DNA of 64,000 nt. Source: a virus. Each line of letters begins with the position of its first letter. Positions within the stretch are counted from its first letter, which is position 1. The notes below the pieces were generated by a model, which was not told the origin of the DNA, did no database searches, and worked only from the letters and a program-made list of their open reading frames with translations. The stretch spans positions 20,888 to 84,887 of the IMG/VR virus record IMGVR_UViG_3300035181_001867; one strand, 5' to 3'. This document shows positions 1 through 64,000 of this stretch, in pieces. The position numbers and the translations under genes are program-made.

Positions 1-2
1 CT

Positions 3-404
3 CTTGAAGAATGGGATAATGATGTTGATTACTTTATGTATACCAAGTGTCTTCGTGGAGATATTGGTGATAATGTTCAGTCTGCATATCCAAGGATTCG
101 CAAAACACGAATCAAAGAAACATACACAGACCCATATAAACGTTTAAATATGATGAAAGAAACATGGACAGATCAAAATAACAGAACGATGGTAGTTGGG
201 GATTTGTTTGAAGAAAATCAATTATTGATGAGTTTAACAAACCAACCAGCTTGTATTCGTAGGAAAATTTTTGAAGTTATTGAACATGAAATTAACAATC
301 CAGGCAAATATTCTCATTTCCATTTCATTAAATTCCTTGGAAAATATCAACTCAAAAAAGTTGTAAGTCAGCTGGACTTATTTGTTCCACTATTAATGGG
401 TTAA
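3..404 (+). CDS. 5'-3' exonuclease / RNase H-like protein, C-terminal part (cut by window start)
   Basis: The frame is open to the left window edge, so only about 133 C-terminal residues are visible; the Met at 36 is internal. The visible part carries a helix-hairpin-helix-like segment (KCLRGDIGDNVQSAYPRIR) matching the KxxxGDxxDNV pattern of the flap/5'-3' exonuclease family, including T4 RNase H. These enzymes remove RNA primers and flaps during lagging-strand synthesis. The following helical region (QLLMSLTNQPACIRRKI) fits the C-terminal helical domain of the T4 type. The catalytic acidic N-terminal domain lies outside the window and cannot be checked. The stop overlaps the 3' end of the convergent gene that begins at 401. 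The family call is good; the exact subtype is inference. Confidence 0.7.
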   Translation, partial: LEEWDNDVDYFMYTKCLRGDIGDNVQSAYPRIRKTRIKETYTDPYKRLNMMKETWTDQNNRTMVVGDLFEENQLLMSLTNQPACIRRKIFEVIEHEINNPGKYSHFHFIKFLGKYQLKKVVSQLDLFVPLLMG

Positions 405-850
405 GTCCCATCTTTTGGGGGTGGTGGAGCTTTAGTTCCACCCGAATCAGATGAATCATCGTCTCGGTTTGGAATTTTTCCGTGTTTCAACCACTCATTA
501 AAACCTGCACCACCGACGAGATATGTCAAGTAAACACCCAATACATCAACTTCTAGATGTCCTTTATCTGCAAATGTTATAATTACCCACGTTGATATGA
601 TTACACCAATTAAGTATCCCATCTTATATGGAGATGTTTTGCTTGTGGCGCTGTCTACTATTAATTGTTCCCACCGAATGGGACTATTTGGATTTTTGTC
701 TGCTTTAACAAATAACCAAACAAAGAAACCCATGATTGAAATTACGAACCACGATGCTGTAGAAAAAGGAAGACTTGTAGCTATAAAAGTAAAAAAATTA
801 CCAATCACAGTTGCAATTTCACCCAGTGTGGATATAAATGTCGTTACCAT
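401..850 (-). CDS. Small integral membrane protein, holin-like
   Basis: A 149-residue protein with two or three hydrophobic segments: about residues 12-45 (FFTFIATSLPF followed by WFVISIMGFFVWLF), then 75-90 (MGYLIGVIISTWVIITF) and 98-112. It ends in a hydrophilic, acidic, proline-rich tail (APPPPKDGT). I chose the Met at 850 because it is preceded by AGAGA at good spacing and lies downstream of the late promoter at 878-885; Met at 862 is possible. The architecture suits a phage holin or another inner-membrane protein, but no family signature is recognised. It is convergent with the exonuclease gene and divergent from the PAAR gene. Function is inference. Confidence 0.6.
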   Translation of the reverse strand: MVTTFISTLGEIATVIGNFFTFIATSLPFSTASWFVISIMGFFVWLFVKADKNPNSPIRWEQLIVDSATSKTSPYKMGYLIGVIISTWVIITFADKGHLEVDVLGVYLTYLVGGAGFNEWLKHGKIPNRDDDSSDSGGTKAPPPPKDGT

Positions 851-860
851 ATTATCTCTC

Positions 861-868
861 ATAAATAT
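861..868 (+). promoter_or_regulatory. T4-type late promoter for the PAAR gene
   Basis: ATAAATAT lies about 32 bases before the ATG at 900, which has an AAAAAGGT ribosome binding site. It sits opposite and almost overlapping a late promoter on the other strand, so the pair looks divergent. Confidence 0.5.
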
Positions 869-877
869 TGTATATAC

Positions 878-885
878 GTATTTAT
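878..885 (-). promoter_or_regulatory. T4-type late promoter for the holin-like gene
   Basis: Reads ATAAATAC on the minus strand, 28 bases upstream of the chosen start at 850. Confidence 0.5.
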
Positions 886-899
886 TAAAAAGGTAAAAA

Positions 900-1199
900 A
901 TGCCAGCACAAACAAGAGTAGGAGACATAGGAATTGGAGTGTGTCCTTGTCATGATTCTCCAGTTACATATGTTACTACGTTCGTAACTGGAGCCAATTC
1001 AACATTTGCAAATGGTCAAATTTCTTGTATTGTTGGAACACTAGGGATTTCCAGTTGTGGACACATGACTACTGCTTTTACAGGTTCTCCAGATGTATTT
1101 CTTGAAAATCAGCCAGCACATAGAATTGGAGACACAGGTTCTAACTGTGGACCATATTCAGTTGTAACAGGTTCCCCAGACGTGTTTGATAATTTATAA
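900..1199 (+). CDS. PAAR-repeat tail spike tip protein
   Basis: A 99-residue protein with the layout of PAAR proteins, which form a small zinc-bound cone on the tip of the gp5/VgrG spike and sharpen it for membrane penetration. Visible features are repeated GD...G segments (RVGDIGIG, HRIGDTGSNCG), two copies of the phrase TGSPDVF near residues 61 and 90, and Cys/His residues (CPCH near residue 16, CGHM near 54, AHR near 74) available as metal ligands. The ribosome binding site AAAAAGGT precedes the ATG. The next gene starts 10 bases downstream, so the two are probably co-transcribed. The gp5-like spike protein this would cap is at 33309-34694, far away in the window. Family call is confident. 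Confidence 0.85.
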   Translation: MPAQTRVGDIGIGVCPCHDSPVTYVTTFVTGANSTFANGQISCIVGTLGISSCGHMTTAFTGSPDVFLENQPAHRIGDTGSNCGPYSVVTGSPDVFDNL

Positions 1200-1209
1200 T
1201 GGAGATAAA

Positions 1210-2019
1210 ATGATTGATACAGTTACAGGTTTATTAGCTGCTGGTCAACAACCAGTGGGAACAATTGGAAGTTTATATAAAGATCCTTCAGCAGAAGGAC
1301 GAAATGTGTTATTGGATGAAAAAACTTCTCTACTTGATATTCATGATTATTTGGGTTTACCACACCCAACCGTTAGTGCTTTTGATAATTTTGATACTAT
1401 CGTATCAAATCATTTCCTTGGTTCAAATGGTTCTCCCGGGAAGATAGATAAAATGCCCCAAGAGCTTGCATTGACACAATCAGTATCTGCTGTTAGAAAT
1501 ATAATAAGCCAAGCTGAACCCACCCAACCAGGACCAACAACAAACTCTTCTGGTTGCCCAAGTTTGTTTGATGATATTTTTGGAACCATAAAAAAGATTT
1601 CTTCAGTTATCGGAGATGCTTTAACAAGTATAAAATCAGCATTCCAGAGTGTATTTGATGATATTTCTGCATTTACAGGAAAGATTTATAACTCAATAAA
1701 AGATTTAGCTAAAGATGTTGTCGGAAACCCTGTTGTCAAATCATTTCTTCAAGGTTTGTCAGATTTTACAACAAAAATAGGTAGTGCTGTTAGTGATATA
1801 GTAACAGCTGTAAAAAAAGCAATTGGAGACTTCACAACATTAGTTCAAAAAGAAACAGCAGAACTCGGAAAGGCAATGAAAGATCTTTTAAATTTTCATT
1901 TTTTAAGTTCTTTGAATACCACAAATCCTTGTGTTCAGGATATACACAATCAAACAATCAACAAAGACCAAATAAGTCCAACTGCGATTGCTGCGCTGAA
2001 TAGAATCACAATCACGTAA
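1210..2019 (+). CDS. Putative tail or baseplate structural protein
   Basis: A 269-residue protein; the Met at 1210 is preceded by GGAG (the upstream Met at 1186 lies inside the PAAR gene and has no binding site). Residues 1-100 look globular. Residues 110-230 are a long, regularly spaced amphipathic helical region rich in I, V, K, S and D (for example DIFGTIKKISSVIGDALTSI), compatible with a coiled coil or membrane-active helix. Two cysteines flank this region. No family is recognised. Position directly after the PAAR tip suggests a tail-tip or baseplate-hub component, possibly an injected protein. The stop codon lies in the 14-bp tandem repeat at 2014-2041. Confidence 0.65.
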   Translation: MIDTVTGLLAAGQQPVGTIGSLYKDPSAEGRNVLLDEKTSLLDIHDYLGLPHPTVSAFDNFDTIVSNHFLGSNGSPGKIDKMPQELALTQSVSAVRNIISQAEPTQPGPTTNSSGCPSLFDDIFGTIKKISSVIGDALTSIKSAFQSVFDDISAFTGKIYNSIKDLAKDVVGNPVVKSFLQGLSDFTTKIGSAVSDIVTAVKKAIGDFTTLVQKETAELGKAMKDLLNFHFLSSLNTTNPCVQDIHNQTINKDQISPTAIAALNRITIT

Positions 2020-2041
2020 ATTTCTATACGTAAATTTCTAT
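2014..2041. repeat. 14-bp exact tandem duplication at a gene boundary
   Basis: ACGTAAATTTCTAT occurs twice head to tail (2014-2027 and 2028-2041). It spans the stop codon of the preceding gene and lies just before the homing-endonuclease-like gene. Confidence 0.9.
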
Positions 2042-2094
2042 ACACTTTTTGTTGGTTTTCGTATATAATATACAAAACGGTTGAATGAAATATA

Positions 2095-3597
2095 GTGAAA
2101 TCACAATTAATGGAATATAACCTTTTTATACAACGGAATGGTAAATTAACTATATCTCCGTCGTATAATAAAATTATAAACAAACATGAATTTTTATTTA
2201 ACCGAATCAGAGAATTAACAAAATTTTTACCTGAACACGTTTCAACATATGAACGACTTTATTGCATATTACATAATATAAGTGAATCTCCAACGTGTGG
2301 GTATTGTTCTAACTTAATTCAATTTAGTCAAGGCAAAAAACACTATGCAACATATTGTCGCTCGTGTGTTCAAAAAGTTCCTGAAATAAGAGAAAAATAT
2401 TACCAAAAAATGGAAGATAAATATGGGGAAAAAATCCCAGCAAAAGTTCCATCTATTCAGCACCAGATTCAATCTACAATGGTTGAAAGATACGGAACAT
2501 CAAGCTACTTGGGATCAGATAAACACAAGAATGATCAAATAGAAAAAAATAATTTATTACGAGATGGTCTTTATCCAAACACATTTAAAATTAAAGACAT
2601 TTTACACAAAATTGATGACCCAGGTTGGTTAACTGAAGAGAATAAAAATAAATCCTTAATTCAGATTGCAACAGAACTTAACGTAAGTCCGTCATTAATC
2701 CAAAAACGATTCAATTTGTTTGATATCGCCGTTCAACAACATTTCCAATCTCAACCAGAACGTGAAGTTTGCGATTTTATTGCTTCACTTGGAATCGAAG
2801 TACAAACGAGAGTAAAAAAGTTTGGACCAGAAGTAGATGTTTATCTTCCAGAATACTCAATTGCTATAGAAATTGATGGAGTATACTGGCATAGTGAATT
2901 GAATGGAAAAAACAGAACATATCATATATCCAAAACAAATATGTTAAATTTACATGGTATTAGATTAATTCACATTATAGACGTTGAGTGGATTAATAAA
3001 AAAGATATTGTAAAATCGAGAATTTTATCATTATTAAATAAAAATACTGAAAAAATATACGCCCGAAAATGTAATATCGTAAATGTTAATTTTTCAGAAA
3101 GAAGAAATTTTATGAATGCGTATCATATTCAAGGTGATGTTGGTAGTTCTTATAACATAGGTCTTACGTTTGAAAATAAATTAGTAAGTGTTATGACTTT
3201 TGGAAAACCGCGATATGGAAAAGAAGAGTACGAATTAATCCGATTTGCTTCAAAACTTAACACCACTGTTGTGGGGGGTGCATCTAAATTATTTAAACAC
3301 TTCATTTTAGAAAAATCTCCCACGTCTGTAATATCCTATAGCGATAAACGATATAACACAGGAGGAGTATATTTAAATTTGGGGTTTACATTATCCCACA
3401 CAAGTTCACCCAATTATTGGTATTTTCACAGAAACAATCCATATCAACTATACTCAAGGAACGTATTTCAGAAACACAAATTGAGTGAAAAATTGGATTT
3501 ATTCGATCCACTTAAAACTGAATGGAATAATATGATCAATAGTGGTTATGATCGTATATGGGATTGTGGCAATGATGTGTGGACTTGGAAACCATAA
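2095..3597 (+). CDS. Putative free-standing homing endonuclease, YWHSE family, copy 1
   Basis: A 500-residue member of a four-copy family in this window. Order of parts: N-terminal helical segment; a C4 zinc site (C68-x2-C71 ... C88-x2-C91); a homing-endonuclease-type 'ERYG' motif repeat near 131; a helix-turn-helix-like segment near 187-205 (LIQIATELNVSPSLIQKRF); a Vsr-like PD-(D/E)XK nuclease core (E246, D248, E259, YWHSE at 264-268); a conserved 'YHIQG...GLTFENKLVSVMTFG' domain; and a terminal IWDCGNDVW motif. Such enzymes cut DNA and spread their own gene between phages. The start is a GTG at 2095; it aligns with the starts of the sister copies. Nuclease fold and homing role are inferred from motif layout and intergenic placement. 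Confidence 0.75.
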   Translation: MKSQLMEYNLFIQRNGKLTISPSYNKIINKHEFLFNRIRELTKFLPEHVSTYERLYCILHNISESPTCGYCSNLIQFSQGKKHYATYCRSCVQKVPEIREKYYQKMEDKYGEKIPAKVPSIQHQIQSTMVERYGTSSYLGSDKHKNDQIEKNNLLRDGLYPNTFKIKDILHKIDDPGWLTEENKNKSLIQIATELNVSPSLIQKRFNLFDIAVQQHFQSQPEREVCDFIASLGIEVQTRVKKFGPEVDVYLPEYSIAIEIDGVYWHSELNGKNRTYHISKTNMLNLHGIRLIHIIDVEWINKKDIVKSRILSLLNKNTEKIYARKCNIVNVNFSERRNFMNAYHIQGDVGSSYNIGLTFENKLVSVMTFGKPRYGKEEYELIRFASKLNTTVVGGASKLFKHFILEKSPTSVISYSDKRYNTGGVYLNLGFTLSHTSSPNYWYFHRNNPYQLYSRNVFQKHKLSEKLDLFDPLKTEWNNMINSGYDRIWDCGNDVWTWKP

Positions 3598-3671
3598 ACG
3601 ATTGGTTCCTTCTTTTTTTCTTAGTGTAAATATTTGTCATGCATATGCATAACACATTTAAGGAGAAACAA

Positions 3672-4127
3672 ATGCAAGGAAAATATAGAAACATTGAATG
3701 GCTGGAATTGGAAGGTGGAATTTTAACTGAATGTGCAATCATGAAACGTTCGAATGATGGTCATGTTTGGTTTTTCCCAATTAAACCACTTGATATGGTT
3801 GATAAACAACGGTTATTGAAGATTCTTCGTAACCGTAATGCTGAACTTTACGAACTCTGGGATTTGATGTCTCAAATCACACTTGGTAACGGCGTTAATG
3901 CTTTGACGTATTTTAACCAACTTGTTAAAGTTAGAACTCCATCAGGACAAGTTCTACCATTTGGAAGTGGACAATACGGAACACCTGTTCAAGCACAAGG
4001 CCCATATTCAAACCAAACCACGTTTGCAAACAACCAATCAGAACCAATGGCACCAATGACAGATTCAAGTCAATTACAAGCCGCTGTTGAAACTGCTAAA
4101 GCACCTGCTCGAGGTCGAACAAGATAA
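3672..4127 (+). CDS. Conserved phage protein of unknown function
   Basis: A 151-residue protein. I chose the Met at 3672, preceded by AAGGAG at ideal spacing; an upstream in-frame Met at 3639 has no binding site. The first 100 residues look compact and conserved (KPLDMVDKQRLLKILRNR, then NGVNALTYFNQLVKVRTPSG). The last 50 residues are low-complexity, rich in Q, P, A and T, and end in basic residues. I do not recognise a function; similar small proteins occur in aquatic T4-like phages. It is followed immediately by a bidirectional terminator shared with the convergent gene at 4184. Confidence 0.65.
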   Translation: MQGKYRNIEWLELEGGILTECAIMKRSNDGHVWFFPIKPLDMVDKQRLLKILRNRNAELYELWDLMSQITLGNGVNALTYFNQLVKVRTPSGQVLPFGSGQYGTPVQAQGPYSNQTTFANNQSEPMAPMTDSSQLQAAVETAKAPARGRTR

Positions 4128-4142
4128 TATGAAGCCACACAA

Positions 4143-4171
4143 AATAAAAGGCCCCAAAGGGGCCTTTTATT
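4143..4171. terminator. Bidirectional rho-independent terminator
   Basis: Perfect hairpin with stem AAAAGGCCCC / GGGGCCTTTT around a 3-base AAA loop; the stem continues by further A-T pairs. It lies between convergent genes ending at 4127 and 4184 and gives a T-tract on both strands. Confidence 0.9.
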
Positions 4172-4183
4172 TTTTCAGAAGAA

Positions 4184-5275
4184 TTATGTACTTCGTGCTA
4201 CCTGAATCGATAAAACGTACTTAATAGTCAATGTTCTATTGGCACTCTTTCTCACGGGACTGAAAATTAAATGTGTTAATAATCGTTCACCCTCCAAAGC
4301 AGGATTGGTTGGATCATTTTGAAAACCTTGATCTTGACCAGCAACAGCAGGACTCACGCTCCCCCCAAAACCTGTCAAATTAGAAAACAACCAATTAGAT
4401 GGAATCGTTGAGGGCGTCGTGATGTTAATAGATGAAGTGCTACCACTTGAATTAGATACAAAGCGAAGATTTCCAAAGGTGTTCACAGTCCCAGATGCAT
4501 TAGATATAGCAACAGTTGCACCAACTAACACGGAGTTAATGATATTTGTTAAATCACTAAATAAAATATCACCACCTGCACCACTACCTATACCTGTGTC
4601 AATTGTTATAACCTGTGCTGTTCCACCATCGACGGAAATAGTAAATGTATAATTTGTATTAACAGCCAAACCCGAAGAATCAGTATCTAGTTTGTTACTT
4701 ACATTCACTTCCTGATAACCAAGAGTTGCGTTGTGTGGTGCTCCTGTTGTATATAACCCGATTTCATCAAAAACAAATGCATCCCCTGTAGATTCGGAAG
4801 GTGGAAGAATATCAGTAGTAGATTGTCCAGCAGGCTCAAATGGATTTAGTGTAACAGAAACTGTAACAGATGAAATTAATCCACTCTCTGAACTAACAAC
4901 AGAATTTTTTGCAACATCATTTATGGGAGATGCTCCAGGTCCCGTGTCATCCAAAGCAGATGAGTCATCGACAATCTCACTGTATGTCTCGTTATAGAGA
5001 GATGATTTCCACCCTGCTGTGTCTGGCGCTTGTCCGTCATTTGGTGTTTTGTATGTAATCGTGTATGCAGCATCAACGATTGTTCCACCATTACCAAATG
5101 CCATACGATAAATGTAAAAATTATTTTCATTTGAGAGTGCTCGTGCAAAAACACGTGCCATATTTTCAGGGTGTATAGCGTTTGTCTTATCTAATAAGAC
5201 ATTATTTAAATCGTCTGTAATGCGTACATGTCCTTTTACACTAACAGGAAGGAAGTCTTTATTATTAAAATTCAT
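4184..5275 (-). CDS. Virion structural protein (tail/baseplate type)
   Basis: A 363-residue protein starting at the Met at 5275 (preceded by GGAGAAA and a late promoter at 5297-5304). The N-terminal part (LPVSVKGHVRITDDLNNVLL, then ENMARVFARAL) and the C-terminal part (PALEGERLLTHLIF ... LTIKYVLSIQ) look like one structural domain. Between them, about residues 195-315, lies an insert rich in T, S, G and N with the phrase NTNYTFTISVDGG, the style of surface-exposed domains inserted into phage or flagellar proteins. No enzymatic motif is visible. The late promoter and tail-gene context indicate a virion component; the exact position in the tail is unknown. Confidence 0.7.
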   Translation of the reverse strand: MNFNNKDFLPVSVKGHVRITDDLNNVLLDKTNAIHPENMARVFARALSNENNFYIYRMAFGNGGTIVDAAYTITYKTPNDGQAPDTAGWKSSLYNETYSEIVDDSSALDDTGPGASPINDVAKNSVVSSESGLISSVTVSVTLNPFEPAGQSTTDILPPSESTGDAFVFDEIGLYTTGAPHNATLGYQEVNVSNKLDTDSSGLAVNTNYTFTISVDGGTAQVITIDTGIGSGAGGDILFSDLTNIINSVLVGATVAISNASGTVNTFGNLRFVSNSSGSTSSINITTPSTIPSNWLFSNLTGFGGSVSPAVAGQDQGFQNDPTNPALEGERLLTHLIFSPVRKSANRTLTIKYVLSIQVARST

Positions 5276-6792
5276 TGTGTTTCTCCACGTTGTGCTGTAT
5301 TTATGGTGAACTTTATTAACCCACAATCCCATATTCTAAAAATTCCATTATTTTTACAGTTAACAACTTCACTCGAGTGTTCATCATACTTAGTAAGAAT
5401 TTTTTTAAGATTGTTGTGTCTAAAATTAAATTTGTGTATTCGTTTGTGATTAACAACATAATGATAATCAGGAGTAATGATATACTCCAAACTAAAACCA
5501 GTTTTGTGATACAAATTCCCTTCTCCCCATCTTCTGTCAGCAAAAGATACAAGTTGCGTGGGATTATAGTTTTTAATAAAATATGTTAGTAGTTTACTAA
5601 AACCTCCCACAACTTGTGCAGAAGTAGAATATCTATTAATTATATATCTATTATTTTTTTGTTTGATTAATCCCATACAAGCAACTAGTTCGTGTGTATC
5701 ATACAAACCAATATTAATAGAACTTGGACCATTACCTTGAATATGAGTATTTTCAAAAAATATTTGTTTTTCTTGTGTTGAAACATTAGATATATATGTT
5801 TGTCTAGCAAATACCCGTTTACGAGGGTCTTTTCCTAATATCGCAAGCAATTTCAATTTTACTATATCCTGTTTTAGTGTCCACTCATCTTCAAAAATTG
5901 TTATTAATCTAATGTCTTTAAGTAACAATTCGTTTAATTTATTTAAATGTGAATTTTTGGTGTTACGTTCAAAATAATCACTATGCCAATACAATCCACA
6001 ATATTCTATAGCAATATTATAATCTGGTAAAAAAACATCAATTTCTTTACCAGAAGTTAAGATTGTTCTATTGTTGAGTTCCACGGAGGTGAAATTTTGA
6101 AGAAATGAACCAATTTCTCGTTGAGCAAGTGATGTATTAAAATGTTTAATAGGAATATTGTACTTGTGTAAGTAATTCGAAACTGTGGTAGGATTTACTT
6201 GTAGATTGTTGGATATTTCTGCACACGATTTTTGTAAAACATGGTGTTCATGCGTCAACCAATTTATATCATTTAACAACGACAAAGTTTCATCACTAAA
6301 GTATTGTTGTTGAGGGTTTATTACTCCATAATTTGAAGCAAATGTATTGATGCGTTTTTGTTGAATGGATGAATTTTTCCAATGATGATCAACTCCGTAA
6401 CGAAACAAACAAGTATTTTTTCTTTTTTGTTTTTGTTCATCTGTTTGTCCCCCATATTCCACACCATATGTTTTTAACATAGTTTGTTTGTGTTTATTTC
6501 TTGTTTGAATATTGGATTGAGCACATATTGAGGAACAAAAAGTTCTATACGAAGATTGAACAAATGATGAAATCTTCCCACATTGTGGACATCTAGGAAC
6601 CGAAGTTATGTCTTTGAAAATACACAATAACCGTTCTTTCATAGAAGGTAAATAATCTTCTATATCAAGAAATTTAGTAAAATCAATTATTTGTTGTTCA
6701 ATCGAAGGATGTTTAACTAATATTCTTTTATAATTATTAGAAATTCCTTTTTCAGTTAGAATACCATTTTGTTTTAAAATACTTTTTAACAT
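5272..6792 (-). CDS. Putative free-standing homing endonuclease, YWHSE family, copy 2
   Basis: A 506-residue paralogue of the genes at 2095, 26434 and 31291. It has the zinc site C68-x2-C71 ... C86-x3-C90, three 'YGV' repeats (near 109, 132 and 155), a helix-turn-helix-like stretch near 189-207, the nuclease core E250, D252, E263 and YWHSD (268-272), the 'THIQGNGPSSINIGLY' domain, and the terminal IWDCG motif. The natural family end is about residue 487; the last 12 residues run through the promoter, ribosome binding site and first codon of the next gene, so the gene appears to have landed directly in front of that gene. It has its own late promoter (6815-6822). Likely a selfish endonuclease; target unknown. 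Confidence 0.75.
   Translation of the reverse strand: MLKSILKQNGILTEKGISNNYKRILVKHPSIEQQIIDFTKFLDIEDYLPSMKERLLCIFKDITSVPRCPQCGKISSFVQSSYRTFCSSICAQSNIQTRNKHKQTMLKTYGVEYGGQTDEQKQKRKNTCLFRYGVDHHWKNSSIQQKRINTFASNYGVINPQQQYFSDETLSLLNDINWLTHEHHVLQKSCAEISNNLQVNPTTVSNYLHKYNIPIKHFNTSLAQREIGSFLQNFTSVELNNRTILTSGKEIDVFLPDYNIAIEYCGLYWHSDYFERNTKNSHLNKLNELLLKDIRLITIFEDEWTLKQDIVKLKLLAILGKDPRKRVFARQTYISNVSTQEKQIFFENTHIQGNGPSSINIGLYDTHELVACMGLIKQKNNRYIINRYSTSAQVVGGFSKLLTYFIKNYNPTQLVSFADRRWGEGNLYHKTGFSLEYIITPDYHYVVNHKRIHKFNFRHNNLKKILTKYDEHSSEVVNCKNNGIFRIWDCGLIKFTINTAQRGETQ
5297..5304 (-). promoter_or_regulatory. T4-type late promoter inside the 3' end of homing endonuclease copy 2
   Basis: ATAAATAC on the minus strand, 22 bases before the start at 5275. 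It is embedded in the coding sequence of the upstream endonuclease gene, which ends at 5272. Confidence 0.65.
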
Positions 6793-6814
6793 TGGTTACA
6801 AGATAATAGTGAAA

Positions 6815-6822
6815 GTATTTAT
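6815..6822 (-). promoter_or_regulatory. T4-type late promoter for homing endonuclease copy 2
   Basis: ATAAATAC on the minus strand, 23 bases upstream of the ATG at 6792; no strong Shine-Dalgarno sequence follows. Confidence 0.55.
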
Positions 6823-6849
6823 GATTCAATTAAAATAGAGTTAAACATA

Positions 6850-6876
6850 AAAAGGGGCGAATTTCTTCGCCCCCAA
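6850..6876 (-). terminator. Rho-independent terminator after the gene at 6899
   Basis: Stem GGGGCGAA / TTCGCCCC (6854-6861 with 6866-6873) with a 4-base loop, followed on the minus strand by TTTTTAT. Confidence 0.85.
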
Positions 6877-6898
6877 ATCTTCCCTTCCCTTGAGAATT

Positions 6899-7501
6899 TT
6901 AAAGTTTAAACTGTTTAACTTTTCCACCCTTTTTAAGAGTTTTGCTTTTCGCAGTCCATTCACTCTTAAACATCTGCAAACGTTTTCCATAATCTTCAAA
7001 TACGGTCCATTCATCACCTTCTGCTAAAACTTCTCCGTTATCATTCATAATATAAAACACTTCTCGAAGTTTGTTTTTCATCAAGTAGAACATCGTATTT
7101 GCGTAGGCAGGAGAAACTCCATGATTTGCAACGAACACGGTAAACTCTTTTCTGGTTGCATTTGGATGGTCTTGTAGAAATTTACGAGCTTGTGCAACCT
7201 TTTCTCCGCGTGACTTTGTAGAAGCTTCACCACCGTTATGTTCTGTTGATTTGGCTGTTTTATTTGCGGGCTTTGGTGTTGATTTACCACTTGGTGCCTC
7301 ATCATCGTCTTCGTCTTTTGAACTTTTATTCCCAACAACTTTATCAGGGTCAAAATCTTTAACCTTAACACCACGTTTAGATAAATCTTTATCTGCCTTT
7401 GCAACCAGTGCTTTTTCGGATGGGGACAAATCATCTTCATCGTCTTCCCATTCTGTTAAGGTACTATATTTTTTATTTTCAAGTGTTCCACGTAATTTCA
7501 T
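6899..7501 (-). CDS. Unknown protein with charged linker and C-terminal domain
   Basis: A 200-residue protein with strong late promoter (7526-7533) and ribosome binding site (GGAGAAAA). Residues 15-95 are low-complexity and highly charged (acid clusters WEDDEDD and KDEDDDE, then Lys/Ser/Thr-rich). Residues 100-200 look folded, with a helical stretch (RKFLQDHPNATRKEFTVFV) and a β-rich part with aromatic residues (WTVFEDYGKRLQMF), ending in a basic tail. I do not recognise the family. Strong late expression and its own terminator suggest an abundant virion or DNA-associated protein; this is inference. Confidence 0.65.
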   Translation of the reverse strand: MKLRGTLENKKYSTLTEWEDDEDDLSPSEKALVAKADKDLSKRGVKVKDFDPDKVVGNKSSKDEDDDEAPSGKSTPKPANKTAKSTEHNGGEASTKSRGEKVAQARKFLQDHPNATRKEFTVFVANHGVSPAYANTMFYLMKNKLREVFYIMNDNGEVLAEGDEWTVFEDYGKRLQMFKSEWTAKSKTLKKGGKVKQFKL

Positions 7502-7525
7502 TTGTTTTCTCCAATTAATTTTATC

Positions 7526-7533
7526 TATTTATA
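7526..7533 (-). promoter_or_regulatory. T4-type late promoter (exact consensus)
   Basis: Exact TATAAATA on the minus strand, 25 bases before the ATG at 7501, with GGAGAAAA in between. Confidence 0.75.
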
Positions 7534-7535
7534 CT

Positions 7536-7748
7536 TTAACCAACAACCCTTACATTTCCTGTAAATCCTGTAGTAAATGTGACTGTTATTGTGTTAATGT
7601 CTGTATGTTGAACACTTAATGGGAGGATTTTCTCCAGATTTCCAGAATTGACAACATACACGTCTATAACTTCAGCGTTTGTTCCTAAGTTATGAGCAAT
7701 TGTCCAAGAAGACGAACTCGTTGATTGAATGTGATTATATTGAGCCAT
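7536..7748 (-). CDS. Single-module tail protein (W-x-I-x-H-N module)
   Basis: A 70-residue protein that is nearly nothing but one copy of a module repeated through this region. The signature is S-S-S-W-T-I-A-H-N-L-G-T, a β-rich middle (VIDVYVVNSG), and the end TDINTITVTFTTGFTGNVRVV. It is translated from ATG 7748 behind a GGAGAAAC site. It lies in a run of five genes that share this module. The module resembles small β-sandwich or fibre-tip domains in tail proteins. Function (fibre decoration or receptor contact) is inference. Confidence 0.7.
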   Translation of the reverse strand: MAQYNHIQSTSSSSWTIAHNLGTNAEVIDVYVVNSGNLEKILPLSVQHTDINTITVTFTTGFTGNVRVVG

Positions 7749-7758
7749 GAGTTTCTCC

Positions 7759-7986
7759 TTAAACTACTGTAGCACGACCAGCTTGTGCTGACGAAAATGT
7801 GGCAACTAACGTATTAGCATTAGAAACAATCATTGATGAAGGCATAATCTTTGTATATGTTCCTCCATCCATAACCCAAAAATCTACACAAGGCATATTC
7901 GTTTGAAGATTATGTGTAATTGTCCAAGTTGTTGATGCTGTAGATTGTTCAAAATAAAACTTATTTGAAATTGTTTTCATTCCCAT
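7759..7986 (-). CDS. Single-module tail protein (W-x-I-x-H-N module), second copy
   Basis: A 75-residue protein from the ATG at 7986 (behind GGAGAAAAT; the Met at 7998 overlaps the previous stop). After a short N-terminus it contains one module: STTWTITHNLQTN, a β-rich core (CVDFWVMDGG), and NANTLVATFSSAQAGRATVV. It sits 10 bases before its neighbour at 7748 and 11 bases after the gene ending at 7998, so it is clearly in the same operon. It is related to the neighbours by duplication. Confidence 0.68.
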   Translation of the reverse strand: MGMKTISNKFYFEQSTASTTWTITHNLQTNMPCVDFWVMDGGTYTKIMPSSMIVSNANTLVATFSSAQAGRATVV

Positions 7987-7997
7987 GATTTTCTCCA

Positions 7998-8633
7998 TTA
8001 AACCAGTTTAGCAACACCAGTAATTGCACTGGTAAATGTTATTGTGACCTGAAAAGCATCATCAACTTTAATGGAATAAGGTTGAATTTCTTCTCCAGTA
8101 CCATTGAATACACGAACATTAGGAACATAACCTAACCAATGACGAACAACCCAAGTGGCTGATGGTGTTGATTGTGTATATTCGTATGCATATTGTGGAG
8201 TAATTAAACCTCCATACAAATTATCATCTCCATACATACAAACAGCAGTTCCCGATGCAGCTGTATTGAATGTAACCATAATAGAGGAATCGTCCACATA
8301 ATGTATTGCATCTGGAATAATTTGATTGTTCGTATCATCAAATATTTGAACAAGAGGATATATTGGAGTTGTTGTTATTGCAGTTGTTGTGTTGAAATTG
8401 TGTTGAATTGTCCAAGAAGTGCTTGGCGTAGACTGTGTTAACACAAATGTGTCATGTTTTGGTCCTAATGGAACCCAAATAGTGTTTACACCAGCCTGAA
8501 TACAAATCCAAACTCGTTTACCTTTAAAGGTAATTCTTCCTACAACAGGTGTTAAGGGAAAATCTGCTTCAACTTGCAAAGCCATTTGTTGAGCTTGGTT
8601 ATCGTTTAAATTTAAGTCACCATAAAATTTCAC
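7998..8633 (-). CDS. Two-module tail fibre-like protein, GTG start
   Basis: A 211-residue protein. The start is the GTG at 8633: AAGGAGG lies 6 bases upstream, and the N-terminus (KFYGDLNLNDNQAQQMAL) then aligns with that of the next gene (KSYGDIDLNNNQMQRMAL). Residues 1-60 form this shared attachment-type domain with the phrase GKRVWIC. Two W-x-I-x-H-N modules follow: one at about 70-135 (TSWTIQHNFNTTT) and one at 145-211 (ATWVVRHWLGYVPNV). It is a longer paralogue of the gene at 8650. Likely a tail fibre or baseplate decoration. Confidence 0.7.
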   Translation of the reverse strand: MKFYGDLNLNDNQAQQMALQVEADFPLTPVVGRITFKGKRVWICIQAGVNTIWVPLGPKHDTFVLTQSTPSTSWTIQHNFNTTTAITTTPIYPLVQIFDDTNNQIIPDAIHYVDDSSIMVTFNTAASGTAVCMYGDDNLYGGLITPQYAYEYTQSTPSATWVVRHWLGYVPNVRVFNGTGEEIQPYSIKVDDAFQVTITFTSAITGVAKLV

Positions 8634-8649
8634 AACATGCCTCCTTAAA

Positions 8650-9060
8650 TTAAACTGTTGGATAAACTGTGGTATCACCAAACATAACAACTGCACGACC
8701 TGTAATACTAGTTCCAAAGGTTATCGTAAGACTATTATTGTTAATTGGGACAACCGAATTAGGAATTAACATGTTTCCTGTATTATCATAAACCTGAACT
8801 AATGGACTACCTGCATTCAGATTGTGAACGACAGTCCAAGATGAGGAAGCAGTAGTTTGATCATGCGTATATGTATTTGTTGTTCCTGTTAAAGGAATCC
8901 AAGCTGGAACTCCAAGAGTAATTTCAGCACAAATCCAAACTCTCTTTCCTGTGTAAGCAATTCTACCAACTACGGGGGGGTTTGGGAGATTTGCTTCTTC
9001 TTGAAGAGCCATGCGCTGCATTTGGTTGTTGTTAAGGTCAATATCTCCATAAGATTTCAT
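8650..9060 (-). CDS. Single-module tail fibre-like protein with attachment domain
   Basis: A 136-residue protein consisting of the same N-terminal domain as its downstream neighbour (YGDIDLNNNQMQRMAL ... PVVGRIAYTGKRVWIC) and one W-x-I-x-H-N module (SSWTVVHNLNAGSPLVQVYD ... TGRAVVMFGD). The start at 9060 has CGGAGAA 8 bases upstream, and a late promoter lies at 9091-9098. It heads a late operon running from 9060 down to 7536. By layout it is a small fibre; the first 60 residues probably anchor it to the virion. Function inferred. Confidence 0.72.
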   Translation of the reverse strand: MKSYGDIDLNNNQMQRMALQEEANLPNPPVVGRIAYTGKRVWICAEITLGVPAWIPLTGTTNTYTHDQTTASSSWTVVHNLNAGSPLVQVYDNTGNMLIPNSVVPINNNSLTITFGTSITGRAVVMFGDTTVYPTV

Positions 9061-9090
9061 TTTTTATTCTCCGTAGTTTGTGTCATAGTA

Positions 9091-9098
9091 GTATTTAT
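9091..9098 (-). promoter_or_regulatory. T4-type late promoter for the module-protein operon
   Basis: ATAAATAC on the minus strand, 31 bases before the ATG at 9060. Confidence 0.65.
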
Positions 9099-9112
9099 GA
9101 TTTAGGAGAAAC

Positions 9113-9139
9113 AAAAAAAGCCTCCGAAGAGGCTTTTTT
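9113..9139 (-). terminator. Rho-independent terminator after the long tail fibre gene
   Basis: Stem GCCTC / GAGGC extended by A-T pairs, CGAA-type tetraloop, T-tract on both strands; lies just downstream of the stop at 9155. Confidence 0.85.
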
Positions 9140-9154
9140 GTAAGAGTTTTAAAA

Positions 9155-12001
9155 TTAACCCTTAACACCCATAACAATACAGGTTCCAGCGACAGCTGTG
9201 TTAAAAGTAACTGTAACTGTGTTTGCATCTGTAAATGTGATGCTTTGTGGAATAATAACTTCATCTAAATTATCAACGATTGTAACAACAACATATTTCT
9301 GACCAATATTGTGTGTGATCGTCCATGATGTAGCAGCTGTTCCAACTGTTCCTTGGTGATAAATCTTCTGTGCTTGCCATGCAGTACCATCAGCAATAAG
9401 AGCTGTTCCAGAAGCTGTTGCAGGAGCTGTGCCAACATCATGCAAATCACCAAGGTTAATACCTGCTGTGTTCACAGAAACAGTAACTGTTCCAGCGCTT
9501 TCAGTTGTAGTAACTGTTGAACTACCAGCAATCGTCAATGTTGCACCAAGAGCTACTGTACTAGAACCTGTATCACCAGCAACTGTAATGGTGTTGTGTG
9601 ATAACGCAACTGCACCGGTTGTAACTGTGAAGTCTGTACCGAAACTAGCAACACCCTTCTGTGAAGAAGAAGCATCAGAAGCATTGATTGTGATTGTGTT
9701 AGCTGTAACTGCAGTTGTGATACCTTGACCTGAAGTTCCTAATACTGAGAATGTTTCACCAAGAGCGACTGGATCAGCAGTACCTGTATCAGCAGCCATT
9801 GTGATGGAACTGTTTGCAAGCTTACTGTTACCAATTGTTCCAAGAACAACACTACCAGAAGTTACTGTAAATTCAGTTGCATCAAACTTAGCAACACCCT
9901 TCTGTGAAGAAGAAGCATTAGCAGCTGTGATTGTGAATGTAGAAGTTCCTGCTGGGGATTCAACAACATCAGAAGCGATACCTTGTACGGAGTCACCCTT
10001 GATTTGTAACGTATCACCAAGAACTAATGTATCGGTAGCTGTATCACCGTTAATTGTGAATGAAGGATGTGCTAACATTGCATTTGTAACACCAGCAGCA
10101 CTGATCTTCAAGCCTGTAGCAGACTGTTCCATTCCAGAACCTGAATCAAGAACGAATGTTAACTGACCACCTGTAGCTGTACTTGTAAGCTGAACAGCCT
10201 TACCAGATACAACGTCAACACCAACTTCATCAGTAGGTAATTGAACAATACCAGCACCCATGTTAATGTAAACTGTGTTACCAGTGTTAGCCAAACCTGT
10301 ACCCCAAACGAATGCTTGACCACCAGAGAACTGGCTGAATGCAACACTGTCGGTTCCAACTGTAGTAACTGTAGCTGTTTCTGTCCAACCTGTACCTTCG
10401 TTGACTGTACCTTGCTGAACGAATGTAGCTGATCCATCAAATTCTGCTGCTGTATTCATATCTGCTGCACGAGTCATTGCTGTAGCTGCACCATTGAACA
10501 CATAGATACCATTTTCGGAAGCAGTTGTTTGATCTTTTACCAATACACGGTCACCCGCTGTAAGAGTAATACCATCAATCGCGGCACCAGGAGCAGTAAT
10601 TGTTACATTTCCTGTGGTTGCAACTACAACTGCAGGCTTCCATGAAAGACCATTAACTGCTGAATCAACATATGCCTTGTTAGCTGCTTGTGTGTTTGCT
10701 GTTGGGGCATCTGGAAGAGTGATATATGTACCAGAGGACATGACCAAATTACCAGTCATTGTGTCACCAGCAACGTTAACATAAGTTGCATCAACAAGAG
10801 CTGTAATGTCTGCAGTAACAACTGCTGTAGTTCCTGTTACACGACCAAATGTGTCTGTAGCTAACTTCAAGAATGTACCTGAACCTGAATCTGTAACAGT
10901 TGCAAGACCAAATGTTGTATCTGTAGTAACACCAGAAGCATCACCAGTAATAACTAACTGACCAGAATTAACTGCGAGTGAACGTGTTGTTGCTGTACCA
11001 TTACCCGTACGGACGACATAACCAGTTGTTGTCAAACCTTCATAAGCAGCCAAGTCATTCGCAAGAGCAAGTGTTGGGTTACCAGAAGCACCATTCCCGT
11101 TTGTGACTGTAATACCAGCTGTAGGAGCTGTTAATGTACGATAGGAAATTGTTGTACCATTAGAAGCAAGAATTCCGGTACCGCCTGTAGCAACTGCACC
11201 TGTGGCTGCATCCAACTTACCGATAGCAACTTGAAGACTGTCAGTCGAACCAACAATTGTTGTTGAAGAATAGCTATGAGCAGCTGAACCGTCAGTCATA
11301 CCTGTGAATGTTTCTAGATTTAGAACATCACCTTCGTTGTTTGTAATACGTGCATCAAAACCATTGATGTTAGCAGCTGTTTCTGTAATTGCATGAAGCT
11401 TAACGAAGTCTGCATTTACTGCACCAGCAGAATAAAGTTGATTAACTTCTGTTGCTGTTGTTGTAACATCGGTTACATCAGCAAGAACTAATGTATGATT
11501 ATGCCACTTTGCATCACCGGTTCCATATGGATCATATGGATCAATGGCTTGATATTGAAGGAATTGTCCATTCGTTGCATTAGCATTGTGTAAACCTGTG
11601 TTAACGTCTAACAATTCTGACAACTCATTAGCAGAATTAATTGCTGCGTCCAATTGCATAATTGCATCTGCAACAGAAGCTGGCGCCGTAATATACCATG
11701 CACCTGTATATGAGCCAGCATTAAACGTTCCGTCAGCTTTTAAACCAACAGCAGTCTCAATGTTATCAACTTCTGTTTGAAGAGCTGTGGCGTTTCCACC
11801 TGTTGCTAAGCGCACCCAAGCTGCACCATCAGCGTAGTAATAACCAATTCCAGGATATGTCGTTCCAGCACCTGTTTGGAAAGCAATACGACCCGCTGTT
11901 GTTGCCGCCAAAGAGGTCAAATCGGATACCCGTTCCATCACTGCATTCTGAAGTTCACCAGCGCCTAGTGTAGAAAATTTTAAATTACCATTAACTTGCA
12001 T
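9155..12001 (-). CDS. Long tail fibre-like structural protein
   Basis: A 948-residue protein, visibly more GC-rich than its neighbours, dominated by A, T, G, V and S. The N-terminus (MQVNGNLKF ... GRIAFQTG) resembles the attachment domains of the short fibre genes next door. The middle is a long β-repeat shaft, with repeated phrases such as SSQKGVAKFD / SSQKGVASFG and ITMAADTGTADPVALGETF / ITVAGDTGSSTVALGATL. A 'LPDAPTANTQAANKAYVD' segment is typical of long phage fibres. The C-terminus is one W-x-I-x-H-N module (TSWTITHNIGQKY ... TVTFNTAVAGTCIVMG). Good AGGAG binding site. Likely a trimeric fibre; receptor unknown. Confidence 0.82.
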   Translation of the reverse strand: MQVNGNLKFSTLGAGELQNAVMERVSDLTSLAATTAGRIAFQTGAGTTYPGIGYYYADGAAWVRLATGGNATALQTEVDNIETAVGLKADGTFNAGSYTGAWYITAPASVADAIMQLDAAINSANELSELLDVNTGLHNANATNGQFLQYQAIDPYDPYGTGDAKWHNHTLVLADVTDVTTTATEVNQLYSAGAVNADFVKLHAITETAANINGFDARITNNEGDVLNLETFTGMTDGSAAHSYSSTTIVGSTDSLQVAIGKLDAATGAVATGGTGILASNGTTISYRTLTAPTAGITVTNGNGASGNPTLALANDLAAYEGLTTTGYVVRTGNGTATTRSLAVNSGQLVITGDASGVTTDTTFGLATVTDSGSGTFLKLATDTFGRVTGTTAVVTADITALVDATYVNVAGDTMTGNLVMSSGTYITLPDAPTANTQAANKAYVDSAVNGLSWKPAVVVATTGNVTITAPGAAIDGITLTAGDRVLVKDQTTASENGIYVFNGAATAMTRAADMNTAAEFDGSATFVQQGTVNEGTGWTETATVTTVGTDSVAFSQFSGGQAFVWGTGLANTGNTVYINMGAGIVQLPTDEVGVDVVSGKAVQLTSTATGGQLTFVLDSGSGMEQSATGLKISAAGVTNAMLAHPSFTINGDTATDTLVLGDTLQIKGDSVQGIASDVVESPAGTSTFTITAANASSSQKGVAKFDATEFTVTSGSVVLGTIGNSKLANSSITMAADTGTADPVALGETFSVLGTSGQGITTAVTANTITINASDASSSQKGVASFGTDFTVTTGAVALSHNTITVAGDTGSSTVALGATLTIAGSSTVTTTESAGTVTVSVNTAGINLGDLHDVGTAPATASGTALIADGTAWQAQKIYHQGTVGTAATSWTITHNIGQKYVVVTIVDNLDEVIIPQSITFTDANTVTVTFNTAVAGTCIVMGVKG

Positions 12002-12081
12002 TTTATTCTCCTGAAAATTTTTTGTTGTTTAAACCTGTGTGTTTTTGCAAAAACATACCAAAAGATATTTCTATCATGTTT

Positions 12082-12089
12082 ATATTTAT
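12082..12089 (-). promoter_or_regulatory. T4-type late promoter for the long fibre gene
   Basis: ATAAATAT on the minus strand, about 80 bases upstream of the ATG at 12001. Confidence 0.5.
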
Positions 12090-12130
12090 GGTTATAAAGT
12101 TACATTCAAAAACTTCGTTGATTCCCTACG

Positions 12131-12370
12131 TTATTCTGTGGAACTCTTATTTAATCTACGCACTGATGTCGTTAATTGTTTAATTGTATTGTTGAATGTG
12201 ATTGGTTCAACTAAAATCTTTCCAAAATCAAAATTTTGTAAAAAATCATCACTGACGTTATTAAAAACAAACGTTCCTTTTCCATTAGTTTCAACTGTAA
12301 TAGTATCAAGTTCATAACTATTAATTTTTAAGCAAGCAGCCAAAACTATATCACTCGTTTTATATTGCAT
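12131..12370 (-). CDS. Small protein resembling the DUF5659 family
   Basis: A 79-residue protein starting YKTSDIVLAACLKINSY, then β-hairpin-like GKGTFVFNNVSDDF and a helical end (FNNTIKQLTTSVRRL). The order 'Y-K-T-S-D-x-x-L-A-A-x-L' followed by a G-x-x-x-F-V-F strand matches small proteins annotated as DUF5659, common in phages and their hosts but without known activity. It starts behind AAGGAT, and a late promoter lies upstream at 12388-12395. It is placed among fibre genes, so a role in the virion is possible but not shown. Confidence 0.65.
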   Translation of the reverse strand: MQYKTSDIVLAACLKINSYELDTITVETNGKGTFVFNNVSDDFLQNFDFGKILVEPITFNNTIKQLTTSVRRLNKSSTE

Positions 12371-12387
12371 TCTAATATCCTTTTATG

Positions 12388-12395
12388 TTATTTAT
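12388..12395 (-). promoter_or_regulatory. T4-type late promoter overlapping an upstream stop codon
   Basis: ATAAATAA on the minus strand, 18 bases before the ATG at 12370; it overlaps the end of the upstream gene (12392). Confidence 0.5.
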
Positions 12396-12958
12396 GCTGG
12401 TTTGAACAATATTAAATGGGCGAAACCACTCATTGGGGTTGTAAATGTTACAGTAATTTGGTTTGCGTCATCAATTATGGTTGAGTCAGGAAAGATGTGT
12501 TCCCTGGCTGTTGTGTATATTTGACAAATTAATGATGTAGTATTTTGATTGTGTTGAATTACCCATTGGTTCACAGAAGATATTTGTGTATGAACATACC
12601 CAAACGCTGGAAAGGAAATAATTTGACCACTTCCTAAATTTGTTTCTATCCAATTAATTTCACTATTTGGTAAAGCACCAGTAGCGAAATCTCTTACTTC
12701 TCCAGTCTGACTGACATATTTATAATACGTATCTCCAGAGCGAACAAAAGATCCAGCTGTATATCCATTTTGAAGATATACTAACATACCTTCTGTTAAA
12801 CGTTGACCTGAAATGTTTGTTAAATAATCTCCAACAGTTCCTGAAATACTTTGCAAAGTTCCACGAAGGTCAGTATCAATTGCAATAGGAGCATTGGAGT
12901 TTGGTGCCCAAGTTCCAGGCCATGTATTTTTGGTTAGTCCGTTATAATTTCCACTCAT
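12392..12958 (-). CDS. Tail fibre-like protein ending in a W-x-I-x-H-N module
   Basis: A 188-residue protein. Residues 1-110 form a domain without recognised family, with phrases such as RLTEGMLVYLQNGYTAGSF and GDTYYKYVSQTGEV that suggest a small β-domain. Residues 118-188 are one module (NQWVIQHNQNTTSLICQIY ... ITVTFTTPMSGFAHLILF). Its ATG overlaps the stop of the upstream gene (ATGA), so translation is coupled. Part of the fibre/baseplate operon from 15232 to 12392. Confidence 0.7.
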   Translation of the reverse strand: MSGNYNGLTKNTWPGTWAPNSNAPIAIDTDLRGTLQSISGTVGDYLTNISGQRLTEGMLVYLQNGYTAGSFVRSGDTYYKYVSQTGEVRDFATGALPNSEINWIETNLGSGQIISFPAFGYVHTQISSVNQWVIQHNQNTTSLICQIYTTAREHIFPDSTIIDDANQITVTFTTPMSGFAHLILFKPA

Positions 12959-14250
12959 GATATACTCACATATGTATTACCAGGCTGTAGAATAATTCCA
13001 TATAAATTGTAGCTAACAGGAACATAACCAGAAGGTAGCGGGGTTGGTTGTAACGATACAGAATTTCCTGTTGTAACGGAGACATCTGATAATAATGATG
13101 GTGAAGCACCAGTTTTAAACGTTGTTGGTTGAGTTGCCGAAGTTTTGACTGCAAACCAGAATGCTTGAGGAACAACTGCATTATTCATGATATACCCAGA
13201 AAGTGCTTTTACTTGATCTCCCAACTGTGTTACTCCAGCAGCGAAGCCTGTTCCATTAACGATATTACTAACTGTTGGAACAACTGCAACAGATGCTGTC
13301 CACAAATAAAGAGATGGATACGTGAATGCTGCAGATAAAATAGATGCCGACGACGACAGTTGAGCTGTATAGGATGTCCCAGTAACTGATACAGGTCTTG
13401 TAAACGTTGTTAAACAAGTTAAAGTTCTTGTTATACTAATGTTGTCTTTGGTGATTGGAACTGTAAATGTAAACGTTCCGTTGGATGTTGGATTGTTAAC
13501 ATTTCCTCCAACAGGAGTAACAGAACTAGAACATACAGCAGCAACATTATTTATACCTGAAACAGTAATTGTATATGGAGTAGAAGTATATGATGATAAG
13601 AATGTTTGACCGGTTAAATTTCCCAACAACAGTGTTAAGGTTGGTGTTACCCATGTAATGTTTACTTGGGCAGCGTTATCTGTAAACGGTAGCTCTCCGG
13701 AACCTGTTGAGTAATTAAAACTAATAACTCCGTTAACACTGCCTCCGTTAATTGTAGTAGAAATAGGACGAATATACCCAGATGGTGGAGTTGTAAATTG
13801 TTGTGTCCAGCTTATTCCACCGCTTGGTGTTGGGAGCATAGACCCAGCTGTAAAATTTTCCAAAGGACTTATTGAACCTGTTGTAGCTGTAATACTTCTA
13901 ACAGAACTAATATATTCTGTTGTAAAATCCGGCGGATTAGCAACTGAAATATTAAAACCATTAGCAGGAACGTCCCAATTAAGTGAGGTTGATGGAAGTG
14001 GTGAAGCCGACAGTGTCGGTGAAAAAGTTGCAAGAACTAATTCTAGTAAATTATTCGGATTAAAACTCGCAGACCGAACTAACTGTAACACACCTTTATC
14101 GATAAACCCTGTTAATGTTCGTAAGTTGTTGTTTTCAGTCCACACAAGTGGATCAACACCTCCACTACTTCCACCTCCACTACTCGGATTACTTTTTGCA
14201 ACCCACTTACCTGTGTCCTTGTCAATATATAATGGAACCAAATTAGACAT
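12955..14250 (-). CDS. Tail fibre-like structural protein
   Basis: A 431-residue protein with a short N-terminal segment (PLYIDKDTGKWVAK), a Gly/Ser linker, and then a long T/S/N/P-rich β-repeat region. Repeated phrases such as ITWVTPTLTLLLGNL, GTFTFTVPITKDNISI and SVTGTSYTAQLSSSAS suggest tandem Ig-like or β-sandwich units. The C-terminal 90 residues (QAFWFAVKTSATQPTTFKTG) may be a separate domain. The first residues are similar in style to those of phage fibre anchors. It is tightly packed between neighbours (4-base overlap downstream, 13-base gap upstream). No enzymatic motif. Confidence 0.72.
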   Translation of the reverse strand: MSNLVPLYIDKDTGKWVAKSNPSSGGGSSGGVDPLVWTENNNLRTLTGFIDKGVLQLVRSASFNPNNLLELVLATFSPTLSASPLPSTSLNWDVPANGFNISVANPPDFTTEYISSVRSITATTGSISPLENFTAGSMLPTPSGGISWTQQFTTPPSGYIRPISTTINGGSVNGVISFNYSTGSGELPFTDNAAQVNITWVTPTLTLLLGNLTGQTFLSSYTSTPYTITVSGINNVAAVCSSSVTPVGGNVNNPTSNGTFTFTVPITKDNISITRTLTCLTTFTRPVSVTGTSYTAQLSSSASILSAAFTYPSLYLWTASVAVVPTVSNIVNGTGFAAGVTQLGDQVKALSGYIMNNAVVPQAFWFAVKTSATQPTTFKTGASPSLLSDVSVTTGNSVSLQPTPLPSGYVPVSYNLYGIILQPGNTYVSIS

Positions 14251-14263
14251 CTATAATTCCTCC

Positions 14264-15232
14264 TTATGATTGATCAAGAATGACTTGTTCTTCGATACTA
14301 ACATAAATTGTATCAGAATCAACCACCATCCCTATTCGTTGTATTGAACCTGTTTGAGGAACAACAGTTGTAATTTGTCCTGATGCTCCAACAAATAAAG
14401 GAGTAGAGGCTGGAACCGTCCAATTCCAATTATTGTTTGTTATATATCCGCCAGAATGAATTATTCCTTGATCACCAATATTCATATTCCACTTTACAAT
14501 CCCAGCCGCTGGTTTGGTTTGATCCAAGTAAGATGCTAAAACAAGAGTGTTATAATCTTGGTAAGCAACAACAGACCACTGGGGAATTGCTTCTTTCGCA
14601 ATGCATAAATCGGTTGCACCTTCCAACACAACATTTGAAACTCTCGAAAGATGTGAGATGATTGGTGATTCTGTCGTTAGGTATTGACCCTTATTATCAC
14701 GTTGCCACTTTTTTATCGGTTTTTCGTCATCATCAAACAAAATAAATCCAGAGTTTACTCCAACATTTATACCTGCTTGTGAACCTGGAAGGTATGGAAT
14801 GATTACTGAACTATTATCATATTTTGCAGCAAAACACCGGATACAAGGAACCCACCTGGATCCATTCCAGTAATTCATTAATGTGTTTGTCAAGTCAAAC
14901 CAGTGTTGATTTGTAGCAGGATTTGTAGGTGCTGAATAAAGGTATTTCGGTTCGTGTGAAGTATATCCAAATGTTCTAACTGCAGTTACGGGATCAATGT
15001 CCCAATATAACCATTGATCGTTAGAACCTGTGAAAGGACCCCATGCATGTGTCACTGTTACTGTTTCTTCAAACAAATAATCTGTATCATTAAAGGCAAA
15101 ATTTATGATAGTGGGAGTGGGAGATACTACAAGATTGATAAATTGTCCACCACTTACTTTTTGTAATGCCGCAGGGTTTGAATTACTATCAACCTGCAAA
15201 CGAACTAATCCTTGTCTGAAAGGCACATACAT
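14264..15232 (-). CDS. Virion structural protein of the baseplate/fibre operon
   Basis: A 322-residue protein with an aromatic-rich N-terminal half. It includes the short carbohydrate-binding-style phrase W-N-G-S-R-W-V near residue 118 and the N-terminal phrase FRQGLVRLQVDSNSNPAAL. The C-terminal half contains several G-turn/β phrases (GDQGIIHSGGYITNNNWNW, LFVGASGQITTV). It starts behind AAAAGGAAAAAC with an exact late promoter at 15255-15262, and is the first gene of the operon down to 12392. No specific family is recognised. Confidence 0.7.
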   Translation of the reverse strand: MYVPFRQGLVRLQVDSNSNPAALQKVSGGQFINLVVSPTPTIINFAFNDTDYLFEETVTVTHAWGPFTGSNDQWLYWDIDPVTAVRTFGYTSHEPKYLYSAPTNPATNQHWFDLTNTLMNYWNGSRWVPCIRCFAAKYDNSSVIIPYLPGSQAGINVGVNSGFILFDDDEKPIKKWQRDNKGQYLTTESPIISHLSRVSNVVLEGATDLCIAKEAIPQWSVVAYQDYNTLVLASYLDQTKPAAGIVKWNMNIGDQGIIHSGGYITNNNWNWTVPASTPLFVGASGQITTVVPQTGSIQRIGMVVDSDTIYVSIEEQVILDQS

Positions 15233-15254
15233 AGTTTTTCCTTTTTATTATTAA

Positions 15255-15262
15255 TATTTATA
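15255..15262 (-). promoter_or_regulatory. T4-type late promoter (exact consensus)
   Basis: Exact TATAAATA on the minus strand, 23 bases before the ATG at 15232; a second near-match (AAATAAATA) lies about 20 bases further upstream. Confidence 0.75.
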
Positions 15263-15304
15263 TTGTTATGTTTATATTTATTTAGGAGGGGTTTTGTTCC
15301 CCGT

Positions 15305-17659
15305 TTACGTAGTCGTAACAACTAACCAAGGATCCAATTCCGAAGACCACCCTTGACCCCACCCACGTCCTGATAACCAAGTTGGTTGTCCAGAAAGTGT
15401 CCCCATTTGTAAAGTTGATATTAATGTTCCACCAGAAAGAGTGATTGTTGTATATGCATAGTTAACAGTATCCACTTGAATGTTAGTTACAACCCAGTTC
15501 CAAGCTCCAATATCATTAACCGATTGTTGAATAGTAACTTGTGAACCAACACTGAACATTCTTCTTAAATCACCTTTTACAGTAACCGTATTGTTGATTA
15601 TATCAATTCCAATAATTGGAGTTGTTGGTGCTGAATAATACATGTATCCCCAACCAGCAGGATTTACATTCTCGTCTATATCTACATTTATTCTTTCAGA
15701 GAAAACAGCAACCTCTTCCACAATTTGTCCATACGGTAATACTATTTCTTGAGGTTGCCCTTCTATACGCGAAGGAATTCCAGGAAGTGGCTCCACGGGA
15801 ACAATAGTAGTTTGAGTAGAAATTGGATCATATGTTGATTGAGCAACAGTCCATTCTCCATCATTGTTTCCAGAACCTTCAATAATAAATATAGAACCTG
15901 GAACGAAATAATGAGTTAAGTCGTTTGGCCCAGAAGGATCAACAACCACGAATGTTCCAGGATTTTCACCAACAGGAAGTGTAACCGAAACAATATCTAC
16001 AGGAACAGATTGAGTTGGGAATCCAATTTCAAAATCAACGGTTTCTTTGATTTTTGTTAATGCTGTCGTTGATGGAATCCGCGAACAAACATTTGGGAGA
16101 TCAAAATTGGAAACGTTTAATATTTCAACATCTCCACTAATCAACGGAATATTAAGATCTAAACCAGCAACACCATATCCATATATCGGATCCCAAGTCA
16201 TAAACAATTCTGAAGGATTCCCGTTTGTTGCATCAACAACTGTAGAAATTTGGGCAAAAAGTGCAGTAACTTCAGTTGTGTTCGTTAATAATTTATATTG
16301 AACAGAACTAACATTCCACACACCATCGTTTCCAGTTGAATCTTTAATTATAAATGTTGAACCGACACTAAAACTCGCCGTCTGTTGTCCAGCAACAGAA
16401 AATGTTGCACTTGGAAAAGATGAATCAAACACTGTAGACGCAACCGAACACCCAGTGTTCCCATTGAAACCTTCGACGAATGGAATTAATGGTTGAGTTA
16501 AAGATTCTACGTTTATTATGTTAAATGTCGGTGAAAGTGGATCAATAATAGGATGATTATACATTGGATCAAGATCATTAACTGGAACGGTTTCACTTAA
16601 TACAAAATATTGACTATCAATTGTAATCCATACAGAATTAACAGAATATTGGAATAATGTTTGTGATGACGTTTTATACCAGTATTCTCCAATTACAGGG
16701 GATACAGGAGGGGTGTTTGCTACAACTGGTGGAGTAACCAAGATCCAATTACTACCATCCCATTCAGATAATTCATTTGGTGTAGGAGCATACCACAATG
16801 TCCCGGTTGCCCAGTGGACTGTTGGATCTGGAATTACACTTGAATAAATTATACCATCCGCTGTGGTATCAGTTACGTGTTGAACTGTTAATTCTGAAAA
16901 GGTTATATCATTACATATTTTATTAATTAACCAAGAACCGTTGTGATGATTATTTGAGTTAGTAATTGTAAAAGAATTTCCGACTGAAAAATATTGGGAC
17001 ACATCACCTGTAACATACATAACATTCTTCATAGAACGAAGGTTTACCGGAGAAGCACCGATAGCACTATCCGTAGAATATGCTGCAAACAGTCGGAGAG
17101 TTATTTTATCCGAGATACATTCAACAATTAATTTTGTAACAGGAATTTCGGTTAAAATATGATTTTCGTTTCGTTGAGGTTGTGTTGTTGTAACAGGAAT
17201 TTCTATTACTCTCCACTCTCCGTCATTGGAAAAAGTATTTGCAATTGTAAATTTAGTTCCAATGGGAAAGGTAGATGTTTGATCACCAGCCACATATAAA
17301 ATGTTAGGATATTCAATATTAATTACACAAATAGATTGTCCAGAACTTGTTATCAATGTCCCCGGGCGCTCATTAATTGGTTCAAAAGAACACTGATTCA
17401 TATCAACTGTAGAATTTAGTTTCCGAACATACGTTTCACCCCAGGGTTGAGTTCCATAACCTTCCATACACCCAACATTACTAAAATCGTATACAGAGTC
17501 AATTTTCATATCAAACAGTTCTGTTACAGAAACTTTAATGTTTTCAGAATAAACGTATTCGACTAAAACTTCAATAAGTTTCGAATGGAATGGTTTAATA
17601 TCTTGTGTAAAATTTACAAGAGCGAGGATCGGATCAAGATTACTGATAGTGTTAGCCAT
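15305..17659 (-). CDS. Large baseplate/tail structural protein with five internal repeats
   Basis: A 784-residue protein. The N-terminal region (LVNFTQDIKPFHSKLIEVL) looks like a docking domain. A repeat with the pattern V-x-G-D...F-x-V-G-x-x-F-x-I...N-D-G-x-W-x-V appears at least five times: around residues 115-155 (FPIGTKFTIANTFSNDGEW), 215-250 (FSVGNSFTITNSNNHHNGSW), 415-450 (FSVGSTFIIKDSTGNDGVW), 570-610 (FVPGSIFIIEGSGNNDGEW) and 690-730 (FSVGSQVTIQQSVNDIGAW). Two short 'W-x-G-x-x-W' phrases lie near 295 and 330. Its start overlaps the end of the giant gene upstream, so the two are translationally coupled. Structural role is firm; exact position is inferred. Confidence 0.75.
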   Translation of the reverse strand: MANTISNLDPILALVNFTQDIKPFHSKLIEVLVEYVYSENIKVSVTELFDMKIDSVYDFSNVGCMEGYGTQPWGETYVRKLNSTVDMNQCSFEPINERPGTLITSSGQSICVINIEYPNILYVAGDQTSTFPIGTKFTIANTFSNDGEWRVIEIPVTTTQPQRNENHILTEIPVTKLIVECISDKITLRLFAAYSTDSAIGASPVNLRSMKNVMYVTGDVSQYFSVGNSFTITNSNNHHNGSWLINKICNDITFSELTVQHVTDTTADGIIYSSVIPDPTVHWATGTLWYAPTPNELSEWDGSNWILVTPPVVANTPPVSPVIGEYWYKTSSQTLFQYSVNSVWITIDSQYFVLSETVPVNDLDPMYNHPIIDPLSPTFNIINVESLTQPLIPFVEGFNGNTGCSVASTVFDSSFPSATFSVAGQQTASFSVGSTFIIKDSTGNDGVWNVSSVQYKLLTNTTEVTALFAQISTVVDATNGNPSELFMTWDPIYGYGVAGLDLNIPLISGDVEILNVSNFDLPNVCSRIPSTTALTKIKETVDFEIGFPTQSVPVDIVSVTLPVGENPGTFVVVDPSGPNDLTHYFVPGSIFIIEGSGNNDGEWTVAQSTYDPISTQTTIVPVEPLPGIPSRIEGQPQEIVLPYGQIVEEVAVFSERINVDIDENVNPAGWGYMYYSAPTTPIIGIDIINNTVTVKGDLRRMFSVGSQVTIQQSVNDIGAWNWVVTNIQVDTVNYAYTTITLSGGTLISTLQMGTLSGQPTWLSGRGWGQGWSSELDPWLVVTTT

Positions 17660-20600
17660 TCATTGCCTCTTTTGAAGTTTCTAATATTTTTATTCCATGC
17701 AACGCAATGGCTGAAGTTTTAAATATGTCTCCATATTCACTTTTTAGTGACATTGCATCGTGGAGACATGAGAAAAATATTCTATTGGTATCAGAGTATG
17801 CAAAAGTGTTATAAATGTAATCCATAGCAGTCAAAATATTCTCTGGTGTATCGAAACTGTATGTATCGAGAAATGCTGATTTGTCAATAGGAGATAAATC
17901 ATAATTTGGATTTTCAATTTCATTAATAATTGTATTTAGAGCCAAATCTTTATCTACAAAACTTTGACCTTCTCCCATACCAATTCTCGTTGCACTACCA
18001 TTTAATTGATCATATAAAACCCTATCCAAAGATGGAACAGGAGTATTATCGTCATGTAACTTATATCCTACGACAGACTCTGTTAATTTATTCCACAACG
18101 TTCTGGATATTACAACGTTCTGTTCTTGTCTAAACAATTCCCATTGTGTATGAACATTTTTCTTTGTTAGACTGGAAGAAATATCACTATCATCACGGAG
18201 AGATGCGTCTGTTTGGAAACGAACTTTAAATCTGTCGTTTTGTGAAATAAATCTTGAAATTCCTCTGATTACAACACTATTGAAACGTTGGAGTGTTCCA
18301 TCAATACCCAACATAAACATATATGGTACTGACGGAACTTTCAACAAGGATTTAATTTCAGATAATGAAAGTGTGGTTGCCGTTGGTCTAACGTTCTTAT
18401 TCATAACCCAGAAGTAATACTTTGTGTCTACTATGTTTCCTTGATTGTCTATTGTATTAACACTGGTGTATGGTGTAAATAAAGTATATTCAATCATCGT
18501 GTTCGGAAGAGTTGAAACATCAACATTAAATAAAGGATATTCAAATGTAATCGTGTCACCAACGTTTAATGTTGTTGGATCAAAAGTAACATAAGCACCC
18601 ACACTGGAAAGAGCATCAAACTCAGCACCAGTGGTTAACACATCCCAACTCGAGGTTGTTTCATTCCACTGAACGATATCACCAATTGCGAATGGTGTCC
18701 AATCTCCAGTCGGAATTGTTCCAACCTTATACGAATCTTTGTCCATAGGATTCGTTGGTGGTTCATTTAAAATCGTACTTATTATAGAAGTTGTGTGTGT
18801 GGTCGTTTTTAATATTCCATTAACATAAACGTTTACAACTTGACCATTATCAATGTTATGATCCAACCTTAAATCAATTTGTTCTAAAAATTGAACTGGG
18901 AATACTGAAACACTACTAATAGTATCATATAAAACCTGAATTCTTGGATTTGTGTCTATTCTTTGATAATCTGAATAAGTTGGTGGTAAAGTAGAATCTG
19001 TGTTAATATTGACACGTCTATAAATTACTTTCATCGGAGTTCCAGAAGGTAATGAATACTGGTCTAATTCTGTATTAGATGCTTGTGATATTACATACGC
19101 GTCCCAATTTTCAGGAGTTACAGGAGATTCAGTCCATTGTAAGACATCAAAAGAACTCCAATCTGTAGGTTTGCCCCAGTTTGTAATTCTATCACTAACG
19201 TTAGGATAAACTATTGGATCATAGTATGGTGTATATCCAAATGAGCTAGTTCGCAACCAAATCTTTCCAACTTCCTGTGAATTCCAATTTGTTCTTGGAA
19301 CAAATTCTTCTTGATAATACATAGTTCCTGTTAATCCAGATGAAATGGTATTGTTATACGTTGCTGGATCATTATCACGTTGTATATCGATTAAACTTAT
19401 AGGAACTTGATAATGGAATCCAACAGCTGGATGCCAAATCATAATAGACGATATCACATCCTTGGATTGTTTATCTATTAACTTTGCTGGATTGTGTTTT
19501 TGTTTTGAAACAGAAAACACATAAACAGAATAATTAAAGTTATCAGAACTTGTAATAGTAATATGGTTGTTGTTAAGTTGAGAAACGCCACTTACCAAAA
19601 CAGAAGAGATTTTTGTAACTGGATCAAATTTCACAACTTGATAACCATCATTGTTTGGTAGTATTACGTCAACAGGACTTCCATTGCATGTTCCAGTAAT
19701 AACACCAATCACACCAGCACTAAAATAAAAATCTAATGTTGGATTTATCGTAGAACGCTGATCAGGAAAATATTCCCAACGAACATCATCTGTTGGTGTA
19801 ATCGTTATGAAGGTTGGATCGATATTTGAAGAAGCGAATTCTAACCTTAATTCATTTTTCTTAATATCTTCAGGTTCAATGTTAATGTCATTAAAATATT
19901 TTCTTGTTAGATTTCCAAACTCACCAACTTTGTAAGCCCAAAAATCGTCGATTTTTGCGTCAACAAACAATCTTGCATTAATAAAAGCTTTAACTGCGTT
20001 AATTGATCCTTTGTTGTGAATCATACCTCTCCAAAATATAAATTTAGATTTTGAATTAATACCGATATTGTCAAGGTAATCTGGTGATTCGTATCCTAAA
20101 GCAGCACGAGCGTAATCAAGAAAGTCAGCAGTTTCATTTACTTTAAACGTATCATAATACAATTGCATATTGTCAACAGTATTTTCAATGTTTTGAACTG
20201 TTTGTTCACCATTTAAGAAATAACCACCTATGTTTGGTCTAAACGTATAAGCAGCACCTTTTTCAAAGGCAAGAGTGAATTTACTTGTACTCAATCCGAT
20301 AAATGGATCAAATATTAAGAAACCATCGGTTGTATAATCATTAAAAACAATTGCATGTTCATACCCATCCAGGAACAAGTGTGCACCACCTAAATGAGGA
20401 GTGGTATACGGATTAATAGCTGCATCTTGGTTTGAATTTACCGCCCCTGACTGCGAATACACACTTCCACAAAGAAAGCATTCTCTGATACGACTCTTCG
20501 TGTCTTCTCGAAATATGAAAACAGATGAACTTGGAAGAGTATCTCCAAACTGATCATATACTGTGGAATCAACACGAACATCTGAATAAGATTGTGAATA

Positions 20601-23600
20601 TATATTCGATATTATTCCTCGTGGTGTTTTAAACCATATATTGTTTCTGAAAGGATTAACTTCATGTAAGACTTCTCCTGAAATTGGTTGATTGAGCGAC
20701 ACTGGGAAAACGTTTAGTACTGTAAGTATTATATCGTCTCCACCTCCAAAGTTAGCTCCAAGGACAGAGATAGTATCACCCGTATTATACTGCATTCCAA
20801 TTTTGTTAATATTTACAGAAAATACCTTATTGTCTTGTACCACAATATTAACAGTTGCCCCTGAACCTGTTCCGGTAATGGTTTCAGTTTGAATATTAAT
20901 ATATTTTCCTGACGAGTAACCCACCCCTTGAATCAAATTACCTAATACTGAAATACTACCTGGTGACGTTGGGTTGCCTTGAATAGTAACCAAACCTAAA
21001 CCAGAATAAATTCTTCCAATTAAACGTTCAATTTCTGTTTGCCAATTCAAAATTTTTCCAGTTTGGATATCAACTTCTACTGCTTCTGGTTCATTGAAAG
21101 CCCACCCTTGGTCCATTAACCAATTTGAATACCCATCAATTAAATTGATAACCGATTGGACTCCAGTAACATACATTGGAACAAGACTTGTATTCGTTGT
21201 TCTCTTGTCGAGTGCAATGTGTTTCCATATATTTGATGTTTGTGTTCCGTCTAAAGCAACAAATGTTCCAACTAACTCTTCAATGTATACCGCTGAACCA
21301 GGACTGGTTATATCAATTGAAATTCCATTAACAGCGTTATTATACGAAGATGCAAGTTTGAATTGGTTATCAGCAACTTTTATAATGTAATATGTTGTGT
21401 TTGGTGCAAGAGGAGTTGGATAAAGTTCTGCCGAAGTTACCTGAACTGGTGAACCAGTAAACCATGTCAACGTATCGTCTTGAACATAAAGAATATCTTC
21501 TCCTGGGATTGGTGTTCCAGCAACGTTTGCCCATGGAAGCACAATAGCACCAATAGTGGAACCAACGTCGTTAATTGTATTAAACGAACACGGATAACTC
21601 TTAATACCATAATAATTAATCGTGTGTCCAATTGGTGATGGTGTACTCAACCTAAACACCCAATCTGAACCATAGTATTTTGGAACTTTGTTGTTATGAT
21701 TTAAAGTCCAATCCGTTCCTACAGATTCTGTCGTTACTAATAAAGCATCTACCCAGAAATTTTTCATATCAGGAGTTTTCTTAATAAGAACTTGATAATC
21801 TTGAGGTATAATAGAAAAATAATCTGCAGCAACATCCAAAGATTTGGAATTAATAAAAGAGCCAGTTTGGTATGTTAAGTTTGCATTCCAATTAATCCAT
21901 TTCTCTTTAAAATCAGAAGTGTTTATATCAAGATTGTTGAATCTAATAAAGTTTACATACCACTGATTTAATCCGTTTAATACAATATTCTGATCAGCGG
22001 AATTCAAATCTCCGTGGAATATTGCGTCTTTGTGTGAGTAAACCTTTTTAGTTCTGTTATCAATTTGCAATCCAGCAACGTTGATAAATGTTGGTCCAAA
22101 CACATCATGTAGGAATCTCACGGGTTGCATTCTAAATGCAATATGTAACAATCCATATAGGAAATAAGAAGAATTTCTCCAGGTATATTCCGTAACACCC
22201 TGTTGACCAAAAGAGAATGGGTCAGAGAATGATGGGATATATTGGTTGATAATACTAACACTATTAAGGAAAGTGTTAGTATTCCCTTGAACATATGGAG
22301 CAAGCAATGTATCGGTTGATGTGTCAACACACATAAAATTGTATACCGGTGCTTGTGTAGGAGATTCGACTAACCCAGTTCCAACTGTGATGTTGTCCGG
22401 AAGTAAAGCTCCAACGGGAATTATTCCATTTTTAATATTATTCCACATCGAATTCGTCCAACGGCGGAGACCAGAGGTGTCTTTGTATTGACTATCCCAC
22501 CAAGTTGGTTTGTTATAATATCCTTGTAATTTCCAAGGCAAAAGATGTGGATACTGCGTTCCAAAGTTTTTCTCATATATTCCTTGGTAGCTCGCATCCC
22601 ATATAGTTGGTGAACCGACTTTAACAGCTGGAATATAACTCGGAGAAATAGAGTTATAGTTCCATGTAAACGGATTGCTTATATCAAAATTGTTAACAGA
22701 TGGATTACTGTTAGTCTGTTGAATATAATCAAAGTATTGTTCTTTTAAATATGTAACGAATACATCTTGTTCAGATGTTGATGATAGTAGTGTTGAAAAA
22801 TCAAACACTGTGGAATCAAAATCTGGAACAGCTTCATATAATTTAAGTTCAGCTTGATAAATCACATTCGCTATAATTTCTTCCAATACAATTGGTTTCC
22901 AAGCTGGTTCAATATATCCTGGAGTTATATGGCCATTTTTGTCTTTAACGATCTCCCAGCCAAGTGGTACTGAGTTCGTTCTAACATATAAAAGTCCACT
23001 TGTTCCATCTAACCAATATGTTCCTACTGGATTAAAAATCGAAGGTGCTCCACCAGATGTACTAATAACATTAAATCTGTACAACACCCCACCCGTGTCC
23101 ATCCAATATTGTCCTTTTTGTACCGTCGGCCAAACAGGGCGCGTTGTTATTGGACCTTGAACTCCGTTTGTTGACTGTAACAGTTTCGTATAAATCGATT
23201 TTGATGTTGACGACGGAACAGAGATATTGGAAATATGTCCATCATGATGAAGAACCTGTTTAATTCCCAAATCTACATCAAATAATATTGCTGGAACAAC
23301 TGGACGTGATAGTTTTAAATATGGAAGAGTTGTTATCCAATTTTTAATACCAAGTCCTGTTAACGTGTTGTGTGTAGTTGAATCACCAAATGAATTATCG
23401 AGGAATTCATTCTGTTCAAACAATGTTATAACGTAATCAGAAATAGCTTTATTAATATCCTGATAGAAAGGATCGCTCATATTTGTAAGTAACAAAATGG
23501 CATTCTGTAAAAAGTATTCTTGTAGAAGTGTTAGATTGTAATCATATCGAGAACGAGCAAAATCAATAATAGCTCTTGGATTCGTTGACGTTTGAAACAT

Positions 23601-26348
23601 TGCAGATAAGAATGTGTCATAACTATCATTAAATTCTTTTATAGTCCCACCAACACCAAAGTTTGGTATATTTAACAATCTATAAAAATCAGAAGTTGCA
23701 GAACTAAACTCAACAGGAGGGGTTTGAGCATTAATAATAGACGTAAAGTGAGTATATATCTCTGAAAATAACACAACCTTTCGGTTTTCATGATGAATGT
23801 TAAACATCATCTGACTTGGAATTTCCCAATCTGTTGGACCCAAAGGTGTATCAATTCCAGCAATCCGTTTTACTCCATTAGAATCAACATATGAATCTCC
23901 ATAAGCTAATTGATACTCATTTCTTTGTTTTGGAACATATTGAGAATCTGATTCAGGAATTCCACGTCTCCAAATACTTTGAAGCCCAGCGGGGTTTGAA
24001 GTTTCAATAGCCCAAGAATCTTTATAACAAGTTATTGCACCTGTGTCAGTATTAAGTAATTGTTGTTCAAAACCAAATTCTTTTCCATTATTGGTGACCG
24101 CAATTCTTCGACCAACTCTAGGATCCACAGAATATGTTGATCCTTCCTGAAACCCAAAGATATTGTTGGCTGTATAGGTTGTTGTTCCATCAACATTAAA
24201 AATATCAAATAATGGATATTGTGTTTGTTCGGTTTTGATTTGTTCAACAAGACGATATTTAATTAGAGTTGTAAAAATTGAACTAAAGTTTGTTGTATAA
24301 AAATTTGCATCTGTAGAAGTTCTTACTTCTATCTCAGATAGATATTGATCGCTCAGTGCCGCTGGAATTGTTTCTATCGATACATTTGAAAATTGAGAAA
24401 CAGGATCAAAGAACTGAATTGTATTCCCGTGTGTTCCAGGATATGAATGTCCAGTAGACGAAACGACTGCCGTTTCAGCAATATTGGAATACGATGGATC
24501 GTTGGCCCCAGTAAAGTTCCCAGAAATGTACTCCCCGGGGATGTTTGTACTCCATCCTTCAATATACGTTCCGTATTGACGTTTTCCGTCAACATAAACA
24601 CGAATAGTATCTCTACCAACCAAGAAAAGATCAGGGAGTACAAAAGTGTTATATCCAGCAGTAGGTAAAGGTCCAAATGACAATTGAGGAATTACTGTTG
24701 GACGGGTTTGAAGATTCACAGGAACCGGAGTTGGTGTTTCTGTTAAAGCCCATTGTGAGAAGAAACTTACCCAAGTGTCACCAAGACTCGTTGTGGTAAG
24801 AACAAAATCGACTGTTGTATCAGTTGTTAATCCCAATATGACTTGTGCTGTATCTTCTACTACTAAAAATTTAGTAGTGTTTGTTTCAGGATCATAACCA
24901 TCACTACCTGGACCGTGAGTCGTATCTGCTTGATATATCGTTAATGTGAATACAGAGGAAGGTACTTCATTGACGTGGATTTTGTTCCCAGGTTGAAGCA
25001 TACTTCTATGATCACCATCAACAGTAATTGTTCCAGGGTTTGATATTGTAGAAGTCGATATACCTAAAACTTTAAATTTTATACCCATTTCATAAAGTGT
25101 TGGTTCACTATCTACGCTTATCCAATCTTGTAGATAACTTCCTCTGTACGACCATTTATATTTTGTATATGACCACTGGTTTAATTCAATATTCGGATTA
25201 TACTCAATAATTGGCATTGTTGCTCTAATTGCCAATGAAATATTTGGAACATCCGCTTGGTGGTACCACTTATTTTGGGCAGACCAATCATCTGTTTGGG
25301 TTACACAGAGAGAAGATTCAACAGAGTCCCATGGAAAAATTCCCGAAGATAAATCAGAAGGAGCAAAGAGAACCCATTTTTCTCCATCCCATGCTCTTAG
25401 TTTTGGACGGGGTGGCGTTCCAATCGGATCTGAGTCGTTAATTTTATCAACGTCGTTAATATCATACCAAAAAAATGGGTTAAAAGTATAAACAGTAGAA
25501 CCAACAGTAAGTTCAGATATATTATCATAACTAACCCAACTACTTCCCATCCATCGTTTAAATTGCTTGGCATCAGTATCAAACCACAATGAATATAGTG
25601 GAGGAGATGATGGTGCTGTATTTATAGGACCAGTAGGTGGTTCTGCAGTAAATTCATTTATGTGCCACCAATTGAGAGAATTGTCATCCCACTGTGTCAT
25701 ATCCCAACCAACCCTTCCATTATAACAAGCGCAATCTCTAATAATTTGAAGCCGTGAGAGTTCGGATTGCATTTGAGCAACAGTGGTGTCAAATTCTGAT
25801 TGAGATACTCCTGGTGCCGGTCCTCCAGCAATATAGCTTGCTATACTCGATGTTAAAACATTAACCCGAGCCACAGCACTCGCGCAAGTGTTTTTTATTG
25901 TTATATATTGAGGTGCTGAACCGGCAGGATCATACCAATAATATTTTCCCCAATTAACAAGTTTATCAAAATCAACAGGTGGTGCAAAATTAAACTGTGT
26001 TGTGTTCCCCCACAACGGTAAACGTTCTGGATCAACTCCCAAATCAGAAGCTTTTGTTAAAATGTCAGCATAAGAAGATAGATAATTAACAGTTGCGATC
26101 GTTGAGTTTAAAAGTGGTTGAAGTTGGTAGGCCTGACGTTGAACAGATGGTTCAGGTATTCTTGTGCTTTTACTATAACGTGTTGATTTTTTTCCAATAG
26201 TTCCAAACGTAGGTGTTAACTCGGACTTCGTTAAATAACGATTTGGGCCATTTTCTAAAAATGAATTATTAACGTCTGTTCTAAACGTGTCTGGTAAAAG
26301 CTCTACAAGGTTAGTCCTTGGTTTTTTGTAATCTGAATTATCTGTCAT
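17652..26348 (-). CDS. Giant baseplate-associated structural protein (2,898 residues)
   Basis: The largest gene in the window, occupying 8.7 kb. I took the Met at 26348 (MTDNSDYKKPRTNLVELL); an in-frame Met seven codons earlier has no better binding site. The protein has no transmembrane segment or enzyme motif. It is a mosaic of β-rich units, several with the short pattern W-x-D...L-x-x-W-x-G-x-x-W (LWFDTDAKQFKRWMG, YWMDTGGVLYRF, YWLDGTSGLLYVR), plus one unit similar to the repeat of the downstream 784-residue protein (ITVDGDHRSMLQPGNKI). Proteins of this size beside gp6/gp25/gp5 in aquatic T4-like phages belong to the baseplate periphery. Exact late promoter at 26380-26387. Confidence 0.78.
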   Translation of the reverse strand: MTDNSDYKKPRTNLVELLPDTFRTDVNNSFLENGPNRYLTKSELTPTFGTIGKKSTRYSKSTRIPEPSVQRQAYQLQPLLNSTIATVNYLSSYADILTKASDLGVDPERLPLWGNTTQFNFAPPVDFDKLVNWGKYYWYDPAGSAPQYITIKNTCASAVARVNVLTSSIASYIAGGPAPGVSQSEFDTTVAQMQSELSRLQIIRDCACYNGRVGWDMTQWDDNSLNWWHINEFTAEPPTGPINTAPSSPPLYSLWFDTDAKQFKRWMGSSWVSYDNISELTVGSTVYTFNPFFWYDINDVDKINDSDPIGTPPRPKLRAWDGEKWVLFAPSDLSSGIFPWDSVESSLCVTQTDDWSAQNKWYHQADVPNISLAIRATMPIIEYNPNIELNQWSYTKYKWSYRGSYLQDWISVDSEPTLYEMGIKFKVLGISTSTISNPGTITVDGDHRSMLQPGNKIHVNEVPSSVFTLTIYQADTTHGPGSDGYDPETNTTKFLVVEDTAQVILGLTTDTTVDFVLTTTSLGDTWVSFFSQWALTETPTPVPVNLQTRPTVIPQLSFGPLPTAGYNTFVLPDLFLVGRDTIRVYVDGKRQYGTYIEGWSTNIPGEYISGNFTGANDPSYSNIAETAVVSSTGHSYPGTHGNTIQFFDPVSQFSNVSIETIPAALSDQYLSEIEVRTSTDANFYTTNFSSIFTTLIKYRLVEQIKTEQTQYPLFDIFNVDGTTTYTANNIFGFQEGSTYSVDPRVGRRIAVTNNGKEFGFEQQLLNTDTGAITCYKDSWAIETSNPAGLQSIWRRGIPESDSQYVPKQRNEYQLAYGDSYVDSNGVKRIAGIDTPLGPTDWEIPSQMMFNIHHENRKVVLFSEIYTHFTSIINAQTPPVEFSSATSDFYRLLNIPNFGVGGTIKEFNDSYDTFLSAMFQTSTNPRAIIDFARSRYDYNLTLLQEYFLQNAILLLTNMSDPFYQDINKAISDYVITLFEQNEFLDNSFGDSTTHNTLTGLGIKNWITTLPYLKLSRPVVPAILFDVDLGIKQVLHHDGHISNISVPSSTSKSIYTKLLQSTNGVQGPITTRPVWPTVQKGQYWMDTGGVLYRFNVISTSGGAPSIFNPVGTYWLDGTSGLLYVRTNSVPLGWEIVKDKNGHITPGYIEPAWKPIVLEEIIANVIYQAELKLYEAVPDFDSTVFDFSTLLSSTSEQDVFVTYLKEQYFDYIQQTNSNPSVNNFDISNPFTWNYNSISPSYIPAVKVGSPTIWDASYQGIYEKNFGTQYPHLLPWKLQGYYNKPTWWDSQYKDTSGLRRWTNSMWNNIKNGIIPVGALLPDNITVGTGLVESPTQAPVYNFMCVDTSTDTLLAPYVQGNTNTFLNSVSIINQYIPSFSDPFSFGQQGVTEYTWRNSSYFLYGLLHIAFRMQPVRFLHDVFGPTFINVAGLQIDNRTKKVYSHKDAIFHGDLNSADQNIVLNGLNQWYVNFIRFNNLDINTSDFKEKWINWNANLTYQTGSFINSKSLDVAADYFSIIPQDYQVLIKKTPDMKNFWVDALLVTTESVGTDWTLNHNNKVPKYYGSDWVFRLSTPSPIGHTINYYGIKSYPCSFNTINDVGSTIGAIVLPWANVAGTPIPGEDILYVQDDTLTWFTGSPVQVTSAELYPTPLAPNTTYYIIKVADNQFKLASSYNNAVNGISIDITSPGSAVYIEELVGTFVALDGTQTSNIWKHIALDKRTTNTSLVPMYVTGVQSVINLIDGYSNWLMDQGWAFNEPEAVEVDIQTGKILNWQTEIERLIGRIYSGLGLVTIQGNPTSPGSISVLGNLIQGVGYSSGKYINIQTETITGTGSGATVNIVVQDNKVFSVNINKIGMQYNTGDTISVLGANFGGGDDIILTVLNVFPVSLNQPISGEVLHEVNPFRNNIWFKTPRGIISNIYSQSYSDVRVDSTVYDQFGDTLPSSSVFIFREDTKSRIRECFLCGSVYSQSGAVNSNQDAAINPYTTPHLGGAHLFLDGYEHAIVFNDYTTDGFLIFDPFIGLSTSKFTLAFEKGAAYTFRPNIGGYFLNGEQTVQNIENTVDNMQLYYDTFKVNETADFLDYARAALGYESPDYLDNIGINSKSKFIFWRGMIHNKGSINAVKAFINARLFVDAKIDDFWAYKVGEFGNLTRKYFNDINIEPEDIKKNELRLEFASSNIDPTFITITPTDDVRWEYFPDQRSTINPTLDFYFSAGVIGVITGTCNGSPVDVILPNNDGYQVVKFDPVTKISSVLVSGVSQLNNNHITITSSDNFNYSVYVFSVSKQKHNPAKLIDKQSKDVISSIMIWHPAVGFHYQVPISLIDIQRDNDPATYNNTISSGLTGTMYYQEEFVPRTNWNSQEVGKIWLRTSSFGYTPYYDPIVYPNVSDRITNWGKPTDWSSFDVLQWTESPVTPENWDAYVISQASNTELDQYSLPSGTPMKVIYRRVNINTDSTLPPTYSDYQRIDTNPRIQVLYDTISSVSVFPVQFLEQIDLRLDHNIDNGQVVNVYVNGILKTTTHTTSIISTILNEPPTNPMDKDSYKVGTIPTGDWTPFAIGDIVQWNETTSSWDVLTTGAEFDALSSVGAYVTFDPTTLNVGDTITFEYPLFNVDVSTLPNTMIEYTLFTPYTSVNTIDNQGNIVDTKYYFWVMNKNVRPTATTLSLSEIKSLLKVPSVPYMFMLGIDGTLQRFNSVVIRGISRFISQNDRFKVRFQTDASLRDDSDISSSLTKKNVHTQWELFRQEQNVVISRTLWNKLTESVVGYKLHDDNTPVPSLDRVLYDQLNGSATRIGMGEGQSFVDKDLALNTIINEIENPNYDLSPIDKSAFLDTYSFDTPENILTAMDYIYNTFAYSDTNRIFFSCLHDAMSLKSEYGDIFKTSAIALHGIKILETSKEAMNG

Positions 26349-26379
26349 ATACCACACCAAAAATAACAACTGTTTAGGT

Positions 26380-26387
26380 TATTTATA
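26380..26387 (-). promoter_or_regulatory. T4-type late promoter for the giant gene (exact consensus)
   Basis: Exact TATAAATA on the minus strand, 32 bases upstream of the start at 26348. Confidence 0.75.
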
Positions 26388-26433
26388 GTGCATTATGTTT
26401 TCAGAAAAACTGGGAGGGTTATAGTAATTTATA

Positions 26434-28065
26434 TTACCAATTTTTAAAAGTTTGGAATTTGATTTTTCCACAATCCCACAATCGAAGAATTCCATCAGCA
26501 TCACAGTTCTGTTTTTCACTTAAAGAAGAATCAAAATTGTCTAACCGAAGTGGCAGATATTTTCGTCTAAAATTAAATTTATGATATCGTATATTATTTT
26601 TTATATAATAATAGTCTGGTTTTAGTTGTTTCACATTTTTAAACCCAACAGACAAATATAACTGTCCTTGACTATACCGCAAATCAGCGAATGTTTCAAT
26701 AACATTCCACTCGTATTGTTTTTTCAGAGCAGACAGTAACCGTGAAAATCCCCCAACAACAATCTTCGATGTTGCATACCTATTAATCAACAGCACCCCA
26801 CCTTTGTTTTGTATCACAGATATACATGCGACCAAAGAATTGTCTTCAAACAGTCCAATATTTATACTTCCAGGACCATCCCCCTGTAAATGATATTGCT
26901 CAAAAAACCTCTTCTTTTCGTTCACTCCAACCATTTTAATAGATAATTTTCTTGCAAACACTCTCGATTTTGTGGATCGATTTAGATTATGTAACAACAT
27001 ATCTTGTATTGTGGTTTGTTTTGTGAACCATTCATCCTCGTATATTGTAAAAAGACGAATGTTTTTATCCAAACACAATTTATACTTGTTATAGTGGTAT
27101 GTTGAATTTTTTCCAAGTTGCTCACTATGCCAATACAATCCACAATATTCTATTGCAATTTTATACTCGGGTAAATATATGTCTAATTCCAGTGGAGCAA
27201 TAATATTTCTAACATTCGTCTCGACCTTCAATCCATTACTAATTAAAAATTGGGATATTTGGTTTTGTCCAACAGACTCACGAAAGTGTTTCGTTTCTAT
27301 TCCAAATTTTGTTAAATATCTCCCCACTGTGGTATCATTAACTCCAACCCTTTCCGCGATTTGTGTTAAAGGTTGTTTAAGTTCAACGTGTTGGTGAAAT
27401 AACCATTCTGGATCATTTAATTTGTTTAGTGCGTCTTCTGTAATATGTGTTTGTGTAGGATGTTCCCGAGAAAATTTTTGTAAATTTGTCGCTTTTGTTT
27501 TTTGTTTGAAATTTTCTTCCTGTTGTATATAATCCACCCCATACCGTTCAACGTTTGTTCTTCTTACTTTTTGTTGAAACTTTGGTAATAACATGGGATG
27601 AATAACACCATATCTTTGCAAGTTTGTGTTTATCGCTTTAGACTTTATGCTGTCTAATTGGTTTGGGTTGGACACTCCATAGAGTAACACTGAATTGTCT
27701 CGTTTCTTTTGAATTATAGAAGGAACCTTACTAATATTTGATACTCCGAATGTGGCTATCACCCCATCTTTACACAACTGTTGTTGGATGGGGTCTTTGT
27801 TTTTACAAGAAACGCTACAGTAAGTGTTAAAACCGGAGGAAAATAATCGTCCCCATTTTGTTGGCCTTCCACAAATTTTACAGGAGGGGAGTTGTGAAAT
27901 GTTATTGATAAAACAAAAAAATCTTGCTGCAGGAGGGGAGTTTGGTGGTAAAAAGGAAGTTTCACTTAAAATTCTTTGTCGTATCAATGGTCTATTTTCT
28001 AACAAAGATGTTAATTTTTTTGTTCCCCCTGTTTCAATATGGTATTTCATTATTTGTTTCAACAC
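26434..28065 (-). CDS. Putative free-standing homing endonuclease, YWHSE family, copy 3
   Basis: A 543-residue paralogue with the same order of parts: a CKICG ... CSVSC zinc site, four 'YGV/FGV' repeats separated by Lys-rich helices, a helix-turn-helix-like stretch (LTQIAERVGVNDTTVGRYL), the nuclease core (LELDIYLPEYKIAIEYCGLY, then WHSE), the 'YHLQGDGPGSINIGLF' domain and a terminal LWDCG motif. The longest frame starts with ATG 28089, but that codon lies inside the late promoter (28089-28096), so it cannot be in the transcript. I chose GTG 28065: GAGGGAGAG lies 6 bases upstream and the N-terminus (LKQIMKYHIETGG) then aligns with copy 2 (LKSILKQNGILTEKG). Likely a selfish endonuclease. Confidence 0.75.
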   Translation of the reverse strand: MLKQIMKYHIETGGTKKLTSLLENRPLIRQRILSETSFLPPNSPPAARFFCFINNISQLPSCKICGRPTKWGRLFSSGFNTYCSVSCKNKDPIQQQLCKDGVIATFGVSNISKVPSIIQKKRDNSVLLYGVSNPNQLDSIKSKAINTNLQRYGVIHPMLLPKFQQKVRRTNVERYGVDYIQQEENFKQKTKATNLQKFSREHPTQTHITEDALNKLNDPEWLFHQHVELKQPLTQIAERVGVNDTTVGRYLTKFGIETKHFRESVGQNQISQFLISNGLKVETNVRNIIAPLELDIYLPEYKIAIEYCGLYWHSEQLGKNSTYHYNKYKLCLDKNIRLFTIYEDEWFTKQTTIQDMLLHNLNRSTKSRVFARKLSIKMVGVNEKKRFFEQYHLQGDGPGSINIGLFEDNSLVACISVIQNKGGVLLINRYATSKIVVGGFSRLLSALKKQYEWNVIETFADLRYSQGQLYLSVGFKNVKQLKPDYYYIKNNIRYHKFNFRRKYLPLRLDNFDSSLSEKQNCDADGILRLWDCGKIKFQTFKNW

Positions 28066-28088
28066 AACACACTCTCCCTCTGTATCCA

Positions 28089-28096
28089 TATTTATA
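28089..28096 (-). promoter_or_regulatory. T4-type late promoter that excludes the first ATG of copy 3
   Basis: Exact TATAAATA on the minus strand; its last base is the A of the upstream in-frame ATG at 28089. Confidence 0.75.
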
Positions 28097-28136
28097 CACT
28101 ATAAAGGGAGTTTAGTGAAACATTATAAAAAGGTAA

Positions 28137-31100
28137 CTAGTTTGTTCCTTGCTTAATAGTGAGTCTGCTAATAGAGCTAATAAGTTCAATATCGTTCACA
28201 GTCACATCAGCAATAAACAACTCGTCTTGTTTCGCGTTCACCTGGAATAAATCTCCAAAGAAATTCGTGGAATATAGAGGAACCAATACAACAGAGTCAA
28301 TATCAACTGGTAATGCGGCATGAATGGCAGCAGCCAATTCCGTAAAATAGAACGTTTCACCAAAATCCCATTGAGAAATATCAAAGAACGTATTAACTGT
28401 TCCAATAATTTTTAGTTTTATTTGATTATCAGTTAACGTGGAATGAGGAGACCGAATTACTTTTATTACAGCTTGTAGATTTTGAGGAGCATGTTTACCA
28501 AATAAAATTTTAAAATTTCCTGAATGGAGAATCATACTATCTGAAATCATTCTATTGTCGATCAAGTATGCATAAGACGTTCTTAAATCAAATGGTGTTG
28601 GGGCCGTTGGTTGGCTTTGTAGATACCCATCCAACCAACGACGAATACTTGTATAATATCCTCTTGAAATGATGTACGTATCAATTATATTCATCGCAGC
28701 TGGGTCTACCAACTGATTATTAGGAGTTCTGTGCATCCACATAAAGTTCAACATATTTCTTCCAGTTTTTCTCGTGTATTCAACAAAAGTTAATGGGTCC
28801 ATATAAACACCATTATCAACTACAACATCAAAAGTAGAAAATAACTCAACTGTTTGATAATTTGTTGGAAGAATAGTCCAGTAATCATCCGACGAAGCTC
28901 GTGTAAAATAAACATATTCGTTTACAGTTAAAGAACTACCTGAATTGTTTACAGTTCCAGCATCATATAATAAATCACTTCCGAGTAAATTTGGACTAAT
29001 ATCTCTTGCGAGCGCTGCGAAAGGTAAAACACCATTTATCTGTATAGTTGGATTTATAAAATCACTCAATGGAACATAGGTTGGACTCGGAAAGTCTGGA
29101 AACAAATCACCGTTGTTATCAGCATAGATTACACTAAACTGGTTAATGTTTGGAAGACCAATATCAGTCGTTGGCCCTGTTCCTGTTTCAACATAAACAG
29201 AATCTAAAATGATTAAGTTTGTATTGTTTAACATCGTTCCTGTTCGGTCCCTATTCTCATTCGCTTTCAATAAAACTAACACATCATTTCCAGGATTTAA
29301 CGAATCGTAATTTATAACCTGATTTTCATTATTAAACCAAAACTTCGTTGTTGGACTTTCAGCAACCATTGTAGCACTTTTGTACGACACAAGCCAGGAG
29401 TTAATATCTGCACCTTTTTGAATTTTAATATACCAATCATTAGTTGAACCCAAAATCCAAGAGTGTGAAGAAAGATCATATGACAAATAACCATCAGAGT
29501 TTGAATAATCAACAGAAGAAATAAGATTAAACTCATCTATTGTAAACGTTCTAGCTTTTGCATCAATACCATCACCCTTCATTGTTCTGTATAACATCAA
29601 CCCTGGATTAGATAATAACGGTTCTACATAATTACGGATTACAACATCAGCATTCAGGGAAGGGCTTATCGGAGGAAGTGATAATATGTTATCGGATAAA
29701 TAAACTGCTAAATCGTCACCAAAAATCTTAATATTGTCATACATTCCACTAGGATCAACGAAATCTACGTACTTAACATAATTTGATTCACCAGCAAATG
29801 TTCTATTGAATGACCGTATTTTTAATATCGTTTGGTCTTGAAGCATAAACGTGTTATAGTCCCGACCATTGACCATACGATCTTGTGTGTAATAAACAGA
29901 TGGAGCCATTCTACGAATATGTTCAATGTCTTCTGTTTGAGCAGCATTTTGGAGTGTCGACGTTGCTGAAAACGTGAATGTACAAGTTCTTACAATTCCG
30001 TTAACGTCAACATACGTGAAACTCGTTGAAACGTTATTAATAGAACTTTGGGGGATGACTACATTTTCGTTTGCAGAGGTTCTAACCCAAAAATGGAACA
30101 ACCCACTTGGAATTTCTGCAAATTCACCATCTCCAAAAATAATTCTAACGTTATCATTTTCAAGTGTTTCGATTTCATACTTATTTCGAATTACGTTGGT
30201 ATTGTATATGATGTTTTGGGCTTGTGCTAAATCGACGGGGAACCACTCCCCCTCAACTGAATTTCGAGTATAGATTTCGTTCCCTGTCACTGTCTGAAGT
30301 GTTACAGGATCAACGTTATTAATCCAAACATCAGTTTCGTTTATATTAGTTTTGTTAATATCAAAAGTTTGGTTAGGGGTAATTCCATCAAAAGTATTTT
30401 GGACTAATTGAAGAGTTCCTTGTTTAGTGAAGAAAAAGAAACCAGTTCCCGAAGAACCATCTCCCAGACCGTCTGAACCATACAATAGAGTATTTGGGAT
30501 GTTAATTTCTGGACGCTTTTCGTATGGACCGTCACTGTTTAAAGACGACGATACCAACTCCATAGGATATGATGTTCCAGAAACAGATACGGAATATGGG
30601 AACACACCAGTTGGTGTTGGGACGTTATTGAGAGTATACAATTCAAATAATACATCTTGTACTTGAACTCGATCATCTGGTAATACACTACCAAACGGTT
30701 GTGTTAAAATATGATCCATAACCAACAAAAATTGATCTTTCCAATTCGTATTTGAGGTATCATTCCAATTTATTTTAGTCCCTGATAAATTAGTTCCATT
30801 GGAATCATATATCGGTTCAGTTGTAGAGATTGATGTCAGTTTTACGAGTCCTCTTGCAGGTATATTCCGAGAAGCCTTATAAGAGATTAATTTTGCCAAG
30901 CGTAAAATTGATTGTTTTCTTTGTGCAGTAGGAAGAAAATTCTCTTGTGAATTCATATCAACACGATATGTTATTAATTCTCCAACATACGCAAATAATT
31001 CAAGAATAGCAATGAATTCCGAACTTTCAATATAATCATTATATGTTTCAGGAAAATATAATTGAACATAAGCAATTAAACTCTCTTTTATTGATTGGTA

Positions 31101-31184
31101 ATCAAATGCAGTAAAGTTTATATCTTGAAATGCTTTATAAACTGTTTCCCAACTTTCTGCTGCTGAAATTATTCGTCCACTCAT
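28137..31184 (-). CDS. 6: Baseplate wedge protein, T4 gp6 type
   Basis: A 1,015-residue protein of the gp6 / phage P2 gpJ family, the dimerising wedge protein that forms the ring around the baseplate hub. Evidence: the N-terminal phrase FIAILELFAYVGELITYRVDM followed by RLAKLISYKASRNIPARG matches the gp6 pattern (leucine-rich segment, then 'Y-x-x-x...P-A-R-G'). The central EDIEHIRRMAPSVYYTQDRMVNGRDY matches the 'ED-I-x-x-I-R...V-T-x-x-D-Y' signature of the family. It is longer than T4 gp6 (660 residues); the extra length lies in β-rich insertions. The start at 31184 (MSGRIISAAESW) is preceded by GGAT; Met at 31196 is possible. It sits in a cluster with gp25 and gp5, separated from gp25 by a homing endonuclease gene. 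Confidence 0.87.
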   Translation of the reverse strand: MSGRIISAAESWETVYKAFQDINFTAFDYQSIKESLIAYVQLYFPETYNDYIESSEFIAILELFAYVGELITYRVDMNSQENFLPTAQRKQSILRLAKLISYKASRNIPARGLVKLTSISTTEPIYDSNGTNLSGTKINWNDTSNTNWKDQFLLVMDHILTQPFGSVLPDDRVQVQDVLFELYTLNNVPTPTGVFPYSVSVSGTSYPMELVSSSLNSDGPYEKRPEINIPNTLLYGSDGLGDGSSGTGFFFFTKQGTLQLVQNTFDGITPNQTFDINKTNINETDVWINNVDPVTLQTVTGNEIYTRNSVEGEWFPVDLAQAQNIIYNTNVIRNKYEIETLENDNVRIIFGDGEFAEIPSGLFHFWVRTSANENVVIPQSSINNVSTSFTYVDVNGIVRTCTFTFSATSTLQNAAQTEDIEHIRRMAPSVYYTQDRMVNGRDYNTFMLQDQTILKIRSFNRTFAGESNYVKYVDFVDPSGMYDNIKIFGDDLAVYLSDNILSLPPISPSLNADVVIRNYVEPLLSNPGLMLYRTMKGDGIDAKARTFTIDEFNLISSVDYSNSDGYLSYDLSSHSWILGSTNDWYIKIQKGADINSWLVSYKSATMVAESPTTKFWFNNENQVINYDSLNPGNDVLVLLKANENRDRTGTMLNNTNLIILDSVYVETGTGPTTDIGLPNINQFSVIYADNNGDLFPDFPSPTYVPLSDFINPTIQINGVLPFAALARDISPNLLGSDLLYDAGTVNNSGSSLTVNEYVYFTRASSDDYWTILPTNYQTVELFSTFDVVVDNGVYMDPLTFVEYTRKTGRNMLNFMWMHRTPNNQLVDPAAMNIIDTYIISRGYYTSIRRWLDGYLQSQPTAPTPFDLRTSYAYLIDNRMISDSMILHSGNFKILFGKHAPQNLQAVIKVIRSPHSTLTDNQIKLKIIGTVNTFFDISQWDFGETFYFTELAAAIHAALPVDIDSVVLVPLYSTNFFGDLFQVNAKQDELFIADVTVNDIELISSISRLTIKQGTN

Positions 31185-31205
31185 TCTATTATCCATATGT
31201 TTTTT

Positions 31206-31213
31206 ATATTTAT
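31206..31213 (-). promoter_or_regulatory. T4-type late promoter for the gp6-like gene
   Basis: ATAAATAT on the minus strand, 22 bases before the start at 31184. Confidence 0.55.
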
Positions 31214-31259
31214 CATTCGTTACACAAAGGTTGAAATGCGTTAAAATCTTTTCTTTCGG

Positions 31260-31267
31260 TATAAATA
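31260..31267 (+). promoter_or_regulatory. T4-type late promoter for homing endonuclease copy 4 (exact consensus)
   Basis: Exact TATAAATA on the plus strand, 24 bases before the ATG at 31291. It rules out the in-frame ATG at 31231, which lies upstream of it. Confidence 0.75.
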
Positions 31268-31290
31268 CACATATCAAAAAGAACGCAAAA

Positions 31291-32865
31291 ATGAAAATAA
31301 ATTATGAAGAACTTATAACAGAAGTTTTATATACCTCCAAGTCAATATCTTTGATAGCATCAGAACACAGCATATACACCAACACGTTATCAAAAAGAGT
31401 TAAATCTTTTCTCAACATCAAAACAATTGATGATATTATAAAATGGTGTGATATTGTTGATGATACAAGAAAAATAATATCTCCACGAGACAAAAACATG
31501 CAGGTATTGTGGGAACAAATAATAAATTCGACTTCTTTTTTATCTCCCAATAGTACATTAAGAGAAAGATTGTATTATATTAAAAATAACACATCAACAC
31601 CACCCAAATGTTTTTGTGGAAATGACTTAAAATGGAATACAACCACACAAAAAACATTTAATACATATTGTAGTCAAACGTGTGCGTTTTGTGTGTCAGA
31701 TTCAAATATAAAACGAAAACAAACAAACTTGAATCGTAGAGGAGTTGAGTATGCATATCTGGATGACACTGTTCGTGAGAAAAAAGAAAAAACAATGCTG
31801 GAGCGGTATGGAGATATAAATTTTAACAAATCAACGATTTCCATAGAATCTAAACGTGTATTATCAAACAAACAAATACTCCAAGAACTATATGATAAAC
31901 ACAAATCTACATTTTCAGTTGCATCTGAATTAGGAGTTAGTCAGGCACACATATCAAACACACTAGCCAAACATTCAATTCCAACCCAAACACACAACTC
32001 GTCTTTCGAACAACACATCAGAGATTACGTTGAATCTTTGGGGGTAATTAGCGGAAAAAGTAGAAATATCATTCCTCCACAAGAACTTGATATTTATATT
32101 CCTTCACTAAAACTCGCGTTTGAGTGTGACGGTTTATATTGGCACAGTGAACAGTTTAAAGAACCTAATTATCACTTAAACAAAACTAAAGAATGTGAAA
32201 AACAAGGTATTAGACTAATCCATGTTTTTGAACATGAATTCATAAATCACCCAGATAAAGTAAAATCAAGAATCTGTTCATTGTTAGGAAAGAATCAACG
32301 AATATATGGAAGGCAGTGTGAGTTACGAGAAATATCTTTTAAAGAAGGGTTTAGTTTTTTTGAAAAAACTCATATTCAAGGAGGATGCAGGAGTTCTTCT
32401 GTAAATTTAGGATTATTCTTCGACAAAGAACTTGTTGCATGCATGTCATTCTCGAAAACCAGGTATACCAAATCTGCTCAGTTTGAATTAATTAGATATA
32501 GTACTAAACTCTTTACCACAATAGTAGGAGGACCTTCTAAATTATTTAAAGCATTTGTTAAATCGCACCCAACTGCTTCAATTGTTAGTTATTCCGATAA
32601 AAGATGGAATACTGGAAATTTATACAATCAACTGGGATTTGTTCGAACACACGATTCATCTCCAAATTATTTTTATTTTAATCAATCCAAGGGATTGTTT
32701 CAAGTATACTCTCGAATCAAGTTCCAAAAACATAAATTAACAAATTTGTTGGAACGATACGACCCTAACCTCACTGAATATGAAAATATGAAGAACCATG
32801 GATATGAAAGAATCTGGGATTGTGGAAATTCTGTATGGATTTACACTCCCAATTATTCAAATTGA
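31291..32865 (+). CDS. Putative free-standing homing endonuclease, YWHSE family, copy 4
   Basis: A 524-residue paralogue on the opposite strand to the baseplate genes around it, with its own exact late promoter. Order of parts: N-terminal helix-turn-helix-like region; a zinc site (CFCGND ... CSQTC); a single 'ERYG' repeat; a second helix-turn-helix-like stretch (TFSVASELGVSQAHISNTL); nuclease core (QELDIYIPSLKLAFECDGLY then WHSE); the 'THIQGGCRSSSVNLGLFF' domain; and a terminal IWDCGNSVW motif. It sits between gp6 and gp25, which are usually adjacent, so it probably inserted there. The 3' end overlaps the convergent gp25 gene by 13 bases. Cleavage site unknown. Confidence 0.77.
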   Translation: MKINYEELITEVLYTSKSISLIASEHSIYTNTLSKRVKSFLNIKTIDDIIKWCDIVDDTRKIISPRDKNMQVLWEQIINSTSFLSPNSTLRERLYYIKNNTSTPPKCFCGNDLKWNTTTQKTFNTYCSQTCAFCVSDSNIKRKQTNLNRRGVEYAYLDDTVREKKEKTMLERYGDINFNKSTISIESKRVLSNKQILQELYDKHKSTFSVASELGVSQAHISNTLAKHSIPTQTHNSSFEQHIRDYVESLGVISGKSRNIIPPQELDIYIPSLKLAFECDGLYWHSEQFKEPNYHLNKTKECEKQGIRLIHVFEHEFINHPDKVKSRICSLLGKNQRIYGRQCELREISFKEGFSFFEKTHIQGGCRSSSVNLGLFFDKELVACMSFSKTRYTKSAQFELIRYSTKLFTTIVGGPSKLFKAFVKSHPTASIVSYSDKRWNTGNLYNQLGFVRTHDSSPNYFYFNQSKGLFQVYSRIKFQKHKLTNLLERYDPNLTEYENMKNHGYERIWDCGNSVWIYTPNYSN

Positions 32866-33281
32866 ATATTGAGTTCAAACCCCGAAACCATATTAAGTTG
32901 GATGAACTGGAGCATGATGTTAGCACTTACAGAATTTGAATCATAATTTGGGGTTATTGACAAATTCAGTAAACTAACTCTTGGGTCAGCATTTATAACT
33001 CTTGTTATTTCATCTTCTAAAATAACCAAGGAAGTTGAATCCAGCGGTTCAAATAACAAATCAGGAATAATAGTACCTTGAGATGGTTGCATGACTCTAG
33101 ACCCTTTGGTCGTACAAATGTTATTCAAAATATCTTGTTTTACCAAATTTACGTCTTTTAATGAAAAATTGACATTTGGTCCACTATCAGGAGAAGATTG
33201 GTATACAATAGATGAACCAGCATTCACCACTGTATTACAAACTCCATAAAATTTAGTTGAAAACCCTTTATACGTAGCCAT
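32853..33281 (-). CDS. 25: Baseplate wedge protein, T4 gp25 type
   Basis: A 142-residue protein of the gp25 / gpW-like family (lysozyme-like fold without required lysozyme activity), which forms part of the inner baseplate and nucleates sheath assembly. The sequence follows the family layout: DVNLVKQDILNNICTTKGSRVMQPSQGT matches the 'I...D-x-x-x-I...L-L-x-T-x-x-G-E-R...P-x-x-G' signature (I show it only in part: VKQDILNNICTTKGSRVMQP), then LLFEPLDSTSLVILEDEITR and a final β-rich half. Length is normal. AAGGAT lies 7 bases before the ATG. It directly follows the gp5-like gene (27-base gap) and its 3' end overlaps homing endonuclease copy 4. Confidence 0.87.
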   Translation of the reverse strand: MATYKGFSTKFYGVCNTVVNAGSSIVYQSSPDSGPNVNFSLKDVNLVKQDILNNICTTKGSRVMQPSQGTIIPDLLFEPLDSTSLVILEDEITRVINADPRVSLLNLSITPNYDSNSVSANIMLQFIQLNMVSGFELNIQFE

Positions 33282-33308
33282 ATCAAATCCTTGTGTTTGG
33301 TAATATAT

Positions 33309-34694
33309 TTACCTTCTCCAATACTTTCCTCGAGTCTTATCTTCAGAACCAATAGAGGGATCATCATATGAATATTTTGGTTCATGTGAGTAATCTGTTT
33401 TTGTTGTTGTTCGAGCATATGGTTCATGAGATGGAAGCCTGTTTGTCCATTTGGCAGGTTCCTCTCCAGCAACTGCTGCCTCGGAAGGTGGAGGACCGTT
33501 AAAATGAACTTGACTTCCTTTACCTAATATGTTCCCACCAGCAAACAAATGAAGTGTTCCACCTGTTTTAATCATTCCTTCAGTTCCCACATTAATATTT
33601 AAATTTGTGTCTGTCTGTAAATTCATATCTGAAGCCGAATGAACTTTAACATACGTTCCAGCCTTTATATGCAAGTCTTCTATCGTTTGAATTCTTACTT
33701 GTTTAGTGAACATATGAATTGCTTCGTCAGCATACATACGAATTGATTTGTTCGCCGTAAAATTGATATCACCTTCTGTTCTAACGTTAACTTTCGTTGC
33801 TGAATATACGTCAATGTTTCCATCTTCATCAAATTCTATCCAACTGTTTCCGTTGCTTGTATTAATATAAATTCTTTCATTTGTGTCATCCAAAATTATT
33901 TGGTGGCCAGATGTTGTTCGGATTTTAACTCTACAATTTTCTTTCCTGTCATCCATTGATATTGAATGGAAACCAGGTGATGTCCAAGAATACACTTGTG
34001 AGTCAAAATTTTCTTTTGTAGTAGATGATGCTAATGTTGGTTCAATTTGACTTAATCCATATCCCTGTCTAATATTAACTGTTTTCCCATCAGCTGATGT
34101 AAACTTGTGATCTTTGTCATCAGGTGTTGAATTTATTCCATCTGTTATATAGAAATCACCAGAAGTCGCTGAAACAGAATAATCAGCACCCCTTGTTCTC
34201 CATTCATAGTTCCCTGTTCTTGAACCAAAAGCGTTTGTTTGATTATCATATAAAGGTTGAATTGGTTGTTCGTATGAATCAAGTGGCCCATCTGGTTCTC
34301 CGTCCCCAAATATGAAACGTCCGTGTGGGAGTGTGTGACTCAAACGTTCTGTGTGTAAACTTCCGATCCACAACCTTGACATTGGATGTCCATCAATACA
34401 CGTAACAACCACCGTTGTTCCAATCTTGGGAATATTCCAAAACCCATAAGCAACTGGACCATTAGAAGAAGCTTCTTCAGTTCCCCTTTTAATTTTTTCA
34501 TTATTAACAGTTCCACCCAGAGGGGAAACACATACAGCCCACGGAAGATTTTCAGTTGGCATATCAGGTCTGTCACCATAACTTGGAACCAATACACGAA
34601 CTCTTCCGGTTTGTTGAGGGTCATTTGTATCAACAACAGTACCTACTGTAAACCCAGAATAATTTGGATTATTAAAAGTAGAAGAAGTAGACAT
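33309..34694 (-). CDS. 5: Baseplate central spike protein, T4 gp5 / VgrG type, without lysozyme domain
   Basis: A 461-residue spike protein. Residues 14-105 are the OB-fold domain (FTVGTVVDTNDPQQTGRVRV ... GTTVVVTCIDGHPMSRLWIG). Residues 230-400 are a repetitive β-helix with the alternating pattern of gp5/VgrG needles (for example IYINTSNGNSWIEFDEDGNI and INFTANKSIRMYADEAIHMF). There is no lysozyme domain between OB fold and helix, unlike T4 gp5; lysozyme-less versions are known in aquatic T4-like phages. The C-terminal 60 residues are charged and not β-helical. It forms the cell-puncturing needle; the PAAR tip protein is at 900-1199. Spacing of 1 base to the upstream gene suggests coupling. 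Confidence 0.88.
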   Translation of the reverse strand: MSTSSTFNNPNYSGFTVGTVVDTNDPQQTGRVRVLVPSYGDRPDMPTENLPWAVCVSPLGGTVNNEKIKRGTEEASSNGPVAYGFWNIPKIGTTVVVTCIDGHPMSRLWIGSLHTERLSHTLPHGRFIFGDGEPDGPLDSYEQPIQPLYDNQTNAFGSRTGNYEWRTRGADYSVSATSGDFYITDGINSTPDDKDHKFTSADGKTVNIRQGYGLSQIEPTLASSTTKENFDSQVYSWTSPGFHSISMDDRKENCRVKIRTTSGHQIILDDTNERIYINTSNGNSWIEFDEDGNIDVYSATKVNVRTEGDINFTANKSIRMYADEAIHMFTKQVRIQTIEDLHIKAGTYVKVHSASDMNLQTDTNLNINVGTEGMIKTGGTLHLFAGGNILGKGSQVHFNGPPPSEAAVAGEEPAKWTNRLPSHEPYARTTTKTDYSHEPKYSYDDPSIGSEDKTRGKYWRR

Positions 34695-34695
34695 A

Positions 34696-35316
34696 TTATG
34701 TTATATCCCTAAACCACGATATATAATCACCAGGAAAATCCTTTATATTAAACAAAAACGGGACCTGGGTGGCTACGTGAAATCGCGCCTGGAATAAATC
34801 CCCTACTAAAATTTTAGTTGATATGTTTATAAAATGAGGATCACTGGGATAAATTATCAATGTTCCACGTTGGGGGTTGAAACCAAAATTCCATTGAGGG
34901 AATTCAAGTTTTCCCCCATAAACTTCAAACTCATCATCAAAGGGAATATTATCTTGATAATCCGACAAAAATAAAATTGCAGAAAAGTCACGATCTCTTG
35001 TTTTAACCCATTTATTGTGTAAACGAGAACTATTTTCACAAGTAAATGAACCTTCAGCACCTTCAGTGAGCCACTCTATTAATATTGGTTCTGTTCCTCT
35101 ATATGATACACCATAATGTTGTTCTATTTGGGGAATGATTTGTTCAAACCTACTAAAAAGAATTTTTTGAGCTTCATCGTTTTGTCGAATTGTTACTTGA
35201 GGAATTCCTTCTTTATTCGTTTCTGGCATCAAAAAATCAACAGCATTCACAATTTGTTCACACAACAAAGGAGAAACAAAATTTTGAATTACAAGAAAAG
35301 GTGATTTAACTTCCAT
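34696..35316 (-). CDS. 2OG-Fe(II) oxygenase-like protein with altered metal site
   Basis: A 206-residue protein with the outline of the prolyl-4-hydroxylase-like oxygenases found in aquatic T4-like phages next to baseplate genes. The segment KTRDRDFSAILFL (106-118), then GGKLEF (134-139), a proline-glycine turn (FNPQRGTLIIYP) and D-P-H (159-161) match the double-stranded β-helix core. Where the family has the first metal ligands H-x-D, this protein reads T92-C93-E94. The distal histidine (H161) and an arginine near 178 are present. So the fold is likely, but iron binding and catalysis are doubtful. It is encoded 1 base upstream of gp5; a structural or assembly role is possible. Confidence 0.6.
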   Translation of the reverse strand: MEVKSPFLVIQNFVSPLLCEQIVNAVDFLMPETNKEGIPQVTIRQNDEAQKILFSRFEQIIPQIEQHYGVSYRGTEPILIEWLTEGAEGSFTCENSSRLHNKWVKTRDRDFSAILFLSDYQDNIPFDDEFEVYGGKLEFPQWNFGFNPQRGTLIIYPSDPHFINISTKILVGDLFQARFHVATQVPFLFNIKDFPGDYISWFRDIT

Positions 35317-35319
35317 ATA

Positions 35320-36291
35320 TTATGACTCCAGGTTTTCCATAATTTTTATTGTATCCATTTTAACATGTCCTAGTAACGTCGAAAACGTGACTTCTTGTTT
35401 TACCAAGTACTCATACAATGCATGAACATCAGACGTTTTTCCTGTTAAACTATCTTCTGTTCCACAAACAGATTCATCTATTTCAAGACCTTCTATCTCT
35501 TCCAATATTAACTCCCATTCTTCAGCAGAAACCGGAACAGACAAATCAATAGATTCTAATGTCGGATCGATCTTATAACCAATACCACTTAATAAATTCA
35601 TTCCGATTAATAATTTATCTTCCATATCTTCCCTATCATTCAGGTTAAACATTACATCTGGAACAACCTTTTCTCCATACTTAACAGTAAACTGAACAAC
35701 AGGACGATATTTGATTCCTCCATCGGCTGATTGTACAGATTGGTATTGAGCTAAACCAACCGAATATCGTTTTCCGTTAAATTCAAAATCAACGATCTCT
35801 TGCTCTGGTTCATATGGATCTTTTCGGATTTTAATATTTGTAGCATGAAGTGAGTTTATTGTTGCTCCAGTGTCTACTTTTCCACGAATGGTCTGATTAT
35901 CATTAAAACCATTCAATATAACGTCTATGTGAGAACCTATCACTGGCTCTTCAGGTTTTTCGTTCTTACTGGCTTGCTGGGACTCTGTCTTCATAATACT
36001 TTCTTCAGAACCACCCCTGAAATGACCAACAAGTTTTACGAGAAGTGGAGAAATGACAAGTCCAGATTTCATAGACCAAACCAGTACCAACCGTTGTCCG
36101 GAGGATTTTGGGTGTTCGTTGTAAAGTGCTAATATTTTCTTTCCATTGTTTAATTCAATCAAGCTTGATGGAATTAAACTTTCTCTAAAAGAAAAGGCTG
36201 TTGCACCAATTGTTATTTCACTTGGAATTTTTGAAATTTCGTGTGATTTAAATGCTTTATTTAATTGCTCGATTGAAGTAAACGTATCCAT
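35320..36291 (-). CDS. Retropepsin-like aspartic protease (DTGA motif)
   Basis: A 323-residue protein. Residues 118-235 match the retropepsin-like / 'ATP-dependent zinc protease' (RimB-type) family: D140-T141-G142-A143 followed by INSLHATNI, then a second strand pair (FEFNGKRYSVGLAQYQSVQS), RPVVQFTVKYGEKVVPDVMF, and KLLIGMNLLSG at the place of the 'L-I-G-R-x-x-L' family motif. One active-site Asp per chain would require dimerisation, as in retropepsins. The N-terminal 115 residues and C-terminal 85 residues are unfamiliar. It is in the baseplate/oxygenase operon, four bases upstream of the oxygenase-like gene, so processing of virion proteins is an attractive but unproven role. GGGGATT precedes the ATG; a late promoter lies at 36314-36321. 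Confidence 0.72.
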   Translation of the reverse strand: MDTFTSIEQLNKAFKSHEISKIPSEITIGATAFSFRESLIPSSLIELNNGKKILALYNEHPKSSGQRLVLVWSMKSGLVISPLLVKLVGHFRGGSEESIMKTESQQASKNEKPEEPVIGSHIDVILNGFNDNQTIRGKVDTGATINSLHATNIKIRKDPYEPEQEIVDFEFNGKRYSVGLAQYQSVQSADGGIKYRPVVQFTVKYGEKVVPDVMFNLNDREDMEDKLLIGMNLLSGIGYKIDPTLESIDLSVPVSAEEWELILEEIEGLEIDESVCGTEDSLTGKTSDVHALYEYLVKQEVTFSTLLGHVKMDTIKIMENLES

Positions 36292-36313
36292 TGTAATAAT
36301 CCCCGACTTTAGG

Positions 36314-36321
36314 TTATTTAT
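36314..36321 (-). promoter_or_regulatory. T4-type late promoter for the protease-gp5-gp25 operon
   Basis: ATAAATAA on the minus strand, 23 bases before the ATG at 36291. Confidence 0.5.
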
Positions 36322-36355
36322 TAAACCTGCATTGTAGAGAAAACAAAGGAGGGTT

Positions 36356-37027
36356 TTATTTCTTTACACGGTTGGTATAAAATTCATTCACACGTTTTTT
36401 GAGAGGTGACACATAAGGTAAAATATTCTTTTTAAATATAAGAGGAACTGCACCTTTTTCAACAGCCATTATAGTTACAATTTGTAAAATTTCTTCTCCA
36501 AAGTTTTCCAAATAAGCAAGAGCATAAAAAGTTTCTTGAAGAAAATAATCTTCAATCATACTTTCATCCTTATTCCCGTTTGAAGTTTTAAAGTCAATAA
36601 CCGACAACACTTTATCAAATTCCGCAATACAATCAACCCTACCAGCAACTTGAAATTCTTTACTGTACAGTGGTACTTCTTGAACACGTATATTGTTTAT
36701 CCTATTAAGCCCGAATCTTATCTGATTGAACAGCTTAACATATTCATTTGGCTGACCCTTAAGTGGATCTTCTTCGTTATTTAAATACTTTTCAGCTATT
36801 AAATGAACTGCTGTTCCTCGTTCAGCACAACGATCAGTTTCTTTCTTGGCTTTATCGGGACCTAGCATCTTCTTCCAATTTTCAAGATGTGGCTTTTCCT
36901 TTGTTCCTAAAACAGACGTAATAGACGGATACAAATCACCTTCAGGAGTTTTATACCACCGCAACCCATCAACCGTCTTTGTTTTCATTTCCTCGAAAAC
37001 AGGAACGTTCACATGGTTAAATCTCAT
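36356..37027 (-). CDS. PD-(D/E)XK nuclease (RecB/lambda-exonuclease-like)
   Basis: A 223-residue nuclease. Visible motifs: YPSITSVLG (33-41), the helix AERGTAVHLIAEKYL (68-82) that precedes the core in this family, E117, the metal-binding core G129-R-V-D132 ... I144-D145-F-K147, and Q164-x3-Y168. These match the Cas4/RecB-like branch of the PD-(D/E)XK superfamily, often seen in aquatic T4-like phages. Such enzymes degrade or process DNA ends, for recombination or host-DNA breakdown. Its end is separated from the protease gene by about 65 bases, and its start overlaps the stop of the next upstream gene by 4 bases. Family call firm; specific role unknown. Confidence 0.85.
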   Translation of the reverse strand: MRFNHVNVPVFEEMKTKTVDGLRWYKTPEGDLYPSITSVLGTKEKPHLENWKKMLGPDKAKKETDRCAERGTAVHLIAEKYLNNEEDPLKGQPNEYVKLFNQIRFGLNRINNIRVQEVPLYSKEFQVAGRVDCIAEFDKVLSVIDFKTSNGNKDESMIEDYFLQETFYALAYLENFGEEILQIVTIMAVEKGAVPLIFKKNILPYVSPLKKRVNEFYTNRVKK

Positions 37028-37290
37028 TGGGTTGGTGTATTCTGTGTAGTTGGTTGTTGAGATCCAGGCTGAGGAGGCGGCTGAGGTGCTTGAGGAGGCT
37101 CTGTTCGTCTTTGAGAACTCAACTGTTTTTGTTTTTGAGCTAACTGTTGTTGTAAACGAATTAATTGATCGTTGAGTGGCTTCGATGATTGATTCATTTT
37201 AGCTTGCAAAGCAGAAATTTGTTGTTGTAGGTTCAACACATCAGCAGCAAGATCCTCATTTAATATAAAATCAGAGAATGATACTTTCAT
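37024..37290 (-). CDS. Small coiled-coil protein with Pro/Gln-rich tail
   Basis: An 88-residue protein with a start of the type often seen in short T4-like head or core peptides (MKVSFSDFILNED). Residues 15-60 form a probable coiled coil (LNLQQQISALQAKMN, LIRLQQQLAQKQKQL). The last 28 residues are almost only P, Q and T. Both ends overlap neighbouring genes by 4 bases, so it is translationally coupled with the nuclease and the acidic protein. Function is unknown; a prohead-core or scaffold-like role is speculative. Confidence 0.6.
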   Translation of the reverse strand: MKVSFSDFILNEDLAADVLNLQQQISALQAKMNQSSKPLNDQLIRLQQQLAQKQKQLSSQRRTEPPQAPQPPPQPGSQQPTTQNTPTQ

Positions 37291-38252
37291 AATGTTGCTC
37301 CTCTATCATTATAACTATAATCATCGTTTTTATAATCATCATATTCATCGTCGTCAACAGATGCAGCTTTTTCATGACGATATCGAGCCAATTTTGCTAA
37401 CTTTTGTGCTTCTTTCTTTTCATCGTTTTGTTTTTTGAAAAAATCTTCCATATTGAGGATTTCTTCCTCACCCTTAATCTTTGCTTCAGCAGTCTTTGCA
37501 GCAAACTCTGCTTCTTTGGAATTATATTCTGCTTCTTTCGCTTTTGCTTCTGCTGTTCTTGCTTCTGCGTCAGCTTTTAACATCGCAATAACTTTATCTA
37601 AAACCGATGTTGCTTCAGATTCGTCAGGTGGTTGATCTCCATCACCCATGTCAAGATCTCCAGAATTATCGTTCATTCCAGGAGATCCCCCGGTTGTATC
37701 ATCAAGTGATAGTGATTGGTCACCATTATCTGTTCCTTCAGCACCTCGAGCTGGAACTTCTTCTTCGTCTTCTTCAACCTCACCCCAATCAACGTGAACG
37801 ATTTCAAATTTGTCTTTTAAATTAAACAATATCTCCGCAACCTCTCGAGGATCTTCATTTTTGTCATAAAGAATTTCAGAGAGGGTTTTTTCAAATTGAT
37901 CTGCTTGATTTGCACGAACGTAAACTTTTACTGTTTGTCCGTTGTCATCTTCAACACCAAACGCAACTGTGTGTTTTTCAAAGTTAAAATCTCTTTGAGC
38001 GTTGTTTAGTTTGGAAATAACATCAATTGTTTTGAATTGTCCTTCTTCAGTTTCTTTGAGAAAAGAATTCAACAAACTTTCTCTCAATCCACGAGCATCA
38101 TTATGAAACACAATTCGTTGAACCTTTATGTTTTTTTCTTTCTGACGCTTGATAGGTTTTGAAAAAAGAACACCTCGCACCCCAGCAATTCCTCCTGCTG
38201 TTGTTGCACCAGCTGCAGCTGTTTCTTTTAGTAATTTACGAATATGCTTCAT
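37287..38252 (-). CDS. Acidic, Ala/Glu-rich protein of unknown function
   Basis: A 321-residue protein. The N-terminus is basic with a short Ala/Gly-rich hydrophobic stretch (AAAGATTAGGIAGVRGVLF). Residues 40-150 look folded. Residues 155-215 are acidic and disordered (VEEDEEEV, DLMGD-type clusters), followed by a long Ala/Glu/Lys helix (AEARTAEAKAKEAEYNSKEA) typical of coiled coils, and a D/Y-rich tail. It has an exact late promoter (38282-38289) and an AAAAAGGATT site. No family recognised. Composition is reminiscent of scaffold/core proteins. Head of a three-gene late operon ending at 36356. Confidence 0.62.
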   Translation of the reverse strand: MKHIRKLLKETAAAGATTAGGIAGVRGVLFSKPIKRQKEKNIKVQRIVFHNDARGLRESLLNSFLKETEEGQFKTIDVISKLNNAQRDFNFEKHTVAFGVEDDNGQTVKVYVRANQADQFEKTLSEILYDKNEDPREVAEILFNLKDKFEIVHVDWGEVEEDEEEVPARGAEGTDNGDQSLSLDDTTGGSPGMNDNSGDLDMGDGDQPPDESEATSVLDKVIAMLKADAEARTAEAKAKEAEYNSKEAEFAAKTAEAKIKGEEEILNMEDFFKKQNDEKKEAQKLAKLARYRHEKAASVDDDEYDDYKNDDYSYNDRGATL

Positions 38253-38281
38253 ATACCAATCCTTTTTCGGGTATTATGGTG

Positions 38282-38289
38282 TATTTATA
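38282..38289 (-). promoter_or_regulatory. T4-type late promoter (exact consensus)
   Basis: Exact TATAAATA on the minus strand, 30 bases before the ATG at 38252. Confidence 0.75.
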
Positions 38290-38292
38290 CAA

Positions 38293-38325
38293 AAAGAAAG
38301 GGAGACACAAAGTCTCCCTTTCTTT
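38293..38325. terminator. Rho-independent terminator after the gene at 38336
   Basis: Thirteen-base stem AAAGAAAGGGAGA / TCTCCCTTTCTTT around a 7-base loop. On the minus strand it follows the stop at 38336, just before the next late promoter. Confidence 0.85.
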
Positions 38326-38335
38326 CAAAACAAAA

Positions 38336-38641
38336 TCAATCCAAGACTGTCGTATTTGAGTGTTTGAATGTTCGCCAAGGGAGTTCAGTTTCGAAAACTA
38401 CCCCAGTGGAATGTTCTGCCCAATCTGAAAACGAAAACATTGTTTCATATACAGAATCAACATACTCTTGATATTGTTTAAACAAATCGATTAATCGATT
38501 TTGCTCATCCTCGTTGAATTGTGAAATATCAACGGCCCGAATGTTATGCGGAACTGTTGTTGTTGGAATTATTGTCCGTGTAGATACCTCTCCAGAGTCT
38601 TTTTCATACTTAATTTTGATAGGTTCATACGCACGAATCAT
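38336..38641 (-). CDS. Small conserved phage protein, possible WYL/SH3-like fold
   Basis: A 101-residue protein. The N-terminal half (IKIKYEKDSGEVSTRTIIPT followed by PHNIRAVD) has the 'I-x-Y-x...G-E-x-x-x-R-x-x-x-P...L/I-x-A-x-D' rhythm of WYL-type SH3-like ligand or nucleic-acid binding domains. The C-terminal half is helical and ends PWRTFKHSN. Classical WYL residues are not all present, so the match is weak. It lies directly downstream of the DUF6447-like small gene and the helicase gene, and is followed by a strong terminator. Confidence 0.55.
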   Translation of the reverse strand: MIRAYEPIKIKYEKDSGEVSTRTIIPTTTVPHNIRAVDISQFNEDEQNRLIDLFKQYQEYVDSVYETMFSFSDWAEHSTGVVFETELPWRTFKHSNTTVLD

Positions 38642-38650
38642 AAAATCTCC

Positions 38651-38926
38651 TTAAACAGTTCCACCATCAGCGACGGGTGTATCAGCTACTGGGGCTTCTG
38701 TAGTGATCTCTGGAGTAACTTCATCGGGAGTCTGTGAAGCCTGAATTGCGGCAGTGATATCTGTCGAAAGCTGGCGAAGTGCAGCAGACAAAGAAATATG
38801 CTTAACTTCAACGTCGGCGCGTTCTGCGAAAACCTTTTCGTAAACAGCTACAAGCCGTTGAACTTCTTGTGAAAGATCTGCTACCTTTAATTCTTTTCCG
38901 TCCATGTTTAATGTTTCAATTGTCAT
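38651..38926 (-). CDS. Small protein resembling DUF6447
   Basis: A 91-residue protein from the Met at 38926 (AAGGAGAAAA 5 bases upstream; the Met at 38950 lies in the helicase gene). The opening ETLNMDGKELKVADLSQEVQ matches the 'I-x-I-D-G-K-x-Y-x-x-x-x-L-S-x-E...Q' start of small phage proteins labelled DUF6447, followed by one long helix and a Pro/Thr/Glu-rich tail. Function unknown. It lies between the helicase gene and the WYL-like gene in one operon. Confidence 0.6.
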   Translation of the reverse strand: MTIETLNMDGKELKVADLSQEVQRLVAVYEKVFAERADVEVKHISLSAALRQLSTDITAAIQASQTPDEVTPEITTEAPVADTPVADGGTV

Positions 38927-38939
38927 AATTTTCTCCTTT

Positions 38940-40289
38940 TTAAATGTCAATTAAATCTGATAATCTTGAACTTCGTTGTTCGAGATTATTTATTTTTTCA
39001 CCAGATTTATTATCTGATGATTTACCTACAAACGTCAAGGGTTTTATTCCTGGAGGATTTTCTACCCGTAACGCCTTCCTTTCCCATTTCAACTCTACAC
39101 GCTTTCCAACACCTTCAGCTGAACGAGTTTTCAAGAATTCTAAATGAATTTCTCCTGCTGCTCTCATTACATTATTAAATATTATAGAAGCGTATATATC
39201 TGTTGTATTAATTTTACTAATACCACCTGCTATATGACTATGATTCAATTCAGATGTAGTAACCGCTGAACGGTTTTGTTGTGATGCTGATATTCCAATC
39301 ATATTATAATCAACAAGAATCTCACACACCTGCTCTGTTACTTGTTTATCCTTCTCATGTACATTATCTGCTGATACCTTTTCATTTGGGTTCATCAAAT
39401 CCAAATAGTCGAGAATTATTAAATCGGGAGGAAATCCCCTACGTAGTATATATTCTCGTAAAAACCCTCGTACTCTATTAGGGGTAGTTCCAGAAGGTAA
39501 ACGTTCGATGTGAATATCAACTGTTTCAACTCCTGTTTGTTTTTGAATGTTTTGACGGATTTGTTCCATCATATGATCAATTTCAATCTCTCGGTTAGTT
39601 ATCTCTGTTTGTTCAATACTTGTAACCATACTGAAGAAACGTTTTGCTATCATTTCTTCAGGGAGTTCAAAACTTAAATATAAAACACGAAGTCCATGAT
39701 TAATGAGATAATTTAATCCAAAATTGGCCATCATAATTGACTTACCACCGCCGGAATTTGCTGAAAACAATAACAATTCTTTACGACGTAAACCACCACC
39801 AAGGATATTATCAAATTCTGTGTATCCGGATGCGAGAGCTGGGTGTTGTTTTAATCGTTCAAGTAGTTCTTTTCTATCTTCGAACAATCCAACACCAGCT
39901 TGGGTAAACACAGACGTTGTGATAGCATCTCGAAGGTTGGATTCAATCTTTCCATAATCTCCTTTATTATATAATTCAACGGAATCGAGGATTGCTTGTC
40001 TAATCGCAGCTTTTTTACAAAAACTTTCGACTTCTGTTAATGCATATCTGGTTTGGTCTGTTGTTAATTCATGTTTGGTAAATTTTGTTCCTGATTCGGC
40101 TTCAACTTGTTCTAAGGAAGCAATTGAGTTATATTGATTGTAATAAATCAATATAAAATTGAGAGCTTTTTGCAGAGTAACGTCAAAATATTTCGCATGT
40201 ATAATGGGTTCACATAACCCAAAAACATCCACAGATGATAACATATATTCAATTAATAATTTTTGCTTTGCTACATTTTCTATTTCCAT
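38940..40289 (-). CDS. 41: Replicative DNA helicase, T4 gp41 / DnaB type
   Basis: A 449-residue hexameric helicase that unwinds the fork and recruits the primase (at 53739-54746). N-terminal helical domain 1-130; RecA-like domain with Walker A SANSGGGKS (176-184), Walker B LIILDYLDLM (about 284-293), a conserved QQNRSA phrase near 345 and an arginine-finger region (FLKTRSAEG). The linker phrase LASGYTEFDNILGGGL is typical of the family. Length agrees with T4 gp41 (475). A TATAAT-like AT-rich region and an AATAAATAA sequence lie upstream, so it may have early and late expression. Confidence 0.92.
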   Translation of the reverse strand: MEIENVAKQKLLIEYMLSSVDVFGLCEPIIHAKYFDVTLQKALNFILIYYNQYNSIASLEQVEAESGTKFTKHELTTDQTRYALTEVESFCKKAAIRQAILDSVELYNKGDYGKIESNLRDAITTSVFTQAGVGLFEDRKELLERLKQHPALASGYTEFDNILGGGLRRKELLLFSANSGGGKSIMMANFGLNYLINHGLRVLYLSFELPEEMIAKRFFSMVTSIEQTEITNREIEIDHMMEQIRQNIQKQTGVETVDIHIERLPSGTTPNRVRGFLREYILRRGFPPDLIILDYLDLMNPNEKVSADNVHEKDKQVTEQVCEILVDYNMIGISASQQNRSAVTTSELNHSHIAGGISKINTTDIYASIIFNNVMRAAGEIHLEFLKTRSAEGVGKRVELKWERKALRVENPPGIKPLTFVGKSSDNKSGEKINNLEQRSSRLSDLIDI

Positions 40290-40344
40290 ATATCTTCTCT
40301 GATAATTTATTTATTATACGTTACAACACCTTGACCTTCAACAA

Positions 40345-41562
40345 CTACATGACCATAATTGCAGGGTAAACGACTTGTTGTTGGTCCTTTCTCACGAACA
40401 GAATTCCACTTACTTGTGTGGTAACAACGAGAGATGACTTGAGAGAGAGTTTTGACGCATCAATTATATGTGTGGTATCTTTGTCATATGCTGTGTATGG
40501 GTCATCAGAGAGCAGAACGTATACTGATGATGGTTGTATTGGATAATCAACTACAATTTTACTTCTCCTAGCAAAAATTTCAGAAATTTCAATAGATGGA
40601 GATACACTGATGATAGTGTCTCCAGTTGCGGTTTGAGTTGAATTAATAACTTGGTATTCTTTATCGTTCCCCTTTGAACCAACAACCTTGAGTGTTTTTG
40701 CTGGAAGCTGAGTAATATCTAAAAAACCAGATACTAAAAACGTTTGTTGAGAAGTATCAGCTGCAAGTAAGGGAAACGATTTCGTATTAGTTAAAAAGAA
40801 TGTTGAACCATCAACGATAAGAGGATTTGCGTTAATATCATCATCTAAACGAGTTGTTTGAACATTCCACGATTTACCAGCAAAGAACACTTTATTAAGT
40901 AACACACCTGCCGATTGTTGTTTCCACCATGGAGATAGTGGAGAAGTGTCAGTGGTGAACGTGATTGGAAAAAGAGATATTAATTGTCCAGTAATACCTG
41001 ATATAAATCCAATCTTAATTCCAGATAAATCAAACGTTGGTGGAACTGCTAAAGAAAGAACTTTCCCACCTGTTATATTTACCAAAGGAATCTGGGACGG
41101 TTGTTGAGTTAAAATTGTTTCTCTTTGAGTGTCTGTAACTGATGAACGAGCAAAACATTGAACTACTCCTGTCCTTGATTCGGTAAATGTAATATGTACT
41201 TCAAAAGGATCTACATATTGAACAGTATAATCTGTTGTCTCAATCAGAGTTCCATCTGGTAGTTTTATATGAACTTGAAGGGAAGGATTCGTTCCAAGAT
41301 TGTGAACTACTTTCCACAAACGTAAAGCAACTGTTTGATATAACTTATAATAAACTCTTCGTGGTAACCAATCTTGAAGTCCAGTAGGATCTGGAGCTGG
41401 CAATTTTCCTTGGATGTAAGAAGACTTAATTCCTGTTTGAACTAATTTTCCTTTACACCCGTTTGTGATAATACAACGAGACATAATTTCCAACCCATCT
41501 ATAACTTGAGGAACATCTATATCTCGTTTGCAAGTATCACAAGTGTAAGAAACAACAGCCAT
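40345..41562 (-). CDS. Structural protein with zinc ribbon and W-x-I-x-H-N module
   Basis: A 405-residue protein with an unusual N-terminus: a four-cysteine zinc-ribbon-like start (C8-x2-C11 ... C30 ... C36), then a W-x-V-x-H-N-L-G module at about residues 75-140 (LWKVVHNLGTNPSLQVHI ... VHITFTESRTGVVQCFA), the same module as in the fibre genes at 7.5-12.9 kb. The remaining 260 residues are β-rich (SPWWKQQSAGVLLNKVFF, FFLTNTKSFPLLAA). So it is very likely a tail or virion protein although it sits between helicase and small genes. It ends about 55 bases before the helicase start. Confidence 0.68.
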   Translation of the reverse strand: MAVVSYTCDTCKRDIDVPQVIDGLEIMSRCIITNGCKGKLVQTGIKSSYIQGKLPAPDPTGLQDWLPRRVYYKLYQTVALRLWKVVHNLGTNPSLQVHIKLPDGTLIETTDYTVQYVDPFEVHITFTESRTGVVQCFARSSVTDTQRETILTQQPSQIPLVNITGGKVLSLAVPPTFDLSGIKIGFISGITGQLISLFPITFTTDTSPLSPWWKQQSAGVLLNKVFFAGKSWNVQTTRLDDDINANPLIVDGSTFFLTNTKSFPLLAADTSQQTFLVSGFLDITQLPAKTLKVVGSKGNDKEYQVINSTQTATGDTIISVSPSIEISEIFARRSKIVVDYPIQPSSVYVLLSDDPYTAYDKDTTHIIDASKLSLKSSLVVTTQVSGILFVRKDQQQVVYPAIMVM

Positions 41563-41566
41563 CGTT

Positions 41567-41851
41567 TTATCCTTTTATTAATTGAATCCCAGTCGTTTGA
41601 GTTATATATTCCCGCTCAACGCTGTCCAAGACTTTAAAGTGACCAGCAACAGCATGACGCTCAAGTTCAATTGTAGCTTTTTCACCACCACTCATTGTCC
41701 ATGGAACCAAACTTAAAATCACTCTATCTGTCATTTGTTGTGGAACAACACAATATGGATTCTTGACATGATATTTATTATCTATTATTGGACTATCGAC
41801 ATCCCCTATAACTTCTTCACCGTTTATTAATTTAAATCCTCTAACTGACAT
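41567..41851 (-). CDS. Small β-barrel (Sm-like) protein
   Basis: A 94-residue protein: MSVRGFKLINGEEVIGDVD, then YHVKNPYCVV, then VILSLVPWTMSG and a final α/β part. The order 'K-L-x-x-G-E-E-V-I-G-x-V' / 'I/V-K-N-P' / 'L-S-L-V-P' is that of Sm-like small phage proteins widespread in T4-like cyanophages. Their function is not known; virion association has been suggested for some. Four bases separate it from the downstream gene. Confidence 0.65.
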   Translation of the reverse strand: MSVRGFKLINGEEVIGDVDSPIIDNKYHVKNPYCVVPQQMTDRVILSLVPWTMSGGEKATIELERHAVAGHFKVLDSVEREYITQTTGIQLIKG

Positions 41852-41860
41852 GTAAAACTC

Positions 41861-42199
41861 CTATAACAAATAGTTGTTCATCATACTGACGAACGATGTA
41901 TTCCATGATATTTCATTTATTCCAACAATACGAGAATAAATCAAAATTAAATCATAGAGTGTGAAAATTGTTCCTGTAAAAAAGTATGCATAAGAACCAA
42001 GAAGCAACGATTCAAGGGCCCACAACACATTACCTGAAAAAAATAATAACCAAGGGATTGGTGACTGTGCGGCAATTTGTGGACTTAACAGAGTAGTAGT
42101 TCCAAATATAAACGAACAACCAACAATAAGTTGTAATAATTTTTTATGATTTGTTGTTATCGTTTGAAGATAGAACCACAACATGGAAAGATCAATCAT
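41861..42199 (-). CDS. Small multi-span membrane protein
   Basis: A 112-residue protein with three hydrophobic helices, around residues 20-38 (LLQLIVGCSFIFGTTTLL), 48-65 (IPWLLFFSGNVLWALES) and 70-92 (SYAYFFTGTIFTLYDLILIY). I use the ATG at 42199 (MIDLSMLWFY); a GTG at 42211 is an alternative. Its start overlaps the end of the LysM-like gene upstream, so it is coupled. The 'W-x-x-x-G-N-V-L-W' style resembles small nicotinamide-transporter-like or YgjV-like membrane proteins, but this is only a resemblance. Confidence 0.6.
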   Translation of the reverse strand: MIDLSMLWFYLQTITTNHKKLLQLIVGCSFIFGTTTLLSPQIAAQSPIPWLLFFSGNVLWALESLLLGSYAYFFTGTIFTLYDLILIYSRIVGINEISWNTSFVSMMNNYLL

Positions 42200-42440
42200 T
42201 TTCGTACCCACGTTTGTGTTGTTTCATTCCTACAAAACCTAAAAATAACGGAATTTTAACTTGTTGTCCTAAATGAGGGACACCACCCCCGTTTATTTCA
42301 TTGTAACGTTCTGTAAATTTAACTAGCATATCTTCTGACATGTCGTTGTGGTTATACTTACGGATAATCGCTCTAATTGTTTCTCCTGACCCGAAGGTGT
42401 GATACACAAAATTGATTCCCTCTTTTTCTTTCGTTTCCAT
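42192..42440 (-). CDS. LysM-like small protein (tail/baseplate type)
   Basis: An 82-residue protein with a LysM-like layout: YHTFGSGETIRAIIRKYN, then a helix, YNEINGGG, and the closing GQQVKIPL. LysM domains are used in T4-type baseplates (gp53) and in cell-wall binding proteins. Here it is the whole protein, with a short charged tail. It precedes a membrane protein by overlap. A role in the tail is likely but not proven. Confidence 0.65.
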   Translation of the reverse strand: METKEKEGINFVYHTFGSGETIRAIIRKYNHNDMSEDMLVKFTERYNEINGGGVPHLGQQVKIPLFLGFVGMKQHKRGYEND

Positions 42441-42442
42441 AT

Positions 42443-43036
42443 CTATCTCTTTATTTGTTGTAATAATTCATTGTAATTTGGAAATGTGTTCGCATTAACA
42501 GCATAATAATATGGAATATTATATATTATTATTTCACAACCCTCAACAATGCCCCGTTCTAGTTCGTTCTCTACGTACGAATAAATCATTAAGTCTTTAA
42601 CAATATCAGCTATATTGTCTACATTCAACTCAATTTTCTCTAATAAAGACTCGAAGGTATTTTGGTATTCGGAATTTGAATTTTTTATTTCTCTGCTATA
42701 TGCAAATTTAAATTCGTTTGTTGGAAAAACATAATAGGGTTGTGTTAGTTTGTTTTTAACAAAAGAACGTTCACCGTTTGCAAATATAGATCGTTGGTGA
42801 AAATTTGAAACGTTGAATTTATCGAAAAAGGCTTCGTTGAAAATATCTATCAAATCACTCTGTCGCTTGTGAAAACGAATCTTCATCTTTACAAAATCTT
42901 CAGTGTGATTTAAAAAGCCTTTTAACAGAGGTTTATCTGTCATAGACAAAAATTGATTGCAATTATTAGATAACAGCATTATTTGTTCTGCTGATAACTT
43001 GCTGTTATGTTCTTGGAAAAGTTCTTGGATTTTCAT
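42443..43036 (-). CDS. Conserved unknown protein (possible tail or head component)
   Basis: A 197-residue protein from the Met at 43036 (MKIQELFQEHNSK); the frame is open further upstream but runs through the terminator at 43077-43106, so that extension is not plausible. It is mostly helical, with a β-rich C-terminus (CEIIIYNIPYYYAVNA). The phrase FVKMKIRFHKRQSDLIDIF looks like an exposed basic helix. I recognise no family. It ends two bases before the LysM-like gene, so the two are co-transcribed. Confidence 0.6.
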   Translation of the reverse strand: MKIQELFQEHNSKLSAEQIMLLSNNCNQFLSMTDKPLLKGFLNHTEDFVKMKIRFHKRQSDLIDIFNEAFFDKFNVSNFHQRSIFANGERSFVKNKLTQPYYVFPTNEFKFAYSREIKNSNSEYQNTFESLLEKIELNVDNIADIVKDLMIYSYVENELERGIVEGCEIIIYNIPYYYAVNANTFPNYNELLQQIKR

Positions 43037-43076
43037 ATACAAAATTGTTTTTGTATATTTACAATACAAACACAGA

Positions 43077-43106
43077 GAGGGATATCCCCTTAAGGGAACA
43101 TCCCTC
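43077..43106 (-). terminator. Imperfect hairpin terminator after the gene at 43126
   Basis: Stem GAGGGAT / ATCCCTC with a further inner stem (TCCC / GGGA). The T-tract on the minus strand is weak, so efficiency is uncertain. Confidence 0.5.
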
Positions 43107-43125
43107 ATTATCTACATGATTTTAC

Positions 43126-43422
43126 TTATGTAGATTTTTGTTCTTTTTCACTTTTTACATCTTCAATCAACCTATTACAGTCCGAAATCAACTTCGGTAC
43201 CATGTAACTCGGCCCACGTTTGATGTTGTCGATAAAGTACGCCATTTCAACTTGATAATTGTAATGACGTTCTCCTTCCAATTCTCTTGCCGATGGATCT
43301 TTCCACCTAGCCAACTGGGCTAATGGAAGACCACGAGAAGCTTCTTGAAAGGAACGGTTTAAGTAATCAACAGTCTTGTGGACGTTAACCACTCGTACTT
43401 CACGTTCACGGTTTTCTGCCAT
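43126..43422 (-). CDS. Unknown charged phage protein
   Basis: A 98-residue protein starting at the Met at 43422 (AGAGGT 7 bases upstream). The open frame extends back 45 codons through a hydrophobic stretch but no start there has a ribosome binding site, so I exclude that part. The protein is helical and charged (REVRVVNVHKTVDYLNR, ARELEGERHYNYQVEMAYF) and ends Lys/Glu-rich. No family recognised. It is divergent from the dCMP deaminase gene. Confidence 0.6.
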   Translation of the reverse strand: MAENREREVRVVNVHKTVDYLNRSFQEASRGLPLAQLARWKDPSARELEGERHYNYQVEMAYFIDNIKRGPSYMVPKLISDCNRLIEDVKSEKEQKST

Positions 43423-43582
43423 AAAATACCTCTTTGTGAGGTTAATATTCCCATTTCTGGGGCTCATTTGTGGTGAACACCACAAGATCATGATAAAATA
43501 ACTCAAAGAAAAAGTCAACAAATAAATTATGGTGTTGAGGTATTTCATGTAATACAATATAATTATGTCTATTAACTAAAAA

Positions 43583-43611
43583 GTTTTTTCTAAACAAAAG
43601 GTTAGAAAAAC
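43583..43611. other. Hairpin in the divergent intergenic region
   Basis: Inverted repeat GTTTTTCTAA / TTAGAAAAAC (with one extra T on the left arm) around a 9-base spacer, in the 219-base gap between divergent genes at 43422 and 43642. It could be an operator or a weak terminator for a leader transcript. The rest of the gap is AT-rich (including AATAAATAAAA just before the deaminase start) and shows nothing else. Confidence 0.45.
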
Positions 43612-43641
43612 AATAAAAACAACAATAAATAAAACTCACTT

Positions 43642-44055
43642 ATGAAAGAAAAATACAAAAAAGCACACATGAAGGTGGCATTCATTTATGCTTCCTTGTC
43701 TCACTGTATAAAAAGAAAAGTTGGTTGTGTTATAGTTTTAAACGATTCGATCATATCGTTTGGTTATAATGGAACTGAAGCAGGTGAAGACAATTGTTGT
43801 GAAGATAAAGATGGTAATACTAAACCAAATGTAATACATGCAGAAGACAATGCTTTGAGAAAACTCAAGCGAGAACACCGAACAGCCAAAGGTTCATCTA
43901 TGTTCATCACCAAACAACCATGTATTCGTTGTGCTGAAAAGATTGTCGAAGAGGGGGTAACAGAAGTTTTTTACAATGAGACGTCCAAAACTAACGACAA
44001 TCGGGGAATGGATTATCTCAAGAAACACGAAATATATACTGAACAAATACAATAA
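43642..44055 (+). CDS. Deoxycytidylate (dCMP) deaminase family protein
   Basis: A 137-residue zinc deaminase of the dCMP/ComEB type, converting dCMP to dUMP for dTTP synthesis. Motifs: KVGCVIVLNDSIISFGYNGT (26-45), zinc/proton-shuttle H66-A-E68 and P93-C94-I-R-C97. The N-terminus (YKKAHMKVAFIYASLS) is typical. No good Shine-Dalgarno precedes the ATG; the start is fixed by the family match. It is followed 20 bases downstream by the ribonucleotide reductase, so both supply DNA precursors. Phage T4 also encodes a dCMP deaminase. Confidence 0.9.
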   Translation: MKEKYKKAHMKVAFIYASLSHCIKRKVGCVIVLNDSIISFGYNGTEAGEDNCCEDKDGNTKPNVIHAEDNALRKLKREHRTAKGSSMFITKQPCIRCAEKIVEEGVTEVFYNETSKTNDNRGMDYLKKHEIYTEQIQ

Positions 44056-44075
44056 TTTTAACAGGAGAACAGTAA

Positions 44076-46709
44076 ATGATTGACAACCAAGGAACCATTT
44101 TCGAAGATTCATTTTCCGAGGAAGTGTGGAGAACAACATATAAAGACCATAATGATATAACAATAAATGACACAATACGTAGAGTTGCAAAAGCTGCAGC
44201 AAGCGTTGAAGATCAGAACAAACAAGACCTGTGGGAAAATAATTTTTACGATATGTTGTCTGGGTTTAAATGTACTACTGGTGGGAGAATTTATTCAAAC
44301 GCTGGTACAGAGTGGAATGGAACCACATTAATGAATTGTTTTGTGAGTCCCAGAGATAATTATGATATTGATTCTCTTGATGCAATTTTAAAAGACGTTA
44401 GTAATCAATGTCAAACACTCAAGTCTGAAGGTGGGTGGGGTCAAAACTTTTCCTTCATTCGTCCCAGAGGATCGTTCATTGGAGGAATTGGTGTAGAATC
44501 TCCTGGTGCTGTAAAATACATGGAAATTTATGACAAAACGTCTGATGTAATTACAGCAGGTTCTGGCAAAAAGAGTGAACACAAAAAAGCCAAAGGAAAG
44601 ATTCGTAAAGGTGCTATGATGGGTGTTATGGACGTTTGGCATCCTGATATTATTGAATTTATCACAGCCAAACAACAGCCAGGGCGTTTAACAAAGTTCA
44701 ACATTTCAGTTAACTGCACAGATGAGTTTATGGAAAAGGTTGTTAAGGTTTTAGAAATCGAACGAGATATTGAATATCTTAAAAATAAAGAAATTCAGGT
44801 TCTTGATAATAAAGATGTAACATCCAGTTCAGCTTTACAAATTTCTATACTAGAAAACGAAAAAGAAATATTGGACCAGTGGTCCCTCCGTTTTCCTGAT
44901 ACTAAACACCCAAAATATAAGGAAGAGTGGCAAGGCAATATTAAAGATTGGGAGTCAAAAGGATACCCAACTACAACCCATAGAGTTGTTTCTGCTACTT
45001 GGTTGTGGAATTTAATTATGGAAAGCACATACAATCGTGCCGAGCCTGGAGTTTTATTTTTAGACCGTGCAAACTATTTTGGTCCATTAAATTACCTTGA
45101 AACAATATATGCCACAAACCCTTGTGGAGAACAGACACTAGCTCCGGGGGGTGTTTGTAATTTGGGTTCGCTCAATCTAACTCAATTTATAAACAAAGAC
45201 AGAACTGGTTTCGATCTTGAAAAGATTGCAAAATATACAAAATACTTAAATCGTTTTCTGGATAATGTGAGTTCATTATCAAATGCCCCTCTTCCTGAAT
45301 ACACAGATTCCATGAAAAACAAACGTAGGGTTGGGATTGGAATTCTTGGTTGGGGGTCAGCTTTGTTTATGTTGAAAGTTCGTTTTGGAAGCGAACAAGC
45401 AGCTGAACTTCGTGAACAAATAATGAGTACAATTGCAAAAGAAGCATATAAGTCCTCTATTGATTTAGCAGAAGAGAAAGGAATGTTTACATACTGTAAT
45501 CCTGAACTTCATGCTAAAGGTCCATTTATTCAAAGTTTAAATTTACCAGCGGAGTATATGAAAAAACTACAAACAACAGGAATAAGAAATTCGTCCCTGT
45601 TATCAATCCAACCAACAGGGAATACAAGCATTCTTGCAAACGTGGTTTCGGGTGGTTTAGAACCAATTTTCATGCCTGAATACATTAGAACTGTTATTGT
45701 TGGAACAATGCCGGAAGAAATTGCTGATGTGTGTCCTAAATGGTATGAAGGTGCTTGGCACGAAACAGAGATGTTTAAAAGTGCACTGGAAGGCGATGAA
45801 GAGATTCTTCGTGGAGTTGGTCCAAATGGAACGGTCTACAAAATTGACAAAAACCGAGGATTGACTAAAGAGGTGTTGTGTCAAGACTACGGAGTTCGTT
45901 GGTTGAGTGAACGAAATGAATGGGACCCAAGTGCAGATTGGGCAGTAACAACACTAAATCTTGGCGTGAATGACCACGTTACTGACCTTAAAGGTTTTGC
46001 TCGTTGGGTAGACTCTGCTATGTCTAAAACAGTGAATGTTCCAAATGATTACTCATTTGAAGATTTCCAAAACATTTACCTTGACTCATTTAATAGTGGA
46101 GTTGTTAAAGGTGTTACCACATATCGTTCCGGGACAATGACAACTGTGTTATCTGCAAAAGAGGAAACATTAAATGGGGAAGAAGAGATTATCCTCGAAG
46201 ATGTTAAAGTTCCAAATCAGGCACCGGCAATGGTGAGCACGATCAAAGCTGATGGGAAGAAGTGGTATTTAACTACTATTCTTGATAATTCTGGAGTTCG
46301 TCCAATTGCGTTCTTTGTTCACACGAACCATTATGAAAAAACAGTAACAACTCATGATGCTGTTGAGCGTTTAATAAAGTTGGCAACCGATAAAGGCATT
46401 CCAAGTAAGTGGATTGAAGATACCCAGAAAAAAATGGACATTGATAACAATCCAACCAAAATCGCCAGGGCAATTAGTTTAAACCTTCGTCACGGTGTAC
46501 TTATTAAAAATGTCGTAGCTGTCCTTGACCACGTTGAAGACATTTATGTTGGCTCATTTTTATTCCAAATTCGTAAATTTTTATCAACATACATCAAAGA
46601 TGGAGAAAAAGTTGAAGGAGAAAAATGTAGTAATTGTGGCGGAACTAACATAATTTTCAGTGAAGGATGTAAACGCTGCAACAATTGCGGGTCTAGCCGT
46701 TGTGGGTAA
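44076..46709 (+). CDS. nrdJ: Adenosylcobalamin-dependent (class II) ribonucleotide reductase
   Basis: An 877-residue single-chain enzyme reducing ribonucleotides to deoxyribonucleotides with vitamin B12, independent of oxygen. Motifs: LMNCFVSPRDNYDID near residue 90 (first redox cysteine), SEGGWGQNFSFIRPRGSFI (loop of the family), the catalytic N-P-C-G-E (about 348-352) followed by GGVCNLGSLNL, and LLSIQPTGNTS near 510. The C-terminus contains a Zn ribbon with redox cysteines: CSNCGGTN ... GCKRCNNCGSSRCG (about 850-877). This matches NrdJ of the monomeric class II type common in aquatic phages. Good AGGAG binding site; strong terminator at 46719-46755. The host must provide cobalamin. Confidence 0.92.
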   Translation: MIDNQGTIFEDSFSEEVWRTTYKDHNDITINDTIRRVAKAAASVEDQNKQDLWENNFYDMLSGFKCTTGGRIYSNAGTEWNGTTLMNCFVSPRDNYDIDSLDAILKDVSNQCQTLKSEGGWGQNFSFIRPRGSFIGGIGVESPGAVKYMEIYDKTSDVITAGSGKKSEHKKAKGKIRKGAMMGVMDVWHPDIIEFITAKQQPGRLTKFNISVNCTDEFMEKVVKVLEIERDIEYLKNKEIQVLDNKDVTSSSALQISILENEKEILDQWSLRFPDTKHPKYKEEWQGNIKDWESKGYPTTTHRVVSATWLWNLIMESTYNRAEPGVLFLDRANYFGPLNYLETIYATNPCGEQTLAPGGVCNLGSLNLTQFINKDRTGFDLEKIAKYTKYLNRFLDNVSSLSNAPLPEYTDSMKNKRRVGIGILGWGSALFMLKVRFGSEQAAELREQIMSTIAKEAYKSSIDLAEEKGMFTYCNPELHAKGPFIQSLNLPAEYMKKLQTTGIRNSSLLSIQPTGNTSILANVVSGGLEPIFMPEYIRTVIVGTMPEEIADVCPKWYEGAWHETEMFKSALEGDEEILRGVGPNGTVYKIDKNRGLTKEVLCQDYGVRWLSERNEWDPSADWAVTTLNLGVNDHVTDLKGFARWVDSAMSKTVNVPNDYSFEDFQNIYLDSFNSGVVKGVTTYRSGTMTTVLSAKEETLNGEEEIILEDVKVPNQAPAMVSTIKADGKKWYLTTILDNSGVRPIAFFVHTNHYEKTVTTHDAVERLIKLATDKGIPSKWIEDTQKKMDIDNNPTKIARAISLNLRHGVLIKNVVAVLDHVEDIYVGSFLFQIRKFLSTYIKDGEKVEGEKCSNCGGTNIIFSEGCKRCNNCGSSRCG

Positions 46710-46718
46710 TCATAACTT

Positions 46719-46755
46719 CAGCGGGGAATTTTCTTCCATACAAAATTCCCCGCTG
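46719..46755 (+). terminator. Strong rho-independent terminator after nrdJ
   Basis: Fourteen-base perfect stem CAGCGGGGAATTTT / AAAATTCCCCGCTG with a 9-base loop, followed by TTTTA. It starts 9 bases after the stop. Confidence 0.9.
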
Positions 46756-46825
46756 TTTTACTTCTGTGGATGTTGTGAGAGTAAATAAATTGTTAGTAAA
46801 TAAAATGAAGAAATAGGAAAATACA

Positions 46826-47065
46826 ATGTGTGATGATAAATTGTTTTTAAGAATGAAAGCACTACAGGTAAAACCAGAACAGTTACACTGCACCCAGAGT
46901 TCTAGTTGTTGGTGTAACCAACTGTCCTTTCGGTTTCCTCTCAACCAAATACAAGACGATTGTATGAGTCCTCGACAGATGTTAGACACATTTGAAAGTC
47001 AATTAGATAGACATGATAAAATCTATCTAAATAATCTACTTAACCGAGAATTTGTTAATAATTAA
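46826..47065 (+). CDS. Small cysteine-rich CWC-type protein
   Basis: A 79-residue protein with cysteine clusters C2, C22 and C28-W-C30, then C46. The phrase SSSCWCNQLSFRFPL resembles the CWC domain of small cysteine-rich proteins, which probably bind a metal. It is translated from an AGGAAAA site. It is on the same strand as nrdJ but beyond its terminator, so a separate promoter is needed. The function is unknown. Confidence 0.62.
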   Translation: MCDDKLFLRMKALQVKPEQLHCTQSSSCWCNQLSFRFPLNQIQDDCMSPRQMLDTFESQLDRHDKIYLNNLLNREFVNN

Positions 47066-47072
47066 GGAATAT

Positions 47073-47255
47073 ATGCAAGAATTTATTCAATTGAAATTTC
47101 TTTTTATAGACGAAGATAAACATTACCACAAATTAACATTTGATTCAATCGACGGAAAAAATACTGAAGTTATTGAATATAGTGGAGATAAACAACTACT
47201 TAAAGATAAATGGAACACAATCAAAAAAGAAATTGAATTTTTTTTAGATTATTAG
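47073..47255 (+). CDS. Small unknown protein
   Basis: A 60-residue protein starting at the Met at 47073 (AAGGAAT 3 bases upstream; earlier Met codons overlap the previous gene). Short β-strand (FIQLKFLFIDEDKHYHKLTF) plus a C-terminal helix (KDKWNTIKKEIEFFL). No known family. It ends face to face with the minus-strand gene at 47252. Confidence 0.5.
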   Translation: MQEFIQLKFLFIDEDKHYHKLTFDSIDGKNTEVIEYSGDKQLLKDKWNTIKKEIEFFLDY

Positions 47256-47551
47256 GATTTTGGTTTCTCTCGTTCCATATAAACAAGTAAACTTTCAGGT
47301 GATCCACAACTATCTCTCCAGGAACACACAGAGAGAGATGCAGTTGAACAATCATCTAAGCCATAACAAAATGGCGGTTCTGGTTTTCTGTGTTGTTTAA
47401 TTTGTTCAAGTAAAAACGCCTGGACTTCATTCGTCTGTTTGATTAGTGTGTCTACATCATTCGTTCGTCGATAATCACCAAGAGAATTATTAATGGATGC
47501 ATCTGCATCCATTAAAACTTGAAGTAAATCTGATTGTTGAGAATTTTTCAT
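47252..47551 (-). CDS. Small unknown protein with cysteine-rich C-terminus
   Basis: A 99-residue protein. I use the Met at 47551, because upstream in-frame Met codons overlap the previous gene. The N-terminal 60 residues are helical (SDLLQVLMDADASINNSL). The end contains four closely spaced cysteines (CYGLDDCS ... CSWRDSCG). No family recognised; possibly metal binding or disulfide-linked. Confidence 0.5.
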   Translation of the reverse strand: MKNSQQSDLLQVLMDADASINNSLGDYRRTNDVDTLIKQTNEVQAFLLEQIKQHRKPEPPFCYGLDDCSTASLSVCSWRDSCGSPESLLVYMEREKPKS

Positions 47552-47552
47552 T

Positions 47553-47789
47553 TTAATAATCTTCTTCATCATATTTGTTTGATTTTTTGATATCATAATC
47601 ATCTTCGATATCATAACTAACAACATCTTCAGCCCATTCAGCCAAATTATTAAATGTCATGTCTTCTACTGGATCATAAATTTTACCATTTTCCAATATT
47701 TCAATCCCATAATCGTCCATTAATTCTTCTGGTGTTGCTTTTTTTGCATAATTTACTAAACGATTAACTTCATGGTTGTTGCGTTTCAT
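47553..47789 (-). CDS. Small acidic unknown protein
   Basis: A 78-residue acidic protein (VNRLVNYAKKATPEELMDDY, then a D/E/Y-rich end). GGAGAAT lies upstream of the ATG at rather long spacing. It overlaps the start region of its downstream neighbour. No family recognised. Confidence 0.55.
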   Translation of the reverse strand: MKRNNHEVNRLVNYAKKATPEELMDDYGIEILENGKIYDPVEDMTFNNLAEWAEDVVSYDIEDDYDIKKSNKYDEEDY

Positions 47790-47810
47790 TTTAAAAAATA
47801 TTCTCCAAAA

Positions 47811-47996
47811 TTAAAATTTAATAATCAAATAAACGAAAGTAATAAGTAATACAAGATTTAAAACAAAACTGGCGTATACCCAATTGGCTAATGGTTGAAT
47901 TTGTTTTGTTGTTTGTTGAATAATAAGTTCACTGGCTTGTTCCATTGACTGTTTGTGTGCGTCAGGGGTAATAATATCATCGCTGTATGTTTTCAT
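47811..47996 (-). CDS. Small single-span membrane protein
   Basis: A 61-residue protein: a hydrophilic helical N-terminus (HKQSMEQASELIIQQTTKQI) and one C-terminal transmembrane helix (VYASFVLNLVLLITFVYLII). Layout like a small tail-anchored or lysis-accessory protein (antiholin or i-spanin-like in shape only). Its start overlaps the end of the zinc-finger gene by 20 bases. Confidence 0.55.
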   Translation of the reverse strand: MKTYSDDIITPDAHKQSMEQASELIIQQTTKQIQPLANWVYASFVLNLVLLITFVYLIIKF

Positions 47997-48306
47997 TTTT
48001 CGTCCTTTGATTTTTATTTGTGGTGTCCAATAATGCGTTTATTGCATTAAGACTAACGGCTTTGTTGGGTTCAGTGTCAGGAAAGTTCTGAATGTGTGTT
48101 TTCATTTGAATCAAATCATTTTTCCCATCAACCCCCAGTAAACCAACTAATGCAGAACGTAACACAGAGATTTGTTGTTCGGCTTTTCGGAGTGGGTGTT
48201 GTTCACATACTTTGATGTGTTCAGTTAATATATCACTCCCAAATGCCGGAGTGTCTTGAGGATATTCGTGTCCACAATATACACAAGTAAGTATTCGTCC
48301 GGTCAT
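47977..48306 (-). CDS. Small zinc-finger phage protein
   Basis: A 109-residue protein with C8-x2-C11-G-H-E-Y-P, then ILTEHIKVCEQHPLRKAEQQ: two Cys, then H and C/H, a zinc-binding layout of the phrase 'C-x-x-C-G...Y-P...T-P...L-T-x-H-I-x-x-C...H-P-L/M-R', common in small phage and bacterial proteins of unknown role. The C-terminal half is a helical tail. Overlaps both neighbours by a few bases. Confidence 0.65.
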   Translation of the reverse strand: MTGRILTCVYCGHEYPQDTPAFGSDILTEHIKVCEQHPLRKAEQQISVLRSALVGLLGVDGKNDLIQMKTHIQNFPDTEPNKAVSLNAINALLDTTNKNQRTKNENIQR

Positions 48307-48536
48307 TTTTTCAAAAATCCGATTAAAAATTGAACAACTTGATAAAGCCTTGCCTTCTCTTCAACAGTTCTGGCTAATGAATCTATCCATTCTAAGTCTG
48401 TTAAATCACCAACTAACTCATCATACTCCGCTTGAGTAATTGCACCCGAATCGAGAGCTGTTTTGGCTCTTTGGGCTTGTTGACCCAAAAATACAGCCGT
48501 TTGGTCTGTTGAAGAAAGTATGTCGCTGATATTCAT
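48303..48536 (-). CDS. Small unknown helical protein
   Basis: A 77-residue helical protein; the segment SGAITQAEYDELVGDLTDL is similar in style to short helical-hairpin (SHOCT-like) motifs. The C-terminus is hydrophobic (VVQFLIGFLKK). Its stop overlaps the start of the zinc-finger gene (ATGA-type). Confidence 0.55.
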   Translation of the reverse strand: MNISDILSSTDQTAVFLGQQAQRAKTALDSGAITQAEYDELVGDLTDLEWIDSLARTVEEKARLYQVVQFLIGFLKK

Positions 48537-48538
48537 GT

Positions 48539-48931
48539 TTATTGGTTCCTTTTAGATGTAGAAGACCTCATCGCCGTTTCTGCAGATTGTTGAATGATAT
48601 CAAGTTTAATTGAACAAAATGTTTGGGGCATATTCCCCTTATCCACGGACACATTAAGTTCATCTACCATTTTTTTGATTTCTGTGGCCATTTGAAATGT
48701 TTCTTCGTTATACGGTTCATATTTTGTATATATTACAGCGAATGCAGAATCGTCTCGAAGTCGTGAAGCGTAATATCTAACTTGCTCCTGATTACCACAA
48801 ACTTGTTTTGCCTCCATTGCTTCTGCTGCGATGCGAGTGAATGTAGAATATTCATTAGCATCATACTTGGCACCAACTACAGAACATCCCGTTATCACAG
48901 AGATTAGTCCTATCATTAAAAATTTATTCAT
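48539..48931 (-). CDS. Putative phage lipoprotein
   Basis: A 130-residue protein from the Met at 48931 (CGGAGAAAC 6 bases upstream). The N-terminus is a lipoprotein signal: MNKFLMIGLISVITGC with the lipobox I-T-G-C16. The mature part is helical and hydrophilic (YSTFTRIAAEAMEAKQVCGN) with two further cysteines. Such proteins reach the inner or outer membrane; candidate roles are superinfection exclusion or an outer-membrane spanin. It is longer than typical spanins and lacks a proline-rich region, so the role is open. Confidence 0.6.
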   Translation of the reverse strand: MNKFLMIGLISVITGCSVVGAKYDANEYSTFTRIAAEAMEAKQVCGNQEQVRYYASRLRDDSAFAVIYTKYEPYNEETFQMATEIKKMVDELNVSVDKGNMPQTFCSIKLDIIQQSAETAMRSSTSKRNQ

Positions 48932-49128
48932 CGTTTGTTTCTCCGTTTGCCTCATTTGTGACACCAATTCGGTGTCGAATACAATATGATACCCATAGTG
49001 GATGTTCAGCTAACGCTTTAAAATCAATATTATTTGGCATGGGTTGGACATTAACAAGTTCTTCCGCTATGATATTTAGGAATATTTTCACGGAACAAAT
49101 TAATCATTTCTTGTATTGACTTATCCAT
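48924..49128 (-). pseudogene. Small gene split by an apparent +1 frameshift
   Basis: Starting at ATG 49128 (AGAGGT upstream; overlapping the gp52 stop) the frame reads MDKSIQEMINLFRENIP and then runs into a stop after 25 codons. The next frame continues with good coding character (NIIAEELVNVQPMPNNIDFK, then ALAEHPLWVSYCIRHRIG) to a stop at 48924 that overlaps the lipoprotein start. Removing one base in the stretch near 49080 joins them into about 67 residues. Either a real frameshift or an assembly error. A GTG at 49091 or ATG at 49040 could start the second part alone. Confidence 0.5.
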
Positions 49129-50452
49129 ATTTTTTTAATACCTCTTTAAGTTCGTTTATGTAAACATTCACTCTTTTTTCAGGGAAAGTCAACAAATTAA
49201 CATATTCTTCCCTTTGATCTAAAGCACTTTGTAACTTTTGTTCTACTTTATGTTTCTCATCTTCAGTAAAACGATATACCGGAAGTGACGATATATAGTC
49301 AAGATAAACTATTCCAATATATTCAAGATATTCTTCCAGTTCACTTTTTGATTTTGTTTTTGTAGCAACACCATTAACGTTTTTTTCAATCGCTGTGATC
49401 ACATCTCTAAATTTTTGAATTTCAATATCAAGTAAATCTACCAAACGTTGATACCGTTTGGTGTAAAATGCTAATCTCCAGTCTGTGAACTTTTGTATAA
49501 CATCAACAAAGGTAGTATTTAAAACTGTTTCACCATCAAAATAAACTACATTCATGATTTCTGTTTCAGCATTGTATAACTGCAACAGTTTAATCATATC
49601 TTCATTGCTTGTTTTATTTACAAAACCGCGTGCAAATTTTACAATAATGTCTATCTTGTCTTTTGATAAATCATCATATCCAACAATCTTGAAATCTTCT
49701 TCCAAACTATCCAAATGTTCTACATATTTTTTATGAACAACACCATATGGAAGTTTAGTTATTTGGATTTCTGATGAATTTAGTTGTTTAAATTCACCCT
49801 CAAACACATAGCGAGAGTTTTTTGTTTTAACATCGTCAACTTTTGATACAGCTCGGCATTCAATCGGTTTAAAAAATGGTAAAACTTCATTAACTGTCTT
49901 TTTATTTAAATGAGAAAGTTGAGCATTTATTATATCTTTTAAATCAAAAGGAAGGATATTACACTTAAACCCTCCAGTCATACCAAAAGAAGGATTAAGT
50001 AAAACAATAGGAACCAGAGGAAGAAAGTATAACGGTTCTTCCAGAGTGTCATCGTAATTGGGTTGCATAGGAATTATTTCAATGTCCCTAAACACAACAT
50101 CTTTTGTAAACTCCGATACTTTAACACTTGTATACCGAGGTGCACCATAGCTTCCAGGAGCTAACATGGTTCCAAAAGCTCCATACCCAGTAAGCAATGG
50201 GATATTGTTACTCCAAACCCCAGCCATATTACTCAACACGTCAGATATTTCCGAGTGTGGATGGAGAGGCATAGTGGCACCAGCAAGAGACGATGTTTTC
50301 ATCTTGTCCCCATTTCTTCCTATCCACAATCCCCGTCTTTGACTAGCTTTTAATCCATCAGACAAATGAGGAATGGCTCTATCAGAAATTGTATATAAAA
50401 AATATTGTTTACGTTGATCTTTAATGTATTCAGAACTTGCTGGGGTGATCAT
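49121..50452 (-). CDS. 52: DNA topoisomerase II, GyrA-like subunit, T4 gp52 type
   Basis: A 443-residue DNA-cleaving subunit. From Met 50452 the sequence begins SSEYIKDQRKQYFLYTISDR ('D-R-A-I-P' follows), then DGLKASQRR, the PLHPHSEIS segment and the active-site R106-Y107 in APRYTSVK, followed by typical winged-helix and tower regions. The end is a long coiled coil (KHKVEQKLQSALDQREEY). This is the truncated gyrA-like form of T4-like phages. It pairs with the gp39-type subunit at 51416. Its ATG overlaps the stop of the 47-residue ORF upstream. Confidence 0.9.
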   Translation of the reverse strand: MITPASSEYIKDQRKQYFLYTISDRAIPHLSDGLKASQRRGLWIGRNGDKMKTSSLAGATMPLHPHSEISDVLSNMAGVWSNNIPLLTGYGAFGTMLAPGSYGAPRYTSVKVSEFTKDVVFRDIEIIPMQPNYDDTLEEPLYFLPLVPIVLLNPSFGMTGGFKCNILPFDLKDIINAQLSHLNKKTVNEVLPFFKPIECRAVSKVDDVKTKNSRYVFEGEFKQLNSSEIQITKLPYGVVHKKYVEHLDSLEEDFKIVGYDDLSKDKIDIIVKFARGFVNKTSNEDMIKLLQLYNAETEIMNVVYFDGETVLNTTFVDVIQKFTDWRLAFYTKRYQRLVDLLDIEIQKFRDVITAIEKNVNGVATKTKSKSELEEYLEYIGIVYLDYISSLPVYRFTEDEKHKVEQKLQSALDQREEYVNLLTFPEKRVNVYINELKEVLKKYG

Positions 50453-50592
50453 AATAACGTACTCATGTAACTGAAATATGGTAATGATCCAACGATAAGC
50501 ATACATGCAAAAGGATTACAACCAGCAAAGGCAAGGAATACTACTATCATCCCTATCAAAGACAATAGTATTAACATAAGTTGTGATTTCAT
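50449..50592 (-). CDS. 47-residue hydrophobic protein, translationally coupled
   Basis: A very short gene: ATG at 50592 overlaps the stop of the phosphoesterase (ATGA) and has AAGGGA upstream; its own stop overlaps the ATG of gene 52. The product is a probable two-span membrane peptide (LMLILLSLIGMIVVFLAFAG, then CNPFACMLIVGSL). A lipobox-like L-A-F-A-G-C is visible but atypical. Perfect packing at both ends supports that it is real. Function unknown. Confidence 0.6.
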   Translation of the reverse strand: MKSQLMLILLSLIGMIVVFLAFAGCNPFACMLIVGSLPYFSYMSTLL

Positions 50593-51233
50593 AGTCCCTT
50601 CTCGTCTAAAATATCTTGGAAAGATTTTGGAGTGTAATTTAAATGTTCCACACTCACGTTAATGTGTCTCGGGTTTTCTGTTTTTTTGTTATGAATGTGT
50701 CCATGAATCTGAAACCAACCAGTAGGGATATCCCACCAAGGGTGGTGAGATATTGCAAAATTTCTTACAGTCTTGATGAGATGGATTTCATCAAAATTGT
50801 ATCGAATTGGGATTTTGCTGTGGTAATCAAAATCGTGGTTTCCCATAATTAAGATTTTATACCCTGGAAGCGATGATAATATATCATCGTTGATACGTGT
50901 TGGGTTTCTCATAGCAACATCACCAACCCAAATAACAATATCGTCTTCCTTGACACCATTCACGTAATTATTAATCATACGAACATCCATTTCAGCAACC
51001 GTGTTAAATGGACGATCACAATACTTGATGATGTTTTGATGTCCGAAGTGAGGATCACTCCAAAATTTTAATTTGCGCGGGTCCACTTCATCAAGATTTA
51101 TTTCTGTATTCTTAATGAAAGACTCATGGTTTTTGTATGGATTTATATTCTTAACCATAGGACTAAACGGGAGTGTGTCGTCCTGTTTAGTTAACTGCCC
51201 AAGTAAATGAGTCCGTGGTTCAAATTTTTTCAT
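50589..51233 (-). CDS. Metallophosphoesterase
   Basis: A 214-residue calcineurin-like phosphoesterase. From the Met at 51233 the motifs are D60-P-H62-F-G-H (first metal site), G104-D105 (GDVAMRN), G131-N-H-D134, H163-H164-P-W and G177-H178-I-H-N (last site). All five blocks of the family are present and in order. The first 55 residues are an unusual N-terminal extension. Substrate unknown; related phage enzymes act on nucleotides or RNA 2',3'-cyclic ends. It lies between gene 52 and gene 39, so it is part of the topoisomerase operon. Confidence 0.9.
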   Translation of the reverse strand: MKKFEPRTHLLGQLTKQDDTLPFSPMVKNINPYKNHESFIKNTEINLDEVDPRKLKFWSDPHFGHQNIIKYCDRPFNTVAEMDVRMINNYVNGVKEDDIVIWVGDVAMRNPTRINDDILSSLPGYKILIMGNHDFDYHSKIPIRYNFDEIHLIKTVRNFAISHHPWWDIPTGWFQIHGHIHNKKTENPRHINVSVEHLNYTPKSFQDILDEKGL

Positions 51234-51414
51234 TTTCCGTATTCTCAATCATTAACGAATAATCTCTCAATAATTCATCTAAAGTCAACGACAATACGCC
51301 GATGTGAGCCATCACCAAATTTAAATTCAAAGGATTTTTTTTAATCTGTTCAAACGATTGAGCGATTTGAGACGCCCGTTCTTTAAGTAATTCTGATTTC
51401 GATGGTTCACTCAT
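51220..51414 (-). CDS. Small helical protein between genes 39 and the phosphoesterase
   Basis: A 64-residue protein from the Met at 51414 (GGAT 7 bases upstream). It is mostly helical (KSELLKERASQIAQSFEQIK, LSLTLDELLRDYSLMIEN). Its start is within 2 bases of the gene 39 stop and its end overlaps the phosphoesterase start. No family recognised. Confidence 0.55.
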   Translation of the reverse strand: MSEPSKSELLKERASQIAQSFEQIKKNPLNLNLVMAHIGVLSLTLDELLRDYSLMIENTENEKI

Positions 51415-51415
51415 T

Positions 51416-53302
51416 TTAAATATCCTCTGTTTTGGTGGATAACCAGTCTTTTCTCGCTTGGGAATCTTCACTGAATAATAATTTCATTACATCTTTCATA
51501 TTTGAATCTCCTATAATTGGAAGATAAAAACGTTCATCGTTTATTATCATCTCCCAATCTTCTTTTTCCATTGATCCTAAACCTTTAAAGTAACTAATTG
51601 TCCAACCTTTATACTTATCTCTTTGTTTTTCGTAATCTTTTTTAGTTGTAAAATGAACTCGCTTGTTTCCTTTAACAGCACAAACGTTAGGAGCAATCAA
51701 TCTATAAAAATATGGTGGTTGTTTTGGATCAAATAACTCCGGCCAAAATTCATAAAACAAACAAACGAGAGTTGTGATAATGTCAGAACCATCCGGGTCT
51801 GCGTCAGTCGCAATTACAACACCTTTACCAAATCGAAGTTCTTGTTTGTAAACTTTTTGTCCTGGGACCAATCCAATTGCAGCCAACAAATCTTTCAATT
51901 TTCCCATTTGTAAAACTTGAGCAACTGTTGAACCATAAACGTTGTTAATCTTTCCACCAAGTGGAAAACTTCCGATTGTTCCAGGATCTCTCACTTCCAC
52001 TAAACTACTCGCTGCTGATAGACCTTCTGTAATAAACAATTTACATTTCATTCTTTCACGTCCAACAGCATCCAACAAGCCTGGAACTTTCTTCTTGAGC
52101 GTCTTTTTAAATTCTTCGCTTGCTTTCTTGTTCGCATTCGTATGATGACGTTCATTGGCACGCTCAAGAACTAGAGATAACCACTCTTTATTTCTTTTTG
52201 AAAATAAAGACCACCCACTTGAAATTAAATTGTCCAATTCTTTACGAAGATTTGGTCCAATCAGACGAGTTTTGCTTTGACTGTCATACACTGGGTCCGA
52301 AATTTTCAAAGAACCTAACACCAGGAGATTTTGACGAATGTCATTCTTTGTGACTTCAGCACCCAACTTCTTTGCGTCTTTTCGTAAATGTTCAACTGTT
52401 GCGTCAACAAAAGCATTTACGAATTGTGTATTACACATTCCCCCATCATACAACAAAGAACTATTAACCCAAGTAAACACTTGTTCATCTTGTCCTTTAT
52501 ATTGATCCAGAATAACAAAAAATTCAAATCCCTCTATCCCAAATCTGAAATATTCATTAGATATTTTCTTAACAATATCCTCTAGTCCATTTTTAAAATT
52601 AAACTTTTCGTTGTTGTAAAAAACTGTTGTATTGGGATTATTGAAGGCCACCTCAATCGCTCTATTTCGCATTACCTCTGAAGGCAGTTCGACGTCTTTA
52701 TACACTTCTGGATCAAGACTGAATGAAATCGTTGTTCCCGTCTCTCGTTTGTTTGTTTTTTTAATCGTGGGGGGATGAATAATTTCAACACCATTACTAA
52801 ATTCTTGAATATATTCTTTTCCATCACGAACGATTTCAATTTTAAATAACGTCGAAGTATATGCTGTCGCTGCGGCTCCAATCCCGTTTTGTCCTATAAC
52901 TCCTGTAACTTTTTCATCCTTAAAATTTCTTCCAGACCTCAAAGACCCAAACACAACTTCTGGTGTGTGTTGCCCAGTTTCCATTTTTCCAATTGGCACA
53001 CCTCTCCCATTATCTTTTATACTATAATAACCGTTTTTGGTATCAGATACGATAGTCAATTCTTTATTTTTAATTAACAAATGAGAAAACTCATCTATAC
53101 AATTATCTATAATTTCTCCAACTGCCTTATATGCAGCAGGAATAAAGGTAAATTCGCTTAACACGAGAGATTCTGCAAAAATTGGAATTCTAACTGTAGT
53201 TGGAACTATAGAACCAAAATAGATTGGTAATCTCATTCTTACGTGCTCTCTGTCAGAGAGTACAACAATATCTTTTTCGGTATATGTTTTATTTTTTTCC
53301 AT
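51416..53302 (-). CDS. 39: DNA topoisomerase II, GyrB-like subunit, T4 gp39 type (unsplit)
   Basis: A 628-residue ATPase/TOPRIM subunit. GHKL ATPase motifs: E63 with N67 (VGEIIDNCIDE), D97-N-G-R-G, and the glycine-rich GVIGQNGIGAAATA (134-147). TOPRIM: T425-E426-G-L-S-A and D500-A-D502-P-D504-G. In T4 the TOPRIM part is split off as gene 60; here it is fused in one gene. The usual EGDSA phrase reads EGLSA. The C-terminus is the typical GLGSMEKEDWE region. A clear sigma70 promoter (53333-53361) lies just upstream, so this operon (39, small ORF, phosphoesterase, 47-aa ORF, 52) is likely expressed early. Confidence 0.92.
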   Translation of the reverse strand: MEKNKTYTEKDIVVLSDREHVRMRLPIYFGSIVPTTVRIPIFAESLVLSEFTFIPAAYKAVGEIIDNCIDEFSHLLIKNKELTIVSDTKNGYYSIKDNGRGVPIGKMETGQHTPEVVFGSLRSGRNFKDEKVTGVIGQNGIGAAATAYTSTLFKIEIVRDGKEYIQEFSNGVEIIHPPTIKKTNKRETGTTISFSLDPEVYKDVELPSEVMRNRAIEVAFNNPNTTVFYNNEKFNFKNGLEDIVKKISNEYFRFGIEGFEFFVILDQYKGQDEQVFTWVNSSLLYDGGMCNTQFVNAFVDATVEHLRKDAKKLGAEVTKNDIRQNLLVLGSLKISDPVYDSQSKTRLIGPNLRKELDNLISSGWSLFSKRNKEWLSLVLERANERHHTNANKKASEEFKKTLKKKVPGLLDAVGRERMKCKLFITEGLSAASSLVEVRDPGTIGSFPLGGKINNVYGSTVAQVLQMGKLKDLLAAIGLVPGQKVYKQELRFGKGVVIATDADPDGSDIITTLVCLFYEFWPELFDPKQPPYFYRLIAPNVCAVKGNKRVHFTTKKDYEKQRDKYKGWTISYFKGLGSMEKEDWEMIINDERFYLPIIGDSNMKDVMKLLFSEDSQARKDWLSTKTEDI

Positions 53303-53332
53303 TTACTTTTCTGTTACAATCATAGTATGATA

Positions 53333-53361
53333 ATTATATCATATATTAGAATAAAAATCAA
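53333..53361 (-). promoter_or_regulatory. Sigma70-type promoter for the topoisomerase operon
   Basis: On the minus strand: -35 TTGATT (53356-53361), 17-base spacer, -10 TATAAT (53333-53338), 31 bases before the ATG of gene 39. Confidence 0.75.
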
Positions 53362-53545
53362 ATGAAACGTTTAACTCATGAAGAATTTATAAAGCCTTCG
53401 TAAAAAACAGGAAATATTAAAAACCTTCAACGGTAAACAATATAAACTCAAAAAACGTTTTGGAGGACACAGCGAGTGTCTGAATTTAACAGATGAAGAT
53501 ATCTGTTATATCCAAAACCTTTTAAACTTCAGTTCGTTGTCTTAA
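53362..53545 (+). pseudogene. Small frameshifted gene
   Basis: ATG 53362 opens MKRLTHEEFIKPS and stops after 13 codons. Shifting by one base near 53394-53396 (one C fewer) lets it continue LRKKQEILKTFNGKQYKLKK ... GHSECLNLTDEDICYIQNLL to a stop at 53545, a protein of about 60 residues. No start codon exists in the second frame between its upstream stop (53390) and the coding part, so a frameshift is required. Either a decayed gene or a sequence error. Confidence 0.55.
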
Positions 53546-53556
53546 TTATTTTTACC

Positions 53557-53742
53557 TTAGATATCGTATGTTTTATGCATGTCTTCCCAAGTGGGTTTGT
53601 GCATCTTTTCCCACTTTTCAAACTCTTCGTTTTCTTTTTTAATTCGTTCACGGACCATGTCTTGATACTCTTTCGTTTGAATTCGGTCGAGTATTTGTTT
53701 GAGCACTTCATCCATGTGTGCTTTTTCATCTTCTGTAATCAT
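53557..53742 (-). CDS. Small charged helical protein
   Basis: A 61-residue protein (AHMDEVLKQILDRIQTKEYQ, then MVRERIKKENEEFEKWEKM), almost entirely one charged helix or coiled coil. AAAAGG lies directly before the ATG, which overlaps the end of the primase gene. An overlapping frame at 53529-53729 has poorer composition and is rejected. Function unknown. Confidence 0.55.
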   Translation of the reverse strand: MITEDEKAHMDEVLKQILDRIQTKEYQDMVRERIKKENEEFEKWEKMHKPTWEDMHKTYDI

Positions 53743-54746
53743 TTCCTTTTACTTCTTTCGCATAACAAACTCACACGTAGTTCTGCTTCAAACCCATATA
53801 CAACATTTTCCATTAACGTCTTCATTACAAATAACTTTCCATATTTTACGATTGCATCGTTAACATCTTTACAATCATCGAAAGGAAGAACACAAACACC
53901 CCAACCATGTTGAATTCCCTGAAGTGCTAACAATCCACCGTCACCTTTCCTGTCAGGAATTACAACTTTTTTTCTTGGAGAAGCATTTATAAGTGATAGT
54001 TGATGTGTAGACATTTCATTACCAAATACTGCAACTCCTTCTATATGAAATGCATCAAAAAACCCTTCTACTACAAATAACGGTTGTTCGGTGTTCGAAA
54101 ACAAATGATCAAATCCGTAAATTACCGAACCTTTTGATACACTTTCAGAACTTAAATATTTTGTTTTCATTGAATCTGTTAAATCTCTGCCTTGCCAAAA
54201 AACTAATCTGTCGTCTTTGTATATTGGAATAATTAATCTGTGTTTCCACATATTTTCCAATTTTGTTCCACCTTTGGACAAATAAAACTTATAATCATCA
54301 ATATCTATTCCACGAGTAAGAAGATATTCCTGTGCAATTTGGCTCCACACATCATCCTCATCTTGTATAACTCTATAGAAATGTTTTGGAAGAGGTATCG
54401 TGTTAATTGCTTGAAATGTTGTTTTGGTTGGTGATGAAGTTTTTTGTAACTTTTTCCTTTTAAACAACTCAAACTTTAGTTTTGTTATAACGTCTTCTGG
54501 AACTCCAAATGAATCTAAAACTTTTATCATATCATCAGATAAAAACCCAGTCTCTTCATCATAAGTAGCTGCTATGGAACAATTAAAGCAGTGGTATGAA
54601 GTTTTTACATCTTCAAACTTCCACCCACCACGCTTTTTATATTTGTGGTCATTACATACGGGACAGCGAAGAGTATACCAACCTTTCGGTGAGGTTTTAC
54701 TGGGCAATGGGATATATTGCCTAACTATACTCTCAACACTGTTCAT
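53739..54746 (-). CDS. 61: DNA primase, T4 gp61 type
   Basis: A 335-residue primase that makes RNA primers with the gp41 helicase. Zinc-binding domain: C28-P-V-C31 ... Y51-H-C53-F-N-C56. TOPRIM-like catalytic core around residue 225-300: LFVVEGFFDAFHIEGVAVFG (E230 region), then KVVIPDRKGDGG in place of the usual D-x-D, and CKDVNDA. The length agrees with T4 gp61 (342). It lies near the topoisomerase operon and the small coiled-coil gene overlaps its end. Confidence 0.9.
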   Translation of the reverse strand: MNSVESIVRQYIPLPSKTSPKGWYTLRCPVCNDHKYKKRGGWKFEDVKTSYHCFNCSIAATYDEETGFLSDDMIKVLDSFGVPEDVITKLKFELFKRKKLQKTSSPTKTTFQAINTIPLPKHFYRVIQDEDDVWSQIAQEYLLTRGIDIDDYKFYLSKGGTKLENMWKHRLIIPIYKDDRLVFWQGRDLTDSMKTKYLSSESVSKGSVIYGFDHLFSNTEQPLFVVEGFFDAFHIEGVAVFGNEMSTHQLSLINASPRKKVVIPDRKGDGGLLALQGIQHGWGVCVLPFDDCKDVNDAIVKYGKLFVMKTLMENVVYGFEAELRVSLLCERSKRK

Positions 54747-54761
54747 AGAGAAGAACTATTC

Positions 54762-55454
54762 CTATACCGTAGTAGCTTCTAGAACTGCTTCTTTTGACTC
54801 CACAACTGTCTTGGTTTTCTTAACCTTCGGTGGTTTAGGAGCATCTGCGAGTTCTTTTGCTTTAGCTATATTTTTTAGACGTTTGTTGATTTGATCAGAA
54901 TCCATCCAAAAATCTTCACCTTTAATAATTTGATTAACTTCATCAGGAGTTAAAAAAGGAACACAGACATTCTTTAGAAGATTGTTGTACAGTTGGATAG
55001 CAGCAGTCAGTTCTTTGAATTGTTCGTTCCCTTTTGCACCTGAAGAACCACCACCTGAAAAATCGTGGAACATCATTCGACAGTTTTCATGAACAATATG
55101 TTGGTCTGCTGCAAGAAATATAATTGCTCCCATAGACGATGCTTCAGCTTCTAATACTGCTACGATGGTTGCATCTGATGAACGTAAAGCATTGACAATT
55201 TGAATGCCTGTATCCAATCTTCCACCCGGAGTATTTAAACAAATAAACACCATATCATCAGCTCCCGCATGACGAATTGTGTGAATCATGTCTGTGTATT
55301 CGCTAGGCTCTCTAATTGTTGAACTAATGTAAAACCAATATTCGGTTGCTTGATGGGTATGACTGTATAACGTGAATGCGGGTGGGCTTTGTAAAGGGAG
55401 GTCATCAAAATCTTGTTCGGAATTTCTACTTGAATGATTTATAATTTTTTTCAT
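54762..55454 (-). CDS. ClpP-like serine protease
   Basis: A 230-residue protease of the ClpP/crotonase fold. From the Met at 55454 (AAGGAAT site): strand and loop VFICLNTPGGRLDTGIQIVN (69-88), catalytic Ser in E104-A-S-S107-M-G-A, and catalytic His in M128-F-H130-D-F-S-G-G-G-S. The third residue is probably an Asp near 181-185 (EDFWMDSDQ). The Pro/Lys-rich C-terminal tail (KPPKVKKTKTV) is extra. In phages such proteins act as head-maturation proteases or as free ClpP homologues. No prohead genes are visible next to it, so the role is open. Located just downstream (in transcription order) of the tmRNA terminator. Confidence 0.85.
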   Translation of the reverse strand: MKKIINHSSRNSEQDFDDLPLQSPPAFTLYSHTHQATEYWFYISSTIREPSEYTDMIHTIRHAGADDMVFICLNTPGGRLDTGIQIVNALRSSDATIVAVLEAEASSMGAIIFLAADQHIVHENCRMMFHDFSGGGSSGAKGNEQFKELTAAIQLYNNLLKNVCVPFLTPDEVNQIIKGEDFWMDSDQINKRLKNIAKAKELADAPKPPKVKKTKTVVESKEAVLEATTV

Positions 55455-55523
55455 CTTATTTATTCCTTGAGTGGTTATTAAGTATTCATTATACAGGATA
55501 ATTTCAAAAGAAGTCAAGAAAAG

Positions 55524-55550
55524 AAAAAGGGGACCGAAGTCCCCCTTTTT
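55524..55550 (-). terminator. Strong rho-independent terminator after the tmRNA
   Basis: Stem GGGGAC / GTCCCC with a TTCG-type tetraloop (minus strand), flanked by A and T tracts (TTTTTCTTTTC on the minus strand). Confidence 0.9.
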
Positions 55551-55819
55551 GAAACGTTGTGTAATAAGGCGTTTCGCACCCCATTAACGGTCAAGCCGCT
55601 AAACGAGTTTCCCCGTAGAATGAATCATTTGCATTTATATGCTTTGCTTCTTTAATTGAGTCTCCTCAATACTAACGGCTTCTGCTTTGCCGAGCGCTAG
55701 TCGTCCTATATAATTCCACGTCGAATCCTGTCGCCCCCATAAAAATAATAATACCATTTTTCACCTGGTGGAGGCGGCGGCATACGATAGCCGCGTCCGC
55801 AAAACCCTTAATGACTAAA
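55551..55819 (-). ncRNA. ssrA: Circularly permuted two-piece tmRNA
   Basis: On the minus strand the gene reads: acceptor piece (about 55819-55766) ending in CGCCTCC-A-CCA; a 27-base intervening segment (55765-55739); then the coding piece beginning GGGGGCGACAGGATTCGACG at 55738. The 5' end GGGGGCG pairs with CGCCTCC to give a 7-bp acceptor stem with a G3-U70 wobble, the alanine identity signal, and CCA is encoded. GGATTCGACG is the conserved tmRNA 5' motif. A T-arm-like hairpin (GCGGC / GCCGC, 8-base loop) precedes the acceptor strand. A possible P2 helix pairs GACTA (55702-55698) with TAGTC (55817-55813). The tag frame is at 55632-55591, and GAAACG / CGTTTC after it may form a pseudoknot or hairpin. 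The T loop is atypical. Exact mature ends are inferred. Confidence 0.88.
55591..55632 (-). other. tmRNA tag reading frame (ANDSFYGETRLAA)
   Basis: GCA resume codon at 55632, then 12 codons and TGA at 55591-55593. The peptide starts A-N-D and ends L-A-A, as in tmRNA proteolysis tags recognised by ClpXP and related proteases. Confidence 0.85.
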
Positions 55820-56009
55820 GTTTACGCTGTTTCAATCTTCCTTTCACTAAACACATTTGATGCACTCTTGAATCAGACGACAATATATAATAATTTCGTT
55901 CACCATCATTGTACCACCGTCTTGAGTTTACCATTTTACTTTCATTGTGGCTGTGTACAGAAATCCATTCACAAGGAACTTGATCTTTTCTAAATTTTTT
56001 CTTTTCCAT
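55815..56009 (-). CDS. Small basic protein upstream of the tmRNA
   Basis: A 64-residue basic protein from the Met at 56009 (KKKFRKDQVPCEWISVHSHN, SRRWYNDGERNYYILSSD). Its stop at 55815 lies inside the predicted acceptor piece of the tmRNA, so the transcript is shared or the two overlap. It has a late promoter (56017-56024) but a weak ribosome binding site. No family recognised; could be a leader frame rather than a protein. Confidence 0.45.
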   Translation of the reverse strand: MEKKKFRKDQVPCEWISVHSHNESKMVNSRRWYNDGERNYYILSSDSRVHQMCLVKGRLKQRKL

Positions 56010-56016
56010 TGTTTTC

Positions 56017-56024
56017 GTATTTAT
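56017..56024 (-). promoter_or_regulatory. T4-type late promoter for the small gene and possibly the tmRNA
   Basis: ATAAATAC on the minus strand, about 200 bases before the acceptor piece and less than 10 bases before the ATG at 56009. Confidence 0.5.
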
Positions 56025-56090
56025 GTACCATCCAAACATTTGACCAACTTTAGACTACGTCTCAGTATCTTTCCAAAAGAAAGTTTACAA

Positions 56091-56126
56091 CCATTGCAAA
56101 ATAATTTTAAAATTGCTTTGCAATGG
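56091..56126. terminator. Hairpin, probable terminator after the 49-aa gene
   Basis: Perfect 10-bp inverted repeat CCATTGCAAA / TTTGCAATGG with a 16-base AT-rich centre that contains the stop codon of the gene at 56107. No strong T-tract, so activity is uncertain. Confidence 0.5.
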
Positions 56127-56256
56127 CAACTATCTTCTGGCTAATCCAATAGCTAAACCATAAAATTATAACGCTAGGATTAAAAAAGAAGCCATTCTTA
56201 CTACATCTTTTTTTACTCACTACTTCTTCAGTGGTGCTATCTGTATTATCTTCCAT
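56107..56256 (-). CDS. 49-residue acidic/membrane protein
   Basis: ATG at 56256 with AGGAC upstream. Acidic N-terminus (MEDNTDSTTEEVVSKKRC), then a hydrophobic helix (SVIILWFSYWISQKIVAIA). Probably a small single-span membrane protein. It lies at the border of the adhesin/sulfotransferase cassette. Function unknown. Confidence 0.5.
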   Translation of the reverse strand: MEDNTDSTTEEVVSKKRCSKNGFFFNPSVIILWFSYWISQKIVAIAKQF

Positions 56257-56313
56257 AATTAGTCCTATCGTGTTAATTGAAATTATTACATACTATATCT
56301 GATATTCTCTACA

Positions 56314-57108
56314 TTAATTAGGCGATAATAACTGATAGCCCCAATATTCAATGATTTCTTTCTTAGGTTCAAAGAACTCATTAATTCTACTAACGATATC
56401 TGGATAGTATTCTATAAATCGCTTAAACTTATCATCTGCATCATTTTTGAGCTCTTTGACTTTTTGTCCTTTTATCCAAAGTTCTGATGAGAAATCAATA
56501 TACTTTAGTTCAGGGAGCCATAGAGCCATTTGATCTCGATGGTATTCCGGTCTAGCAATAAAATCCTCATAAGTCATCACATAAGCAGTATCACCTAAGA
56601 GTGCGATATTATCTCTTTGCACCTCAAGTGTACGTGTTACGTGGTAACAAATTTGATCTAATTGTCGAATAGGATCCATTTGAAATGTAGCTTTACGGAA
56701 GATAGATTCTACGTAGTGGTAAGGATTTCGAACTGATAGTATCCATTTTAAATCATTAAAGTGAGGTAACATAGATTTAATTCTAAATATATCAGCTGGT
56801 GTCTTTTGCATTTTAATAGTGGCATATGGGTTTGTATTTCCCCAATTCTCTTCCCAGCGTGATTTAATCCAAGGCCAGTTATAGTTAGCTGGATCAGAAT
56901 ACACATGTTCCATATTCGCTTCAATTGAATGAGGTCCGTTTAATTTAACATAACCTCCTGGTGCACAGATATTTCCTTCAACAAAATCCTTTTTACCATT
57001 AAATTCCTCAGGACTTACTAAAGGTGTTATGTGTGGTACTGTTTCTAGAAGTGAATGTAGTAGTGTACTGCCACAAAAGTTAGGAATCGCTAGGAATAGA
57101 TAGGTCAT
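56314..57108 (-). CDS. Sulfotransferase family protein
   Basis: A 264-residue protein with the two PAPS-binding elements of sulfotransferases: the 5'-phosphosulfate loop near the N-terminus (I8-P-N-F-C-G-S-T-L-L) and the 3'-phosphate loop W122-I-L-S-V-R127-N-P ... S135 (VRNPYHYVES). The substrate part is unknown. It is next to two adhesin genes and a fibre chaperone, so modification of a surface glycan or a virion component is plausible but not shown. Sulfotransferases occur in some aquatic phages. The downstream part (FFEPKKEIIEYWGY) is typical of the family end. Confidence 0.8.
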   Translation of the reverse strand: MTYLFLAIPNFCGSTLLHSLLETVPHITPLVSPEEFNGKKDFVEGNICAPGGYVKLNGPHSIEANMEHVYSDPANYNWPWIKSRWEENWGNTNPYATIKMQKTPADIFRIKSMLPHFNDLKWILSVRNPYHYVESIFRKATFQMDPIRQLDQICYHVTRTLEVQRDNIALLGDTAYVMTYEDFIARPEYHRDQMALWLPELKYIDFSSELWIKGQKVKELKNDADDKFKRFIEYYPDIVSRINEFFEPKKEIIEYWGYQLLSPN

Positions 57109-57126
57109 TATTAATTTAGATTAAAG

Positions 57127-58026
57127 TTAGGTGATGCCACCATAGACTCGGGTATTACCAGATACCCAAGTAATTGCTTTACCATTAGTATGGATAGCGA
57201 GGCCATGGCCTCCACCAGTTCCACCATGTCCACCACTATGTCCACCACCATGTCCACCACTAGCACCACCTCCACCACCCCCACCCCCATAAACACCCCC
57301 ATTATCTCCATTTTGTCCAAGCACGCCGCCATGGCCTATACGCACTCCGCCACCAGTAGCGCCACCGGCGGTACCGCAGCTACCGCCGCTAACCAAACCA
57401 CCATTAACACCGTAATGGGAGCCACGTCCACCTACACCAGCGATAGATCCAGCACCTCCACCACCGCCACAGTTAGAGCCTCCACCACCTCCACCACCTC
57501 CTCCGCCACTATAAATATATCCATTAGCATTGGTGATGGATACAGGCCATTGGAGGTTTATGCCAGGTCCGCCGGCTAGACCAGAACCACCAGTAGCTAA
57601 GCTTGACGACCCACCTCTACCACCATTACCACCAGCACCAGCTATGTATCCATTATTTACAATAGAAATGGTGTCACCAGTGGTCCAGCCACTACCAGTA
57701 TCCAATGAATAGGTAGTTCTACTAGTAGATCCAACCACTACACCACTATTGATTGTTAAAGTAATTACGGAATTACCAGCTATATAGTTACTACCTCTAT
57801 TAGTAAAGATATTATAATTCTTAATATTACTAGCTATGGTAATATTAATCACACCACTTTGATTGTGTGATTTACCATATCCATTTGCTAGTGATATTGA
57901 ACCACTTGAAATACCGAATAAACTACGTACTGCTGCATCGTTTAATGAAATAGTAGCTGACGCTGAATAACCTAATTCTACGTCTACTTCTCCTAAATCT
58001 ATAGCACCACTAGCTGGTAATGTCAT
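57127..58026 (-). CDS. Polyglycine tail adhesin, copy 1
   Basis: A 299-residue protein. Residues 1-50 (ASGAIDLGEVDVELGYSASA ... DAAVRSLFGI) are a common phage tail-tip N-terminus. Residues 50-130 form a β-domain. Residues 130-275 are dominated by glycine (GGGGGGGGGGS, GGHGGGHSGGHGG), the composition of polyglycine-II adhesins such as those at the tip of T4-like long fibres (gp38 of phage S16). The last 25 residues (GLAIHTNGKAITWVSGNT) are identical to those of copy 2. Receptor binding is inferred. Confidence 0.8.
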   Translation of the reverse strand: MTLPASGAIDLGEVDVELGYSASATISLNDAAVRSLFGISSGSISLANGYGKSHNQSGVINITIASNIKNYNIFTNRGSNYIAGNSVITLTINSGVVVGSTSRTTYSLDTGSGWTTGDTISIVNNGYIAGAGGNGGRGGSSSLATGGSGLAGGPGINLQWPVSITNANGYIYSGGGGGGGGGGSNCGGGGGAGSIAGVGGRGSHYGVNGGLVSGGSCGTAGGATGGGVRIGHGGVLGQNGDNGGVYGGGGGGGGASGGHGGGHSGGHGGTGGGHGLAIHTNGKAITWVSGNTRVYGGIT

Positions 58027-58045
58027 AATGAATCATCTTATAAAG

Positions 58046-58930
58046 TTAGGTGATGCCACCATAGACTCGGGTATTACCAGATACCCAAGTAATTGCTTTA
58101 CCATTAGTATGGATAGCGAGGCCATGGCCTCCACCAGTTCCACCTTGAGCAAAATTAGCATTGCCACCATGTCCACCACTAGCACCACCTCCACCACCTC
58201 CACCACCACTATAAAAAATACCCCCACCAGCTCCATTTTGTCCAAGCCCACCGCCACCGGGGTTTTTCGCACCCCCACCGTTACCGCCATTAACCAAACC
58301 ACCATTAACACCGTAATTGGGGCCATGTCCACCTACACCAGCGATAGATCCAGCACCTCCACCACCGCCACCACCGTTAGAGCCTCCACCACCTCCACCA
58401 CCTCCTCCGCCACTATAAATATATCCATTAGCGTTAGTGATGGATACAGGCCACTGGAGGTTTATGCCGGGTCCACCGGCTATACCAGGAGCACCATTAC
58501 CGAGGCTGGCCGACGCACCTTTACCACCATCACCACCAGCACCAGCTATGTATCCATTATTTACAATAGAAATGGTATCGCCAATAGTCCAACCACTACC
58601 AGTATCCAATGAATAGGTAGATGCGCTAGTAGACCCAACCACTATACCGCTATTGATTGTTAAATTAATAGTGGAAATACCAGCTCTATAGTTACTACCT
58701 CTATTAGCAAAGATATTATAATTCTTAACATTACTAGCTATGGTAATATTAACCACATTACTATTGCTATGTGATTTACCATATCCATTTGCTAGTGATA
58801 TTGAACCACTTGAAATACCGAATAAACTACGTACTGCTGCATCGTTTAATGAAATAGTAGCTGACGCTGAATAACCTAATTCTACGTCTACTTCTCCTAA
58901 ATCTATAGCACCACTAGCTGGTAATGTCAT
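58046..58930 (-). CDS. Polyglycine tail adhesin, copy 2
   Basis: A 294-residue paralogue of the gene downstream. N-terminal 54 residues and C-terminal 25 residues are identical to copy 1, while the glycine-rich loops differ (for example GGNGGGAKNPGGGG and SGGHGGNANFAQGG here). This is the pattern expected of a receptor-binding protein diversified by recombination in its loops. The direct neighbour upstream is the fibre chaperone. Receptor binding is inferred. Confidence 0.8.
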   Translation of the reverse strand: MTLPASGAIDLGEVDVELGYSASATISLNDAAVRSLFGISSGSISLANGYGKSHSNSNVVNITIASNVKNYNIFANRGSNYRAGISTINLTINSGIVVGSTSASTYSLDTGSGWTIGDTISIVNNGYIAGAGGDGGKGASASLGNGAPGIAGGPGINLQWPVSITNANGYIYSGGGGGGGGGGSNGGGGGGGAGSIAGVGGHGPNYGVNGGLVNGGNGGGAKNPGGGGLGQNGAGGGIFYSGGGGGGGGASGGHGGNANFAQGGTGGGHGLAIHTNGKAITWVSGNTRVYGGIT

Positions 58931-58941
58931 AATGAAACCTC

Positions 58942-59415
58942 TTATTGTGTAACTGGCGATCCATCAGCATTAGTGATAGCTACACCGAATGGATTGGTTA
59001 TTACTGAGGGAGGTATTGGCCAAACTACAGTAGTTGGGAATCCAGATTGTGTTGGTAGATTTCGTAATGCTTCACGATATGTAGCCCAATTAGTAGAAAT
59101 AGGAGCTGCAGGCGAGTCAGGCAATTGTGTTTTGTCTGTGAGTGCTAATAGACGATTTCTAGCACGTCTAATTGCCAGTTCCATATCATTAACAGTAGGA
59201 GGCGTGATTAAAGACTGTAATGCAGCTTCGTTAGTGGCTATAACTGGAGTCTGTGCTGCAATGTAGTTATCATAGTAGCTATCCAATAATGTGGTTAATG
59301 CAATACCTTCAGGGTATAAGCCATTTACAATAGGTAGAGGAAAATTAATGTTATTGCCATTAATATTTAAAACGATAACGCCATCTTTAATAGAAGTAAT
59401 TGTGTAGTTAGACAT
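58942..59415 (-). CDS. Tail fibre assembly chaperone-like protein
   Basis: A 157-residue protein whose C-terminal half carries the phage tail assembly chaperone pattern: RNRLLALTDKTQLPDSPAAP, then NWATYREALRNLPTQSGFP, then a final VVWPIPP. In this family the segment assists fibre or adhesin folding. Residues 1-60 are a domain of the type seen in adhesin-associated proteins. It sits 11 bases from adhesin copy 2, matching its presumed client. Confidence 0.78.
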   Translation of the reverse strand: MSNYTITSIKDGVIVLNINGNNINFPLPIVNGLYPEGIALTTLLDSYYDNYIAAQTPVIATNEAALQSLITPPTVNDMELAIRRARNRLLALTDKTQLPDSPAAPISTNWATYREALRNLPTQSGFPTTVVWPIPPSVITNPFGVAITNADGSPVTQ

Positions 59416-59424
59416 CTGTATTCC

Positions 59425-59739
59425 TTATAAATTTGTATTAGGGTAAGGTAATTCTTTACCACCATTGAAATCTTTAATAGATTCAATGATGATATGTAAT
59501 AGATATTCTTTGAAATCTATATCTGTAGAAGGATCAAGTCCATATTTTCCTGTTAAGCTATCAATACTATCATCATTTGCTGGTTTAATTATCTTGTATT
59601 CAAAAAGTAATTCATGATTACCATCAACTGATACAATAGATACATTCCAGAAATCTAGAACTAAACCAGCGTAAGGACCTATATTAACAATTAGTCTAAA
59701 GTCATATATATTTGGTCTAACTACAAAGTAAGGTTTCAT
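59425..59739 (-). CDS. Unknown protein of the adhesin cassette
   Basis: A 104-residue protein, β-rich in the first half (YFVVRPNIYDFRLIVNIGPY, LVLDFWNVSIVS) and helical at the end (DIDFKEYLLHIIIESIKDF). No recognised family. It is 9 bases upstream of the chaperone gene, so it is in the same operon; a link with the fibre tip is inferred. Confidence 0.6.
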   Translation of the reverse strand: MKPYFVVRPNIYDFRLIVNIGPYAGLVLDFWNVSIVSVDGNHELLFEYKIIKPANDDSIDSLTGKYGLDPSTDIDFKEYLLHIIIESIKDFNGGKELPYPNTNL

Positions 59740-59770
59740 GATTTTATTATCATTATCAATTTTTAAATTT

Positions 59771-59959
59771 TTAAGTAGCTGCTAAACCATATCTAGCTAA
59801 ACTAAGACTACCTCTCACAGCAGCTACACAAGGAGTGTTGTCGCAAATGAAGGGATGGGAGTCGTCATTAGTATCGCGGTATCCCCATTCGTGAGGAGAT
59901 TCCAACCGGTCTAGTAAAGTTGGCTCGGGCTTACACTGGACTTCCGGCAGATTTTTCAT
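59771..59959 (-). CDS. Small hypothetical protein, doubtful
   Basis: A 62-residue frame (CKPEPTLLDRLESPHEWGYR, then DNTPCVAAVRGSL) with only a weak AGGCC element in front of the ATG. It is more GC-rich than its neighbours. It lies between the cassette and the IS200 element. It may be a remnant or non-coding. Confidence 0.35.
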   Translation of the reverse strand: MKNLPEVQCKPEPTLLDRLESPHEWGYRDTNDDSHPFICDNTPCVAAVRGSLSLARYGLAAT

Positions 59960-59991
59960 TTGTTTGGCCTCGTATGTATTAATATCTATTT

Positions 59992-60414
59992 ATGTTAATT
60001 CATTCAAAGTATTGTAATTTTAATCTATCAGTTCACATAATTTTTGTCTGTAAATATCGTAAGAAACTTTTAATTAAGTTTGGCGACGAAATTAAACAGT
60101 TATTATTATCGAGGTCTGATCAATCCAAATCTTATGAAATCAAAACTATCGAGGTAGATCAGGATCACGTCCATATGATGATTGGCTTCACTCCTGGAGA
60201 AACTGTTCAGAATATTGTCAAACAGTTAAAATCTTACACCGTGTTTCATATTTGGGACAGGTATTCAGAGTTAGAACATCAATTCTGGAAAAAGAAGATG
60301 TTTTGGTCAGATGGATATTTTGCTTGTTCAGTTGGAGACGCAAGTAGAGAAACAATTCAGCGTTATATTGAAACTCAAGGTGGTCGTCCACAACTAATTC
60401 ATCCCAGATGTTGA
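59992..60414 (+). CDS. tnpA: IS200/IS605 family transposase TnpA
   Basis: A 140-residue HUH single-strand transposase of full family length. N-terminus NLSVHIIFVCKYRKKLLIK; HUH motif H59-V-H61 in QDHVHMMIGF; catalytic tyrosine Y125 in TIQRYIETQGG. Such enzymes cut and join single-stranded DNA at subterminal hairpins and insert near short tetra- or pentanucleotide targets. No frameshift is seen, so it may be active. The gene is on the plus strand, opposite to its neighbours. Confidence 0.9.
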   Translation: MLIHSKYCNFNLSVHIIFVCKYRKKLLIKFGDEIKQLLLSRSDQSKSYEIKTIEVDQDHVHMMIGFTPGETVQNIVKQLKSYTVFHIWDRYSELEHQFWKKKMFWSDGYFACSVGDASRETIQRYIETQGGRPQLIHPRC

Positions 60415-60436
60415 AGCATCTAGGATGAATTAGTTG
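60391..60436. repeat. Right-end hairpin of the IS200-type element
   Basis: Outer 14-bp arms CAACTAATTCATCC / GGATGAATTAGTTG with a single-base mismatch, inner AGATG / CATCT and a 6-base TTGAAG loop. Confidence 0.85.
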
Positions 60437-60492
60437 AGAGATTGATAAATCACTAAAGTAATTATACAACATGATACGTTTTCGTCAACAGT

Positions 60493-61044
60493 TTAATTAA
60501 ACCTTTTTAAAACCAAGAAGGTTAAATCATCTGTTTCTTCACCACTCTCAATTTTAAAGTGTTTATCCATATATTTAATTGGAAAATATTTGTTACCTGG
60601 ATATGTTCCTTTAACAACTGTTAAATAAATTGTGTTTGTCCACGCCAAAGCTTCCAAAAACACCTTTTCTCCACCCAAAATAAACACACTTCGAGTTTCT
60701 TCATTCGGTAGTTCTTCGATAACACTTCTAATGAATGGAACAAACTTAACAGAATCATCAGAAGGGAGTCCTTCAGTCTTTGATGTAAGAACATAGGAAT
60801 CTCTTCCAGAAAGTAAAGGTGTTGTTGGATCACCACCTCGAGATATCTTCATCTTCAGAATTTCTTCGTATGTTCTATATCCCATAATACAGATGGAATT
60901 GTCGGTGACTTTTTTAAAATGCTTAAAGTCGTCTTTTGCAAATGGTTGGTCTTTCCATGGGATATCTCTGTCATTTCCAAACACCCCATTTTTGTCAATT
61001 GCAACGATTATATTAAGAAACATATCCTGTCCAAGTATTTTCAT
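60493..61044 (-). CDS. folA: Dihydrofolate reductase
   Basis: A 183-residue enzyme reducing dihydrofolate to tetrahydrofolate, used with thymidylate synthesis. Motifs: NIIVAIDKNGVFGNDRDIPW (11-30), the FKHFKKVT / ICIMGYRTYE substrate region (40-62), the cofactor strand YVLTSKTEG, and SVFILGGEKVFLEALA (119-134). Start is taken at ATG 61044 (GAGG upstream at long spacing). Met 61023 would also fit, giving a more usual N-terminus. The phage also has a dCMP deaminase and ribonucleotide reductase. Confidence 0.9.
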   Translation of the reverse strand: MKILGQDMFLNIIVAIDKNGVFGNDRDIPWKDQPFAKDDFKHFKKVTDNSICIMGYRTYEEILKMKISRGGDPTTPLLSGRDSYVLTSKTEGLPSDDSVKFVPFIRSVIEELPNEETRSVFILGGEKVFLEALAWTNTIYLTVVKGTYPGNKYFPIKYMDKHFKIESGEETDDLTFLVLKRFN

Positions 61045-61074
61045 TTTAAGCGAGATACCTCTTCTACCAAACTG

Positions 61075-61155
61075 TTAAAATCTTTTAAAATCTTTTCTGG
61101 TAATATATAATGAAATGTTATTTGGAGACCAGTGGGAACCAAGTTCATACCTCAT
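61075..61155 (-). CDS. Very small ORF (26 aa), possible gene
   Basis: ATG at 61155 overlaps the stop of the 33-residue ORF upstream (ATGA) and the frame reads ELGSHWSPNNISLYITRKD. Only the tight coupling supports it; could be chance. Confidence 0.35.
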   Translation of the reverse strand: MRYELGSHWSPNNISLYITRKDFKRF

Positions 61156-61253
61156 TCCAATTCATCCTTAACCACATTATTTGGTCCACAGGTAATTGCT
61201 CGACTCAAATCGATCAATCTTTCACTTTCAGTTAATTCGATAAACTTACTCAT
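61152..61253 (-). CDS. Very small ORF (33 aa), coupled to the HAD gene
   Basis: ATG at 61253 overlaps the stop of the HAD gene (ATGA). The peptide (KFIELTESERLIDLSRAITC) is helical and charged. Its end overlaps the next tiny ORF. The two overlaps support a real gene; function unknown. Confidence 0.45.
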   Translation of the reverse strand: MSKFIELTESERLIDLSRAITCGPNNVVKDELE

Positions 61254-61780
61254 TTTAATGTCTCCAAAATTCGAATGTAATCATTATACATTATTCCATT
61301 ATTGTCGTCAACTAAAACTCTATGTTTTTGAGGGAACTGTTTGATAGATGTGTCGTCATCAATCGAAACCCATTTAACAATTTCTGGATGTTCATTAAGC
61401 CAATCTTGAATTTCTTCAAATCTGGATCTGTGTGGATGGTATTTCGTCAAATGTGATCCTGATTCAGTGTTCCTGGGAGTACACCAATGATCGTGTAATA
61501 CAACTTTGAGACCGTTCACATCAAATAAAGCCAAAATCTCTTCTTTTGTGTGTAACTCACGCCACGTTGATGATATAACAACTTCCGCATTAGTAATTTC
61601 AATCGCTTGATTTAACATTGTAACAGCGATAGGGTCCATTCTCCAATATGAGATGAATGGATGTAAAACGTCTTTTAAATGTTCAGGCATTTTTGCATGA
61701 AGTTTATTTTCCGGGAACAACATTGCTCGTGTTGAGAACAACGGTCCATCGAAGTCAAGAAAAATAATTGGTGTTGTCAT
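61250..61780 (-). CDS. HAD-superfamily phosphatase-like protein
   Basis: A 176-residue HAD protein: motif I D9-F-D11-G-P (FLDFDGPLF), motif II S71-T72-W73-R74 (VISSTWRE) and the acidic motif IV D141-D-D143. This pattern fits the HAD domains of RNA-repair or 'Swiss army knife' type and phage polynucleotide phosphatases. Motif III lysine is not obvious (KWVS near 136 is possible). Substrate unknown; it lies close to the Acb1-like gene. Confidence 0.78.
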   Translation of the reverse strand: MTTPIIFLDFDGPLFSTRAMLFPENKLHAKMPEHLKDVLHPFISYWRMDPIAVTMLNQAIEITNAEVVISSTWRELHTKEEILALFDVNGLKVVLHDHWCTPRNTESGSHLTKYHPHRSRFEEIQDWLNEHPEIVKWVSIDDDTSIKQFPQKHRVLVDDNNGIMYNDYIRILETLK

Positions 61781-61872
61781 TTCAGTAAGTATTCCAGTGT
61801 CTTATATTTAACATATTGGTGTAATGATTTTCTTGCGGAATCTTCATCGCTTTTGTCTATATTAGACAACAT
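61777..61872 (-). CDS. Very small ORF (31 aa), possibly longer
   Basis: ATG at 61872; stop overlaps the HAD start (ATGA). Reads LSNIDKSDEDSARKSLHQYV. The frame stays open upstream (KRAWYIIRSSCFIKKM) without an ATG or GTG, so a non-standard start or a broken longer gene is possible. The ribosome binding site is weak. Confidence 0.35.
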   Translation of the reverse strand: MLSNIDKSDEDSARKSLHQYVKYKTLEYLLK

Positions 61873-61925
61873 CTTTTTAATGAAACAACTCGATCTTATT
61901 ATGTACCAAGCCCTTTTGACTTCTA

Positions 61926-62447
61926 TTATTTTGTTCCGTGAGTTTCCGCCCAATCTAAATTTAAATCTTCCGAATATTCTTCAACAATTTCTAAAGGAAA
62001 ATCAAACTTTGGAAGATTGTCAATATTAAAATTACCAATATTATATGACAAAGTAATGTGGGGGTCATATTTATCATAATCGTACGTAGCTTCATGTTCT
62101 TTCATATATTTTTCATGAAGATCTTTTAGTTCTGGACAATTAATTTTCATAACCAAACAATTCCAAGGCTCTGTTGTCTTATTTGTTGGAGAAGTTTTCC
62201 ACACATGATAACCCATGGACTTGGCTTCCATTGGTTCTTCCAACATCCCTCGTGGTTCAAAGTCAGGAAGAAATTTCCGACTATATAATACAGTGGTATG
62301 AATCTTTTCAGGAGCAACGGGGTTTGGAACCTTGTATTTCTTTAAAAAAGTTTGAATGTGTTCAATCGTTTCAGGTGAATAATTGACTCCAGCATAAGTT
62401 CCTTTTTGTTGTTTTCTTTTTCTTTCAAACAAATTAATTAGTCTCAT
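61926..62447 (-). CDS. acb1: Acb1-type anti-CBASS cyclic-nucleotide phosphodiesterase
   Basis: A 173-residue 2H phosphodiesterase-like protein. It has two H-x-T motifs, H50-T-T52 (EKIHTTVLYSRKFLP) and H130-I-T132 (YDPHITLSYNIGNF), plus CLVMKINCPEL and EYSEDLNLDWAETHG. This order matches my knowledge of phage T4 57B/Acb1, which hydrolyses CBASS cyclic di- and trinucleotide signals and so blocks the defence. The full length and both catalytic motifs are intact. A general 2'-5' RNA ligase/LigT-like role cannot be excluded by sequence alone. Located between the HAD gene and the capsid paralogue. Confidence 0.85.
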   Translation of the reverse strand: MRLINLFERKRKQQKGTYAGVNYSPETIEHIQTFLKKYKVPNPVAPEKIHTTVLYSRKFLPDFEPRGMLEEPMEAKSMGYHVWKTSPTNKTTEPWNCLVMKINCPELKDLHEKYMKEHEATYDYDKYDPHITLSYNIGNFNIDNLPKFDFPLEIVEEYSEDLNLDWAETHGTK

Positions 62448-62477
62448 ATATTAAATCCAATTCTCTGGTCTTTGTAT

Positions 62478-63533
62478 TTACTCAATTGTCAAAGTCCTGT
62501 AATAGTTTTGTCCTTTTGTGAATTCTCCATCTACTATATGTTGTCCACCCCGATACAACAACGTCTGGCGTGGAATGAATGTATCAGAATCTATTGTTAG
62601 ACCAGCTAACATAATCATTGTGTAAGGTGACCAAATAAATCCCGCATCCACTTCCCCCGTGCCTTTGTATCCAACCAACACAGAAGCATTTGTTAATTTG
62701 GTAACAACGTACACTTTTATGGTTTCATTTAAAGTACCAACGAAAGTAAGTGCTGCTGATGATTTGCTAATACGTTTAAATTTACATGATGGATGTTTGG
62801 TAGACGCCAACAAATTATACGTATCATAGTCTAATACCACCCAATTACCAGTTCCGCGTCTGGTGTCATCGGCAATTGAATTTGCAAGTCTAGTAATATT
62901 CGAAATAATCTCGTTTTGATTAAACTCAACAGATTTTGTTTGATTTAATGTTATTTTCGAACTTTCTGCAATTGAAGATATGGTGTCCAAGACGTCTGTT
63001 GTAAGTTCATAAACAAGTTCATCTGCTAACAGACGAGTTATTTCCTGTTCAGCGTTTACATTGGATAGAGAATGTAAATCTTGTTTTGCTTCCACTGCCC
63101 ACGATGTGTGTAATTTACGAGTATGGGCTTCAACCACACTTGAAACAACTTGAATAGTCTTCCTGTTTGGTTTTGGGTCTAGTTCAGAAAATTGTAAATT
63201 ATACACACGACTAACTGGATCTTGTATAGGTTGAACACCAACTAACTCTTTCAACGCCATCTTATCCAGCACTTGTTTTACCACACTCAAAATAAACATA
63301 TGTTTTTTTAAGAATGGTGGTTTTGTAAAACAAAAGGTGCTACACCAAAATCCTTTATGTTTTGTATTATCGTTGCACGTGTCGTGCTGAATAAGATGTT
63401 TTCGTTCGTTATCTAATAACGTTTCGTATATAATCACCTCTTGTGTTGTTTTATTTGATAGAAATTCTTTTTTGTATTTTTTCCAAGCTCGTGCTTCTTT
63501 CCAATCATAAACTTTTTCTATTATTTTTTTCAT
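62478..63533 (-). CDS. Gp23/gp24-type capsid protein paralogue (vertex or minor capsid)
   Basis: A 351-residue protein from the Met at 63533 (GGAGAAAAT site). Similarity to T4 major/vertex capsid proteins is clear in the P-domain and end: EAHTRKLHTSWAVEAKQDLH (then 'S-L-S-N-V-N-A-E-Q-E-I'), GNWVVLDYDTYNLLAST, and VLVGYKGTGEVDAGFIW followed by SPYTMIML and DTFIPRQTLLYRGG. It is much shorter than gp23 (about 520). The N-terminal 65 residues are unusual, with a Cys/His cluster (H45-D-T-C48, C60, C64 region: DTCNDNTKHKGFWCSTFC) not seen in gp23. So it is probably a vertex or auxiliary capsid protein; alternatively a diverged remnant. Confidence 0.7.
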   Translation of the reverse strand: MKKIIEKVYDWKEARAWKKYKKEFLSNKTTQEVIIYETLLDNERKHLIQHDTCNDNTKHKGFWCSTFCFTKPPFLKKHMFILSVVKQVLDKMALKELVGVQPIQDPVSRVYNLQFSELDPKPNRKTIQVVSSVVEAHTRKLHTSWAVEAKQDLHSLSNVNAEQEITRLLADELVYELTTDVLDTISSIAESSKITLNQTKSVEFNQNEIISNITRLANSIADDTRRGTGNWVVLDYDTYNLLASTKHPSCKFKRISKSSAALTFVGTLNETIKVYVVTKLTNASVLVGYKGTGEVDAGFIWSPYTMIMLAGLTIDSDTFIPRQTLLYRGGQHIVDGEFTKGQNYYRTLTIE

Positions 63534-63582
63534 TTTTATTTTCTCCAAAATATCTAACTATTTAGATATTAAAAACTATGAG

Positions 63583-63829
63583 TTACCTTAAACTACGTGG
63601 ATTAGAACATACTGTGTCAAGTGCTTTGAAAAAGCAACTCTTACAAAAACAACGTTCTTGAACAAAACCATTCCGTCCTCGTTTGGACCTGGAAAAGCGT
63701 TACCGATTAATTCTCTTCGGTCCGGAAGTGCTGTGGCAGTATACGTGTTCCCATTATAATAAAACCGTTAGACGGGTCTGTTATAACTATTCCACACGCA
63801 TCACATATTGGATTTTCTACTGTTTTCAT
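63583..63829 (-). pseudogene. Frameshifted small zinc-binding phage protein
   Basis: Start ATG 63829 (AGGT upstream). Frame 1 reads MKTVENPICDACGIVITDPS and NGFIIMG. The coding signal then moves to another frame (NTYTATALPDRRELIGNAFP, then GPNEDGMV), and then again (VQERCFCKSCFFKALDTVCS). Adding one G in GGG near 63754 and one T in TTTT near 63662 restores about 82 residues with CxxC and C-x-C-x-x-C pairs, a pattern of a common small phage protein. Each unjoined piece alone is too short. Either decay or sequence error in homopolymers. Confidence 0.6.
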
Positions 63830-63832
63830 ATT

Positions 63833-64000
63833 TTACCTGTTCATAAAACCAAAACTTGATTCATCGTTATTATCTGATGATACTTTTACATCCATCATCT
63901 TTTTTAGACGAGCTAATGCTTCTTCATACCTTACTTCAAACACTTCAACAGAAACAATCAACTCTTTCATGTGGGCAATGGAAAAACCTTTTGTGTCACC
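63833..64000 (-). CDS. C-terminal fragment of an unknown protein (cut by window end)
   Basis: The frame is open at the right window edge; 55 C-terminal residues are visible (DTKGFSIAHMKELIVSVEVF, then YEEALARLKKMMDV) ending in SSFGFMNR. Helical, no family recognised. Its stop lies 3 bases before the start of the zinc-protein gene, so both are in one operon. Confidence 0.55.
   Translation of the reverse strand, partial: GDTKGFSIAHMKELIVSVEVFEVRYEEALARLKKMMDVKVSSDNNDESSFGFMNR

Follow-up and report, generated by a model that had tools for sequence, protein, structure and literature searches.

What kind of RNA gene lies on the minus strand of this viral DNA (64,000 nucleotides, referred to here as the window), how did it obtain its present form, and what might it do for a phage? 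An earlier note had proposed a phage-encoded, circularly permuted two-piece tmRNA and had considered that such a copy in a T4-like phage would be rare.

A permuted tmRNA gene on a T4-like phage record

Comparison of the window with Rfam 15 gave a single match, RF04321 (tmRNA_permuted), which spans the full model (1–213) and scores 93.4 bits against a gathering threshold of 47, with E = 9e-17 for the 64 kb searched. The features of the locus are collected in Table 1. The acceptor piece lies 5' of the coding piece with a short spacer between them, and the anatomy described in the earlier note was borne out: the 7-bp acceptor stem GGGGGCG/CGCCTCC with G3 opposite U70, the encoded CCA, an intervening segment of the proposed 27 bases, a tag frame closed by a stop codon and a strong terminator after the tag are all present. 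The frame includes a resume codon, and the tag ANDSFYGETRLAA has a hydrophobic end, LAA of the ClpX type. Folding of the precursor with RNAfold recovered the acceptor stem and the T-stem (z -2.05), the rest of the fold being not decisive. At the level of the primary sequence, the two-piece architecture, the predicted alanine identity (G3-U70), the encoded CCA, the tag and the terminator are established.

Table 1. Positions in the window of the features at and around the tmRNA gene
Feature	Positions	Strand	Basis
ClpP-like serine peptidase	54762–55457	-	phrog_1827 9e-51; PF00574 9e-11
Intrinsic terminator of the tmRNA unit	55524–55549	-	also in L005, L006, L007
Permuted tmRNA gene (acceptor piece, intervening segment, coding piece to tag stop)	55591–55829	-	RF04321
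Tag frame ANDSFYGETRLAA (55632–55594) and stop TGA (55593–55591)	55591–55632	-	sequence
Replaced tract, 420 bp vs 196 bp in L005 (3610–3805)	55649–56068	.	L005 alignment
Acceptor 5' strand GGGGGCG (55738–55732) and 11-nt D-segment ACAGGAUUCGA	55721–55738	-	sequence
Intervening segment, exactly 27 nt, putatively removed from the precursor	55739–55765	-	sequence
Acceptor 3' strand CGCCTCC (55776–55770) and ACCA (55769–55766), CCA encoded	55766–55776	-	sequence
T-arm GCGGC-UAUCGUAU-GCCGC, 8-nt loop at 55782–55789	55777–55794	-	sequence
74-aa ORF, C-terminal remnant of HNH-type homing endonuclease	55815–56039	-	similarity to L086 HNH protein
24-nt stub GGTTGTAAACTTTCTTTTGGAAAG of displaced resident acceptor piece	56069–56092	-	equals 5' end of L005 tmRNA, L005 3586–3609

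With RF04321 and RF01850 the window tmRNA shares the gene order, the G3-U70 stem, the encoded CCA, the GG of the D-loop and a tag followed by a stop. It differs from them in its 8-nt T-loop UAUCGUAU closed by C-G, in a D-segment that is 1 nt shorter, in that no tmRNA was reported when ARAGORN was run on the window, and in a score of 55.7 bits with the RF01850 model (beta_tmRNA), below the threshold of 84 of that model. The universal T-loop is UUCRANN closed by G53-C61, which is typical for the family and optional in the RF04321 model; because the window tmRNA departs from it, we filed the gene as a variant of RF04321.

The proposed T4-like context agrees with the 84,887-bp virus record, which carries a T4-type topoisomerase II large subunit and a DNA primase and also a DnaB-like helicase, a baseplate-type protein and ribonucleotide reductase. 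Other genes in the window include a tandem pair of near-duplicate glycine-rich tail-fibre-like genes (57127–58026 and 58046–58930, minus strand) adjoined by a sulfotransferase-like gene (56314–57108), and an ORF (59992–60414, plus strand) that by eye resembles an IS200-type (TnpA, HUH) transposase. The supposed rarity did not hold. In phage genomes, 53 two-piece tmRNAs have been published, 50 of which come from marine or aquatic samples and one of which belongs to the T4-like methylophage Melnitz (PMC9004378), and our pattern scans of IMG/VR contigs raised the number of permuted tmRNAs by far more than one hundred; our table of distinct ones lists 158. BLASTN of the window tmRNA against 50,697 phage records gave no match. 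Like ssrA of Melnitz (PMC9004378), the window gene is a two-piece tmRNA of a T4-like phage, the Melnitz phage being aquatic. Melnitz has a glutamine riboswitch (PMC9004378), of which no Rfam match was found in the 64-kb window; the window tmRNA has a ClpP neighbour. The Melnitz paper (PMC9004378) makes no mention of T-loops, homing endonucleases or ClpP. The two-piece form in phages is already known, and the new part is the unusual T-loop together with the domain swap; the non-canonical T-loop, the domain replacement and the linkages to homing endonucleases and to ClpP had been missed in the earlier note.

An eight-nucleotide T-loop and its matching D-loop

In the window tmRNA the octamer UAUCGUAU is closed by C53-G61 instead of G-C. 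Viral contigs were scanned for this octamer with TCCACCA 9 nt downstream, which gave at least 119 stretches, and a paired-stem filter was applied to them. Among the matches listed, most of those left after the filter are clear tmRNAs in which the loop is invariant and the stems vary on both sides, and at least 28 distinct viral tRNA-like domains, from permuted as well as from standard tmRNAs, carry the octamer. In 28 distinct sequences among these matches, all 336 of 336 pair cells hold standard pairs, and double-sided changes number 45 compared with 9.3 in shuffles (0 of 500 shuffles were as high). Among the same matches, 21 permuted genes and 14 standard ones could be paired with their 5' acceptor strand, with G3-U70 in all, and 17 of the 19 recovered tags end in AA. 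A sequencing error as the source of the unusual loop was rejected, as the octamer recurs across contigs, and for the same reason an assembly error in the single contig of the window is very unlikely. No publication coupling the octamer with tmRNA was found in a literature search.

When 84,980 bacterial and archaeal species genomes were scanned with a pattern that demanded an encoded CCA, and that thus covers only cellular tmRNAs of this kind, two matches were obtained. One (L254) was rejected as a chance match, and the single true tmRNA lies on a 7.2-kb contig of a metagenome-assembled genome, with an endonuclease gene abutting it. Among the 50,697 phage records there was no credible match to the T-arm with UAUCGUAU. 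ARAGORN detected none of 22 octamer loci, whereas it detected most canonical relatives. As the main curated tmRNA database consists mainly of ARAGORN and BLASTN hits, with 79 phage sequences (PMC11915505), phage tmRNAs are probably under-counted. These results show that the predicted tRNA-like domain with the octamer forms a distinct, recurring class, its D-segment being 1 nt shorter than in canonical relatives.

The pairs U54-A58 and G53-C61 and the contacts U55-G18 and C56-G19 belong to the best-conserved features of tRNA and tmRNA. In the tRNA elbow, U55 contacts G18 and C56 pairs with G19 (PMC7912444), and the function of SmpB needs the interaction of the D- and T-loops (PMC3968760). Because an earlier pattern scan had fixed a 4-nt D-spacer, two loop-agnostic scans, in which neither loop was fixed, were added for the analysis of D/T coupling, and the canonical set from the earlier scan was excluded from the unbiased test of D-segment length. 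The loop-agnostic scans revealed that the T-loops of phage permuted tmRNAs fall into UUCRANN, UGCRANN, GGCRGNN, a 6-nt UUCGAN with a C-G closing pair, and some rarer loops. In this sample U55 occurs with G18 in 31 of 31 cases, and G55 with a residue other than G18, nearly always A, in 41 of 46 (Fisher 1e-16, a value in which shared ancestry inflates independence). D- and T-loops therefore change together across phage tmRNAs (U55/G18 versus G55/A18). Among the octamer matches listed, a D-segment of 11 nt that keeps GG is present in 20 of 21 permuted and 13 of 13 standard tmRNAs, compared with at least 12 nt in nearly all canonical tmRNAs. All 80 of 80 canonical loops are closed by G-C; a C-G or U-A pair closes every loop of 6 or 8 nt and is confined to these lengths. 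In the L417 tmRNA a T-loop GUGGUG is accompanied by CC in the D-loop. The octamer may be read as a T-loop extended by one A-U pair (U-A-UCG-U-A-U), which would leave UC for the GG of the D-loop.

The recurrent non-canonical T-loops with their covarying D-loops show elbow geometries that may be acceptable to the ribosome, AlaRS, EF-Tu and SmpB, and tmRNAs with the octamer and the other loops offer a ready-made mutational series. Two tmRNAs linked to ClpP genes have aberrant loops, namely T-loop GUGGUG with D-loop CC, judged by eye, in L007 (3500–3872) and T-loop UGGGAUU with D-loop CA in L108 (906–1115), which is consistent with a swapped D/T contact.

Exchange of the tRNA-like half next to homing endonucleases

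How the octamer domain may have entered the window is indicated by a sister phage, L005, whose ClpP gene is identical to that of the window over most of its length and whose flanks are 98.9% identical downstream and 93–97% upstream. The permuted tmRNA of L005 (124 bits; 120 bits with the beta_tmRNA model) has the same tag, ANDSFYGETRLAA, the same 3' hairpin and the same terminator as the window, while the tag of a further relative, L006, is ANDSYYGETRLAA. The tRNA-like half of L005 is unrelated in sequence to that of the window, with a canonical T-arm AGGAG-UUCGACU-CUCCU, an acceptor stem GGGGCCG/CGGCUCC and a longer spacer. Identity between both phages ends at window position 56069 and is back at 55648, and the 420 bp between contain what remains of the endonuclease and, from the tmRNA, the acceptor piece, the spacer and the beginning of the coding piece. 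The predicted tRNA-like half, the pseudoknot region that follows it and the endonuclease remnant thus differ as one block, with the tag and the terminator unchanged. By this comparison, whole tRNA-like halves are exchanged. The break lies close to the tag on its upstream side, so that every pairing within the tRNA-like domain stays inside the exchanged block.

Over 62 residues the 74-aa ORF shares 37% identity with the C-terminal end of a 222-aa HNH protein (PF01844) of L086, where the full gene abuts a permuted tmRNA with a 6-nt T-loop. The stop codon of the 74-aa ORF falls within the acceptor piece, and no close full-length donor of the remnant was found in the viral contigs searched. If abutting is defined as an ORF ending no more than about 25 nt from the acceptor piece, ORFs of the homing-endonuclease type abut 10 of 21 permuted octamer tmRNAs among the matches listed and 0 of 75 canonical ones (Fisher exact P = 3e-8; the contigs share ancestry and P therefore overstates independence). 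The abutting proteins are SegE-like GIY-YIG (L189, L194, L221), LEM-3-like GIY-YIG (L193), NUMOD3 (L162), HNH (L190) and an endonuclease VII/HNH-type protein (L255), the window having a remnant only. L175 and L185 are called GIY-YIG only through their similarity to L193, which is itself a weak Pfam match, and full-length endonuclease genes stand at the acceptor piece in L162, L189, L190, L193, L194, L221 and L255. Exceptions with an abutting endonuclease in the remaining loop classes are L086, L417 and L433.

Free-standing GIY-YIG and HNH endonucleases of T4 (seg, mob) cut the genome of a relative, spread and co-convert the flanks, and homing by SegB acts in the tRNA region of T4 (PMC2988022). 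As with the T4 enzymes, a flanking block is replaced between near-identical phages (420 vs 196 bp); beside the putatively converted locus the window has a 74-aa C-terminal remnant of an endonuclease. The window differs from the T4 cases in that the neighbour is the tRNA-like domain of a tmRNA, that the endonuclease is a remnant and that cleavage is postulated. Group I introns and integrases also use the T-loop region of tmRNA (PMC11915505), the same part of the gene that would have been targeted in the window; unlike in those cases, no intron or att site was identified in the window and the endonuclease is placed outside the RNA, bordering the acceptor piece on its 5' side.

The window/L005 pair resembles the outcome of a co-conversion event driven by an endonuclease, in which the 420-bp block would have entered by gene conversion tied to a free-standing homing endonuclease (intronless homing), and it offers a natural experiment on homing-linked exchange of a domain in an RNA gene. 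The altered T-loop might represent an allele that is no longer recognised by such endonucleases, perhaps also by integrases or group I introns, and the changes in the D-loop would keep the elbow working. We consider it probable that the phage encodes a working permuted tmRNA whose elbow is remodelled and which was spread by gene conversion linked to endonucleases. A wider proposal is put forward more tentatively, as a possibility that falls short of an even chance: phage tmRNA genes may be a battleground of homing endonucleases, whose genes would settle beside the tRNA-like domain and bring endonuclease-proof T-loops (chiefly UAUCGUAU) with them, a fitting D-loop being restored on each occasion. 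Viruses would in this way have explored elbow geometries hardly used by cells and unseen by standard annotation tools.

Several other origins for the unusual loop have to be weighed. An ordinary permuted tmRNA acquired from the host, with the T-loop of the host lineage and endonuclease neighbours that are incidental, would fit the occurrence of permuted tmRNAs in many phages, alpha- and betaproteobacteria and cyanobacteria (PMC9004378, PMC11915505) and the good fit of the L005 tmRNA to the beta_tmRNA model. It is quite unlikely in view of the single true match that a scan for tmRNAs with an encoded CCA gave in all the species genomes, compared with dozens in viral contigs, and of L005, where exactly the tRNA-like half is replaced. 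That the gene is decaying, out of use with a T-loop damaged by recombination, appears very improbable: a broken endonuclease ORF does overlap the tmRNA and part of the former acceptor piece remains as a stub, but there is no damage to the tag, acceptor stem, CCA, terminator or D-segment, and among the matches listed 28 distinct tRNA-like domains share the octamer unchanged on stems with compensatory changes. The altered elbow could also serve mainly to evade attack or modification at the RNA level (T-loop nucleases, dependence on TrmA and TruB, defences that sense tmRNA) and not DNA endonucleases. The m5U and pseudouridine of the T-loop are made by TrmA and TruB (PMC3968760), and phages have several different loops with matched D-loops; evasion of this kind leaves the link between octamer and homing endonucleases and the replaced tract unexplained, and we regard it as unlikely.

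Further nuclease-like and mobile genes were observed. L006 has a different endonuclease-like gene (2926–3864; DUF723/DUF4379 repeats) between tmRNA and ClpP, and L113 has a TnpB/OrfB_IS605-like gene (2061–3248) 160 nt upstream of the tmRNA. In the window, four ORFs of 500–551 aa (2095–3597 and 31231–32865, plus strand; 5272–6792 and 26434–28089, minus strand) share DUF7487, some of them with Vsr/MTES_1575 nuclease-like domains; lying among tail genes, they look like a family of free-standing homing endonucleases of large size.

The ClpP neighbour and the tags

Downstream of the tmRNA lies a gene for a ClpP-like protein, which scores 42.5 bits against PF00574 (cut-off 20.2) and is preceded by a predicted sigma70-like promoter (55517–55488; promoter-like site 11/12). 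S108, H131 and D182, corresponding to the ClpP triad, are invariant in A1 when aligned to solved ClpP. An AlphaFold model of the protein was discarded (mean pLDDT 44). A search with a ClpP profile found 16 contigs of 17.5–350 kb, and in 16 of 16, as in the window, a permuted tmRNA lies upstream, at a distance of about 0.2–1.5 kb in these contigs (L118–L120 are contigs of L015, L034 and L037). The tags of the ClpP-linked tmRNAs vary (ANDSYYGETRLAA, ANDAFYGEMRLAA, ANDSAFAMAA, ANDSVYALAA and others) and nearly all end in AA.

No SmpB was found in the record of the window nor in 18 related records, and no ClpX-type AAA unfoldase scored above threshold in nine records; as neither is encoded, the phage would rely on SmpB and ClpX of the host. 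In the role during infection that we propose, host RNases would divide the precursor in two, the tmRNA would be used by the AlaRS, SmpB, EF-Tu and ribosomes of the host, and tagged proteins would be passed to ClpX with either host or phage ClpP. One might go further and see in tmRNA and ClpP-like gene a single tag-and-degrade module of the phage, for whose sake the RNA is kept. The tandem order, which holds for ClpP identities as low as about 42% and with differing genes on the upstream side, and the conserved catalytic triad speak for such a module. However, the ClpP query profile was built from ClpPs linked to tmRNAs, the terminator and the promoter-like site stand between both genes and give them separate signals, the cultured jumbo phages XacN1 and RAS14, in which ARAGORN detects no tmRNA, have their ClpP adjacent to primase, and the unfoldase is absent above threshold from the nine records, and we therefore hold the module to be doubtful as the reason for keeping the RNA. 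With the conserved pairing of tmRNA and ClpP, what phages use their tmRNAs for can be put to the test.

Some phage permuted tmRNAs have long tags of 27–33 aa (L139 at about 12290 and L185 at about 4857, both on the plus strand; L075/L091, L200, L018, L046 and L081). Several of these lack the AA end, for example ANANTKSGVVTVSGKGVKFSARTAKAALV, ASKGEVTVSASKGIRFSARSSVKAETFAV and ATASTKGSFKFSGKGVKLASAAREAVMA, and the long tags might be tags for purposes other than degradation.
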